Assembly (NCBI GenBank): GCA_001600635.1
Contig: BCKL01000002.1
Location: 1,429,425 to 1,493,424 of the forward strand
Length of the DNA: 64,000 nt
Source: Leucosporidium creatinivorum
Taxonomy: Eukaryota; Basidiomycota; Microbotryomycetes; Leucosporidiales; Leucosporidiaceae
Direction of reading: 5' to 3'
How positions within the stretch are numbered: position 1 is the first letter of the stretch; the number at the start of each line of letters is the position of its first letter. Both the position numbers and the translations under genes were made by a program. This document shows positions 1-64,000 of this stretch, one piece after another. Under the pieces are notes generated by a model. The model searched no databases and was not told where the DNA came from. It saw only the letters and a program-made list of their open reading frames with translations.

Positions 1-1323
1 GTCGGCTTCTCAGACTCAGCGCAAGGTCCAAGTCGGAGTTCTCGGTGCTACTGGTACCGTCGGTCAACGGTGAGCTCTTGGTCACCTACAGACCATCACA
101 GCAAGAGCATTTGACTCACTTCGCGCCATCGCTCTCCCTCGCTTCCGCCCTTCTCTCAGCTTCATCGTCCTCCTTTCCGCCCACCCTTACTTCGAGATCC
201 GTGCATTGGGAGCTTCCTCCCGCTCGGCTGGCCAGAAGTACAGGAATGCCACCAGGTGGAAGCAGAGCGTGCCCATCCCCAAGGGCGTCGAGGACATTGT
301 CGTGCGCGAGTGCAAGGCGGATCAGTTCGAGGGCTGCGAGGTAGTCTTCTCGGGACTCGACTCTGATGTTGCTGGTGATATCGGTGAGCTACAAGGGCTT
401 CGCCGAGCTGGAAAGTGAGAGCTGATCCGCCTTCGCACCTCTCGCAGAGCAAGCCTTCCGTGCGGCCGAGCTCGCCGTCTTCTCCAACGCAGGCAACTAC
501 CGCCGAGACCCTCAATGCCCCCTCATCGTCCCCCTCGTCAACCCCGAGCACTTCAACATCATCCCCGCCCAGCAGAAGGCTCTCTCGCTCTCCAAGGGCT
601 TCATCGTCACCAACGCCAACTGCTCCACCACCGGCCTCTCCATCCCCCTTCACGCCCTCGAGAAGGCTTTCGGCCCCCTAGAGACTGTCATGGTCACCAC
701 CATGCAGGCCATCTCAGGCGCAGGATACCCCGGAGTCTCTTCCCTCGACATCCTCGACAACGTCGTCCCCCTCATCGGCGGCGAGGAGGAGAAGATGGAG
801 TGGGAGCTCTCCAAGATTCTCGGAGGACTGAGCGACGACAAGGCCGCCTTCGCCCTTCGCCACGACTCGAAGCACCCCCTCACCGTCTCGGCTGCCTGCA
901 ACCGTGTCCCCGTACTCGATGGTCACCTCGAGTGCGCTTCCGTCCGCTTCTCCGTTCGCCCCCCTCCTTCACCTCAAGCCATCAAGGATGCCCTGCGCGC
1001 CTTCAGGTGTGAGGCGCAGGAGCTCGGCTGCCCCTCGGCGCCCGAGCAGGCCATCTTTGTCCACGATGAGCCCGACCGCCCTCAGCCCCGTCTCGACAGG
1101 TACTTCCAGAACGGAAGTGGTGTCAACGTTGGACGTATCCGCGAGTGCCCGGTGCTGGACATCAAGTTCGTTTGCCTCGCCAACAACGTCTCCATCGGCG
1201 CTGCTACTTCCTCCATCATCAACGTGAGTGTCGGTGGTTGCGGAAGAGCGTCGTCGGAACTTGTACTGATCTATTGCCTCTCTATCGCAGGCCGAGTACG
1301 CCGTCGCAAAAGAGATCGTCTAG
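1..1323 (+). CDS. HOM2: Aspartate-semialdehyde dehydrogenase (5' end at window edge)
   Basis: Makes L-aspartate 4-semialdehyde from aspartyl phosphate with NADPH, a step toward threonine, methionine and isoleucine in the cytosol. The first exon reads SASQTQRKVQVGVLGATG, the Rossmann nucleotide-binding loop. Base 1 is a G directly before TCG, so it is probably the last base of an ATG just outside the window. The active-site cysteine sits in NANCSTTG (about 615-640). The NPEHFNIIP and GAGYPGVSSLDI blocks are also typical of the fungal family. Four exons are joined by introns at about 70-149, 386-447 and 1225-1290, and the protein ends AEYAVAKEIV before TAG at 1321-1323. Length is about normal for the family, and nothing is broken. 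Identification is firm. Confidence 0.93.
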
Positions 1324-1580
1324 ATCTTCGCCGAAGTAGATCCCTCCAGCTCCATCCCTTGTCGAAAGCACATATTCCTCATCGCAGTCCTCGGTATGCA
1401 GAGAGACGAGAGGGCGATCCATGCAGCGAACAGGTTCAGCATAACCCGATAGCTCGGAGCAGCGCCGCGAACCACCGTCCAGCTCCCTGAGTCGGCTCGC
1501 ATCTCGCTCCTTTTCCTCGAGCAGCTAGCGGGCTTATAAAGGCATCTCTCTGGATTCCCTTCAACCGACAACCGCTCTGT

Positions 1581-2455
1581 CTAAGCCTCAGTAGCCTCGG
1601 AGACGCCACCCTCGGCCTTCGCAGCCGTCCTAGCCTTCTCCTTCTCGAGCAGTTTCCTGTGACAGGCAACAACGATCAGCTCGGCTCACTCAGCTCGACG
1701 ACAGCTCAATTCAACTCACCTCCTCGCCTCAAGCACCATCCTCTCCTTCCTCTCCTTTAAGCTCCGCTCCCTCGCCTCCATCGTAGTCTCCCACGCCGGC
1801 GCGGCCTTGCCCTTGCCCTTGCTTTCTAGGGCAGGCTCCTCGGCGGCTTCAGATGTTCGACCTTGTAGTCCGAGACGAGCGATGAGAGAGGAAGGAGGAG
1901 ATGAGGGTGATGATCCGCTCGCTGGTGCTGGAGCGGCGGCGGCGGGGGTAGGAGCTGGTCGGGAAGGCGCAGGGTCGTGGAAGAAGCCGGCGGGGGGCTG
2001 TTCGGTGTGACAGCTTGCGTTAGCTCAGCCCATCAACGCGACATGAGACTACAGCTCACCTCGGGCAATCCCCCCTGCCTGAGCGCCCTCTCGACGACGC
2101 TCTCTACGTTCCCCCGAGTTCCCTCCAACGCATAGCGGATAGCACCCTCCGAAATGTTAGGGAACATAGCTGCCACCTGATCCACCGAAGCCTGTGGGAT
2201 AGTCCGGCGATTGGACGAGCTCGAGCCTGAGCTGGACGATGAGTCGGAGCCTGTAGCGATGCAGAGAGGGTCAGCTCTCGTGCAAGCAGGAGCGGAAGAG
2301 AGATAGCGTACCGAAGAAGTAGCGGAAGGTGAGGAAGCAGAAGCCAAGGGCTACGAGCCAGCCTACAGCGTCGTCCTGGAGGAGCGAAGGCGAGTGCGTG
2401 GTGCGTCAGTCGGAGGTGCTCTGAAGCAGAGTAGAAGTTGCAAGGGACGTACCAT
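1581..2455 (-). CDS. CUE-domain membrane protein, Cue1-like
   Basis: Probably an ER-anchored ubiquitin-binding protein of the Cue1 type, which recruits and activates a ubiquitin-conjugating enzyme in ER-associated degradation; that role is inferred. A short hydrophobic N-terminal segment (DDAVGWLVALGFCFLTFRYF) is followed by a Ser-rich linker. Next comes a CUE domain with the MFP motif (VDQVAAMFPNISEGAIRYAL) and a GNVESVVERAL helix. The tail is Pro/Ala-rich, then charged (RERSLKERKERMVLEARR), and ends at a TAG whose complement is 1581-1583. The start used here is the ATG at 2453-2455, followed at once by a GTACGT donor, so exon 1 would hold only the start codon. Three further introns fit. The start could be wrong, but the CUE and membrane segments are clear. 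Confidence 0.78.
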
Positions 2456-2893
2456 GATCGTGGTGAGGTCTCTAGTGTGCTGGTGCAGGCGAAGAAGGAA
2501 AAGGACGAGACGAGCGATTGGGACGGAGGGAGAGAGGTGCCGGCGCGAGCGAGCGGAAGCAAGGCGGCGACAGAAAACGACAGAATCTGCTACCGAGCAG
2601 GATGAGATATGGCAGGTCAGATGCACAGCCTTTCAGACTCTGTGACCTATCAGAAGGTCTGTCACCGTACAGCACCGTTGCTTGTTGACCTCGGCCTTCG
2701 CAATCTCCCGCGACTTCGCCGAAGACGTTGAAGGTCGATAGGCGACGATGGAGCTTGGATCGGGAGCCGAAGACCATCTACGAATCGTCTTCCGGGCATC
2801 CCTAGCTCCCTGCGAGCCTCAGACACCTCGCTCCTCCGCGACCTCGGCGCTTGCTTCTTCTCTTCGCCACCGCTCGTCTTCAGCCTCAATAGC

Positions 2894-4450
2894 TTACACA
2901 GTCGCATCACCATATTCCCAGCTACCCAATACCTCTTTCACCGCCTCCTCAAAGTTCTCCCCACACCACTCTGGCCCAACCTCTCCCTCGGCGCCTTCCT
3001 CCTTCGCCAACCGCTTCTCATCGCCCTTCCTGTACTTGCCTGTCCGGACGAGATACCTCCGTAGACTGAGCTCCCGAGCGACGAGACCGGTGTCTTGCTT
3101 CCAGTCGTCACCAATCTACGGAACGAGAACGAGAGGGAGGGCCAGGGTCAGCGCCGAAACGGGCGAAGGGGAAGAGGAAGAGGAAGAGCTGCTGAAGTAG
3201 AGAGGGCTGATGGTTGAGAGTAAAGCAAGGAAGGAGACGCACCATGCCGACGCTGGACCAGTCCCCCGAGGTAATGCCGTCCTTCTCCAACGACCGAAGT
3301 GCCAGCTCGAAGAACGCGCGAGTGGGCTTGCCGACTGCGTAGGATGTCAGAGTCGCGGTGGAAGAAGGAGTAGACGCAAAGAAGATGATGTTCGAGGTGT
3401 TGTCAGTTTGTGTTGAGCGAGGACATAGCGAGGAACTCGGCGCACCAACTTCGGCTTTGACTCCGCTCGCTTCCTCCAGCGCCGTGATAAAGGGTCCTGC
3501 TCGACGCCGACGGTCAGCAAGCTTCTCGTACATGTACTACCCTCTGCAGCAGACTCACCAGGCCCTAAACTCAGTTTTCCATCCCCAGCGCCCACCACCG
3601 TCGCCCGATGAGTCGCAATCAATTGAACCTTGCCCTTCCCTGGCCCTCCCTCGCCAGACAGGAGACGGAACGCATCGTTCAGGCCGTTGGTATAAGAGAG
3701 GCGGTCGGGTGCGAGACCCACGATGACGGCGTTGATAGGTGAGGATGTGGAAGGAGGAGGGAAGTCCGAGAGGGAGGAGGAGGAGAGGAGGTAGAGAGGG
3801 CTGGTAGAGTGGGAGGGTGGGCGGGAAGGATTGAAGGTGAGAGGAAGAATAAGATCGGAGATTCGGAAAGGTAGATAGACGATCAGTCGGTGCGGAAGTC
3901 AGGGGAGAGGGCAAGTGCCGAGCTCACTTAAGATTCCGAGCGTCAACGAGAGAGCAAACGGCTGAGAGTGATGTGAAGAGCTGGCGTAGAGCGTTAGGAT
4001 AAATTACGTTAGCATCATGCTGGAGCCACCATCGAGAGACCACGCTACAGCAGCAGAAGAGGGCTCGGCACTCACCTCCTCCTCTCGCACGTCCAGATCC
4101 ATCCGCTTCATCTTGTCCAGCAGGCTCTGCTCTGCATCAAGGATAGGATTTTAGCTCGGAATACTTCAGCAGTCTTCGCACAGTGTCGCTGAACTCACTG
4201 CTCTCCTTGGAAGTGTTGGAAACGTAGCGAATAGCAATGCCGGCCTCTCTCAGCCTTCGAATAGCGGCCGCTGCTCCCGGTGTAGCCGTGTCGGAGACGT
4301 GTAGTGTACCAGAGAGGTCGATGAGAAGAGCGCGAAGGCTGTTCAAGGAGCGAGAAGGGAGAGAAGCGCCGAGAACGGGAAGGAGGAGCGAGCGTGGGTC
4401 ATGATGAGCTGCAGGCTTGTAGGCGCTTATTGAGAAGCTCACCGGGTCAT
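2894..4450 (-). CDS. HAD-superfamily phosphatase, HDHD2 type
   Basis: A haloacid-dehalogenase-fold hydrolase close to animal HDHD2/LHPP; its substrate is unknown. It begins [20 protein letters not shown], the HAD motif I. A serine in place of the second aspartate (DLSGT) is usual in this subfamily and is not damage. A later block, [10 protein letters not shown], carries motif II. Further on come [40 protein letters not shown] (motif III lysine) and [10 protein letters not shown] (motif IV). The end [10 protein letters not shown] stops with TAA at the complement of 2894-2896. The ATG at 4448-4450 gives only eight coding bases before a GTGAGC donor; the acceptor CCTTGAACAG restores the frame exactly. 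It is divergent from ATP7, with about 320 bases between the two start codons. Confidence 0.85.
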
Positions 4451-4773
4451 GATAGGCGAGACTGAGTAGGCAGACACAACAAGCAGAAAAGAAACGAGAA
4501 ATGAGCAGCGCGAGGCAGGAGAGAGACCTGCGAACGAGCTCGGCAAGCTCGCTGAAGGCGACAGGACTCGAGCGCCGAGACCGGCATAAGAAGGTGCAAC
4601 TCAGCGACGAGAGAATGCATAAGAGTACTGAAAGTGCCGCTAGCTCCCAAGCCACTCCGATAGGGCTGTAGCAGAGTAGTTACGCCCCCTCAGACGATTT
4701 TCCCCGTCGAGCTGGGCCAAGTCGCGGCGGCTCGAGCTGGTTGCTCCCCTTCCCTCTCCACTTCACTATCGCT
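4451..4773. promoter_or_regulatory. Divergent intergenic region, HDHD2-like / ATP7
   Basis: This 323-base gap between two outward-facing start codons must carry both promoters and both 5' leaders. I see no convincing TATA box or repeat. The half next to ATP7 is pyrimidine-rich (for example CCTTCCCTCTCCACTTCACT), as is common before highly expressed fungal genes. Confidence 0.5.
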
Positions 4774-5907
4774 ATGTCTGCCGCTGCGTGAGTACTAAGC
4801 TGCAGCCTACCAGCCTACAGCCCCGGCTTCGTACTGATCCTCTCTTCGCTGCTTTCTCCCGCTCTCCTCCGACTCGCCTGCTCGCTCGCTCGCCTCAGTG
4901 TTGTCGTTGACTGGGGTCGCATCACCACCAAGCTCGGTCTCCACAAGGGTACAGATACTAGCTTATCATATCAGCTTACATAGCTAACGCCCTACACCTA
5001 CAAACAGAGACCTTGTCCGCCCTCTCCGCCTTCCGCAAGCGCGCTGCCGATGCTCGCCTCGCTCACTCGACCTACAAGTCGGCGCCCAAGTCGATCGACT
5101 TTGAGCACTACCGGTCGGTCCTCAAGAACAAGGACGTCGTCGCCGAGGGAGAGAAGCTCTTCAAGGCGTTCAAGCCCGTCGACTACGATGTGAAGGCCCA
5201 GCTCAAGGCGATTGATGCTTTCGAGGGCAAGGCCGTGAGTTTCAATGTCATACGGGAGGGTTGCAGAGGGCAGCGCAGGAGGGAGAAGGGTACAGAGGAT
5301 AGCTGGGCGAGATGGCAGGGATTGCAGAGCAGTACAGCGGGCTCAGGACGGGGCCGCAGCTTGCGCGACACGACGCTCAGTTGGGACGCACTTGTTAACC
5401 CTTCGCTATCCTCTTACAGGTCGCTTCGGCCAAGGAGACTGCCACCAAGATTGAGGCCGAGCTTAGAAACCTCAACACCACCCTCAAGAACATTGAGGAC
5501 GCCCGCCCCTTCGACCAGCTCACCGTCAGTCCGCGTTTCTCTTTCGCTAGACCTCGAGAGCTGACCGTGTTTCTATGTACAGCTCGACGACGTCTCCAAG
5601 GCTCGCCCCGAGATCACCAAGGCTGTCGAGACTATGGTGTCCAAGGGCAAGTGGACCGTCCCCGGATACGTCGAGAGTGAGTTCACCTTTCCCTACTTCG
5701 CCTGCGCCGACCAGCTTGCTGATCCTTCTTCGCATCCACAGAGTTCGGAGTACGTCCTCGCACCCCGTTTATTGAGGCGCTGTTACTGACCCTCCTTCTC
5801 TTCCCTCCCTGCTTGTCGCGCTCCTCAGAACCTCAGTAAGTCGACCCCGAGCCTCGCCGAAAACGCGTCCTCTGTGCTGACCTGCTTCCTTTGCAGGTGC
5901 CATCTAA
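4774..5907 (+). CDS. ATP7: Mitochondrial F1Fo-ATP synthase subunit d
   Basis: A peripheral-stalk subunit of ATP synthase on the matrix side of the inner mitochondrial membrane. The protein starts MSAAAVVVDWGRITTKLGLHK, then has ETLSALSAFRKRAADARLAH and the helix LKNKDVVAEGEKLFKAFKP. A long helical part follows (ASAKETATKIEAELRNLNTTL), and the end is KWTVPGYVEKFGNLSAI with TAA at 5905-5907. At least six introns interrupt a protein of about 170 residues, one of them after only 14 coding bases. The last exons are tiny: one of eight bases and one of seven. Length and ends match the fungal family. It is convergent with Dicer, with 235 bases between the stop codons. Confidence 0.93.
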
Positions 5908-6142
5908 ACGCAGGGTACAGTCGACTAGAAAAGGTGCAGAAGGTGTTGCAAAGTATCGTGGTTGCCGTATCTAAACGCTCAGGGATCCGAGGGCGGCGAG
6001 CTCGTTTCGTCGCTGCTCGTTCTGCAGCTCTGCTCGACATTCACTGCTCGACACGGGTGGCACTGATCGAGCGTATTTGCGGTCCTATCAAGAAGCCTCA
6101 AGCTATCGACATCTCCTTCCCTCAACAATCCTCTCCTCGCTC

Positions 6143-9100
6143 TCAACTCTCCATCCTGTCCCCTCCAGCAGCCTCTCCTCCACCACTCGCACCCGCGTTA
6201 ACAAACACATCCTCATCCTCCTCATCCGAGCTAGGGTCCGAGATGAGTCCCTCGTTACGACGACGAGCTTCTTCCTCGGCCGCCTCCTCGGCTTTGATGG
6301 CGCGCGTGTGGGAGCAGTTGCTGGAGGAGGGTGCATGGGAGGAGGAGTGGAGATGGGAGAGGGGGGAAGAGCATGGAGGAGGCGCGGTGAGAGGGTCAGC
6401 AGAGCGAGCGCGATAGCGGGCGAAGAGGGCCGAGCGAGAGGCTCACCACCTGTTCGCGAAGAAGGCGGGGTCTGTAGTGAGGCGAAGGGACTTGGTCAGC
6501 TGCAGCGCCCTCATCGCGCCCGAGACAACGCGACGACTCACTCGCTTCCAACCAAGCCATCGCCTCGGCGCTGACCAACCTCTTCGCCGTCTTGGGATTA
6601 GCCGTCTCCACGGTAGCGAGGACGACATTATGGCAGATGACGCTCGTCCTCGTCAACCTGGGCTGAATGATATCGGATCCATCCTCCGACAGCCTGGGCT
6701 CGACAGTGGACGAGATGTGCGAAACGTCGTCGCAGCCGACTCCCTGAGCTCGTTCGAGGAGGATGCGGATGGCGTCGATCTTGAGGGAGGTGGGGGTGAC
6801 CCATTTGGCGAAGAAGGGGACGAGGAGGTGGTCGAAAGTTTGCTGAGGTGCAGAGGGGTTGAAGCTGGAGTCGACGAGGACGGCGCCGAAGAGGCTCTGT
6901 GGAGGCAGGGGTCAGCGAGGCCGAGGTAGGAGACGGAGACTGTAGCTACCTCGACGATGTCAGCGACGGCCTTGGGAGCTGTAGCGATGTCCAGGTCAGC
7001 GCTTGCGCCCTCGAACGTCGAGTAGGAACTTACGATCGGCGAGCAGCCAGTACGGCCTCAGCTGCCTCTGCTCCTGCGCCGCTTGCACGATCTCGAGATC
7101 CTTCGCCTTGTTGATCCTCTCGCGGTAAACCTCGATGCTCTTGGCGAGGGCGTCATTGTCGAAGGCGAGCCACTTGTCAAGCTCGTACCTGTGAGCGAGA
7201 AGGTCAGCGCCGAGCGTCGAGAGGCGAAAAGAGAGGAAGAGCTCACTCGACGGCGATGGCGGCGAGGGTCTCATTGCTCAGAGCAGCGCCCTTAAGCTCG
7301 GTCAATTGACCTGGACTCAGCTCGCCCCAGCGAGTCCAGCAGTAGCGGACGACCATGAAGTCCAGGAGGGAATCGCCGAGCCATTCGAGGCGCTGGAACG
7401 AGACGGCGGCGTTGAGCTTGCTCGGGTGGGTCTGCGGCGAGATGAAGACGAGTAAGCGCTCAGTCGACGCTCTGAGCCTCGGAGCAGCTCACCAGGGCCT
7501 CGGTCAACAGATGACCATGCACGAAGCGATACGCCAGCTTCTCCTCGACCAGCACCGGCGCCTCAGCGACCGTCGCCCTCGCCGGGATCTCGCCGTAGAT
7601 CCTCGCAAAGTCGTCCCATCCCTTGATGTGGCTCACGTCGACGTGCAGCGCGATGGCCGCCTGGAGCGCCGTCTCAAAGCCATCGCAAAGGCCCGAGCGG
7701 TTGAAGCCCGTCTCGTAGGCGGCGCCGAGGAGAGCTTCCACGACGTCGGCGATCGTCTTGTCGCCGATGGTGGTGAACTCGGGAGGCGGCTGACCCTTTA
7801 GGAGCTCGAAGGCGGGCGGAAGGAATTGGCTGCGAGGGCGAGGGGAGGTCAGCGCGAATTCGAAGAGATTCAGCGCCGCCGGGTACGAGCCTACCGAGAC
7901 GTGAAGGGCCGGGAGACGAGGTAGGAAGGGAGGGTGAGCTTGAGACCGCCGATGAAGAGCTCGGCGTTTGAGATCTGCCTCAGGCGCTTGCGGTGGAGCT
8001 CTCCCTCGTGGCAGGTCTTCTCCATCGTAACGAAGCAGTTGACTGCGCGGGAGAGAGATTAGCTCCCAAGCTTTCGAGCAAAGAAGAAGAGTCGAAGGAC
8101 TCACCACTGCAGAGATATTTGAGAAACGCATCACCTAGAAGTTCGAGTCGCTCGTAGTCCTCCTCGAGACACGCCGACGGGGTCATGAGCGACATGCGAA
8201 CAAGTGCGGGATTGAGCGCCGAATTGAACACGCGCTGGTTGAGCTCGTCGACGAGGAGCAATTGATCAAGCTCGGTGAGGAGGGACGGCAGCATGAGAGC
8301 GGCTGTGGATAGGAAGGTTAGCGGGGTCTCGGGCGGGATGGAAGCAGCCGACACACTCCTAAAAATACTCGCGGGGAGCGAGTGGACACTGCAGAGCTGG
8401 GGGATGGCAAAGCGAGGCGTTTTCTGTTATCGCCGAGAGGGTCAGCAGCAGCCTTCGAGGGGGCGCAAGGGTCAATGTACGCGAAGGAGCCTCTTCTGCG
8501 AGGGAGTGACGTTGTTGGAGGGAGTGGCCGAGAGGTAGGTGACGACCTTGGGCATCTATGGTGCCGCGAGGAGGTCAGAGCCGAGGCGAGAGGTGCGGCG
8601 AGCAGTCGACGACTCACACGAGACACCTCCAGTAGCGGCTGATCGTCCTTGATGTTGTAGCGATGGAAGACCTGCTCGTTGAAGGACATGTCTGCAAAGG
8701 CGATCGAGGTCAGCTCGTCGTGAGTTGAGCAGGAGGGCCGAGACGAACAATAGTCGAGGACATTGGTGAAGCCGGCGTCGCTCTGCCTTCCAGGAGGGAG
8801 GGTGCTTTTGGGATGAAGGTCGTGGTGGGTCTTGTTGAAGAAGTAGCGGCCTGGAGATTGAGCGGTCAGCGCGCATTCTCGCTAACAACGAACAGCACGA
8901 CTCACAATCGTTCTTGCCCGCATCGACGATGACCGAATCGCCCAGCTTCGATAAATCCTTCCAGTCGAGCTTCTCCTCCTGGATCCTCGCGCCGTGCTCC
9001 ATCAGCGACCAGTCCAAACTCTCGACGCCCAAGCGATCGGCGAGTGAGCAGTCGGCCTTGAGGGGAGCGACAAAGTAGTTCATCTTCTCGCCGTCGATGT

Positions 9101-12100
9101 CGATCATGCGGTTGAGGACGGAGAGCCAGACGCGGAGGTTCCATCCTCGAAGGGTGACCCTCTGCTGCTTGCTGACGACGAAGGAGCCGGGGACTGGGCT
9201 GGCCGAGGCGGAGATGGCCTCGCCGTCGATGAAGAGCTTGATCTTGGGCGTGGCGGGGAGTCGGGACCTGCTGAGGAGCAGCAATGGGCGATAGAGCTCT
9301 TTCTCGACCGTCATGGTTCCTCCTGGTCCATTGTAGTGCAGCAACGTGCCGTAGAGCGTCGTCTGCTCGGCGAAAGCTCCCTCCGGCGTCCAGGCATCGG
9401 CGCGCTTCTTCTCGTAGCCAATCTGACGCTTGCGGGATCCGATGGTGCGCCCTTCTTCGTCCTTGGCGTCTTCCTCGGCGAAGAGATCGAGAGGGAGAAG
9501 GTGGTCGTCGAGGGCGCCGATGTTGCGGAGGACCTTGCAAGCGACGAACGAAGCCGCTCGTTTCGCGAGCTTGCCGTCAAGGCAAGGCTCTGTGGGATGT
9601 GTACGAGGTCAGCTAGAGCATCCAGGAGTATCGCAAAGGACTAGAATCCTGGCGCACCCGAGATGACGGTGCGAATCCTCGCGCTCGTCGGGAAGGTGAT
9701 GGTGCAGGTCACGCGCTTGTCGAAGAGCTCGACCAGTTCGAACTTGGGCTTGTTGATACTGAAAGCGTCCGACACAGGTAGAGATTGGCAGCTGAGAAGC
9801 GGGAAGGCGGGTGAGCGAAGTCCTCCTGCTTCTCGCCGAGCCGACTCACTAGCGCTGCAAGAGCGAGATGGCAAAGTGAGGCGTGACTTGAGCGTTGGTG
9901 GAGTCTTCGACCAGGTAGTCTGCTTCGGGAGCGTCCTCGTCTCCGTAGTCGGCTTGCTCGTAGGAGATCTCGACCTGACTGAGCAAGTCCGAGATGCCTT
10001 TATCAAAATTTGCGATGCGGACTAACTTGCGCTGCTCGGCGACGTTGCCTGTGGTACAACAAGGGTCAGTGATCTCGACCAGAGAGGAGGAGGCACCATC
10101 GAGACGCACCCTCCTCGACGAAGAGGATGTAATGGCTGCCAGCGGCGCGAGCTCGGCCTCTCGACTGGACGTAGGAGATGTGAGTCCTGTGCGGATGGAG
10201 GAGGTCAGTCGAGCGCGGCGCAGAGCATGAGCGAGTCGCAAGACTCACTCGTAGAGGTCGAAGCGAGCGACGAAGTTGCAGGGCTGCGAAGGGGAAGTCA
10301 GCTTCCCAGCTCGGCACCTCGACACGGCTCGGTCAACTCACTTGAACATCGAGACCTTCCTCTACAACCGAAGTAGCGACGAGCAGGTTTGTATCGCCCT
10401 CGCCGAAAGCCGTGAGCACCGAGGCCTGCTCGCTCCAAGCCATTCTCGGGCCACTGCGCTCGTCAAGTCGGTCAGCTCTCGACCTACCTCGTCGTCGACA
10501 AGGGTGACGACTCACAAAGCTCCTCCACCAGGTCCCGTATCGCCGTGACCCGTCACGCAGTCGACGCGAATCCAGTCGAGCTCGGGGATGATCCTGGTCA
10601 GCTCCTTGAGAATTTGTGCGATGAGGAGGGCGTCCATGCGGCGGTTCTGTGGGATCAGAAGAGGTTCAACACTCGTCCAGTCGTAGCTACGACGGATGAA
10701 GCAGAACGCACGACGAAGATGATTCCACAGAAAGTCGCGGCGCCCGGCTTGCAGGCGGCGAGGAGCTTGACGAGGGACTGGAGCTTGGGCGACAGCTTGT
10801 TGTAGGAGAGTGAAGGGCGATGGTTTTGGATCTCGCTGCCGGCGGAAAAGAAGTGGGTCAGCTCGCTCTCTACCACTCGACACGAGCAGGCTCACCGAAG
10901 CCACTCGGGCAGCTCGATCTCCATCGGCTCTTCCTCCTCCTCCTCTTCTTCCTCGACAGCCTGCTCTTCCATGACGACCTCCTTCTCCGGGTGAATGAGC
11001 GAGAATTCGGGGTCGTCGGGCTTGTGCGTCGGCTCGACGGTGATCGTCTCCTGCTCCAACTCGGCGTCCTCGAGAAGCTGAGGGTAGTACTTCTGTTTGT
11101 AACGTTGAAAGACTAGGTGCCAGATGAGGTCTTGAGCGTCGGGTCCGTAGTCGCGGAGGCTGTCCAACCGGGCGGAGGACTAGGTCAGCGAAGTAGCGCC
11201 GAGGCTGAGCGAAAGAAGAGACCTACGCCGTCTCGGAAGCTCGCTCGTACTTGCGGAACTGGTCATCCTTGACCAAGATCTTCTCAAGTACCGACCTGGT
11301 GAGCGCGGTGGGGTGATAGCCTGCTCAAGAGGAGATACGTCAGCTCTTGTAAGTCCCGCCGAGTGAGGGAGGACAAGGCGCACCAGGAGGACGGGGGTAG
11401 GTGACGTGAAGGACGGTAGGCTGCGCGACCATCTCTCTCAACTCGTTGAGCGTCTCGGGAGGAGCAGTGACGAGTCTGTCGACGAACGTCGAGGTCAGCT
11501 CGAATTGCTCCCGCGTCTTCGCCCGCCCTCGGGGCACGTTCACATCTACTCACCTCGCATCGAAGAGCTGTTGCAGTTTCTCGGCTTCGGGCAATCCCTC
11601 GCTGCTGTTGATCGGGCTGGCGGTGAGGCCGAGGATCTTGGGACGCTGGTCGGGCGGAGCTCGGTGGTAGAAGTCGCGGAGGATGGAGGCGAAGGGGCTG
11701 CGAGAAGTGGACATGATCGTCAGCTGCAGCCCTAGCGATGCGATGAACGCCGTCGAGGTCGTGCAAGGGTGGAGATCAAGAAGGCGACGGCACACTTCGG
11801 CGCTCGGTAGAGAAACCGCTCGACTCACTGGTTCGTCTTGGCGTGGTGCGCCTCGTCGAAGACCATGAGCGAGATATCCTGCATTCCGATGAAGCCGTGG
11901 GCGAGCGAATCGAGAAGCAGCTGAGCGGTGAGGACGAGGCAGCTGTTCGAGCGGGACTAGTCAGCGCCGAGCGACGGCTCAGAGGTCGTCCGAGCACTCA
12001 CTCGTAGTTCTCAAAGTTATGCGCCCACTCCTCTTCGTTGCTGAGGTTCACGCCGAGGCCGCCGAAGAGCTTGCCGACGCGCAGAGCCGTGCTATAGCGA

Positions 12101-14172
12101 GTCGGGGTAGGTCAGTGAGCGAGCTCCGAAGCGACGAAGCTCATCGACTCACTTGTGCGCCAAGATGTTGGCTTGTTGATGGACGAGGGGGACCGAGTTC
12201 GTGAGGAAGAACTGGAGCCGAGGGCGTTGAGGCTTGGGCTGCTCAACTTCGGGGGGCTGAGCCGATTGAAGCTGAGCGACACGCTGAGGCTCGAGGACGG
12301 TGTGAACGTAATCCATCAGGAGGACCTGTGCATGAAAACAAGATGGAAATGTATATAAGGCGGATCAAGGACGACGAGGAAGGGGGATAAGCGATGTCAG
12401 CGCCGAACTTGCGAAAGCGAAGGGAGCCGAACAGAAGCCTCGACACTCACCCCAACCAGCGTCTTGCCACTACCCGTAGGCATGCACGTAATCACATTGC
12501 CCTCCTTGGCCCTCTCGAGCAACGCCGTCTGATAGCTCGTCGGCACCAACTTCTCGGCGTGAGCGCGAGACGCAGGGAGGAGGGAGAGGTCTTCGGTCGT
12601 GGGAGGGAGACGAGCCTTGGTGGTGGTGGAGGTGGGGTCGCCGGTGGAAGGTAGGTGACTCTGGTCCTTGCCCGGCAACGCCCTCCCGCCTTTCCCAACT
12701 CCCGAAGCCTTCCTCTTGGCCTTCCTCTCCTCGAACGTCCCAGGCGCAGGAGGAGCGGGCGTCCAATCGTCTCCCGCCTTCAAGAACCTCCTCCTCTCTC
12801 CCCACCCAGCTCCATCATCCGAGCTATCGCGGTCCGAATCCTCGAGGTAGTCGAACAGCTCGGCGCCTGCTCCCTTGCGGCGAATGGGCTGTGGCTTGCG
12901 AGGCTTGCGAGTACGACCACGGGTGAGGTAGGTGGCAGAGCGGTACTGGGAGGGCTTGAGAGGGCGAGAAGCGGAAGCGGAAGATGCGGGGAGAGCGGGA
13001 AGGGGAAGAGCTTGGGAGGGGAGCGAGTTGGACGATGATGCTTGCGCTTGAGTAGGTTGAGCAGCGACGAAGGTGAAGATGTTGGAGCGGGAAGCGGTAG
13101 GTGAGGCGGAGGGGGATGTAGCGAAAGCCTGAAGAGGCTGGAAGAGGTCGACCATCTCCTCGGGCGCCTTCTCCTTGCCCTTGACCGGCGTGACGACCAT
13201 CACGTCGTCGTCCTCGTCCTCTGCATCTGCGTCGTGACCATCATCCGTCTCCATCCTGACCGTACTATCCTCGCGGCGATGCATCGCTTCCTGGTTCACA
13301 TCGGTCGGCTCGGCGTTGGCGCTGGTGTGGGCATCGGAGGCGGTTCGAGTAGTGGTGGGGGTGAAGGCGAGGGCGGTGAGGTTGAACGGCTGGGGAGGAG
13401 TAGGAGGAGGTCGAGGGGCGGGCCAGAGGAAGGGTTTAGGAGCAGGGAACGAGGTCGAGGCTACGGTGCCGGCGAGGAGGGGTTGGGTACTAGTCGAGGT
13501 GGAGCCAACAGTCGACGCAGGCTGCATCGAGGTGGAAGGAGTATTGGTGGTAGTCAAGTGGCCTTCGACATGTTGCTGCACACCTCCATCACCCTCCTCG
13601 TCCATTGCCTCTCCTCGCAGCTCCCTCCTCAACCTCTCGGCGCTCTTCCTGTTCTCGTCGATCCTCCAACTCCTCTCCTCCGCATCCCTCACCTGCTTCG
13701 GCCTGCTATCCAGCACCTGCTGAATGCTCATCTCCAGCGCCAAACTTCGCCCTCCTCTTCCTCCTCCGACTCCTGACCCCGCTCCCTCGGCGCTCGCACC
13801 CCCCGACGACGCAGAGCTGCCGAGCCAGTTCAAGCCGCTGGCGCTGCCCTCGACGCTGGCCTGAGCAGCAGAAGGAGCGAGGAGGGGAGCCTTCTTGGCC
13901 GTCTTGCGCACCGAGTGCTTAGTGATGGGCGGAGTGCGGCCAGAGCTCGTTGTGAGAGGTCGGAGGCGAACGTTGCGGCCTGTCGTGGGTGAGAGGGAGG
14001 GAGTCCCACGAGGTGGTGGTGCCGAGTGAGGTACAGAAGCGGCTGCTGCTGCCGAACCAGCGGCGAAGGTGTAAGGCTGAGCGGGAGGGAGTGGAGCGGG
14101 CGCTGGGGTCGGAGTGAGCGGTGAAGAGACGGGGAGACAGTGTCGTGTGCTCGTTGACTTGCGACGACCCAT
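6143..14172 (-). CDS. Dicer-like ribonuclease III
   Basis: Cuts double-stranded RNA into small RNAs for RNA silencing. From the start: a Ser/Pro/Ala-rich, probably disordered region of about 500 residues (14172-12600). Then a DExD/H helicase with Walker A MPTGSGKT (near 12475), the DEAH box in LMVFDEAHHAKTN (near 11850), motif V in LLVATSVVEEGLD (near 10370) and motif VI YVQSRGRARA (near 10155). A dimerisation-type region follows (about 9650-10000), then PAZ (about 8400-8900). RNase IIIa has ERLELLGDAF and IADVVEALLGA. RNase IIIb has QRLEWLGDSL and VADIVESLFGA; both acidic pairs are present. A short dsRBD-like segment (NPKTAKRLVSAEAMAW) and an acidic tail end the protein at TGA (complement of 6143-6145). 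Some 20 or more short introns interrupt it. All key motifs look intact, so it should be active. Confidence 0.93.
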
Positions 14173-14693
14173 GTTGGGCTCTGGTGTCGAGCTGTCGAGC
14201 TACAAAAGGCGACTCGAAGAGTCGAGACGAGGTTGTGGGAGGAGAAGAAGGGAGGGTCAGCGAGTTCGAGTCGGCTTTGGAGGGCAAGAGGTCTCACGAA
14301 GGCAGTGTGAAAGTGTGGTGGAGGGACCGTGCAGTACTTCTTAGTGCTGTAGAAAGCTCCAGAGCTGCGGCTAGAGCTCGAGATGAAGCTCATCGGCAGG
14401 CTGAGGCATGCCTTGCCCCGGCGAAGCTGTCTGTTCGTCGCAGCCGAGCGAGTTTGATGAGGGAGCAGAAGCGCTGGATGTAGTGAGTAGGATATAAAGC
14501 GCACTGGTAGAGCTATCGTGAACTATACGGCCACTACAGGACCTCCAGCACCCTCCGTAGCATCGCCGAGCTAGCTCGCCATCTCTCCTACCGGTCTCTC
14601 TCCTCGGCCCTCCTCCTTTAGCCTACCCTATCAGCTTTACAACATGGCACAAATCACCTCCGAGTAACCTCATCGCACCTCCACCGCTCCAGC
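14173..14693. promoter_or_regulatory. Upstream region of the Dicer gene
   Basis: These 521 bases separate the Dicer start codon from the stop of IES6, which is read the same way, so they hold the Dicer promoter and the IES6 3' end. No gene, repeat or clear core element was recognised; a TATATCC-like stretch near 14491 is read on the Dicer strand about 320 bases upstream of the ATG. Confidence 0.4.
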
Positions 14694-15702
14694 TCAGCGC
14701 AAGACGACTCCCTGTCCCCTCACGGCCAGGTAGGTCTGAATCACCGCCGGCTGGAACGTCTTGAGCACCTCGTACACCTCGGCGTTGTGGTAGCGGAGGG
14801 TCGACTTGGGGTCGGTGTAGGGTGCCTTTGGTAGGCGAGAAGCGAGGATGGCAGGGTCGGTGGGAGGTGGGTGAGAAGGGAGGGGCCGGGGAGCGGCGAG
14901 GGCGGGATGAGGAGAGAGAGCCGGTCAGGCGTAGGCGGGAAAGTGATAGGGAGTAGAGGGATGGATTTAAGGTGAGGCAGCGGAGTGAAGGGGAGAAGCA
15001 GCGGGAAGTCAGCTCGGGTTCGGCGAAAGCGAGCAGAATCGCCGAATACTCACCTCGAGGCCAGTGACATCGCACCACTTCTTCTGCGGTACAACACTCG
15101 GAGGAGCTTCGACCGTAGCATCTGTTCGAGTGCATCTGATCAGTCTCGGAACTTCAGCCCGACAAGGTGAGGAGCGATCTCACAGCTCACTCCCTCCTTC
15201 CACTCGACAGTCCTGCCTTCCTGCTCCGCCTTGATCCTCTCCTCCCTCTTGGCCGCCTCGACTCGGTCCACCCTCTCCCGCTCGAGCGCGAGGATCTGCT
15301 TCAAGCTCTTGTTGCGCTTGCCTCCGGCTGCCTTGACGCTGTAATAAGGGTTCTTGAACGGCTTGGGCACGTCGGCGTAGGACAGACGCTCGGCTGTTGA
15401 CTGTTGTGAGTTACAAGTCACCGAGGTCAGCGAGCGTAGGGGACACCGAGGCGGCAGAGCCAGACGAACGCTGGGCTGAGGTGTGCCGTGGTAGGAGTAG
15501 GAGGACTTGGATGGTGGCCTGTAGAGCAGCAGGAGAGTCAGCTCTACCGCTGGTGAGCTACAGAAGCGAGAGAGAGAAGAGCCTACATCTGCGCAGCGAA
15601 CGGGCCGGAAGAAAGAGAGGTGGGGATCGCGTCGAGCTGGCTTTCACCTCGACGACAACTCTCGCTGCTTCTCGGATCGACTACAATCTCGACATCTTGC
15701 AT
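14694..15702 (-). CDS. IES6: INO80 chromatin-remodelling complex subunit Ies6 (INO80C)
   Basis: A nuclear subunit of the INO80 nucleosome remodeller. The C-terminal YL1_C domain is clear: VEAPPSVVPQKKWCDVTGLE, then YTDPKSTLRYHNAEVYEVLK and IQTYLAVRGQGVVLR, with TGA at the complement of 14694-14696. These blocks align with yeast Ies6. Upstream exons contain ADVPKPFKNPYYSVKAAGGK and a basic helix rich in Glu/Lys/Arg. The N-terminus is uncertain. An upstream ATG at 15700-15702 (MQDVEIVVDP) is in frame. A GTAGGC donor, however, splits another ATG as AT|G across an intron (near 15591/15535), giving the alternative start MPPSKSSYSYHG. Part of this gene is copied at 25827-26255. The F-box-like gene starts divergently 268 bases away. 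Confidence 0.85.
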
Positions 15703-15969
15703 CGGACTGCAAGGCTCCTGGGCTGCTCTTACAAGACCTACAGCATCGCCTACGGCTGGCGGCTGAGGACGCCGCTTTCTCGTCTCGCTCCCGCTCCCGC
15801 TCTTCACGCGTCCTGAAGGTGAGTACTGGCTCCAAGTACAGTGAAAGGCTTCGCTCTACGATCTCGTCGCTCTTCTGCTCTCGTCGGGAACGGTACGAGA
15901 GCACAACGACCCGTTCTTCGCTTAGAGCGTTGGCTGATGGCTGTTTTGTCTCGCTGCAGAGCTCGTGAG

Positions 15970-17227
15970 ATGACCACCACTCGCTCAACGTCTCGAGAGA
16001 CCATTGATTCCATCCATCTCGCCTCCAACCCCTCACCTTCCTCTCCTTCGCCATCTCCGACCCGCGCCTCCCTCGCCTCCCTTCCCGCCGAGCTCAAGCT
16101 CGCCATCGTCGACTACGTGCTTATCGACAGCAACGATGTGAGGGGAAGAGATGCTCGATGCCTTTCCGACAAGATGGCTCTGTGGACGATCAGTCGCGAG
16201 TTCCGTTGCTTGACGACTGCTCGGCGATGGGAGGTGAGCCGTCGCTCGCAAGCAGCCGCTGAGGTGGACGTGGCTGACTCGCGACCTCAAACAGTCTCTT
16301 ACGCTCCTAGATCAGCCACCGTGGCAGCTCGAGCGGCTTGTCGCCGACGTTCTGCCCAAGTACGCCTCCTTCATCAAGCGGGTCTCGGTCGCATTCGTGC
16401 TCCGAGGTGTCGAGGAGCGCACACTTCCCATGGAACCTCCCCCACTACACAAGCGGCGACGAGGGCTTTATCTGGACATCATACGCATGCTACCTGCGAT
16501 CAACAACTTCCACCTCGGCGGGCTGCCAGACTGCGAACGTTCCCCCTTCCTCCGCGTCGTCTCTACGCTCCCACTGCGCCTCGAAACCCTCCGCCTCGGC
16601 AATGGTGACTACCTTGGATCAGAGTGGAACCTCATTGGATTGATTCTCGAGTTGCAGATTCAAGTTCGGAAGCTCACGCTGAACATATGGTCGTGGCGCG
16701 GGAGGGAGTTGACCCGAGCTCCAGCCATCCGACTCACCAACGCCCTTCACCGCCTCACCAACCTCCAACATCTCTCCTACCGCGATCCTCTTCTCGACGT
16801 CGGAGCCACCCACCGGCTTCGCCAACTCGAGCTGGACGTCGCCGACGCTGCCCTCGCCTACGACATCATTTCAAACGTCAAGGAGACTCTGGTCGACTGT
16901 AGGCTGACGGGTCCCAGCGGCACCTACCAAGCCGTCACCACGCCTTTCCTCCTCCTTCCATCCCTCTGCACGCTCAGCCTCTCTCAGCACCTCTTCGCCC
17001 TTCTTCCGCAACTCGACGCTCCCCGCCTGTGGCAGCTGCATCATTACGCAGTTGGACAAGATCACTCCTACATTGTGCCAGTGCTGGAACTGCGTAGTCA
17101 GCCCTCGTTGCAGCTGATGATGATTGGGTGTATTGCGGCAGGGCAGGCCAGCACACAGCCTCTAAAGCAGTGGTGCTCAAAGCAGGGCGTGAAGCTTGAG
17201 TGGGACGTATGGAGGTTGGAGATGTAA
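15970..17227 (+). CDS. F-box-like / leucine-rich hypothetical protein
   Basis: Begins MTTTRSTSRETIDSIHLASN, a Ser/Pro-rich lead. An F-box-like segment follows (SLASLPAELKLAIVDYVLID, then ALWTISREFRCLTTARRWE). After one intron (about 16231-16293) comes about 320 residues with irregular Leu-rich spacing, such as LRLGNGDYL, NLQHLSYRDPL and LRQLELDVADAAL. This is the build of fungal F-box/LRR-like proteins, often substrate receptors of SCF ubiquitin ligases; the target is unknown and the F-box is weak. A likely 5'UTR intron (about 15819-15959, GTGAGT to CTGCAG) ends ten bases before the ATG. TAA is at 17225-17227. The gene model is good; the function is tentative. Confidence 0.7.
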
Positions 17228-17815
17228 CGAGACTCTGCTCGGCAGGCGCTATGGGCAAGCGCGAGGAGCGCCTTGAAAAATGCGAGGAGCGAGCGCCGAA
17301 CCTCGGCTCATATCAACTCCCAGCGACAAAAGGGACCGATCTGCGATCCGTCTATCAGAGGATGATGGGAGATGAGCGTACAGCGGGCTATCCTGGCGGG
17401 GTGGCGGGGATCGGGGTGACAGCGATGGCCCTCGCGAGGTGCTGAGCGTTCACGCCACGGTTGACTGAGGCTCTCTCAGCCGGGATCAGCTCCTCGTGAA
17501 GGCTTGTCAACATACACAAAGGCCGATGGAAGCCCCTGCAGCTTTCACCTCGCCAGCGTGGCCACCTGAAACCCTTCGCGCGACAGACCATCGCCGAGCA
17601 CCGGCGCCGAGGGGGAGGGAGGAACGGCTTCAAGCTGCCAGACACTACAGTAGCGCATAGCAGCTTTCTTGGTCTGTACTACAGCGGGTGGGTCGAACGT
17701 CATCCACCCTCGAAGGTCGATCAAGCCGAGCCAAAGATCGTCTCGGCTCCAGAAAGCGAGCTCGTAACATTGTGCGGATTCCCTCCTCCTCGTTAATCTA
17801 CTCTACTCGCTCGCT
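17228..17815. other. Intergenic region, no gene seen
   Basis: 588 bases between two genes on the same strand. It should hold the end of the F-box-like transcript and the promoter of the TupA-like gene. Open frames here are short and have no family look. No repeat or RNA gene recognised. Confidence 0.4.
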
Positions 17816-19277
17816 ATGAAGGCTATCGCTGTGGCCACCTTCTCCATCCTCAGCAAGGCTGCTGCACGCCCCTTCGTGGAGCTCGAGCTCGACCCCCACC
17901 AGCTCGCAAGTCGAGGGCTGCTCACAACACGCGCCATTACTTGCACCAACTCGACCGTCGTCGCTGCTGCTACCTACACTGGTTCCAACACTACGAGCTC
18001 CGATGTGCGCCTGAGGATCTCGAACGGCGGTGGTGAGCTACAGTTGAGCCCGCTCGCCCCACTTTCCGCTCGACGCTAAACGCTTGGCCCTGCAGCTGGA
18101 CAGTCGGGTCTCGTCGGCGCTCTGGCAAGAGCTTATATCGACTATGCTCTCGCTACTAACATCACCGACGAGCCGTTTGCTGTAGGTGACCCTTCCCGTC
18201 CTCGCCGAGCGATCGCCGTGAAGCTCATCTCGCTCTACAGGTCGATTGGATTACTGGGGACACAACAGACTCGATCAAGTATATCACTAGTGGGGACGCC
18301 GACATTGCTATCACCTACAACGCTCAAGCCGAGTACCGGGCGCTTAACTTGAGCTCGGCGACTCGGCGCGAGTACGGCTTTCGCGATCATTTCTACCTCT
18401 TGGGACCTGCGTGGGTGTCGATCTGTACCATGATAACTGTTCCCTACTGTTACTGACCCGCCACATCGCCTACACAGCAACAACACGGCCAACCTCACCT
18501 CGAACGACACCGTCCTCGACATCTTCAACAAGATCGTGACCACTGGCGACTCGGGAAATGGGGTGAGTGTCTACGCAATCCTTTGCGGTCTTTACGACCT
18601 CGCCGACACTTCGAACTTACGCTGACCCTCTTCGGTCGACTCGCTTCCTTCTCTCGCAGACTCGCTTCCTCTCCCGCTACGACAAGTCGGCGACGAACAT
18701 CAAGGTGAGCATGTTTGAACCGTCATCTAAGCAGTGCCGAGTCAGCTCGCGGTGTGCGCAGAGCAGAAGAGCGATTTTTCCTCTCGGTCGCCGAAGGATT
18801 GACGCTCTCTACCTCGCCCTCGCCCTTCTTAACCCCAAGCAGGAATCGCTACTCTTCGCAACCATCGGACAGATCCCTTGGGCGCTGGCGACGTCCAAGT
18901 GGTACCATATGTACCCTCAATTCCCTCTACAAGCCCTCCGCGCTGCCTCGCTGCTCGGCGAGTACACCCTCTCAGACCGCGGCACCTTCCTCACCCTCGA
19001 ATCGCAAGACTCGAACCTCACCGATGCTCTCGTCCTCTACAAGCGAGGAGAGGACACCGACCCCAAGGATCTGCTCCTCAATCCCGCCTCATTCCTTCTC
19101 GGCGCCCGAGTCTGCGACGACAACTTGCCGATTGTCGAGGGTTTCATGGATTGGATGATGCTCGCCAATGGAGGGCAGGCAGTGGTGAGCAATTATGTGC
19201 AGCCAGGGAGCGCCGAAGTGCTCTACACGAGGGCTCCCAACTGCACTGCCACGCCCGCCGCTTGCGCCGGATGGTGA
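17816..19277 (+). CDS. Secreted TupA-like (tungstate-binding-type) solute-binding protein
   Basis: Resembles the substrate-binding protein of bacterial tungstate ABC uptake (PBP-like superfamily). Visible family blocks are DITSGDADIAITYNAQAE-like sequence near 18280-18330, TRFLSRYDKSATNIKESLL (the phosphate-loop-like SRxDxSxT segment), LLGEYTLSDRGTFLTLE (TLTDRGT in bacteria) and the late VEGFMDWMMLANGGQAVV. At least nine N-glycosylation sequons (NST, NTT, NIT, NLS, NNT, NLT, NDT, NLT, NCT) and a weakly hydrophobic start (MKAIAVATFSILSKAAARP) argue for secretion. Six exons fit, with TGA at 19275-19277. No ABC permease or ATPase partner lies nearby, so transport through an ABC system is not shown. 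The ligand is unknown. The last exon could splice onward past 19272, but the present end is plausible. Confidence 0.75.
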
Positions 19278-19570
19278 GGGGGTGCTCGAGGGAGGGAGGA
19301 CAGGTACGTCTATGTAATGCAGCTCAAACGGGGCTATAATGCTCCTTGCGACCTGCTTCGGCGCACAGCAGCCAACTGACATCTCGTAGCTCGCTTCCTG
19401 GCCATCGCCGAGCTTCTCTTGCTCTCTCGCTGCGGCGAATGGTGAGCCGCAAGACCACGACAGGAGAGATCACAGATAAGAGCACTTCTTTTGCAAATAT
19501 TGAACTACCGAGAACCCGTCTAATCATCAGCAAAAGTCAACCGCCGCCCTCCCTTCAGTCTCAGATATAT

Positions 19571-22500
19571 CTAGACCTCGGCGGCGAGAACCGCAACGCG
19601 AGGGCCGTCCTCTTTCTCCTTCTCCTCCTGCTCCAACGAGGTACTATGTCCTGATCCAAGAGCATCCGAACGCGCTGCGAGTACCTCGTGGGCGTAGACG
19701 GCCTCCTCGATGAGACTGGCGCTGTGGGGAAAGAGCCGAGAGAGGACGGTGTGCACTAACGCCCCTGAAACCATCGAGTAGACGACACTGCAGGCGTAGA
19801 GGTACTGCCAGTCCCCAATCTCGAAGCTGGTGTCGAGAGCGTGTCCCATGCTGGTCGAAAACATTGGTCAGCGCTGTCTCTCGTCGGCGCCGAGCATCGT
19901 CGTCAGGCTCACCCAGGAATAAGAGGACCGATAGCGATAGCCAAGGCGCAGACACTGCGCCAATTGACTCCGTATGCATCTGGAAATACGATCCGAAGTA
20001 AGTTACCGGCTAGGAGATTCTTGAAGTGCCCCGAAAGCTGCTCACAATGGTAGATGCCGTGAGGATCATAGAGCGCGGGAACATCAATCTTGCGGCCCTT
20101 GACGAAAAAGTAGTCGGCAGCCATGACCGAAGCCATGGGAGCGAGCACGCATCCGTAAGAGCCGGCGACTGTGAGTTGAGGCGCAAACGGTCAGCGCTTT
20201 ATGCTCGGCGCAATCGCAGCCGAAATAAAGGTAGACGTACATGAGACGATGGAGCTGGCGCTGGACATGACCTTCCAGGGAGCAAAGGCAAAGACGCCGA
20301 CGGTGACGGCGATCATCTGGCCGCGGAAGATGGAGACGTAGCGAGGCAGCAAAGCGGCAGAGTCGTTGGCCGCCGAGATGGAGTTGGCGGCTGAGGGCGT
20401 CAGGATCAGCTTATGTGCATACTTCGAGTTGGCGGGAAGCTTACTGATGTTGAGACCGATGTCTGTTGGAAGCATGACGGAGGCAAGAGAGGGCGAAGCT
20501 TGTCAGCCGCGAAGCCGAGCTCCGAGCTTCGAAGCAGACGACCCTGGGGACTCACAGCCCAAGATCCACGCGAGAGAGCACACGAAGGCGAAGAAGCGAC
20601 CAGTCGAGCTTCCAGTGTCGAGCCACTTCTGAGTGACTGCAAGGATAGGTCAGCCCTCAGCGCTTGCCGCCCACATGAAACGTACTCTGGAATGGCGTGT
20701 AGAGGATCTCACCGTACACCGCTTGCAGACAGCAGGTTGCAATGGCTCCGAACATTGCGGTGATGGCCCACATCGAGGGCACGAAGAGGATTTGAGCAAC
20801 AGCAGACTTGGGCTCCTTCAGATATCGAGAGACTGCCGAAACGGCGAGTGAGGGCCGTTCTGAGACCTCGGTGAGGAGTGCTCGTACTCACAATCTCCAA
20901 CATTGCAGGCGAGGGTGACCCACTGTCCTGTCTGTGAGGAGACCGCAGTCATGAAAGCGAGGAAACCTGCTTTTCCGTGCAGCGTCGACTTGGCGGCGAG
21001 GGAAGGACCAGCTTGATCACCGGCCTTATGGATAGCCCAAGCCCTGTAGATAAGGAGCAGGTCAGCCGACGTCTCGGTCTTCGAAGGGGAGCGAGAGGCG
21101 CACATGGTGCCGACGGCGACGATTGGCAGAAGAATTCCTTTGGCGAGGAAGATGGGCTGGAGGCGGCGAGGGTGCACGAGGCAGAAGGGGACTGTGGAGT
21201 TCATCAGCAATATTATCCGAGACGTGACAAAGAGGGCGACTCACACTGTAGCAGCCAGAAGATGAAGAAGGACAGAAACTCTTGCGAGGTGACTCCGGCC
21301 GAAGCGGGCAGGTGCTGTACGGCAGCAGGTACATAGACTCTTGGTCAGAAGAGCAGATCAAGGAATAGATAAAGAAAGACTCACGTTTGGGAAGTCGGCG
21401 TAGGAGGGAGCCATCGCAAGGACTGGGAGTAGGGAGCGGCGAGTCAGGCTCGGCGATCCGTCGGCGAGAGGCTGTGGACTCACTGAGCTGGGTGACACCA
21501 AGTCCTCCGCTGTAGGTTTGAATTGAGAACCTGTACACGATGTAGTAGCATCAGTGACTGGATCGGCGTGGAAGTGACGAAGGCAAGGAAGAGAGCGAGC
21601 GGGAGACGAGCGATGAAAGAAGAAAGGGGAGGGAAGGGAGAGGGCGCGGCCTGCTGGAAGAAGGAGGCAGGCAGAGACGCACCAGAACCAAGCAATTACC
21701 ATACGAGAGACCACGCAGAACTTGCTAAACTGGTAGCCGTCTGAGAGAAAGAGAAGCAAGGGTCAGCGCCGAGCGGCTCTCTCGAGTGTGAGCGAGATGG
21801 CCTACAGGTAGCGCGGCAGGTGACGGCGAAGGGAGTGTGGAGCATGGCGCCGACGAGACCGTTGGCGCTGACCACAATGCAGAGCGCCGTTCCACCGAAG
21901 AAGATGGCGAGCAATCCCTCCCACCTTTGGAAAGCGAGAGACAGTCGAGGTCAGCCTCGAGGAGAAGCGAGGACCAGGAGCAGAAATCGAGCCGTACCAG
22001 GTCAGACCGAGGGAGAAAAGAGAAGCAATCGCGCTCCAGGTCGATCCTTGCACGAGGTCTGTCAGAGAGAGGAGAGAAGGAGTGAGCAGGACAGCGCCGA
22101 GGTCTCTGACGGCAGCGAGAAGGAAGGCGGCGGAGAGAGACGGCGCCGGGTGTTGTGTGTATACGCGGAAGTTTGAGCTACATACCGGACATCCAGTAGC
22201 TGTGTGCGTAAGAGGTCAGCCTCGCAATCCGATTCGCTTCAAGTTCGGCGCTCGCGCTTACAGGATAAAGGTCGAGGTCGTCCAGCTCCATTCGGAGGGC
22301 GGGACGGGCTCCACTGTGAGAATAAATATATCAGTAACTCTCTACAGCGACGAGACAGCTTATCGCTCACTGTCGTGGTTCGTCCAAGTCCCCTTCGGCG
22401 CAAAGTTGGAGTCGGGCTGAGGAAGTTGCCACGCCTGGATGGTTGTTGCTCGAGCACGGAGCTGGGCCTTCGTAGGGATCGAGTTTCGGATTGTTGACAT
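19571..22500 (-). CDS. NCS1-family permease, Fur/Dal type
   Basis: A plasma-membrane symporter of the nucleobase-cation-symport-1 family; Fur-type members take up uracil, uridine, allantoin, thiamine or nicotinamide riboside, and which one is not decidable here. The start is MSTIRNSIPTKAQLRARATT, then YWMSDLVQGSTWSAIASLFS, GGTALCIVVSANGLVGAM and YGYQFSKFCVVSRMVIAWFW. Later come NIGLNISKLPANSKYAH and the hallmark VMAADYFFVKGRKIDVPALY, followed by DPHGIYHCEQLSG and a last pair of spans. About twelve hydrophobic segments are spread over a dozen or more exons, some very short. The acidic tail EQEEKEKEDGPRVAVLAAEV ends at TAG (complement of 19571-19573). It is divergent from the alpha/beta hydrolase gene, 370 bases apart. 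Confidence 0.88.
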
Positions 22501-22870
22501 GCTGTAGTGGTGCTAGCTGTGTCGGCGATTGAGGTGATATGAAGAAGACAAGGAGCAAGACCGAGTCGATAGGTCGATAGAGCCGGGCGATGGGGGCGAG
22601 GTCGTGGGGCTCAGCTCACGGCAGTCAGGCTACTTGGCAGCGATTGATAGAGCTTCCCCTTGGCAAGCTGTACTGTACTTAGCTCATTTGGCGATTGCAT
22701 CCTGCGCAACCTCGAGCCGAAAGTCAGGCCGAGGCTCGGCGACCAGCTCCCGACGAGCCTGTTAGCCCGTTCTCCTACAAGCGCTCGGTTATCACTCATT
22801 CGAGTCACCACCGTTCAGCCTCATCGCTTGCCTCCCCCCCCCCTTCACTTCAACCTCAACGACCAACACG
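22501..22870. promoter_or_regulatory. Divergent intergenic region, NCS1 permease / hydrolase
   Basis: 370 bases between two outward-facing start codons. Near 22832-22841 there is a run of ten C residues inside a pyrimidine-rich leader of the hydrolase gene. Nothing else was recognised. Confidence 0.4.
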
Positions 22871-24161
22871 ATGCAGCCTCCTCTTCCGACCACGTACTGC
22901 TTCAAGGAGGTCGACGGGCTCAAGATCAACGCCGACGTCTTTCTCCCTACTTCCGAGAGCGGTCATCCGCTGCCCATCCTTCTCTGGTTCCATGGCGGCG
23001 GGCTGTTAATGTCGTCTCGGGCGACAATCGGACCTGACCTTCGTCGCGCAGTGAGCTGCTGACTTCCTTGCAGAGGTTCAAATCAGACGAGAGCTAATCT
23101 ACTGTCAATTTGCAGGCGGAAAAGTACAAGATCGCAGTCGTCAGCGCCGACTACCGCCTCGCGCCTCAAGCTCCGATCCCTCAAATTATGGAGGATGTAC
23201 GAGATGCTGCAGCTTGGGTGCGGAAAGAGCTTCCTGGAATCTTGGATGATAGAGCCGTTGACCCGAGTCGCCTAATTGTGGGCGGCCACAGCGCCGGTGA
23301 GTCGTGCTCGGCGATCCTCAGTTGACGGCGCTGACGGCAGCATGAGACGCAGGTGGCTACCTCGCACTACTCTCCGCTAGTACCAAAATAGGAATCTCCC
23401 CCCCTCCGAAGGCGATCATTGCTCTGTACCCCATCACCAACCCGTTCGTCCTTGCGACCCGCCAATCTCGGTCGGCGCCGGCTGACTGTTTCCTGCACTC
23501 CAGGCGAGGCCCTTTCTTTGCTGAGGCGCAGAGACCCGTTGCAGGTATCCCGGGCGACCGTATCATCACCCATGAAGAGATGGCGCGCCACATTGATCCC
23601 TCGGCGCCCGTTCTCGGCGGCTCAACCCCTCTTTGCTTCCCGCCTCCGCATGGCGATCGCGGCGAGCTGTACCTCTACATGGCGAGTGATGCAGCTTTCT
23701 GACGGGCGCGAAGGCTGACTCGGTTCTCATTCTGCAGGTTCAAGAGGCAATCTTAGAGAAGCTCTTGTTCGGCAAGGCGCCTGAAGCCGAGGTCGACGAC
23801 TACATCCCGGCCAGGTTCTGGAGCAAAGACGCACCTCCCGTGAGCCACAAAATTCCTCTCAACCGACGCTGAGAACTGATCCACTCTCTGTAGACTTGGA
23901 TCCTGCACGGAGAGGTCGACAACCGAGTGGGAATCGAGCAGTCCTTAAGCGTGAGTGGCCTTTACCCGTGGAAGGTAGTTGAAAGCTGACCCCTTGTCAC
24001 TCTCTCAGCTCGTCGAGGCCATCGAGACCGCCGGCGCACCCTACACCTTTGAGCAGATCCCTTTGCCCGGCGCTCAGCACCTCTTCGACCACTTCAACCC
24101 CGCCGAAGAGATGGCGTCGATGTACGCTTTTATTACCAAGCACATTGATGTAGATGCCTGA
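22871..24161 (+). CDS. Alpha/beta hydrolase, HSL-like esterase/lipase family
   Basis: A serine hydrolase with the oxyanion-hole HGGG (ILLWFHGGGLLM), the strand AVVSADYRLAPQAPIPQIME and the nucleophile elbow GGHSAGGYLAL (split by an intron near 23297-23351). A late Asp region, WILHGEVDNRVGIEQS, and a His block, PGAQHLFDHF, complete the triad. This layout is that of the hormone-sensitive-lipase group (alpha/beta hydrolase 3), whose members cleave small esters or lactones; the substrate is unknown. No signal peptide is seen, so it is probably cytosolic. Seven or so exons are joined; an intron near 23446-23503 uses the unusual donor GTTCGT. TGA is at 24159-24161. Right after the stop the duplicated Dicer remnant begins. 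Confidence 0.85.
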
Positions 24162-24187
24162 AGAAGTGCATGATGATATCGAGGTCT

Positions 24188-25445
24188 TCTAGCGCCGTCG
24201 CGAAGGCCCGCACGATTGAAGCCCGTCTCGTAAGCTGCGCCGAGGAGAGCCTCAACGACGCCGGCGATGGTCTTGTCGCTGATGGTGGTGACCTCGGGAG
24301 GAGGCTGACCCTTGAGAAGCTCAAAAAAGGGTGGGAGGAATCGGCTGCGAGGGCGAGGGGAGGTCAGCCGGGCTTCATGGTGAGGTCAGCGTCGCCGAGA
24401 ACGAGCCCACCGAGACGTGAAAGGTCTCGAGACAAGGTAGGAGGGGAGGTTGGGCTTGAGTCCGCTGATGAAGAGCTCGGCGTTCGAGATCTGCTTCAGG
24501 CGCTTGTGATGGAGCTCTCCCTCGTGGCAAGTCTTCTCCATCGTGACGAAGCAGTTGACTGCGCGGGAGAGATATCAGCTCCCAAGCTTTCGAGCAAACA
24601 AGCACAGTCGAAGGACTCACCACTGCAGAGATATGTGAGAAACGCATCACCTAGAAGTTCGAGTCGCTCGTAGTCCTCCTCGAGACACGCCGACGGGGTC
24701 ATGAGCGACATGCGAACAAGTGCGGGATTGAGCGCCGAATTGAACACGCGCTGGTTGAGCTCGTCGACGAGGAGCAATTGATCGAGCTCGGTAAGGAGGG
24801 ACGGCAACATGAGGGGGGCTGTGAAGCGGGGGTCAGCACGGGCTCCAGAGGGGCGAGAAGAGCCAACATACTCCTGAAGATGCTCGCTGGCAGCGAGTGG
24901 ACACTACAGAGTTGGGGGATGGCAAAGCGAGGCGTTTTCTATCATCTTCGAAGGGTCAGCAGCCGCCTTCGAAGAGGAGCAAGGGTCAACGTACGCGAAG
25001 CAGCCTCTTCTGCGATGGAGTGACGTCGTTAGAGGGAGTGGACGAGAGGTAAGTGACGACCTTGGGCATCTATGGAGCGGCAAGGAGGTCAGAGCCGAGG
25101 CGAGAGGTGAGGCGAGCTGCCGACGACTCACTCGGGACACCTCCAGCAGCGGCTGATCTTCCTTAATGTTGTAGTGATGGAAGGTCTGCTCGTTGAAGGA
25201 CATGTCTGCGAAGGCGATTGAGGTCAGCTCGTCGTAAGTGGAGCCAGAGGGCCGAGACGAACAGTAGTCGAGGACATTGGTGGAGCCGGCGTCGCTCTGC
25301 CTTCCAGGAGGGAGGTCGCGCTTGGGGTGAAGGTCAGAGTGAACCTTGTCGAAGAAGCGGCGGCCTAGAGTGAGCGGTCAGCGCACATCTTCGCCAACGC
25401 CGAACAGCCCGACTCACACTCTATTTTGCTCGCATCGACGACGGT
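24188..25445 (-). pseudogene. Partial Dicer copy (PAZ and RNase IIIa region only)
   Basis: A truncated duplicate of 7667-8935 on the same strand, with introns kept. Identity by eye is about 87% over the 24210-24390 part, about 98% over the exon at 24617-24797 (three differences in about 180 bases against 8101-8281) and about 91% over 25080-25310. It encodes MSFNEQTFHHYNIKEDQPLL (PAZ edge) and CLEEDYERLELLGDAFLTYL (RNase IIIa). The second acidic motif reads DKTIAGVVEALLGA where the parent has DKTIADVVEALLGA: GAC became GGC at the metal-binding aspartate. The helicase, dimerisation region and RNase IIIb are absent. Several exons stay open, but the copy cannot make a Dicer. Confidence 0.9.
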
Positions 25446-25826
25446 CTACCATCGTCGGAGAAGAGCAGAAGACGAGAGTGCTGAGTTCTGCAGGGGGGCG
25501 CGAGAAGCCAAGTCAGCTTTGGGCGCAGCGAGCAGCAGGCTAGGACCGCTACTGAGACTTACCAAGTGGAAGGCCTTGGGCTGTTCTTGCAGCTCGGAAA
25601 GCTCATCCGATCTTGGCCAGCACTTGTTCAACGCATGTGAGAGTCAACAGCCGAGCCATACTCCTCGACACCTTCTCGAAACGGACTTACACGCCTCGCC
25701 GAAATCTCCGGTCGGTCGTCGTGACCTCGCCCCAAGTCCCAGATGTTCGCTGGTAGTCCCAGAGCGTCTCGAAAGCTGAGCTTATGTATGAACGTCGTCG
25801 CCAAAAGCCCTCGTTCGTCGACCAAC
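25446..25826. other. Unassigned segment between the two duplicate pieces
   Basis: About 380 bases lie between the Dicer piece and the IES6 piece of the duplication. By eye it matches neither the 8.9-15.3 kb interval of the parent region nor any known family. It may be decayed parent sequence or filler from the deletion that collapsed the copy. Confidence 0.45.
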
Positions 25827-26255
25827 CTAGTCGCGCTTGCCTCCCGCTGTCTGGAGGCTGTAGTGAGCATACTTGGACGGATTGAGCACGTCGACGTAGG
25901 ACAGACGTTCAGCTGTCGACTGTTCTGAATGATGAGGGGCAGAAGTCAGCGAGCGTGAGGACAGCGAGGCGAGAGAGCCAGACGAACGGCTGGCTGAGGT
26001 GTGCCGGGGTAAGAGTAGGACGACTTGGATGGTGGCCTGTAAAGCAGCAGGAGAGTCAGCTCTACTCCTCATGACTTACAGCAGCGAGAGAGAGAAGAGC
26101 CTACATCTGCTCAGCGAACGGGCGGAGAAAGAGAGGTGGGGATCGCGTCGAGCTGGCTTTCCCTTCGACTACATTTCTCGCTGCTTCTCGGATCGACCAC
26201 AATCTCAACGGATCGCTGTGGACTACAGGACTGCTCGAGCTGCTCACACAAGACT
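25827..26255 (-). pseudogene. Partial IES6 copy (N-terminal part and 5' flank)
   Basis: A duplicate of about 15312-15745, on the same strand and in the same order relative to the Dicer piece as in the parent locus. The piece STAERLSYVDVLNPSKYAHY aligns with parent STAERLSYADVPKPFKNPYY. The stretch around 25980-26130 (second exon, intron and first exon) is very similar to 15465-15620. Homology fades past about 26190. The YL1_C domain, which defines Ies6, is missing, so no working subunit can come from it. Confidence 0.85.
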
Positions 26256-26484
26256 CTGCTTTCGCTGCTTTGCTCCGCACACGGAAGGAGCGCAACGAGC
26301 TCAGGCCTCTCGCTCCCTCGACACGACGTGTAGAGCGCTACCGAGCAGGGGAAGGACGATTGATCAACAGATGCTTCGCTCCTGCTGCCACACCTGCAGC
26401 GGTGAGGCAGTTCTCTCGGAGGCCAAGGACTCGGCGCTCGGACAAGTCTGTCAAGTAACTTCGTTACATGCAAGTCCCTGCGCT

Positions 26485-27290
26485 CTACTCCTCGGGGTTC
26501 CCGGATCCTGGGGGACGAGGCAGGCTCTTGTACGTCTTCCACAGCTCGGCGTAGGACGCCTTGATCCGGCTGACCTGCGCCTGGAGCTTCTTCTTGACCT
26601 CGCTCTCCTCCAGCTCCTCCACCATCTTCACCACAAACTTGGCCTTCCAGAACCGGTTCTCGTGATGGTAGTTGCCCTCGGGAGCCCCCCACACGGCCTC
26701 GTTGATTCGGCGGGAGTAAGGCTCGTCAAAGAACTTCTCCGAATCCTCGTAGCTCCAGAAGATGTAGATGTTGTCCCAGCCACCCCAAGTGATGGAGGCG
26801 AGACACATCGGGCAAGCTGGAAGGAGGAGACGGCTGTCAGTCATGCTCGAGGCGTGAAGGAATGCCGGCGCCGAGAAGGGGACTAACGGTCGTGAGTGGT
26901 GAAGAAGTATGTGTCCTTGGTCCTCAGCCTGCCCTCCTCGGGAAGCTCAAAGAACTCGCGGATGCAGTCCGTCTCGCCTGCAGGACAGCAAAGACTAAAG
27001 GTCAGCGCTCGAAGCTCGGCGACATGGACAGCTCGGCCTTACCGTGGATCAGCGGGCTCTTGTTCCACATGTTGGTGCCCGTGACAATGAGGTCAAGATC
27101 CTTCTTTCCGAAGATCCCAGCTCCGTACACTCCTCCGCCCTTGGCGATTCCCTTCGTGGTCTTGGGGAGGATCCTGCTCGGCGCGATCAGCTTCGAGTCG
27201 GATAGGGGCTCGGGGGATTGAGGAGACTCACTCGGTCTCGAGAGCATCGAGGAAGGTAGTGAGAAGCTGCTCGTCGGTGGTGGAGGTCAT
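26485..27290 (-). CDS. Zinc-dependent cytidine/deoxycytidylate-type deaminase
   Basis: A Zn-hydrolase of the cytidine deaminase-like fold that removes an amino group from a base or nucleotide. The start is MTSTTDEQLLTTFLDALETE, then TTKGIAKGGGVYGAGIFGKK. The zinc site is seen as PLIHGETDCIREFF (His ligand and catalytic Glu) and HDPCPMCLASITWGG (two Cys ligands), the latter restored across an intron near 26822-26885. A region rich in aromatic and acidic residues follows (YIFWSYEDSEKFFDEPYS), then a long helical tail. It differs clearly from yeast Fcy1, so the substrate (cytosine, guanine, nucleoside or other) is open. Four exons; TAG is at the complement of 26485-26487. It is divergent from a cytosine-purine permease, 348 bases apart, which favours a base-salvage role. 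Confidence 0.85.
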
Positions 27291-27638
27291 GATGGGCAGA
27301 GATGAGGAGGCAGGCGAGGAGATTCGAGACGAGGTGTGGGAGCAAGAAGGCCGCTGGAAGGTGTCGCGCTTCTTCATCTCCCGGCTCACTGCGGGCGGCT
27401 ACTTACAGCTTCACCTTGCGATAGGCTGGATCTACCACGGAAGTAGGGCGGGCTGACGGGCTGCAGGATTGCCCGTTGCCCCGGTTTATCTCGAGGAACA
27501 GGCGGCGCGCAAGCGCTTGGTTCTCGGCCTCGCAATCGACGGCAAGTGGGCGCGATATCTCTGATTGCTTCGAAGGCGAGATACCTCCAGTGCGCTTCTT
27601 CCTTTCCTCCACATTCCTTCCACCCCAGATAAAGCGCG
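27291..27638. promoter_or_regulatory. Divergent intergenic region, deaminase / cytosine-purine permease
   Basis: 348 bases between outward-facing start codons of two functionally related genes, so shared control is plausible. GATA-type sites would be expected for nitrogen control; a CGATAG at 27419-27424 and a CGATAT at 27552-27557 are the only candidates noticed. Confidence 0.4.
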
Positions 27639-30003
27639 ATGTCGACCACCAGCGAGCAGAAATACGACTCGGACGTCGAGAAGGGAGCGCCGACGACCGC
27701 CGGGACGGCCACCGTCTCTCCTGTAGCTCATGGAGGCGTCAACACCGAGACTGGGATCTTTGGACAGGTGAGTAGCGCTTCGTCGTCTCCGCGATTGGGC
27801 CAAGTTGAGCTGATCAACCGACTCGGCGAAGATGTGGAAGGTCGTCCTGTGGGCTGACTCTTTCGGTGTCGAGGCTCGGTATGCTTCTGATTCGATGCTA
27901 TGCTTCTCTACTCCAGCTGGAACTGACTCGTTGCGCTACGCAGCGGCATCGAGCGTGTTCCGGAGGATGAGCGACACCACGCTGGACTCTTCGACTCGGG
28001 ATTTTTGTGGTTTTCGGCCAACATGACCGTCGCTACGCTATCTCTCGGCACCCTTGGAGCATCCATCTGGGAGATGAACCTCACCGACTCTCTGCTCACC
28101 ATCATTGTAGGCTTGGCCCTTATCTTCGCCGAAGTTGGAGTCGCGCTGACCCCCTCGCCCTTCCGCAGTTCTTTAACCTTCTAACAACACGTAAGCTGAG
28201 GTACTTCTCTGGCCTCATCGGCTCACCTCTCCCCTCGTCGTCGCAGTTCCCGTCGCCCTCTTCGCCACTTGGGGCATGCGCACCGGCCTGCGCCAAATGG
28301 TCATCGGACGATACTCCTTTGGTACTATCGGTGAGTGTATAGACTGAGCGGAGACTTCGCTCGGCGCTCACCTGCTGCTCGGCGATGCTCAGGCGTCTAC
28401 TTCCCCGTCCTCCTCAACTGCATCGCTACTTTGGGATGGGCAGTCATAAATACCGTATGTATCAAGTCTATTGCTACATCAGCCGTGTATCGGATTTATT
28501 GCTTCAGTAGCGCCGAGCTGACCGGCGCGCTTTCGCTCTATCCAGATTGTCGGCGCTTCGGCTCTTCGTGCCGTCCCAGCAGCGCATGGCCACCAAATCC
28601 CGGAAGCAGCGGGCATCGTGATCATCGCCCTCATCACCCTCGCCGTCGCCCTCTTCGGATACAAGATCGTCCACAAGTTCGAGCGCTGGGCCGGACTCCC
28701 CGTCTTCATCATCTTGATCGTTCTGCTCGGTCAAGCCGCGCCTCAAATGGTGGGAGGGATGAGCGCTCCTGGCACTGCTACTGCTGCTAGTGTTCTCTCT
28801 TTCGGCGGAACAGTCTGCGGCTTTGCTCTTGGATGGGTTTCCTACGCCGCCGACTGTGAATTGCGCCGAGCTCGTCTCAAAAAGCCCTCGCTGACCTCTC
28901 TCGCTTTCGTACAGACACCGTCAACCTTCCTGCTAATGGATCGGGACCCAAGGTCTTTCTGTCGACCTACATCGGACTCAACACTCCGCTGATCTTCGTT
29001 CAGGTGAGCGCCGAGCACTGACGCCTGGCGAGTTGACGCGCGACAATAAGCTCACCGTTTCTCCTCCTCCTCTTCTCCTCTCTCTTCCCCCTCTTAGTGC
29101 ATTGGAGCTGGTCTGATGACCACATTTCAGAACAAGACCACTTGGGAAGAGGCCTACACGCTCAACGGTATCGGAGGCTTGATCTCGGGACCACTCAGCG
29201 CTATGGGTGGCTTCGGAAGCTTCCTTCTCGTCGTGCTCGCCCTCTCGATCTGCGCCAATAACGTCCCCAACATGTACTCGTTCTCTCTGAGTGAGTCTCA
29301 CTCTCGGGTCCCCGATCGTCGTCGACCGTCGCTGATACGCGTCGCTCTCTCCAGGCTTCCAAGTCTTCGGAAAGTACGCCCAAGCCATCCCTCGCATGTT
29401 CCTCGTCATACTCGGTACCGTCATCTGTGCGCCGCTCTCACTCGCGAGTCGCCTCGGTCGAACCTCGGCGCTGACCCTTTACCTCTCTCGCAGACATCGT
29501 GCTGGCTCTCGTCGGCTACGTGCATTTCGAGGCATGGCTCGAGACTCTTCTCACCATCCTCTCGTACTGGCTGGCGATCTACTGTGTGATCTTGCTCGAG
29601 GAGCATTACATCTTCCGCGGCGGCAAGGTCAGTCGACCGCCGAGCCTTCGCCCAGCCCACTTGCTGACCTCGGCCTCGTACCACAGTTCTCCAACTACGA
29701 CCTTGAAGGCTACGACAACCCAGCTGTCTTGCCCAAGGGCTACGCCGCCCTCCTGGCCAGCGCTTGCGGTATCGCAGGAGCCGTGCTCGGCATGTCGCAG
29801 ACTTGGTTCGTTGGACCGATTGGCGCTCTCATCGGCCCTCCTCCCTGTACGTACTTCCGTTTATCACTCGGCGCTACGTGTAGAGCTGACCAGCCTCACT
29901 TCTTGCAGACGGCGCCGATATTGGGTTTGAGCTGAGTGGCTCCTTCGCCGCTGTCACCTACCCTCTCTTCCGTTACGTGGAGAGGAAGTATCTCAAACGT
30001 TGA
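27639..30003 (+). CDS. Cytosine-purine permease, NCS1 family (Fcy2 type)
   Basis: A plasma-membrane proton symporter of the Fcy subfamily, taking up cytosine, adenine, guanine or hypoxanthine. The N-terminus is cytosolic and charged (MSTTSEQKYDSDVEKGAP). Family blocks follow: SFGVEARGIERVPEDER, then WFSANMTVATLSLGTLGASI, RQMVIGRYSFGTIGVYFPVL, FERWAGLPVFIILI, GFALGWVSYAADYTVNLPAN, GLGAG-like GAGLMTTFQNK, LALSICANNVPNMYSFSLSF, EEHYIFRGGKFSNYDLEGY and the end YPLFRYVERKYLKR, with TGA at 30001-30003. About twelve spans and about 12 exons. It is a different NCS1 branch from the permease at 19571-22500. Confidence 0.92.
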
Positions 30004-30525
30004 GCAGTGCTGCTACAGCGACTAGAGGTCTCGGTCGAGGCATGATACAACGTGGAGAGGGTGCCGAGGGGGTTCGGCGATAGTTTGTTGGCTCGGTTTT
30101 GGGACTGGGGCGGCTGTACGAGGATTGAGGTGTACAGAGATCATGACTAGATGTAGATTAGCTTTCCAGAACTACGGGAAGGCGAGGTACCAGCCTGTAA
30201 AAGAACAAGCAGGCGAATCTCAGCGCTCTGGGCGGTGGCCCCTTTCGCTCGGCTTGAACGGTTCAGCTTGCCTTCTCTATATCTCGGTACAACTCTTCCT
30301 GAACTCAACGCCGAAGCCTTCTTATCGTCTTACACCTTCTCCTTCTACTCATCGGCTCACCCGCACTCGACCGACATCGTGAGGAATGGGTCCGAATCCT
30401 CCACGGCCGAGAATCGTTGAGGCGGCGTTGAGGCGTTGAGTCGAAGCTCGAAGGCCGCACGCTCAAAGTGGGGTCTCGCTCCTCCCTCCTTCTTCCTCGT
30501 TTCTCGCCTCATCGCATCCCGAAGC
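30004..30525. other. Intergenic region, no gene seen
   Basis: 522 bases between tandem genes, holding the end of the permease transcript and the promoter of the aldehyde dehydrogenase gene. There is no convincing open frame, repeat or RNA gene. Confidence 0.4.
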
Positions 30526-32887
30526 ATGGCCACATCATTCACACCGAGAACGACCTACTCCCTTTGGCTCGGCGGGCAGGAAGCTCGCGGGCGCGCTGAG
30601 CCGTGCGTTCCGCCTCTCTCTCCCTCTGCCGCTCCTGCGCTCGCTAATCTTCCGTCCAAGCAACAGAATCCCAATCCAGGACCCCGCAGCAGGAGAGATC
30701 ATAGCACACTGCGATGCTGCTTCGGAAGAGGATGTAGCCGATGCGATTAGGCTGGGACAGGAAGCGTTCGAGAGGGGCGAGTGGAGTAGGAAGGCGCCTG
30801 CCGACCGAGCAGCTGTCGTGGGTGCTTCCCCTCTTCTCAGCTATATCGACAAGCTAAGCCCTGCTCGCTGCGTCCAATGCGCTACAGATGTCCTCCATAG
30901 CCCGCCGCTTCACCCTCCGCGTCGCCTCCCTCGCCGCCCTCGAATCCCGTCAGACAGGCCGTCCGCTTCGCGAGATGGCGACGCAGCTGGGGAGGCTCTC
31001 GGAATGGTTCGAGTATTTCGGAGCGCTTGCCCGGACAGAGGAGGGGAGCACCCAGCCTGTGAGGGGCAATCTGTTGAATTATGTCGAGGGCAGGCCGTTG
31101 GGAGTGTGTGCGCTGGTCAGTAGCTTTAATCATCCATTGTTGATTAGTGTGAAGAAGCTCGGTGAGTCTTCATGTCCTTACCTCACCTCGCTGGTCTCTC
31201 GAGCTCGGAGCTGACCTCGGCGCTCGCTCGCTCGCCTACCTCAGCCCCCGCCCTCGCAGCAGGCAACTCTGTCATCCTCAAGCCCTCCGAGCTAGCACCT
31301 CTCACAGTCCTCGAGCTGGGCGCAATCTGCGCCGAAGCAGGCCGTTCGTCCCCTGCCCCCTCGCTCTTCTCCCATCCGCTCGGCGCTGCGCTGACTCTCT
31401 CGCCTTCCCACTCAGTCCCCAAAGGCGTCCTCTCCATCCTCCCCGGCTACGGTCCCATCACCGGCAAAGCCCTGGTCTCTGATCCTCGAGTCAAGAAAGT
31501 CGATGTAACGGGAGGGACGGCAGGAGGGAGGATCATTGCTGGTATCGCTGGAGGAAACCTGGCGAGCGTGACGGCAGAATTGGGCGGCAAGGCGCCTGTC
31601 ATTGTGTTTGGTGAGTTGAGTTGGGGCTCTTGCCTACTTTTGCTTTGAGGGAGAGAACGACGAGGAGGGACAGCGGGCAGGCGCTGATCTTCGAACTTCG
31701 AACGCCGAGCAGAGAACACGGATCTTGAGATCGCGGTGAACGGTGTAGCCTTCGCTTCCTTCATCGCGAGCGGGCAGACCTGCGTTGCTGGTACGTTCTC
31801 TGCGCATCCCCTCCTCTTCTCCCTCCCATCTAACCCGCCTCCCACGGCACGACGCAGGAACCCGCATTATCGTCTCGCGCTCCATCCTCCCTTCCTTCCT
31901 GGCCTCACTCGCGAAGAAGTGCGCCTCCATCACCCGTCGCATTGGCCATCCCAACGATCAGAGGAGTATGATGGGACCGGTGATTAGTGAGCGGCAACTC
32001 GGAGTGGTGGAGACATTGGTGGAGGATGCGAGAGAAAGGGGGGCGGAGGTGGTTTGTGGGGGGGAGAGGATGAGGGGCGTGAGTGAGCTGGATGGGGTGA
32101 CGGAGTTGGGGAAGGGGTGAGTTGCTACTGCTTTCGCCTGCGCGGACGGGCGAGCGTGAAGCTGGAGCCTGGGAGGGCGAGGAGACTGCTCGGCGATGGC
32201 TTGCTCGCTCGTCGGCTCTTATCGGCTCAGAGCACTGGCTGACTGTCTCCTCTCCCCTGCCCTTCCACCGCCGTACCCCTCGTCCGACTACAGCTTCTTC
32301 TACCCACCCACCCTAATCACCTCCAGCTCGACGACCTCCATCCTCGACTGTCGAATCTGGCAGGAAGAAGCGTTCGGCCCCGTCCTCGCCATCGTGCCCT
32401 TCGACACCGAGGAGGAAGCCATACGACTCGCCAACGACAGCGAGTACGGTCTCGGTAGCGTGAGCTTTTCTCACTCTCTCCCACTTTCTCGAGCCTTCCC
32501 CCGCCTCGCCGAGCTGACCCCTCCAACTCAACAGGCCATCTGGACCCGAGACGGAGCACAAGCCCTCCGCGTCTCCTCCGCCTTAGACGTCGGACTCGTC
32601 TGGGTCAACACTCACCACCGTAACGACCCTTCCTCCCCCTGGGGAGGGACTAAGAACTCGGGGATAGGCTCCGAGAACGGCAAGCATGCGTATCAGAGCT
32701 ATCAGAGGACCAAGAGCGTTATTGTGAATTATGGGAGGGAGGAGGAGGCGGGGATGGACGAGTTAGTTCGAGGAGTGGCTTTGAGGAGCTCGGCGAGGGG
32801 ATGAGAAGTTCGGCGCTGACTTTCGACTTTTTTCTGGGTTTGCGCAGCTGGTTCAGGGAAGGGGATGCGAATGTTCGGTATGGTTAA
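30526..32887 (+). CDS. Aldehyde dehydrogenase (NAD(P)+-dependent)
   Basis: Oxidises an aldehyde to the acid. The start MATSFTPRTTYSLWLGGQEA is followed by the usual N-terminal block around IQDPAAGEIIAHCDAASEED (exon edges near 30613-30671) and SRQTGRPLREMATQLGRLSE. The cofactor-binding part reads RPLGVCALVSSFNHPLLIS, then AAGNSVILKPSELAPLTVLE. The catalytic Glu is in VTAELGGKAPVIVFE and the catalytic Cys in ASGQTCVAGTRIIVSRS. Later come IGHPNDQRSMMGPVIS, IWQEEAFGPVLAIVPFDTEE, GLVWVNTHHRNDPSSPWGG and KNSGIGSENGKHAYQSYQRT. It ends WFREGDANVRYG with TAA at 32885-32887. Length is normal at about 500 residues. The amidic or hydroxymuconic semialdehyde-like branch is possible; the substrate is not decidable. 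Confidence 0.9.
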
Positions 32888-33120
32888 GAGGAGAGTGATG
32901 TCGGCGTGTAGAGCTTGGCGCAAGAATCGCAAATTGTCGACCGACCGAGAGGACCCTTCAAAAGTCGAAGTCCGAACTTGCTGAGCTCAGCGCTGAGCGC
33001 GAATCTTTGAGCTTCCACCACGACTTTGCCTCTATTCGGGCGACTTTGCTAGAGCACCACCGTGAGTAGCAGTAGTGTCACAGTCTACTAGGCTGTGGCT
33101 GACCCTTCAAGACCAACAGA

Positions 33121-36000
33121 ATGGCCGCCCTTTCCGAGCTCGAATCGGCGCTTCTCTCGCTCTCGCCAGCGCCCAAGGAGGCCTCTACGCTCGTCCAGCA
33201 GGCCTGCTCCGCCGAAGCTACCCTTGTCCTCACCTCCGAATTCGCCAAGTCGCTGCTGCACGTCAAGCGGGACGAAGCGGGCAATGTTTCGCTGGGAGTC
33301 AGGTTTGGCCAAGCCGGAGACTACGACGAGTGCGATTTGCTGGCGGTGGGAGTTGCTGCGCTGCATGCTTTCGCTCAGATCAACTGGACAGGACCGACGC
33401 TCGCCTTGGACCCTTTGATCCTGTTCGCAGCGGAAGAGGTGCAAGGGCTTTCGGCGACGCAACTCAACGACGCTGCCATCGACTCGCTCTCTTACTGCGG
33501 AGAACCAGTCTACCATCTCGCCAAATCTGCCACCCTCCTCGCTATCGCCCTACAGATCTTTGGCCTCCTCCCTTCCCCCTTCGACCCTGCAGCTCCTTCG
33601 CCGCTCCTCCCTTCCCTCACCGCTCCTCACGGCCCCAACTGGTTCAACACCCCCAGCATCAAAGCATGGCGCCTCCGAGCTGGTATCGTTTGGATCAAGG
33701 TCCTCGACGAGCCCGTCCCTCTCCCTTCCTACGTCGCCGCCGACGCTGCCGCCCTTCGCACCTCCCTTCCTCCTACTTCGCCGAATCGCTCCCAACTCTC
33801 TCTTTCCCTTTCCCTCCTCGCTTCCCTTCTCTCGAGGTCCTCGCCCCACTCGCAGGCACAGAGGGAGGCTAGCACCCTCGCTAGGGCTGCCGCCGAGGAG
33901 GAAGGACTCGAGTGGGAGTTGACGGGCAGGATGGGCAAGAGGACAAAGTGGCAGGNGGATGAGAAGACCCAGTTGGTCGTCTTGGCGAGGGATCGGTCGG
34001 TACAGAAGGGCAAGGGCAAGGAGGAGGAGGAGCAGAAGCAGTCGACCGTTACCGACTCGGCGCAGGCTCAAGTACCCGAGGTCCTCGACCTCAACGACGA
34101 TACCCTCCTCGAGCGCACCGCCTTCACCGTTTCGGGCGATACCACGCAATCCACTCCCGCCGCCGCCGCTTCCGAAACCACCCCTCTCTCCGACATCGAC
34201 CCCTCGGACCAGCCTCACATCTCCCCGTTCTCCCAATCCGTCCTTCTCGCCCTCTCCCTCTCGACCCTCCCGCAACCCACCTCCCTCATGCACCTCTCCG
34301 CCGACGTCCTCTCCACCTCCCAAGTCGCCTCCTTCGTCTCGCGCGTCCTGCTCGACCCTCAGAACTGGTCCGTCCACTCGATGGCACTCCTCCTCCGCTG
34401 CCGCGCCGAAGCCGGTCGCTCTCGTACCGTCGAGCGCGGAGTCCTCCAGATGCAAGCCCTCGTCGACCAGCTCAAGGATGGCTCCCCGACCGAAACCTCC
34501 GCCATCTCCTCCGCCGTCAAAGCCGAAGACATGGCCTCTGCTCGGGATCGACTCAGCCAGTTCCACGCCCTCGCCCTCCCTCCCTGGTGGGAGCTCGAGA
34601 GGGAGTTGGCCACCCGCTACGCCTCGCTCGGGATCACCAAGTCGTCGTTGGAGATCTTCACCCGCCTGGAAATGTGGGAGGAAGTCGCCAAATGCTGGAT
34701 GTCGCTCGAGCGGCCCGACAAGGGCATCGAAGTCATTCGCGAGATGCTCGAGGGAGGCAAGGCCGAATCCGACCTCGTCATGGATGTGCGCAAGGGAGAA
34801 GGAGCGATGCGGTTCCGTGGTGGGGAGAAGAGGGAGGCCAAGCTGTGGTGCACGCTGGGCGAGTTGGAGCGGGAACCCAAGCATTACGAGAAGGCGTGGA
34901 TCGTATCGGGGAGGACGTCCTCCAGGGCGCAGAGGTCGTTGGGAGCGGTGTATTGGAGTGATCAGAAGTGGGAGCAGGCGAGGGAGGCGTTCCGACTCGC
35001 GCTGGGCATCAACCCTCTCTTCCCGAGGACGTGGTTCGTCCTCGGATGCTGCGAGATGCGGATGCAGGATTGGAGCGGCGCGCAGGAGGCCTTTGGACGC
35101 TGCGTTGCGTTGGAGGACGACGACGCCGAGAGCTGGAGCAACCTCGCGTCGTGCCATCTTCGCCGAGGAGAAGTCGAGGGCGACGTCGACGCCGAGGCGG
35201 AGTTGGACATGGACGCCGTGGAAGGAGGAGTCGACTCGACGGGAGTCGTCGGCGCTGGAGCTGGAGCTCGAGCACCCATCGAGGACGACGAGGACGCGGC
35301 CGTCAAGCTCCCCTTCTCGCGGAAACGAGCCGCGTTCCACTGCCTCAAGATGGCCATCAAGAACTCGTACGACTCGTGGAGGATGTGGTACAACTACATG
35401 ATCGTCGCCGTCGACGTTGGAGAGATGTCCGAGGCGTGCCGCGCTCTCGGGAGGATCATCGAGATGCGCGTAGCCAAGGACGGCGAGGCTTCCATCGACT
35501 TGGAGGTCCTCGAGCGCCTCGTCGACGCTGTGACCAAACCTCTCGAGACGGACGACGACGATAACGAGCAATACGTCGACCCCAACTGCGGCAAGGGACT
35601 CCTCCCTCGCCTCGAGCGCCTCATCACCGTCACCATCCTTCCCAATGTCTCCAACTCGCCGCGCGTCTTCCTCGCCCACGCTCGACTCTTCCTCTGGCAA
35701 GCCGATTACGCGGGAGCATTGGACGCCCATCTCAAGGCCTACCGCGCGGGAGTCGCTGCCGATCCGACCGTCGAGCACGACCGAGCCAAGTTTGTCGAGG
35801 CGTGCACCAAGGTCGAGGATGTTGTGGGCATGTTGGAGAACCTTGGACCGAAGGAGGATAAGGAGGGCAACGAGATTGCCAAGGATTGGAAGTTCCAGGC
35901 GAGGAGCTTGGTCAGGACGTTCTTGGGCAGGACGAAGGGGGCGTTTGAGGATGAGGCCGAGTATGAGAAGTTGAAGGAGTTGGTCGCTGAGCTTAGGTAG
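33121..36000 (+). CDS. TPR protein, TTC27/Emw1 family
   Basis: A single open frame of 959 codons, unusual here in having no intron in its coding part. The N-terminal half is helical and lacks clear repeats. The C-terminal half carries tetratricopeptide repeats: QRSLGAVYWSDQKWEQAREA, PRTWFVLGCCEMRMQDWSGA and AESWSNLASCHLRRGE (about residues 600-690). An acidic linker follows, then KRAAFHCLKMAIKNSYDSWR and MIVAVDVGEMSEACRALGR. This order is that of yeast Emw1 and human TTC27; Emw1 is essential and linked to cell-wall integrity. TAG is at 35998-36000. A likely 5'UTR intron (about 33062-33119) ends one base before the ATG. One undetermined base, N at 33956, makes one codon unknown. Confidence 0.88.
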   Translation: MAALSELESALLSLSPAPKEASTLVQQACSAEATLVLTSEFAKSLLHVKRDEAGNVSLGVRFGQAGDYDECDLLAVGVAALHAFAQINWTGPTLALDPLILFAAEEVQGLSATQLNDAAIDSLSYCGEPVYHLAKSATLLAIALQIFGLLPSPFDPAAPSPLLPSLTAPHGPNWFNTPSIKAWRLRAGIVWIKVLDEPVPLPSYVAADAAALRTSLPPTSPNRSQLSLSLSLLASLLSRSSPHSQAQREASTLARAAAEEEGLEWELTGRMGKRTKWQXDEKTQLVVLARDRSVQKGKGKEEEEQKQSTVTDSAQAQVPEVLDLNDDTLLERTAFTVSGDTTQSTPAAAASETTPLSDIDPSDQPHISPFSQSVLLALSLSTLPQPTSLMHLSADVLSTSQVASFVSRVLLDPQNWSVHSMALLLRCRAEAGRSRTVERGVLQMQALVDQLKDGSPTETSAISSAVKAEDMASARDRLSQFHALALPPWWELERELATRYASLGITKSSLEIFTRLEMWEEVAKCWMSLERPDKGIEVIREMLEGGKAESDLVMDVRKGEGAMRFRGGEKREAKLWCTLGELEREPKHYEKAWIVSGRTSSRAQRSLGAVYWSDQKWEQAREAFRLALGINPLFPRTWFVLGCCEMRMQDWSGAQEAFGRCVALEDDDAESWSNLASCHLRRGEVEGDVDAEAELDMDAVEGGVDSTGVVGAGAGARAPIEDDEDAAVKLPFSRKRAAFHCLKMAIKNSYDSWRMWYNYMIVAVDVGEMSEACRALGRIIEMRVAKDGEASIDLEVLERLVDAVTKPLETDDDDNEQYVDPNCGKGLLPRLERLITVTILPNVSNSPRVFLAHARLFLWQADYAGALDAHLKAYRAGVAADPTVEHDRAKFVEACTKVEDVVGMLENLGPKEDKEGNEIAKDWKFQARSLVRTFLGRTKGAFEDEAEYEKLKELVAELR
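33956..33956. other. Undetermined base (N)
   Basis: The only ambiguous base seen in the window. It lies inside the TTC27/Emw1 coding frame, and the frame is open on both sides, so the length there is right and only one residue is unknown. Confidence 0.97.
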
Positions 36001-36296
36001 AGCTTTTCGATTCTTAGTGTGACCTTAGAAGCCTTATTGCTGCACTTTCCCGCTGCGTGCAAGAGAGCTGCCCGAGCGTGCTCGACAGCGCCGAGAGAGC
36101 GCCGAGACGGGATGAACCGTGATTTAGGCAAGGTAAGGCGAAGCGCAGATGCTCTCGAATCAAAAGGTCTCTCTTTTATCAGCAGCTATCGACCTACACG
36201 AAGGACCCGCCGAGACCCCTTGATCTCAGCCGTTCAAGACGAGGTCGAGCCCCACTCGTCTCTCTCTCTGCTACGCTCACCTCGCTTCTCACCTCG

Positions 36297-37941
36297 ATGT
36301 CGCCCACGATGGACTCGTACCTCTCTTCCCTTCCTTCTGACCTGTCAAACCTCTCCTCGCGCTCCTCCCTCGCCTCCTCCCTCGCGCTGGAAACAGTCGA
36401 CTCCATCATCGCCCGCCTCGAACTGGCTCGCGCTCAGCTGACGACTCCAGCTCAGAGGGAGGGGAATGTAGGCGATACGTTGTTGCCCTTGAGCAGTTTC
36501 GTGAGATCTGGAGGGGACAAGGTCGCAAGGGCTAATAAGGAGTGGTCTGGCGCTGTGGCCAGGTTTGGAAAGGGAGTCGACAAGGTGCGTGCTCGGGATG
36601 GGACAAGATGGGCGAGCTGTAGCCGAGCATGGAGAGCAGGAACGCTGATGGCAGATTGGTCGACCTACAGAAATTCACGGGACCACCTGAACCTCTCTTC
36701 CCTTCGCCTACACCACCACCGCCCACTAGCGCTCCCTCCGCCGCTCTCGACCCATCCCTCCTGTACCTCACCAGCTCACACCCACCCACACCTGCACCAT
36801 CAGCTGCCCCATCAGCTCCCTTCTCCTCCCCCCTCGCCCTCACCTCCCTCCACTCCTCCATCGCGCTCCACCTCGCCCGAATCGGCGCGTTCGACTCGCT
36901 CGAATCGTTTCTCGAGGAATCGGGGACAGAGCCGCTGGAGCCACAGTTGATGGAGGGATTGAAGGAGCTGCATGGGATTCTGGAGGAACTGAGGAGGGGA
37001 GAATGCGGGAGGGCGTTGCGGTGGGTGGAGGAGCATCCTGAGCCGAGCGTCGGCGGCGCAGGGGCAGCGGAAAGGGGGACGGATCTGGAGTTTGAGCTGA
37101 GAAAGGAAGAGTTTATCCGCCTCCTCCTCGCTGGCTCCGACCTCTCCTCCTCCTCCTCCGAGACGGACCCCCTCCTTCCCTCCCCCTCGACCTCCAGCTC
37201 GGCGACGGCAGTCCAACAAGCCCTCTCCTACGGCGGCGTCCACTTCCTCCGTCTCTACACTCCCGCACGAAAGGATCTGATCACCGCTCTCCTAACCTCC
37301 CCACTCTACATGCCACTCCCGCGCCTGTTATCCTCGCCTTACTCCTCGCTCTACGCTCCCTACCTCACCACCTCGGCCGGAGGCAAAGGAGGAGCGATCG
37401 AGAGTTCCCCTCTTTGCTCCAGCTTCGCTACTCGCTTCCTCGAGACACTCGGTTTGCCCCGGGAGAGCGCATTGAGTGTGGTCAGCGAGGTCGGCGGCGG
37501 AGGAGCAATGAGTAGGATTTTGAAGGTTAGGAATATGATGAAGGAGAAGAAGACGGAGTGGAGCGCTGTTGGTGAACTTCCGGTACGTTTTCTCTCTCCT
37601 TCTCCCTCTCTTCTTTCTCCCCGAGCTGACCGAGCGATGCGCCGAGAACAGGTCGAGATCCCCCTCCCCCCCTCCCGTCGCTACCACTCCATCTTCGCCT
37701 GCCCCGTCTCCAAAGAACAATCGACCTTCACCAACCCGCCTATGCTCCTTCCCTGTGGCCACGTTATTGCGAGGGAGAGTCTTGCTAGGTTGGCCAGGGG
37801 GACGCCGTGAGTCCCTTCTTTCTCTACTTTGAGAGTGAGGGCAAGGACTAATAGTGCGTTTGGATGGGCAGCAGTCAGCTCAAGTGCCCGTATTGCCCCC
37901 AGGTCAGTCGCGTGGCCGAGGCGGTGAGGGTGCACTTTTGA
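36297..37941 (+). CDS. RMD5: GID/CTLH ubiquitin ligase RING-like subunit Rmd5 (RMND5)
   Basis: A subunit of the GID E3 ligase, which in yeast marks gluconeogenic enzymes for degradation. The N-terminus has a helical coil (MDSYLSSLPSDLSNLSSRSS). A Pro/Ser-rich stretch follows, then a LisH-CTLH-like part: LHSSIALHLARIGAFDSLES, then LKELHGILEELRRGECGRAL and SYGGVHFLRLYTPARKDLI. The C-terminal degenerate RING reads RRYHSIFACPVSKEQST, NPPMLLPCGHVIARESLARL and LKCPYCPQVSRVAEAVRVHF, with TGA at 37939-37941. Cys-x2-Cys and CGH are present while other zinc ligands are replaced, as is normal for Rmd5. Introns lie near 36583-36668, 37583-37651 and 37808-37872. An ATG at 36309 is a possible alternative start. 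Confidence 0.87.
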
Positions 37942-38295
37942 GCTCGGGTCGAGTTGAGTCGAGGGCGAGGGGCGATCGCCGAGTGAGGAGGAAGGGGGAG
38001 GAGAGGGTGGGGACTCGCAATGTGAATAGGAAATGTAAGAGAGTATGTTGTGGTATCGAGCTGCTCGCGAGATGAGGTAGATGGAGAGAAGGAGAACAGA
38101 GAGCGCAGCTGATGGCGCGCCGAGCTCCGAGCTCCGAGCTGCTCGTCCCTCGTTTCTTGCCTCTCGACTCTCGCTCGCTCACTACCCGACTCCTCAGCGC
38201 CATAGGACCATAAGAATTGATAACCGCCAAAGCTATAAGAGGCGTACCAGCCCTCCGCATCACCATCACCATCTACCGCTCCTCCCTCCCTCGCT
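37942..38295. other. Convergent 3' region, no gene seen
   Basis: 354 bases between two genes that end toward each other; it holds both 3' ends. A short repeated GAGCTCC unit (GAGCTCCGAGCTCCGAGCTG) lies near 38122-38141. Confidence 0.45.
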
Positions 38296-40860
38296 CTACG
38301 AACACTGACTCCTCGCCGCATAAAAGCTGGGGATCGCCTCCGCCATAGGCTCAGCAGCGGGTACCAGTCCCTGTCTCGAACCTGAGCGTTGTGGACCCCC
38401 TCCTCCGCCGAGGAGGCCCGTCGAGCTCGACACCGCCCCCCTTCCAGCGGAAGCTGGAGCGGGTGGCGACCAGACTGGCGCGCGAGCTTGGTACGGCATC
38501 GTGTGCGAGGGGATGTAAGTCGGAGCCATGGTGCGGGGGGCGAGGGTCGCGAAGGGAGCGAGACTGGCGGCTGAGATGGGCGAGTGGGAGTAGCCCATCG
38601 CCGAGCCGAGGGTGCTCGGCTTCTGTTGCTGCTGGTGCAGGTACTCCTCATTCGGGTAATCCTCCTTGCTCGTCGTACCCTCGCCCGAGTTGTAAGCGAT
38701 GTTATGCATCTCGTGACTCTCGAGCTGGCCTGCAGCTCCCGCCGAGGTGGGGAGTGGGGAGCCTCCTTCGCCGACTGAATGGGCTTTGGAGTTCCTCCGA
38801 GCGCGAGGGGTTGAGGAGGAGGGGAGGGGAGCGCCGTTGAGCAGGGCGCGACGGAAGAGCATGATAGAGAGGGGGACGCCCAGGATTGCGAAGGCGTAGC
38901 TGGTGGACCGTCAGAGGCAGGGGGTTAGCTCGGCTCGGCGATGGAGAAGGGAGAAGGGAGGGGAGAAGGAGACAAACGGACCAGGGCATCAAGTGAGCGG
39001 TCTCGAGGTAGCGCATGTCGAGCACCACTTTTCGACCCGAGGCGGCGACGAAGAGGAACATGGCGGCGAAGGTGCCGAAGATTGCCTGTGCGCAAGCGCC
39101 GAGCGAGCAACGGGTCAGCTCTCCTTCCCTCCCTCTCCAACTTCAAGAAGAGACATCAAGACGTACAAAGATAACGATAGTAAGCGTAACGAGCGACCTA
39201 TACGTATCATAGATGACGTCCTCTTGACTCCTCGCCTCCTCCGAGATGTGCGAGCGATTGTGCAGCTCGTCCATCGTTTTGGAGAGCTCGCCGAGGTGCA
39301 AAGCGGAGGCGGTGGCGAAGGTCACGATGAGGAGACACATCCACCCGAGCCACATGTAAAAGGTGTTCTGTTTGTGAAGATTGGAGGGAGGAGATGTCAG
39401 CGAGGGCAGCGAGACGAGGGAAGGGGAGCGTCTACATTGAAGTGGCCGATGTAGGAGTTGAGATCGTTCAGAAATGCTTGTCCTGTAGCGATACCTCCGT
39501 TGAGGATAGCCGTGTCGAGGGTGCCGTTGCTGCTCACGAGAAAGGAGCGAGGAGCAGAGTGAGCTCCCCTCCTCCTCCTCCAAGCTCCGTAGCCCTCGAC
39601 ACAACTCACTAAGCAGCAGCAGCCTTCCCCACCGTCGTCGCCAACGGCACGTAAAGCTCAGCTACGTCTTCGTACTTGTGCTGAGCAGTCACGGCGAGAG
39701 TGGTGACCGAGATGACTACGGCGACGGGAACGAGGAATGTGGTGGCGTTGACGAACATGGGACTGGCGAAGAAGGACTTGAGAGGTCGTCCACTAGAGTC
39801 GAGGTGGAGGATGTCTAGTGTCAGAGGGGGAAAAGTCAGCTCCTGCTCGGCGCTCGGCTCGACTCGGCTTGGCTCAGCGCGGTGCGCCAGACCGTGCTGC
39901 TCATAAAGTACAAGCCTCGAAATCTACAGCCCTCCGAGGTGACCCGAGAAGAGGAAGAGCGGAACTCACGGGTCGTGACGAGCGATGAAGTAGCGAGCCA
40001 GAATCCAACGTACGCCGGGATCCACGTCAATGTCTCCCACAAGGTGATGGTGCTGACGTGCTGTTTGTTACTCATGGCGAGCGCCTGTGCAACATGCGAG
40101 GTCAGCTTTGGCTCTCCCGCGCCTCGTCTTGCTTCTTCTCGCCAAAGCCGAAGCCAGCGCCGAATCGCCCTCCCTCCCCTCGGCCGGACGCTCACCTTCC
40201 AGATGAAGCCTTGAATGATGCACAGGAATATCGCGGTGAAGAGGGTCCAGGTGGTGAGGTAGTGAGGGACAAAGTAGGTCCCTCGTTGGCCTCGCATTGC
40301 CCTGATTAGCCAAAGATTGTCCTGCCGATAGCGCACAAAGAGGGAGGCGACGAGGGTGCTGATGTAAGGGGGATTCGATGTAGAAAATTCGAAGGGGGGG
40401 GGGAATCGAAGGGCGATTGGTCGTGGCGATAAGCTGGGTCAGCCCGACATTCGATTTCTCGGCGTTGGACTTCTCGGCGCCTCCGTCCCAAGCCTCCAGA
40501 ATCGCGCTACTCACACCGGAGGAATCACCAGCAATCCCGACAAGATCCACATCTGAATGCGGAACGAATCGTCCAAGTCCCACTCCACCTGCGACTGCAG
40601 CTCGGCGCCGATGGCTAGCCAAGGGTTCTCGCCCTCCGGAACAGCAGTGATGAGGCCTTGCTGTGGTGCAGGAAGACTTTGGGTCAGCTTAAATCCTTGG
40701 TGTAGCCACGTTCGGCCTCCCTGAATCGTGCTCGCCATCGCTCCTCGTCTCTCGGTCGACGCCCGTCTTTCCGCTCTGCTGTTGCCCTTTCGCCAGCCTG
40801 TACACCGCCAGTACGATGCGAGATGTAGCTTACCAGCCAGGCAGCAGCGTCTGTAGCCAT
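38296..40860 (-). CDS. Seven-span membrane protein, unrecognised
   Basis: Not assigned to a family. Seven hydrophobic segments are visible in order: IQMWILSGLLVIPPV, LTTWTLFTAIFLCIIQGF, WETLTWIPAYVGFWLATSSL, NATTFLVPVAVVISVTTLAV, FYMWLGWMCLLIVTFATAS, LVTLTIVIFAIFGTFAAMFLF and YAFAILGVPLSIMLF. A loop between spans four and five contains ILNGGIATGQAFLNDLNSYI. A Ser/Pro/Gln/Gly-rich tail of about 175 residues follows the last span and ends RSQCS at TAG (complement of 38296-38298). The start is MATDAAAWL (ATG complement of 40858-40860), joined across an intron of about 165 bases to QGLITAVPEGENPWLA. About nine exons. Seven spans plus a long polar tail is the build of a receptor, but no GPCR signature was seen, and a fungal-specific membrane protein is the safe call. 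Confidence 0.72.
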
Positions 40861-42839
40861 GTGTGGATAGCTGTTGAGTTGTTGCTGACGCTTCAAACGC
40901 GAGTGGGCAGCTCCGAGGAGACGGAGAGAGGCTGGGGGGAAGGGAGAAGGGAGAGGAAGGAGCCGGTGCTGCTGGTGCTGAGCTGATGCTTGTCGGTAAG
41001 CGTGCTGAGCTTATAGCGGAACCAGTCGACGAGGCAGGAAGGCAAGAGACGCATACACAAATTCGGCCTCTTGCTCTCCTGCGCACCTCGGAGGAGACGA
41101 AACGAGGAGTCCCGGCGCGGCGTCCGTCCAGGATGGAAGAAGGCGAAGAGATTAGCCGCTCACTTCGGCTTGTGCAAGAGCAGAGCATTCGAAGTGCAGC
41201 AGAGTCGAGGCGAGCAGACGGAGGAGAGAGGGAGAAGGACGGCGCCGTGCTCGACCCTCGACGAAACGGCAATTTGATCTGCCTTTCAAGCTCGCTCGCT
41301 CTCCTCGCTGCAGAGCCGGATGCAAAGCTGCAGATGACCTCTTCTACACCCAGACTACATGTCTGCCTCCCCCGCTTCGCACTCGCTCGCTTCTGGGACC
41401 CAGAGCTTCGGCGAGGATGTTCGGCACTCGCAAGACGTCGATGTAGGTGGCGAATGAGCAAGGATGCAGCGAGCGACGCCGAGCGAGCGAATTGAGAGTG
41501 TACAGGGGAACAACGGGTTGACGAGCCAGGTCAAAGGCCAAGACGGGCAGCATAAAAGGTACTGCTCGTGGCTCGGCGATCGTGTTGAGGCCCTCTTGCT
41601 TCCAGGATTGCAGGAAGACAGCCTGCAGCTGGCTAGATGGACCGACCCACCATGCCGGAGATAGCTGTGTGCTGCACAGCGGCCTCCTCTTGCCACTTCG
41701 GGGCTCGGCGCTCAGGTCGAGTCGATGCTCGGCGCAGGCGCGGATCCCAATCCTGCCGAGTTTTCAGCTGCACGCCTCACCACTTCATCATGGCGCTTCG
41801 GAAAGTCACTCAAATGATTGCGAAGGCGAGGGAAGCTGAATCTTGGCTTTCCCCTCGCCGAGAAGTCTCATCCCTCGCATCGCCGACAGCGCTGCTTGTG
41901 GGTGCTGGTGAGGGTGCTGTTAAGGTTTGGTGATTGTGCGGCTACACATAAGTAAGCGACAGTGGAGATGCTCATCAGCTGCAGCTTCTCTGGCGGAGAA
42001 GAAGAAGCAGAGAAGGCGGGCCAAGGCCGTCGTTTTTTCGCTTCCGAGCAGAAGTCGGCTATAAGCTGCTGTGCTGCGCTCTTGTTGACTATCAAGCGAG
42101 CGCTTACATTCAATAGCTTTTAGGCTTCCGAGCGTTATTAAGCTGGAAATTGCACAGTTCGGGGTTGCCCACCTCCCATCTTCGGTGAACAGGCGCCAGC
42201 TGAGCGGGAATGATGGCTTTGGCTCGGTGCAGAGTCAGGATCGCAAAGAGGATTTTTCTGTACGCTAGCAGGACCACGGGACAGCTCGAGAGATTGCGGA
42301 AGCCAGGCTGGGGCTCGGCTCTGGCTGCTCCCATCGCCCGAGCACGGCAGGGCGACTCTGCATCGTCTCGGTTCTTGCACCGAGAAGCTCCAAAAGTCAA
42401 CATGACAGCACTCGCGAATCGCGGAGCCTCTGTAGCTGACCAGTTCCCTTTCCGGAGCATGCGAGCCAGAGTCTAGCCTTCCCGCCCCCTCATCTCGTCG
42501 AGGCGTGCCTTCGAACCATCTGCTTGTTGCTGCTCGCCACAAACCCGTTTCCTCCTCCTCCGCCTTCAAACTCGATACTTGTGCACTTTGCTGCTTGTGA
42601 GCAGCAGCAAGCGGCTACCACCCGACACTCGCTACCGACCCTTTCACCCTCGGCCGACCTCTCTCTCTCTCTCTCCAGCCTCGCCTTCCCTTCGCGGTGA
42701 AGAGCGCCCGCCCGCGACTTTCGACCTCCCACCGTCTTTCCTACTCGAGACACACCTCTTCAGACAGCAATCAGCTACAAACCTTTAGTCTCTCTCGACG
42801 GTCTTCTCCAGCCAGTTTGCCGCCTTTCAGCTGCAAGCC
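40861..42839. promoter_or_regulatory. Two-kilobase gene-empty divergent region
   Basis: The largest gap in the window, between the outward-facing seven-span and MHYT genes. Open frames up to about 140 codons exist on both strands, but none resembles a known family and several overlap one another. The last 200 bases before the MHYT start are pyrimidine-rich, with a CT-repeat near 42658-42678. It may contain long promoters, a long leader or a noncoding RNA; nothing in the sequence decides this. Confidence 0.5.
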
Positions 42840-45800
42840 ATGGCCGAAGTTCGCTACGTTCAGCTCAAGACTCACTACCAGGGAGGCTTCGTCTTCCTCG
42901 CCTATGCGGTGGCCGTAGTGGGAGCATGGACGACCATCGAGCTACTGCTACGCCGTACGGGAGGTAGAGGAAGCTACAACATGGGCCTGCTTGTCGGCGC
43001 CGGAGTCGCCTTTGGCTCAACCGCCACCTGGGGAATGCATTTCGTGAGCTGGGAAGGGTGCGGAGGGCGAGACTTTGAGCGCAAGGAGCTGACTCCATTC
43101 TGCTCATTCTGCAGGTCGGTAACCAAGCCGTTACGATTCACCTCCCTCCGCCTTTCGAGGGCCGAGGAATTCCCCTTTCCTACAACATCGGCTACACCAT
43201 CCTCTCGCTCGTAGTCGCCTGCCTCTCCATGATCCTCGCCTTCTCCTTCATCGGTCTACGACTCGACGCCAGGCGTCAACCCGAGTCGGATTCGGTCGCA
43301 GGAGACGGGGCTCGCAACTCGGGGAGCGAGAAGGACTTTGACGAGCGCGAGGCGGGCATGAGGTCGCCCGAGGAGGACAGCCCTACTCAGGACGAGATTG
43401 ACAACAAGGACAGACGCTTCAGCTGGCACCCTCGCAGTGGATCCCTCGTCCCTGCCAAGGCGGCCAACATCATCAACCTCCCCCGCCCACGAAAGGAGAA
43501 GGAGGTCATCGCCGAGGAAGCCGCCGACGAGGCAGAGGAGGACGAGGGAGAATTCGGTACTCGTCCCGCCAAGGTCTCAATCGGTGGCATGGCCAAGATC
43601 TTGACCGCTGGTATCATCGCCGGAGGAGGAATCGCCGCCATGCGTGAGTCGAGCCGAGCCGAGCGAGCAAACCAGCGCTGAGCTGACCTCTCGCTTTCCG
43701 GATGCGCAGACTACGTGGGACAAGTCTCCATCAATAGCGTTCCCAAAGTCAACAACGTCGCCTACATCGTCTTCCTGTCCATCCTTATCGCCATGGTCGC
43801 CGTCACGGTCGGCCTCTTCCTCCTCTTCGTCGTCCTGCGCCCCAAGCTGCAGCACAGTTGGTACAAGCGTCTCGGAGTCGCCATGATTCTCGGTCTCGCT
43901 ACCAGTCTCATGCACTTTGGTGAGTTCTCATCGAACTCGAACTTGTGGCTCGGCATTGTGCTGACCTCGCTTCACCTTCTTCTCCACCAGTCGCGCTCCT
44001 CGGAACTCGCTACTACATCGTCGAGGGACAATCTCTCGCCATTCCCGTAGCTGGAGCCACCTCTAAGCACCTCATCAGTGAGTTGGCTCGTCTCGATGTC
44101 CAACGCCGAGATCTCGGCGCTGACCCTCTCTCCCTCCACCACAGTCGCCCTCGTATGCGTGGTCACTCCCCTCTGCTGCCTTTCGCTGCTCGTTTTCGCG
44201 TTTGTCGCCCAGCAGCGCGTCCTTCGTCAGATTGCCGCTCGCCATCGCATCGTCCTCGCCGTCGCCCTCTTCGACCAGCAAGGCCTTCTCCTCTGCCAGC
44301 ACGAGGACGGTCTCCTCCCGTCGGCCAAGATCTACCCTAGTATCGAGCCACAAGGCAAGCCCGGCATCCTCGAGTTCCTCGGCCTCCGCAACCGCCTCTC
44401 CCTCAACGCCTCGAGCACCAAGCTCACTCGCTCCGACCCCGCCTTCATCGCCTTCCTTCGCGCTTCATGGGCATGGAGGAAACGTGCGCAGAACGCCTCG
44501 CTTGCGACTGCCAGCACAGGCGTACCCCTGGACGAGCACCTGGAGGGCATCTCCTCGAGCGCTTCGGGCGGCGTCGCTCCGTTCCACGCTGGGCCGAGCA
44601 AGACCTCGGTGGGAGAGCTCGACGAGTCGGACGGCGAGGACAGTGAACTGTCGGGTGTGTCAGTAGAGGCGTTGAGGAGGGCAGTGATGGGCTTCGAGAT
44701 GGCTGGCCAGGAGATCGCGACGGCCCTTTCCGGCACTCACAACCTCCAGGCGACCGGTGTGCTCTACGATGGCATCCTCAAGACGTGAGTCGAGTCTGGG
44801 CGTGCTGGTTCTGACCCGAGCTGACCTTTCTGCACTCTATAGTGGACATTTCGAGGTCTCTTCCAAAACCTCGGGCGACTCGTTCACCGTCACCCAAGGC
44901 CAGCTTCTCGTCCTCACTCGCCGGATACGAACCAACGCCGAGCGCGACGCACTCATCGACCGTGGATACGTCTTCGCCGAGCCTGGAGCCGTCGCTCGCG
45001 TCACCTCGAGCGCCTTCGCCGTTCCCAACGACCGAGTTTTCGACTTCTTCCGAGACGTGCACCGATTCTCGCGCTTCGGCGTGCAGAAGAGGCAGGATCG
45101 TGGAAGGCTGTACGGAGGAGTCCTCATTGTGCAGGTGAGTAGCAACGCTGCAGCTTCCATCGCGACGTTCAAGCTGACCTTTTCGGCTCGCTTCGCAGGC
45201 TCTGCCCGGCGAGGGACTTCAGATTGTCGTCGACGAACGGCATCACCACTCGCTGCCGATGGTCGAATTGGCGACCCTCGTACGCCAGTCGAGCGACCGT
45301 CAAGCCCTACCGCCATCCAACCTGGCGACCCAGACGCTCCAGGGCGTCGTGGAGGGCATGCAGTCGCTCGGCGGACTGAGCCTGCACGACCTCGCCAACT
45401 CGCTGGAGTCACAAATCCCCTCCTCTTCCTCCACCTCTCTTCTTCCCTCCGCCGCTCTGCAACCCCTCCTCGTCAACATCCTCCGCCCCTTCCTCGACCG
45501 AACTCTCTCCCCCGAAACGATGGCCTTCCTCCTCCCGCGACTCATCATCACTCCCACTCTCATCCCTCTCTCCGAGCGTTCGGGACCTCTCTTTGGTGCC
45601 GATGGAGTTACTCAGGACTCCTACCTCATTTGCCTGAAAGCCGTCATCCCCTCCTCCATCGCCCTGCCCTCCTCCAGCCCGCTCAACTGGATCCCCTTCC
45701 CCCTCTACAAAGCCCAAGCCGACTGCATCGCCAAGGCATGGGGTCATTCGCGCAAGCCCAATCCTACGGGACCCAGCCGACCGGATACCGCCACCTCGGC

Positions 45801-46116
45801 GCTCGAGCAAGAGATCGACGCCGCGCTCGGCGCCCCTCATTCGCCCTCCTCACTCGACGTCTTCCCGCCAACACTCGGCGGTGGCAAGCGCAACTCGGTT
45901 CATAGCCGAGCCAGTGGCGAGGGTGATGAGGAGGACAGTCGAGCGCCGGATCTGAGGCAGGTCGATCAGGTCATAGACCCCGAACGGCCTGCTGGCTTGC
46001 CGAGGTTCGATCCAGACTATGTCGTACACCTCGTCAAGACAACAATTCAGCCGAGCAAGACGTGGAACTGGGATCTGCCGACAAAGGAGTTGAGGAAGAG
46101 TGGAGGGCGGGTTTGA
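42840..46116 (+). CDS. MHYT-domain integral membrane sensor protein
   Basis: Carries the MHYT sensor module described first in bacterial membrane proteins and proposed to bind copper and sense O2, CO or NO; that function is inference. Three MHYT motifs are present: ATWGMHFVGNQ (restored across an intron at about 43045-43113), IAAMHYVGQVS (across about 43645-43709) and TSLMHFVALLG (across about 43921-43990). Seven spans are seen, with a charged loop of about 115 residues between spans three and four (rich in Glu/Asp/Arg) that bacterial forms lack. The cytosolic half, about 600 residues, starts RQIAARHRIVLAVALFDQQG, a PAS-like opening, and shows no GGDEF, EAL or kinase motif. It ends KTWNWDLPTKELRKSGGRV with TGA at 46114-46116. 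About six introns. Confidence 0.85.
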
Positions 46117-46335
46117 GGGAGAAGCTCGGTGAAGTGGGTGTCGTGTTGTAGCTTAGGTGCTCGGGAGGGTTCTCGTTCGATACATTCTTATACAGACGAC
46201 GCTTGTTTAACTTATCAGGGGTAATTGCAAAACGTACACAGCTGCGATCTTGGACCTTGCGACGCTTCGAAAGCCAACGCCGAGAAGCGGAACCGACCAT
46301 CCTTGAGCCCTCGTCTACCTGATCTACCGCGCTAC

Positions 46336-48531
46336 TCAAGCGATCTTCTCTACATCTGCGTGGACTGGTATTCCTCCCGTCACTGGCCCGCCAATCACGG
46401 CAGCCAAGGCATGAGAGGTCGCCTTCTCGGCGCTCACCTGAGGCTGGACTGGTTTGGGTCCGTTGTCTGCGCGAAGATTGCGCGTCAGTGTACGGAGGGG
46501 AAGAAGAAGGAAGCAGAAGAACGTACCAATCTTCCAGATGGCAACTGCGCCGCCTGGGATGGCGAGGACAAGGAGACCGAAAGTGATGCCGGCGAGAGCG
46601 ATCGGAGGCAACTTGGGAGCTGCTCCGAGGGCGAAGGAGATGGTGGCCCCTGTGGTAGACGAGCGGTCAGTCAAGGCCACAGACCGCCAAGGCGAGCACA
46701 GCAGAGCTCACCGTAGCCTGTGACAGCCCTCGCGAAGGCCGCCGCTCGGATGAAATCATCGTGACTCTCGGTGAGCTCGGCGATGACCCAAGGTAAGAAG
46801 CCCGTCAAGACACCAAAACCGAGAGCGTTGTGGAAGAGGTAGGGAAGGATACCGGCGACATAGAGACGGGAAGTCCAATCGAGGGTTTCGGTGATGGCAC
46901 CGCGGTCGAAGCCTGGGTGCGGAAGAACTGTGTGAGCCTGTGGGCACACATCAAAGTAAATAGATACATACTAGCTTGCAGCGCAATAGCCCAGATCCAG
47001 CTAATTGTACCGAGGATGACGACGAAGAGGAAGAGACCCCTCGCTCGCCAGCGAAGGGAAACGCCCTTGTAGTCGAGCCAAAGGCCTGAGAGGGCTGCAA
47101 ACATCATACAGGTGATACCGAGGACGAATGAGGCGAGGGCGCTACAGGTGAATAGAGCGGGGAAGCTCGGGTCAGCTCACTGGACTTGCGCCGAGTAAGG
47201 GAGAGAGGCGAGAAGGGCGAGGACGAGACTAACCGAGCGCGGATGGTGAAGTGCAGAGCGAGATAGGTAGTAGTGTAGGTCTGCTGGAACCAGACGTAGA
47301 AGGAGAGGGGAAGTCTGTGACGAGGATGGTCAGCTCGGCGCTCCCCTGAGAGGGTTAAGAGTTCGCTTAGACAGCCTCAGACGGCTTTCTAGCACTGCTC
47401 AAAGCTTATAGAGCGAGCACTCACAGCAAGAGAATCGTTGGCTGCCTGGCAAGATGAAACATGGCTTTGAACTCGGTGAGCAAGTTGATGGGCGTCTTCG
47501 TGTATTCGACGGGAGTGCCGTTGGACCTTCTCACTTGGTGAGGGTTGGAGAGTAGTAGAGCCCAGAGCGGACCGGTGCAGGCGATTCCGATGAGGACGAG
47601 CTGCAGCGAAGGATTGTCAGATTGGCGCTCAGTCAAGAACGAGGAGGCATCGTACATAGGTGACATCGCTCAACGAGCCTTTAACGGCGGTCTTGGCGTT
47701 GAAGCCGAGGTTGATCTGTGGTGAGAAGAAAGAGAGCCGTTAGCGACAGCTCCCCGACGAGTCGACCTCGGCGATTGGGTTCGGCGACGAGGACGGAGCA
47801 CGGCACTCACAGCTCCTGCAACAAGCGTTCCGATATTGTTGAGGGTGATCCAAATACCCATGTGTCTGCCACGAGTCTCTGGTGTCGAGTAGCCGAGGAC
47901 AATCGCCGGCTCGACAGCCCAGAAGATGCCTGCGCGCCGAGACGAGCGAGACGATGAGCACAAGGAGCTCGGAGGAGGGAAATGGGGGAAAGCTCGCCTC
48001 CGGAGGTCCCGCAAAGGAGAGTGCCAAACCACATCAACCAAGTCTTGTCCGATACCTGGTGATAGTAGAGCCCCGCCGAGTAGACTGGACAGCAAGGTCA
48101 GTGACCGCCGAAGAGGCCGAAGCGCCGAGCTTTGACTCACGAGGATAGCCGTATGTAGCGATGACGAGCCCCCATCGGAAGCCGACAATGTTGACCATCC
48201 AAGGCCCGATGAGGCAAAAGGTAGCGGTGAGGACGAGAGAGAAAGCGTTCACGCCGTTGACGAGATTTCTGAGCCGGAGGAGCAAGTTAGCTCGGCGCAC
48301 GCTCACGTCCGCTGAAGTCAAGGTACAGCGTTCTTACGCTTCGAGCGTTCCACCAGCTCCAGTGGCAGATATAGCCGACCAGATTCCTGGCGCACAGAAA
48401 GCACAGAGGCCGACGATTACCGTCTGAAAGTAGGGCGAGCGAAACCAGTTCGGTCCCGCCGCTCGCGAGTGGAATTGCTGCTCAGGCGAGTCGGGTCGCT
48501 TGCTGATATCAGAGTTGGGAGTGCTCGACAT
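46336..48531 (-). CDS. UNC93-like major facilitator superfamily transporter
   Basis: A polytopic membrane protein of the fungal UNC93-like (DUF895) group. The start is MSSTPNSDISKRPDSPEQQF (cytosolic), then YFQTVIVGLCAFCAPGIWS, the family's first span. Next are NAFSLVLTATFCLIGPWMVN, TLLCGTSGGIFWAVEPAIVL, GYSTPETRGRHMGIWITLNN, LPLSFYVWFQQTYTTTYLAL, LGITCMMFAALSGLWLDYKG and ILPYLFHNALGFGVLTGFLP. About eleven to twelve spans. The tail ends GGIPVHADVEKIA at TGA (complement of 46336-46338). Some ten exons. The substrate of the fungal group is unknown. It is divergent from the flavin monooxygenase at 49237, which may act on what it imports. Confidence 0.87.
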
Positions 48532-49236
48532 CTGAACGGTGCTGTAGAGGATCAAGAGAGGTGCCGAAGGATTCGGAGAAGGGTGACCCGGGAGCTCGGG
48601 AGCATCTCGTGGCGTGCTAAAGCGATAGGATGGGGAGATTCTGCGTCGAAGGGGCAGACGTGACAGAAGGTGGGTACTTGCACCTTGCGAGAGCTCAATA
48701 ACATGCTCGTCAAGCTCGCAATGCCTCCACTTTGACTCGACTCGGCTTCTCCAACATTCCATTCCGCTCCCTCCATCGCCGATCACGCCAGTTGAGCTGT
48801 GCCGAGGGTGCTTGGTCGCCCATTCAAGCTCCTAGCACGAGCTACAAATGTATGAGCAGCAGCCTGCTGGACTGCTCCGTGTCCAAAGCTCGCCCGAGCT
48901 CGGCGATGATTGGCTCGTCCGGAGCCGGTTGCAGCCTCGCTCCGTTCGATCGAAACTTTCCGGGAGCTCGGGATGGTATCAGAACGCGGTTCTTCGACTT
49001 CCGCGCCCTCTATGTCTTCTTCTTCGCCAGTCGCCGGCGAGAAGACGTGATACGGCGCCATCTGCCCTTTTCGTCGCAGGCCTTCCGACCGGCCGACATC
49101 CTCGCAGGGGTCGCCTCGAATCCGTCAAGCCTGCTCTTCCTCTTCCAATCTCCGGTTTTCAGACCACCGCGCTTGCTCTCTTCCCCCTGCCGAGCCGCTA
49201 AGCCTTCCCCAAATCGCCAGCTTCTGCTCCTCCACG
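48532..49236. promoter_or_regulatory. Divergent intergenic region, UNC93-like / monooxygenase
   Basis: 705 bases between outward-facing starts. A 218-codon open frame crosses it on the plus strand but runs into the monooxygenase exon in another frame and looks spurious. No binding site was recognised with confidence. Confidence 0.4.
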
Positions 49237-51575
49237 ATGCAGTATCAAACTCTCGACGAGTCGACGCCACGTGCCGCTGTTCACAGCTCGAAGAAGTGGA
49301 TACTCAACAGCTTTCAGATGGCCTCGCCCACTCATCACAACCCTGGAGGGTGGAAACACCCAGCCGACAAGTCGACCAATTACCATGACATCTCCTTCTG
49401 GACCGAGCTGGCGCAGATATTGGAGCGTGGCAAGTTCCATGGCATCTTCAGTAAGTTATCGCAACTCCCGCGCCGAACCGATTCCTCCTCCTCGCGGCTC
49501 GCTGTAAGCTGACCTCTTCCTCGCTCGTTTTGCAGTCGCGGATGCGCTCGGTGCCTACGATGTGTACGGAGAAGGACTGGCCGAGCCTACGAAGACTGGA
49601 ACTCAGTGGGGCGTAGATGACCCCGTCCTCGTCATCTCGGCGATGGCAGCGGTGTCCGTCTCGCCTCTCCTCTGACTTGCTCTCTCATTTCTGACATCTC
49701 GCACCTACAGCACCAGAAATCTAGCGCTCGGTGTAACTCAATCAGTGACCTACGGTGCGCTCTCACTTGCCCAAGCTCTCGATTTTGCTGCTCGGCGATC
49801 CAAGCTGATCTCGCGTTACTCCTTCAGAGAGTCCCTACACCGTCGCTCGGCGTTTCTCCACCCTCGATCATCTCACTAAAGGTCGCGTAGGCTTCAACGT
49901 AGTGCGTAGTGCCTCTCTTCCCGTCTCAAGCGTGCCGAAAGTTGATCGCCCACCTTCGGCGCTGCATTCGCAGGTCACTTCGTACCTTGATTCGGCGGCT
50001 CGTAGCTTCGGACTGACGGAGCAGATCGCTCATGATGAGAGGTATGCCCGTGCGCACGAGGTGAGTGGACTGAGTTGTCAGAGGAGCTGCTGAAGCGAGC
50101 TCGGCGCTGACCCTCTCGCTCTTTGCCTTCCTTCACTCGCCGACCTGTAGTACATCGAGTGCGTAGCTCTTTCCCTAGACTTTTTTGCGTGTCCTTTCAA
50201 GCTCCGTACTGACTCCATTGCCCTACAGTGTCCTCTACAAGCTCTGGCACTCCTCCTGGGCCGAAGACGCCGTCCTGCACGCCGTCGCGAACGACATCTA
50301 CGCCGACCCCTCGCGCATCCGCAAGATCAATCACAAGGGCAAGTACTTCAGTGTGGAAGGACCATCGATCACAGAGCCCTCACCGCAGGGCGTCCCTTTG
50401 CTGTATCAGGCGGGAAGCTCGGCGAGTGGGGTAGGGTTCGGAGCGAGGCATGCGGAGGTGGTGTTCATGGCGGGGAAGAGTCGGACTCGGGTTCGTATTT
50501 CTTCTCTTTCTTCTCTGCACGCCGGTGGGACACAGAGAGAGGGCGCTGATCTGAGACCCGACCCGCCACAGATGAGGACCCAAGTCGATATCCTCCGAGC
50601 GGCGGTCGAGAAGGAAGGAAGGGACCCTCAATCGGTCAAGGTGCTCATCAAAGCGCTCGTCATTGTTGATGAAACGGATGAGAAAGCGAGGGCAAAGGAA
50701 GCGGAATACCTCGCTGTGGCTAGTATCGAGGGAGCAAAGGTGCTCATCGGCGGGTGAGTCGAGCTCGGTCGGGCGTATCGACGTCGAGGGGCTCTTTCGC
50801 TGACCGAGGGTGATGTGACGGGACTCATAGATGGTTCGGAATTGATCTGGCAAAGTATAAACCAGACGACGACCTCCTCCTCGTCGGTCCTCCCGCTCTA
50901 CAAGGGGTTCGTGGGCCTTCATCCTTCTCTTTCCCCTTCCCTCTCCTTCTCTCGCTCATCACCACCTCCTTCCTCTCCTCCCCTCGAGCAGATGATCCGT
51001 TCCACCTATCAGAAGCTCTACCCCACCGTGCTCACGTGGACGCCCGACGCCTTTGCCGAAACGTTTCTACTCGGCGGGATGGGACCGAGGATCGTGGGAG
51101 GCGCAGAGAGGGTGGCGGATGAGATGCAGAGGTGGGTGGAGGAGGGGGATGTGGATGGATTTAGTGAGTCTTTGTGAAAAAGATGGCAAAGGGGAGGACC
51201 AGTGAGGGATTGGAAGAGGGGAGCGTTGACACCTCGCTCGGCGATGGACTCGGCTTGGCGCAGACCTCGCCTACGCCGTCACCCCCGGCACAATGGAGGA
51301 CATTGTCACTCACCTCATTCCCGAGCTTCAACGTCGGTACGTCCCTGCTCCGCTCCTCTCTTTCCCCTCCCTCCCTCCTCTCGCCCCCCGCTTCGCTGAC
51401 CCTCGCGCCGCCTCGCAGCGGCGTGCACTGGCTCGACTACCCGACCCGCCCGGATGGGCAAGGAATCACCGCCCGCGAAGGGGTGTATGGAGTGGGACAG
51501 GTCAAGGTGAGGGAGGATCATCCTGCTGCCAAGTATCGGTGGAAGAGCGGGGAGGAGGCGCCTAGTTTGAATTGA
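49237..51575 (+). CDS. FMNH2-dependent monooxygenase, NtaA/SnaA/DszA family
   Basis: A luciferase-like (bacterial-type) flavin monooxygenase that uses reduced FMN from a partner reductase; relatives act on nitrilotriacetate, dibenzothiophene sulfone or dimethyl sulfide. It starts MQYQTLDESTPRAAVHSSKK, with the family opening KWILNSFQMASPTHHNPGGW. Then FWTELAQILERGKFHGIFIA, DALGAYDVYG, RNLALGVTQSVTYESPYTVA, RRFSTLDHLTKGRVGFNVVT, YLDSAARSFGL and HDERYARAHEYIDVLYKLW. Later VPLLYQAGSSASGVGFGARH and FLLGGMGPRIVGGAERVADE. It ends KYRWKSGEEAPSLN with TGA at 51573-51575. About ten exons. No flavin reductase gene lies alongside, so the partner is elsewhere. Substrate unknown. Confidence 0.9.
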
Positions 51576-51922
51576 GCGCCGAGACTGAGAGGGAAGGGGA
51601 GGGGAGGGGAGGGGTTTGAAAGGGGGTTTGAAATGCGATGATGGCGTGGAAGAGAGATGTATTTGCGGTAGGGATGAGTTCTCGAGGAGTGAGGAAGAGC
51701 CCCGTCGAAGAGCAAGCAGCGAGGGGCGAGCAGCGCGAGAACGGGTCGGCCGGCGCTCGGTCGAGAAGAGGGCGAAAGGAAGGATGCGAAACGCAATGTT
51801 CGTATATTAGCCTCGTCCCTAGAGAGGAGCGATATATCTTTGAAATGCTGCCCCCTTCCCACTAAACCCTACAACACGCATCTCCTCCCCCTCCCCGTCC
51901 CCATCTCCGCTCGCTCCCTGTT
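51576..51922. other. Convergent 3' region, no gene seen
   Basis: 347 bases between two converging genes. Notable only for a purine-rich plus strand just after the monooxygenase stop (GGGGAGGGGAGGGGAGGGGT near 51596-51615) and a C/T-rich stretch after about 51850. Confidence 0.45.
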
Positions 51923-53658
51923 TTAAACACTCCCCCGGCTCCCCCTCTCCTCGCCCAACCAAACCCCCTTCCCCTCCTCCCTCAAATCCCGAATCCTAGT
52001 CCACTCCTCCGTCCCCAGTCCCACCCCATACCCCCTCTCCTCCCACCACATCTGACTTCTCTCCTTCTCCACGACGCCCACACTATCCTCCAACGCCTCC
52101 TCAATATCAAAGAACCGATACTCCATCTCCAACCCACTCTGCAGCCACCAGGTGAGAGCAGAGACCTGCCCGTAGCGCGTGGCGATGAGGATCACTTCTT
52201 TGTCGTAGAGGAGGGCAAAGCGGGACGAGAGCCACCAGTCGAGGAGGGGGACGTTGCCTGTGCGGCTGAGGGAGTGGAGCGCGGCTTTGGAGTAGCGGAC
52301 GGGAAGGCCGGAGGAGGCCCACCAGTCGAGACAGACTGTGAGGAGAGGGGAGGGGAGGAGGAGGGAAGGGGTTAGCGAGCGATGCTTGAGGGAGGGAGGG
52401 AAGGCGAAGCGGGAGAATGCTCGCGAGGCGAAGAGTCGTGCGCGCGGAGGCGGTGGCGTCGTCGAAGGGTATCAGAGGGAGGGGAGGGAGAAGGTAGCTC
52501 ACCTGTCGTTCCTTCCATGCTGGCAAAGTCGAGCTGTTTGACGCGCAGAACGAGAAAGAGACGGCAGAGGTTACCGGCCCGTCAGCTCGGCGCGCGCTCT
52601 CCCTCCCGCTCCTTTCTCCCTCCCATCCGAGGAAGCCGCCAAGAAACTCACAACATTCCCAATCTTCAACGGCAAGCCCGAATTCCTCCACCATTCCAGA
52701 CTCCCGAGTTGCCTTTTGATGGTCGCTGAGGCGAGGGCTTTCTCCGAGTAGTCTGTTGGGCCGAGGGGGGAGGGAGGGCGAGGAGAGGAGAGGGTAAGCT
52801 GATGGAGAGAGAGAGAGAAGAACGAGGCGAGTGAGATATGCATACGCATAGGTAAGCCCGAGTTGAGCCAGAAATCCAATACTGTTGTGAGGTAAGGTTG
52901 GGTTAGCACGGACGAAAGTGAAGGGAAGCCGAAGCAGAGGAGCTGAGCTCTCTAATCCACTCCGAGCTCTTGAAGCAGCGCAGGAAGGTAATAGGGAAAC
53001 TCACCAGCCACCTGCCCATGTCTACTCGCATCGTCCACCGCCTCCTCGACCGTCTCCCTCGGCGGCTGCATCCTATAGGCACTCTTCAACGCCCATTCCA
53101 ATACCTCGACCCTGCCCCATGCGCTAGCTACCACGGGGAGCAAGTTCCTCGTCTGTCTCTGCAGTTGGTCGGGGTCTTTTGCGAGAAAGTAGGAGAGGAC
53201 GGGAAGGAGGGAGAAGCGGACCATGACGCGAGTGCCCCAGGAGGACCAGGAGGTTTGACCGTGGGAGAGGGCGTAGCGGATGGGAGTGAGGGAAGAGGAG
53301 GAGCGGAGGATGGCTTTGTCCTGTTGTGGTACGGGCGTTAGCTAGGAGAGAGCAAGGAGGAGAGGGATGAGCGCACCAGAGGAGTAGCGAATTCTACCCA
53401 AGGAGAAGTGATGGGGAGGCGAGGAGAGCGAATGCCTAACGTAGTGGCTAGTTCCCAATCTTGAGCATGTTCCAAGCAGAGCCTGTAGGTCCAAACAAGC
53501 GTGAGGCGTGAGAAGAGGCTCGAGCGGCGGTTGGGTGAAGCTAAGCTGAGCTGAGCTCACCGGACGAGTTCCGGTGGTAGACGGCGAGAGGCGGGTTCCG
53601 AGTGCTGTTGAGGTCTAAGTGGTGCTGGATGTTGAAGAGCTACATCTACATCGCTCAT
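51923..53658 (-). CDS. Ankyrin-like repeat protein, unrecognised
   Basis: Starts MSDVDVALQHPAPLRPQQHS, then RRLPPELVRLCLEHAQDWEL, an F-box-like or leader helix. Later exons hold repeated units of about 30 residues with a shared core: LGSLEWWRNSGLPLKIGN, VLDFWLNSGLPMRM, VCLDWWASSGLPVRYSKAAL, NVPLLDWWLSSRFALLYDKE and VSALTWWLQSGLEMEYRFFD. These resemble the divergent ankyrin-type repeats common in basidiomycetes. The exons are short, roughly one per repeat. The end is LGEERGSRGSV at TAA (complement of 51923-51925). Function unknown; a scaffold role is the usual guess for such repeats. It is divergent from NMN adenylyltransferase, 197 bases apart. Exon edges are only approximate. Confidence 0.65.
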
Positions 53659-53855
53659 CCTGTCCTGTTGTCGAGTAGAAAGAGTCGAAAGTTGAAGCGT
53701 CAGAGGTCAAGAAACTCTCTCTCGACTCGCTCGCCGTTTCTAAGTCCGCTCGCTGACCTAGTCGAAATCGCACCTCTCCTTCCCGCCCTCACCTTGTCGT
53801 CTCATCAACTCCAACTCGCCTTGCCGTCGCTCTACCGCTCTACCGTCCTACAGCA

Positions 53856-55497
53856 ATGGACGGTCCTTACTCCTTCCCCACTCAACGATTGGAGGCTCTC
53901 ACTGGTTAGCCTTCACTTCACTCTGGTACAGAGCACAAAGCACGACACTGACATCGCCTCCCTCGTCGCTCAGATCCCTCAAACACTCCCCTCGTCCTCG
54001 TCGCTTGTGGTAAGTTTACTCTGTAGCAGATCATAGAACTACAACTAACTCTATACACTCTACTACAGGCTCCTTCTCTCCCCTCACCTTTCTCCACCTC
54101 CGCATGTTCGAAGTGAGCCCTTCGCATCTCTCGCTCGCGTCCCCACACCCGATTCCTCCCTTTTTCCTCCTCTTTACTCCTTACTAACCCCCTCTCGTAA
54201 CTCTGCTACCAACAGATGGCAAAGGACAACGCCCGCCTCCACACCCCCTTCACCGTAATCGGCGGCTACCTCTCACCCGTCTCTGATCGATACGCCAAAC
54301 TCGGGCTCGCCTCGTCGGCGCATAGGATCAACATGTGTCAACTAGCGGTGCAAGATACCTCTGAATGGATCAGCGTGGATCCTTGGGAGGCGAGGCAGGA
54401 GGAGTATACACCCACGGCTCAGGTGTTGGACCATTTTGATCATGAGTTGAATACCGTGCGAGGGGGAGCGGATTGCTTGGTGCAGGATCCGGTGACGGGA
54501 GAGACGAGGGTCGAGAAGAGGAGGATCAAGATCGTCTTGCTTGCTGGGTCCGACTTGATCTTGACCATGAGTGAGCCCGGGGTTTGGGCCGAGAAGGATG
54601 TGAGTTGCGTTTCGCGTCTCTTCGGCGATGTTGCAGGGGAGAGGGGGGGATAGCTGACAGGACGACTACGTTGAACAGCTCCACCACATCCTCGGTCGTT
54701 ACGGCTGCTACATCATCGAACGCTCGGAATCAGAGCTCGACCAATCCATCTTCTCGTCCTCGTCGGTCCACTCGCGCTCGCCTTTGGCGCTGTATCGCAG
54801 TAACATTCATATGGTGCGTCTTTACTTCCCTTCCTCCTCCTACATCCCCCACTCCCTTCACACGCTTCCCGCCGATCCCTCCCCCGACCGAGACCGAGAC
54901 CGAGCGCCGGCTGACACCTTTCCTCCGTTCTTACTCTCCGATTACACATCGAACCAGGTCGACCAACTCGTTCGGAACGACGTCTCGTCTACCAAGGTCA
55001 GGATGTTCTTGCGCAAGGGGATGAGCGTGCAGTATTTGATTCCTGGTGAGTTATCGTGCCCGTCCTCTGGTCGAGGGGCCGAGGGTGGGGAAAGCGCCGA
55101 GCGGAAGTGTCGGAAGCGGAGAAGGAGAAGGAGAGCGAGTGAGCTGACCATCTATCTCTCCCTCTCTCTCTGGTCGACGTGTTGGATCAAACAGGCGTCG
55201 TCATCAAATACATCAAGCGTCACGGGCTGTACGTCCTCCTCTCCTTCCCTCCCTCTCCCTCTCCCTTGCCCCTCCCCTCCCCTTGCCAGCGCTGACCCCA
55301 CCTCTGCCCCTCGAAACAGCTACCGCACAGCCGACCGACGGCCCGGGGATCCCTCCTCCTCCTCTGCTGCGCCTTCCCCGGCACCTTCAGCAGCACCAGA
55401 GGAAGCCGAGAGGGAGAGGGAGAGGGAACGGGACAGGGAAAGGGGAGAGAGAGAGGGACAGGGACAGGGACAGGGACAGGTCGGGATGGAGGTGTAG
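53856..55497 (+). CDS. NMA1: Nicotinamide/nicotinate mononucleotide adenylyltransferase
   Basis: Makes NAD+ (or deamido-NAD+) from ATP and NMN (or NaMN), the shared last adenylation of the de novo and salvage routes. It starts MDGPYSFPTQRLEALTDPSN, then PLVLVACGSFSPLTFLHLRM, the nucleotidyltransferase G-(T/S)-F-x-P-x-T-x-x-H-L signature, assembled across two introns. Then VIGGYLSPVSDRYAKLGLAS, AHRINMCQLAVQDTSEWISV, IKIVLLAGSDLILTMSEPGV and LHHILGRYGCYIIERSESEL. The ISSTxxR-type end is VSSTKVRMFLRKGMSVQYLI, then PGVVIKYIKRHGLYR. A tail of about 60 residues is Ser/Ala/Pro-rich, then Arg/Glu-repetitive, then Gly/Gln-repetitive, ending at TAG 55495-55497; its exon edge is less sure. About seven introns. 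Confidence 0.92.
55422..55490 (+). repeat. Low-complexity purine-rich repeat
   Basis: Near-tandem GAGAGG and GGGACA hexamers, at the 3' end of the NMN adenylyltransferase coding region. They encode Arg/Glu/Asp and then Gly/Gln pairs. Such a repeat is prone to length change between strains. Confidence 0.7.
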
Positions 55498-55755
55498 AGA
55501 GGGATGGAGGAGCGCCTGGTGCGTTTTGATGGGTGGGTGGTGGTGGTGGTGAGAGGGTGGTAGAAAGGATGGGTTCGACTCCTTCTCCCCCCCTTTGCTC
55601 GGTCGGTTTTTGCTTTCTCGGCTTGTACAGTTAGACGCTTTCGAGATGCTTGTTTTTTAGTAGTTTTTAGTGCCCCTTCACAATGATACAAGAAGCGCTC
55701 TCGAGCTGCTCGATTTGACCTCAAGGGCTCAGATCGAAGAACGGTGTTCTGGCAG

Positions 55756-55826
55756 ATGCCGAACCTTGCCTTCTCGCCAATGCCCTCCCCGCCGTCGTCC
55801 TCGTCCGCTTCTTCGCTCTCCTCCCC

Positions 55827-55865
<39 letters not shown>

Positions 55866-57457
55866 GATCTCAGTCCACCCTCCTGCACCTCTGTACATCC
55901 GTCTCCTCCCCCCCGTGGCCCTGCTCTTGCTCCTGCCATTAGGCTTGATGCTCGCCCTCTCCGTCTCGCGCAACGCTCTCCTCACCACTTTGGCCAGCGT
56001 ACTGCCCGTCATGGTCTTGTCCAAGTTTGTCAGGCCCGTCAGGTATTACGTTAGGTTGACGGCGTTCCTACTGGGTACGTTTGGGCTACATCTCTCCCTC
56101 CCAACGCGCGTCCCTCCCCTCCCCTCCCTATCGCTCGCTAACCTCTCCTCTCCGCCGCTCGCTCGCAGGCCTAGGAACCTGTTCCGCCCTCGGCGTCTTC
56201 GTCTCCATCGTGCTCTCCCTCGTAGGCCAATCCAAGAACATCAACTACGTCGTCGCGCGCTCGTTTCATGGCCTTGTAGCTCCCCTCGCTGGATGGAGGT
56301 TTACTGTTGAAGGCGAGGAGCATCTGACCGAGAGGGAGGGTCCGGCCGTGGTGATTGGGAATCATCAGACCATGATTGATATCCTTTGTGAGTTGTTTTG
56401 CTCATTCTGGTGCTGCAGGAGCAGGGGAGGAGGAGGAGGAAGGAGGGAGGATGAGAGGGGGGGTGGTGGGGACGGACTTGCTCGCCCGCTTCCTTTATGC
56501 CCAAGACCACTCGCTGACCAACACTCCACCACTCCACGCAGACCTCGGCCGCATCTTCCCCAAAGGCGCCTCCATCATGGCCAAGAAGGAGCTCCAATTC
56601 ACGCCCTTGCTCGGGCAGTTCATGACCCTCTCGAACGCCGTGTTTGTCAATAGGAGCAAGAGGGCCGATGCGGTGGCGATTTTTGCAAAGGTCGCCGAGA
56701 CGATGAAGAGGAAGGCGGTGAGTGTTTGGTCTTGCTCTCCTCCCTCCTGAAGGTAGAGGCTCGGCGAGGGAGGCTCGGCGCCCGCTTCTTCGCGCTGCAG
56801 CTCGCTAACTCCCTCACCCTCTCCCTCCACACCTACACACTGCACACAACAGCTCTCGCTCTTCATCTTCCCCGAAGGCACCCGTTCCGCCTCGCCCGTC
56901 CCCTCCATGCTGCCTCTCAAGAAGGGCGCCTTCCACCTCGCCGTCCAAGCCCAACTGCCCATCATCCCCATTGTGTGCGAGAACTATGCGCATCTCTACT
57001 CGAGCAAGATGGGCAGGTTCGAGGGAGGGGAGTTGGTCATTCGAGGTGAGTCGCGCGCGCCGCGCCGCGCCGCTCGCTCTGGCCTCGCTCGAGGATGGGA
57101 GGTGCGCCGAGCTGATCCTTGCCCCTTGCCCCTTGCCCTTCTCTGTCACTTCTTCCGCTCGCTACGCCCATCCCCCTCCCCTCGACTCGCTTCTCTGGCA
57201 ACACCACAACCCCAGTCCTCCCCCCCATCCCAACCCTCGGCCTCACCTCCTCCTCTGAAGACATCACCGCCCTAGTGGATCGCACGCGGTCGTTGATGCT
57301 CGAGGCGGTCGAGGAGCTGGGGAGGAGGAGGGAGGAGGTCAGGAGGTTGGAGGGCGTGTTTGATAAAAGTGAGGGAGGGGGTGGAGCCAGGGGAGAGAGG
57401 AGGAGGCAGAGCGAGGAGGAGAGGAGGCCGCTTACTGGTGCTGGGGAGAGGGAATAG
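55756..57457 (+). CDS. SLC1: 1-acyl-sn-glycerol-3-phosphate acyltransferase
   Basis: Adds the second acyl chain to lysophosphatidic acid, giving phosphatidic acid, at the ER or lipid-droplet membrane. It starts MPNLAFSPMPSPPSSSSASS, then an Ala run, two hydrophobic stretches ([20 protein letters not shown] and a second near 56040-56240) and the acyltransferase motifs. These are motif I NHQTMID (His-x4-Asp), the block IFPKGASIMAKKELQFTPL, LSNAVFVNRSKRADAVAIF and motif III FIFPEGTRSASPVPSMLPLK, then LPIIPIVCENYAHLYSSK. The tail is Glu/Arg-rich. TAG is at 57455-57457. Four introns fit. The ATG follows directly on a CAG, so a 5'UTR intron may end right at it. Length and motifs are normal. Confidence 0.92.
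55830..55866 (+). repeat. GCA trinucleotide repeat
   Basis: About eleven to twelve tandem GCA codons in the N-terminal part of the acyltransferase gene, coding for alanine. A microsatellite inside a coding exon, likely variable in length. Confidence 0.85.
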
Positions 57458-58153
57458 GGAGGGAAGGAGGGGAAGAGTGGAGCGGAGGGAAGGGAAGGAG
57501 GCGATGCGTGGAGGCAAGAGGGGATCGGCGAGGCGTGTTTCTTAGATTTCTCGGCGCGGCGGAGGGATGCTGGACAGGACAGGAGGGAGGGCTCGGACTG
57601 CAGAACAGACAAGAGCAGGTGTAGATAGAGCGATCCAACATGCACAGAAACGACCAAAGAAGTTAGTACAGCATGCTTGTGCTTTGGGTCCGACTTTCGG
57701 CGAGCGAAAGGTGAGAGGCGAGAGGTGGACGAGCTCGGCGATGGCTGCTTGGGTTTTGAAGGGTAGTCGTGGGGCGTCGTACAGCTGCGAGGGACCCAGC
57801 AAGCGCCTCACGTATACAGTAGAGCACGTCGAATGTACTTCAGCTTCAGTTGCTCCCGCTGGATATGGAATAGCCGCCCGCGCCGATAAGAAGTCGGATG
57901 CTCTAAGCCCTCCTCTCCTGAATGCACGACAGTACGGAGCCGTCTGTTTCGCCCTCGGGATCGGTAGAGAAGGTGTTTGGAAGACTATAGCCACCTACTC
58001 GGGTGCATGGCGAGGTCTGACAGCGCCTCAGCGAGCCGACCGAGCTGCTCCGCCGAGCTCAGGCTGGCCTCTCGACTCTGCTTCGTCCTCGCTAAACAGT
58101 TGCTGAATACGATACATGGCTTATAAACTATGAACAAAACTACACACCCCAGC
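57458..58153. other. Convergent region with overlapping open frames, no gene assigned
   Basis: 696 bases between two converging genes. A plus-strand frame of about 180 codons (57567-58106) and a minus-strand frame of about 150 codons (57542-57994) overlap. Neither resembles a known protein or has introns like its neighbours, so both are probably chance frames in GC-rich DNA. Confidence 0.45.
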
Positions 58154-61232
<3,079 letters not shown>

Positions 61233-61882
61233 GGTTGAGGTTGTGGCAAGAGAGCAAGCTGTGAATCGTCGCTCTTTCTAGTTGAGCTTCGGATGGCCTG
61301 CGACACGAGCAGCGCAAAGGATCAGCCGGCGGCGGCTCTCTGGCTTTCGGTCTTCTTGTACGCTCTGGATCGCTTTCGCGCATCGTCCATTACATCACGT
61401 GTTTAACATCGATGCCGCTGACCTGGACCAAGCCGCGGTTCTGCAGCTTCCTCGGCGGCTGAGGTAGAACCCGGACAGGGGTCAACGCCGAGGAGGTTTC
61501 TGCATGGTGAGAGGGTCTGTACACGTCCCTTTTTTCTCGGCCAATACTGAGAATGAAGAGCTGGGAGCTGTAGTGTTGTACAGAGCTGCGAGCACTTCGT
61601 GTCGCCCAATTTGGCAAGCAGCCCCTTCTACTGCTCTAAGCGGAGGGCAGTCTGACTGAAGCGGCTGGCTGCCAACTTTCTCGCTCCTACACAATACTCG
61701 TTTATTCCTTTGACCCCTCGCACCCAATCAGCACTCTATCCAGTGAGTACCTGTACACCTATCTGCCCTGCAGCCCTTCCCGTACAGCTTCAAGCTGCTG
61801 GGCAGAGCTTGAAATGCCGGGCCAGCTCATTGACGATCTATTCTTCGTTATCCTCCCTGCCTCTCTGCGCTCACCTACAGAC
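61233..61882. promoter_or_regulatory. Divergent intergenic region, phenol hydroxylase / quinone reductase
   Basis: 650 bases between outward-facing starts of two genes in related chemistry. A GTGAGT donor at 61743 and a CTACAG acceptor ending at 61880 mark a likely 138-base intron in the leader of the reductase gene, ending two bases before its ATG. Confidence 0.55.
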
Positions 61883-63596
61883 ATGCCTGCCGCCAAGATT
61901 GCCATCATCTACTCGTCGACCTAGTGCGTTTGCTTCGCCTACTTCTCTACACCTTCGGTCCGCGACCTAACGCTCGCCCTTTTGCAGTGGTCACGTCCGC
62001 GTAGGTCTATCGACGGAACCTTACGTCTCTCCATTACGATGCACACCATCATCCCGCTGCTCTCTCGGACAGCGCCATCGCCGTGAAGTTCTGTGCGGGC
62101 ACCTTTGCACGTTTCGGAGCACGACTTGGAGTGGGGAAGCAAGCCAGCGGCCGCTGGGACTCGGAGTGCTGACCAGACTATCTTGTAACCTTCACAGACT
62201 CTCGCTGAGGCCATCGCCGAGGCATCCAAGGCCACCGGCGCCCAGGTCGACCTGTTCCAGTTCCCCGAGATCCTCTCGGATGAGGTTCTCGCCAAGATGC
62301 ACGCTGCCGTGAGTTTCTAATTGTTCTGCACTCAATCACTACGAGCTGACTCGGCTCTACCATGCAGCCCAAGGCCGACTACCCCATCATCAAGCCCGAT
62401 GACCTCAAGAACTACGACGGCTTCCTCTTCGGAATCCCCACCAGGTTCGTCCTGCGCGTTCACCTACATCTACCGAGCTCGCCACTAATTTTTTCAACTC
62501 CTCGACAACAGGTACGGACGCGCCGTCGGAGCCGCTTCGGCCTTCTTCGATGCTACCGGAGGTCTCTGGGCTACCGGCGCCCTCGTCGGCAAGTTCGGGT
62601 GAGTTTCCTCCTCCCCCCTTGACTCTCAGATCTCGGCTGACACTCTGCACCTCACAGAGGTATCTTCACTTCGTCGGCCTCGCAGCACGGAGGACAGGAG
62701 ACCACCGCTCTCACCACCATCCCCTTCTTCGCTCACCACGGAATCTCTTACGTCCCGATCGGTGAGCTCTCCCACTTCTAGTCCAGCCTGAAGCATCACT
62801 GACTTCTTCTCTCCCTCTCGACTGCAGGTTTCGGAGCTAGCCAGCTTTCCGACAACACCGAGATCGTAGGAGGTTCCGCTTACGGCGCCGCCGCCATCGC
62901 TGGAGGTGATGGATCCCGTGGACTCACCGAGAAGGAGCTCGCTGTCGCTGCCTACCAGGGCAAGTCGTTCGCCGAGCACGTCGGAATCTTCGTCGCCGGC
63001 AAGGCTTTGTAAGTCTTCGAAATCGCATCGCCGAACCCGAAGCTTTGAGTACTCGAGCTGTCGGTCGGTCTTGAGAAGCTAGGGAGATGGAGAGGGGTTG
63101 TGTAGACTCATTGTGCTCTAATACACCCCTGTCTACTCGCTACCTCGCTCTCGTATCGTCCGCCTTCGCGAGCCACTCGCTGACGATTTCCCTCGCTCTC
63201 TCGTGCAGCCTCGCCGCCGCCGCTCAAGAGGCTTCGGTACCCATCGCTGCGCACGCTCTCCCTACCTCGGCTGCCGCTGCCACCACCTGTGCGTTGCTCG
63301 CCTCCGTTCTCCATTCCCTCTGGCTTGGCGCTAACTCTCATCTCGCACCTCCAGCCGAGGCCGCCCCCTACGAGGTCAACGACAAAGACGCTGCTCCCGC
63401 CACCACCGAGACCGCTCCCACCGCTGGAGCTCTCACCGGCGCCGCCCCCGCAACCACCACCACTGCCCCTGCCCCGGTCGCCGCCGCCGAGCCCGAGAAA
63501 GCCACTCCTGCCGCCTCGACTCCCGCTCCCAAGCAGCAGAAGAAGAAGGGCGGATTCTTTGGATGCTGCGGAAAGGCTGAGCACTACGATGAGTAG
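61883..63596 (+). CDS. NAD(P)H:quinone oxidoreductase, WrbA/Pst2/Ycp4 family
   Basis: A flavodoxin-like FMN enzyme that reduces quinones by two electrons and so avoids semiquinone radicals. It starts MPAAKIAIIYSSTYGHVRTL (FMN phosphate loop), then AEAIAEASKATGAQVDLFQF, KPDDLKNYDGFLFGIPTRYG, FFDATGGLWATGALVGKFG, the SASQHGGQETTALTTIPFFA block typical of WrbA, and HHGISYVPIGFGASQ. After the flavodoxin domain an Ala/Thr/Pro-rich linker of about 90 residues leads to QQKKKGGFFGCCGKAEHYDE, a Lys patch plus a Cys pair that suggests palmitoylation and membrane attachment, as reported for yeast Ycp4. TAG is at 63594-63596. About seven introns, one with only 13 coding bases beside it. Confidence 0.92.
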
Positions 63597-63925
63597 AGTG
63601 TTCTGCTTGGCGGAAGGGAAGAGAGGGAAGGAGAGAGAGGATCGTCGTTCTTGGTTCGCGCTTAGCTGCTCATAGAGCTTAATGATGGGAACTGCACGAG
63701 TCTGCAAAACGAGGTGTTGTACTAGAGTCGTCGGTGCGAGAAGACATTCTTTGCGAGAAGGCCTTGCAAATCTGCTCTGATAGGCTGCTTGCATTCGGCT
63801 GCTCGAGCATCGTCCCCGAGCAGCTCTCTAATACAACCGCTAGCTTACACAAATACTCTAGCTGGCAACGTCGTCTAGCCTCCGTGACACAACAGCTTGC
63901 GCGCCCAGCCTTCTACGCCTCCAGC
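63597..63925. other. Intergenic region, no gene seen
   Basis: 329 bases after the quinone reductase gene. No frame, repeat or RNA gene was recognised; it should hold a 3' end and, if the next call is right, a promoter. Confidence 0.35.
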
Positions 63926-64000
63926 ATGTCCGACTCGCTCGGTCAGATCCGTCGATCCTGCTCAGACTTCCTTAGCGAATTCGGATGCTCGCTTTTCCGC
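63926..64000 (+). CDS. Possible start of a further gene, cut by the window edge
   Basis: An ATG after a pyrimidine-rich leader opens MSDSLGQIRRSCSDFLSEFG and stays open to the edge. Too short to identify. It could also be a chance frame. Confidence 0.3.
   Translation, partial: MSDSLGQIRRSCSDFLSEFGCSLFR

What the first reader, a model, noticed from the sequence alone, without database searches (positions are those of the whole stretch)
24188..26255. Collapsed segmental duplicate of the Dicer-IES6 region
Two pieces, from 7667-8935 (Dicer) and about 15312-15745 (IES6), reappear 16.5 and 10.5 kb away in the same order and strand with introns retained. The parent interval is about 8 kb and the copy about 2 kb, so a DNA-level duplication followed by an internal deletion explains it better than retroposition. 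It lies between two intact genes, right after the hydrolase stop codon.
Basis: seen in the sequence. Interest (0 to 1): 0.72.

Follow-up and report, generated by a model that had tools for sequence, protein, structure and literature searches.

The report
Relic of a duplicated Dicer gene
A fungus carries, a few genes away from its Dicer gene, a shrunken second copy of part of Dicer and of the neighbouring gene; it looks like an ordinary duplication that later decayed, although the Dicer part stayed readable and shares one nearly identical stretch with the working gene.

Summary
Window 24194-25441 matches Dicer 7679-8929 (87.6%) and 25827-26254 matches IES6 15308-15737 (83%). Order and strand are the same, introns are kept, and a search of the 27.7 Mb assembly returned no further place. 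Non-coding divergence is alike in both pieces (16.4%, 16.3%), which supports one event. (1) The Dicer piece still reads: 8 exons keep their lengths (837 bp), all 7 hand-read introns keep GT-AG, there is no stop, and 4 of 4 indels are intronic. Neutrality since birth fits poorly (joint 1 to 21 of 4000 runs at 8.2% to 3% divergence), though single counts are weaker. (2) A 178-bp tract with one mismatch sits in a 13% diverged background (0 of 5000 permutations), most simply gene conversion. (3) RNase IIIa has lost conserved residues, including a probable metal-ligand Asp. The 385 bp between the pieces matched nothing convincing, so this is not a clean deletion. Best reading: a decayed remnant of a duplicated Dicer-IES6 block whose Dicer part was coding for a time. 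An altered-RNase-IIIa regulator or antisense/siRNA source is possible but unshown. No related species were available.

The parts
7679..8929 (-). Parent of the first piece: 8 exons of Dicer (end of the region before RNase III, plus RNase IIIa)
   Evidence: Pfam Ribonuclease_3 47.7 bits for the 237-aa piece; 18 distinct PDB sequences, all named Dicer or Dcr, by phmmer
15308..15737 (-). Parent of the second piece: 5' end of IES6 (leader, intron 1, exon 2, intron 2, part of exon 3)
   Evidence: YL1_C domain 36.3 bits at 14697-14825. The start codon is uncertain: the model starts at 15702, my hand reading has a split ATG at 15588-15587 plus 15518
24194..25441 (-). Dicer-derived piece of the copy; exons 25439-25418, 25364-25263, 25205-25132, 25069-24995, 24938-24872, 24818-24621, 24558-24411, 24344-24194, same lengths as in the parent, no stop
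   Evidence: Pfam Ribonuclease_3 42.4 bits when spliced, 24.8 bits, below the 27-bit cut-off, unspliced
24606..24783 (-). 178-bp tract with one mismatch to Dicer 8090-8267 (exon 6 and 15 bp of intron 6); candidate conversion tract
   Evidence: 0 of 5000 permutations reach it; third-position run of 58 codons, 2 of 20000 permutations
24260..24262 (-). Asp to Gly in the second RNase III motif (IADVVEA to IAGVVEA), which I align with the E. coli metal-ligand region 114-118
   Evidence: translations; D in 4 of 4 Dicer alignments printed; E. coli residues from a figure legend of PMC4395119 (passage)
24635..24635 (-). Only mismatch inside the tract: Lys to Thr (GDAFLKYL to GDAFLTYL)
   Evidence: K in 4 of 4 Dicer alignments printed
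25442..25826 (.). Joint of 385 bp, no convincing match in window or assembly
25827..26254 (-). IES6-derived piece; hand-read split start codon (26106-26105 plus 26036) kept; short frame MPPSKSSYSYPGTPQPASTAERLSYVDVLNPSKYAHYSLQTAGGKRD then TAG at the edge of homology
   Evidence: codon differences 7 synonymous, 14 not, the stop among the 14
22871..24161 (+). Neighbouring alpha/beta hydrolase gene; its transcript must end in the 32 bp before the copy or within or beyond it
   Evidence: gene model; Abhydrolase_3 93.1 bits
26485..27377 (-). Neighbouring cytidine/dCMP-deaminase-like gene
   Evidence: gene model; dCMP_cyt_deam_1 33.4 bits

Best explanation
One local DNA duplication placed a second Dicer-IES6 segment next to the hydrolase gene (shown: collinear pieces, kept introns, alike non-coding divergence). 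The Dicer part was for a time a coding unit, most simply part of a second full Dicer gene, while the IES6 part was not kept by selection (inferred from codon patterns). Later loss and rearrangement cut the block to about 2 kb and left 385 bp of unrelated filler (inferred). Gene conversion with the intact Dicer homogenised about 180 bp, mostly exon 6 (inferred). Today it is most likely a non-working relic: no helicase or RNase IIIb found, no joined gene from a start codon that I trust, and two conserved RNase IIIa residues changed.
For: Two collinear matches in the window, no other place returned from the assembly. Non-coding divergence 67/408 in the Dicer introns and 46/283 in the IES6 leader and introns. 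Eight exons of identical length, 7 of 7 GT-AG introns, no stop in 279 codons, 4 of 4 indels in introns, differences by codon position 19/16/52, dN 0.055-0.061 and dS 0.32-0.39 over four methods. Joint outcome under neutrality since birth in 1 of 4000 runs at the intron-calibrated 8.2% per branch and 21 of 4000 at 3%; nonsynonymous count alone P 0.015 at equal synonymous shares. IES6 codons 14 nonsynonymous to 7 synonymous against 29:46 in Dicer, Fisher P 0.027. Tract: 0 of 5000, 2 of 20000. RNase III profile score falls from 47.7 to 42.4 bits.
Against: With intron divergence as the clock, the nonsynonymous count alone does not reject neutrality (0.08); with a synonymous clock it does not if the copy holds 40% or less of the silent changes (0.11 at 40%, 0.50 at 30%). 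The joint rejection leans on four indels, and the tests were set up after the pattern had been seen. The seven introns are hand-read: the gene finder reads two of them (8748-8692 and 8356-8303) through as coding in the parent; were the second really coding, the copy, one base shorter there, would have a frameshift. The Dicers aligned run across that junction without the extra residues, which supports an intron. Synonymous divergence exceeds intron divergence, unexplained. No remnant of the rest of a larger block (15745-24150) was found in 26250-26490. No outgroup: branches cannot be polarised.
Confidence: 0.58

Rival explanations
1. The 2-kb mosaic was born in one step (template switching during repair copied a Dicer piece and an IES6 piece with filler between), was never a gene, and has drifted since.
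For: No trace found of the remaining block and an unmatched 385-bp joint; IES6 piece unconstrained; nonsynonymous count alone fits an intron clock (0.08).
Against: Intact exons, splice sites and intron-only indels together are improbable under neutrality (1 to 21 of 4000 runs at 8.2% to 3%).
Confidence: 0.22
2. The Dicer piece is a living short gene that makes a single RNase IIIa domain without its second-motif Asp; it could pair with Dicer or dsRNA and dampen RNAi.
For: Open spliced frame; a simple gene finder joins 420 codons plus stop, 25870-24074, score 77.0 against 144.2 for the 632-codon part of the parent that it modelled. An RNase III-like protein with altered catalytic residues works in fungal RNAi: passages of PMC4395119 on Mucor R3B2.
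Against: Profile score drop, changes at otherwise conserved residues, unconvincing first exons, last exon runs 88 bp antisense into the hydrolase coding end.
Confidence: 0.12
3. Convergent transcription makes the copy a source of RNA antisense to Dicer; siRNAs from it tune Dicer mRNA. The near-identical tract is kept because matching matters at RNA level.
For: Hydrolase on + ends 32 bp before the copy, so a 3' UTR longer than that is antisense Dicer (inference). 148 identical bases in a row. Piwi, RdRP and Dicer genes are present in the assembly.
Against: Conversion explains the tract equally; no transcript or small-RNA data; promoters and terminators were not scanned.
Confidence: 0.05
4. Assembly error or collapsed haplotypes.
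For: None found; no reads were available to test it directly.
Against: 12-17% divergence, unmatched filler, single copy in the search.
Confidence: 0.02

Closest known systems
Local segmental (tandem-type) gene duplication with later partial loss and interlocus gene conversion
   Same: Same contig, 16.5 kb away, same strand, introns kept, one near-identical tract
   Different: Two pieces of one block remain with 385 bp of unmatched joint; extent of the original duplication unknown. A paper on the class, PMC2588116, was seen in a search listing only
Dicer / Dicer-like genes of fungi
   Same: RNase IIIa domain and flanking exons clearly from the Dicer gene in the same window
   Different: Pfam finds only RNase III in the copy's frame: no helicase, Dicer_dimer or RNase IIIb; second-motif Asp changed to Gly
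Mucor R3B2 (RNase III-like protein with altered catalytic residues acting in RNAi)
   Same: One RNase III domain with changed catalytic residues in a fungus with RNAi genes (passages of PMC4395119, and PMC7763443)
   Different: R3B2 carries two dsRNA-binding domains and its family is described there as specific to Mucorales; here no such domain was found and there is no evidence of expression

Membership tests
DNA-level segmental duplication | Collinear pieces, same strand, introns kept | tested here: met
DNA-level segmental duplication | Pieces of one age | tested here: met
   16.4% and 16.3% non-coding divergence; the IES6 count includes 147 leader bases that the model takes partly as coding
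DNA-level segmental duplication | Single collinear diagonal with one simple gap | tested here: not met
   gap holds 385 bp without convincing match to the parent interval or assembly
DNA-level segmental duplication | Same placement in related species | not testable with these tools
   no relatives of this assembly are held; scans of viral and prokaryote collections gave none
Processed (retroposed) pseudogene | Introns lost | tested here: not met
   7 of 7 hand-read Dicer introns present
Transposon gene capture (Pack-type, Helitron) | Terminal inverted repeats or other element ends, further copies | tested here: not met
   six short inverted pairs in 24050-26600, none joining the two ends of the copy; single copy; target-site duplications and Helitron ends not searched specifically
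Functional Dicer | Helicase, two RNase III domains, intact catalytic residues | tested here: not met
Neutral pseudogene since birth | Stops, frameshifts and splice losses at neutral rate | tested here: inconclusive
   joint simulation against it, single counts weaker
Gene-conversion tract | Run of identity beyond the random spread of differences, also at silent sites | tested here: met
   this shows the run, not its cause

The most novel reading that the evidence does not exclude
The relic is a self-limiting device of RNAi: a Dicer fragment lying in the 3' flank of a convergent gene gives antisense RNA, and siRNAs cut by Dicer from it (perfectly matched over a 148-base run kept by selection) hold Dicer mRNA in check; alternatively its spliced frame makes an RNase IIIa domain without its second-motif Asp that competes inside Dicer.
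Probability: 0.06. Interest if true: 0.75.

Novelty: new member of a known kind. Interest (0 to 1): 0.3.

Why it matters
As read here it is an ordinary kind of genome scar. It is an example of a Dicer paralogue that came and went, in a genome where Argonaute genes also sit in local duplicates. If the antisense or altered-domain reading held, it would be a feedback loop on Dicer encoded by a duplicate, which small-RNA sequencing could test at once.

Tried and rejected
Retroposition: rejected, introns kept. Transposon capture: no inverted repeats at the two ends and no extra copies; target-site duplications and Helitron ends not searched specifically. Origin of the 385-bp joint: searched as DNA and as three minus-strand pieces in the own genome, and against the window by blastn and tblastx; plus-strand frames were not searched as proteins in the genome. 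Results: itself, two matches of E 0.31 and 0.40, and in the window nothing below E 0.021. Extension of homology beyond 26254: against 1-24150 nothing below E 0.26; against 26490-64000 one tblastx match of E 0.001 (26273-26455 with 62190-62372, 31% over 61 residues), outside the parent interval and not followed up. Full Dicer gene model: the finder did not join the part before 9314 and reads two of the seven hand-read introns through in the parent; Dicer identity rests on domains. Relatives: viral contigs and genome-contig scans had pattern matches (20 and 51 stretches) but no relative. Rfam (gathering scores) and ARAGORN on the window: nothing. The script stopped with an error before its dN/dS and Fisher steps; the counts used were printed before that, and the Fisher test was run. 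Structure prediction was not run: as I read its rule the tool takes unchanged window translations, and the protein here is spliced. Papers: PMC4395119, PMC7763443, PMC10328071, PMC4469406 seen as passages; others as search listings. I make no claim that this locus is absent from print; five paper searches were made.

Full report
Observation. Comparing the window with itself leaves two off-diagonal matches at E up to 1e-3: 7679-8929 with 24194-25441 (87.55%, 1253 columns) and 15308-15737 with 25827-26254 (83.1%, 431 columns), same strand, same order (one search agrees). A search of the 27.7 Mb, 63-contig assembly with 24162-26484 returns the stretch itself and those two parents, 3 of 3 scored places; the tool scores only its best candidates. 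The finding is real and not chance.

What the parents are. The first parent is a Dicer gene on the minus strand: two RNase III stretches, a Dicer dimerisation domain over the cut-off in an upstream reading frame (31.3 against 23.7 bits), a weak helicase start (17.9 bits, below the cut-off of 26), and Dicers as its relatives of known structure (18 distinct sequences at E up to 0.001). The copied part is the end of the region before the RNase III domains plus RNase IIIa; RNase IIIb is outside. A Dicer_dimer search of the assembly finds two genes, this one and one on C7. The second parent is the 5' end of IES6 (YL1_C, 36.3 bits).

One event. Leader and introns of the IES6 piece differ at 46 of 283 aligned bases (24/147, 8/68, 14/68), the Dicer introns at 67 of 408 (summed from the seven introns): 16.3% and 16.4%. 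The 147 leader bases are partly coding in the model, so the comparison is approximate. Alike divergence, order, strand and closeness make two separate events unlikely. The joint of 385 bp (25442-25826) is however not a recognisable piece of the parent interval: no convincing match by DNA or in translation in the window (lowest E 0.021), and in the own genome only itself as DNA and in three minus-strand pieces (one search also had E 0.31 and 0.40). So 'duplication followed by an internal deletion' is incomplete.

The Dicer piece kept its reading. With hand-read splice sites, all 8 exons have the same length in the copy (22, 102, 74, 75, 67, 198, 148, 151 bp), 7 of 7 introns keep GT and AG, and 279 codons have no stop. 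In the exon-by-exon comparison there are four indels, all in introns (BLAST's own alignment opened six gaps). Two of the seven introns (8748-8692, 8356-8303) are read through as coding in the parent by the finder; the PDB Dicers align across the second junction without extra residues, which supports an intron. Differences by codon position are 19, 16 and 52. dN is 0.055-0.061 and dS 0.32-0.39 over four methods; without the identical codon run dN is about 0.07 and dS 0.41-0.60 by two methods. I tested neutrality in two ways. Against a synonymous clock, counting the nonsynonymous changes of both branches (35.5) as an upper limit, a neutral copy with half of the silent changes stayed within it in 1.5% of 2000 runs, 0.5% also without a stop; at 40% of the silent changes 11% and 4.7%, at 30% 50% and 22%, at 20% 90% and 49%. 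In a joint simulation of stops, splice bases, indel places and nonsynonymous codons, with the tract left out, 1 of 4000 runs passed at 8.2% per branch, 4 at 6.5%, 11 at 5%, 21 at 3%, none at 10%. The single criteria are weaker: at 8.2%, no stop 0.35, splice bases 0.10, indels 0.02, nonsynonymous 0.08. I read this as coding integrity for part of its history, not as proof. The IES6 exons show no such pattern: 14 nonsynonymous codons (one of them the stop) and 7 synonymous, against 29 and 46 in Dicer, Fisher P 0.027.

The near-identical tract. From 8267 to 8090 the copy has one mismatch in 178 bp, while the whole piece differs at 159 of 1252 columns; 0 of 5000 random placements gave such a run (largest 132), and for zero mismatches the run is 148 against at most 95. 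At third positions 58 codons in a row are unchanged, reached by 2 of 20000 shuffles. Silent sites are included, so protein constraint does not explain it; gene conversion does. Its direction is unknown.

Present state. Two positions that are the same in 4 of 4 Dicer alignments printed are changed in the copy: GDAFLKYL to GDAFLTYL and IADVVEA to IAGVVEA. By a figure legend of PMC4395119 (passage), E. coli RNase III residues 38-46 and 114-118 are the stretches that hold the metal-binding acidic residues; the second change removes the Asp of that second motif (my alignment by eye). The RNase III profile score of the spliced piece falls from 47.7 to 42.4 bits, still above the 27-bit cut-off; unspliced the copy scores 24.8, below it. 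Pfam finds no helicase or RNase IIIb in its frame. A gene finder written here joins 420 codons from 25870 to 24074, with weak first exons and an end 88 bp inside the hydrolase gene's antisense strand. I take the locus as a relic, with a small chance that it is a living short gene.

Setting. The hydrolase gene on the plus strand ends at 24161 (Abhydrolase_3), so its transcript either stops within 32 bp or runs into antisense Dicer sequence (inference). The assembly has several Piwi, RdRP and RNase III places, so RNAi is plausible in this fungus. For comparison, a passage of PMC4469406 gives one Dicer, two Argonautes and one RdRP for the basidiomycete Microbotryum lychnidis-dioicae. This makes the antisense/siRNA reading testable but does not support it over conversion.

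Limits. No related fungus is in the collections (one search says that this genome has no relatives there; searches gave none), so direction of change, age and the ancestral arrangement stay open.

Noticed in passing
L038:3528-6294 with L039:839-3605 (C14); L041:1-5454 with L042:3741-9006 (C4); L043:3435-7083 with L044:1-3663 (C25): Piwi-bearing segments occur as three inverted pairs: 99.9% over 2.8 kb with 4.5 kb between the arms, 93-94% over 5.3 kb in two blocks with about 15 kb between, 87.5% over 3.7 kb with about 44 kb between. The last two reach the edge of a fetched stretch and may be longer; L038, L039, L041 and L042 hold 1 to 4 N. A further pair on C14 (L037, L040) is direct, 86%.
   Followed up: partly
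assembly-wide: RdRP matches over the cut-off at four places (C3, C9, C4, C2), Piwi matches over the cut-off at eight places, two Dicer_dimer genes: a sizeable RNAi gene set.
   Followed up: partly
L009, L010, L012, L013: Further RNase III profile matches on C8, C13, C6 and C40, the first two over the cut-off, not assigned to genes.
   Followed up: no
window 22871-24161 and 26485-27377: The copy lies between a plus-strand hydrolase gene and a minus-strand deaminase-like gene, so both genes are transcribed towards it (models).
   Followed up: partly
window 7679-8927 and 24194-25439: Synonymous divergence between Dicer and its copy (0.32-0.39) is about twice the intron divergence (16.4% raw), unexplained.
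   Followed up: no
window 26273-26455 and 62190-62372: Weak translated similarity, 31% over 61 residues, E 0.001 with low-complexity masking off.
   Followed up: no
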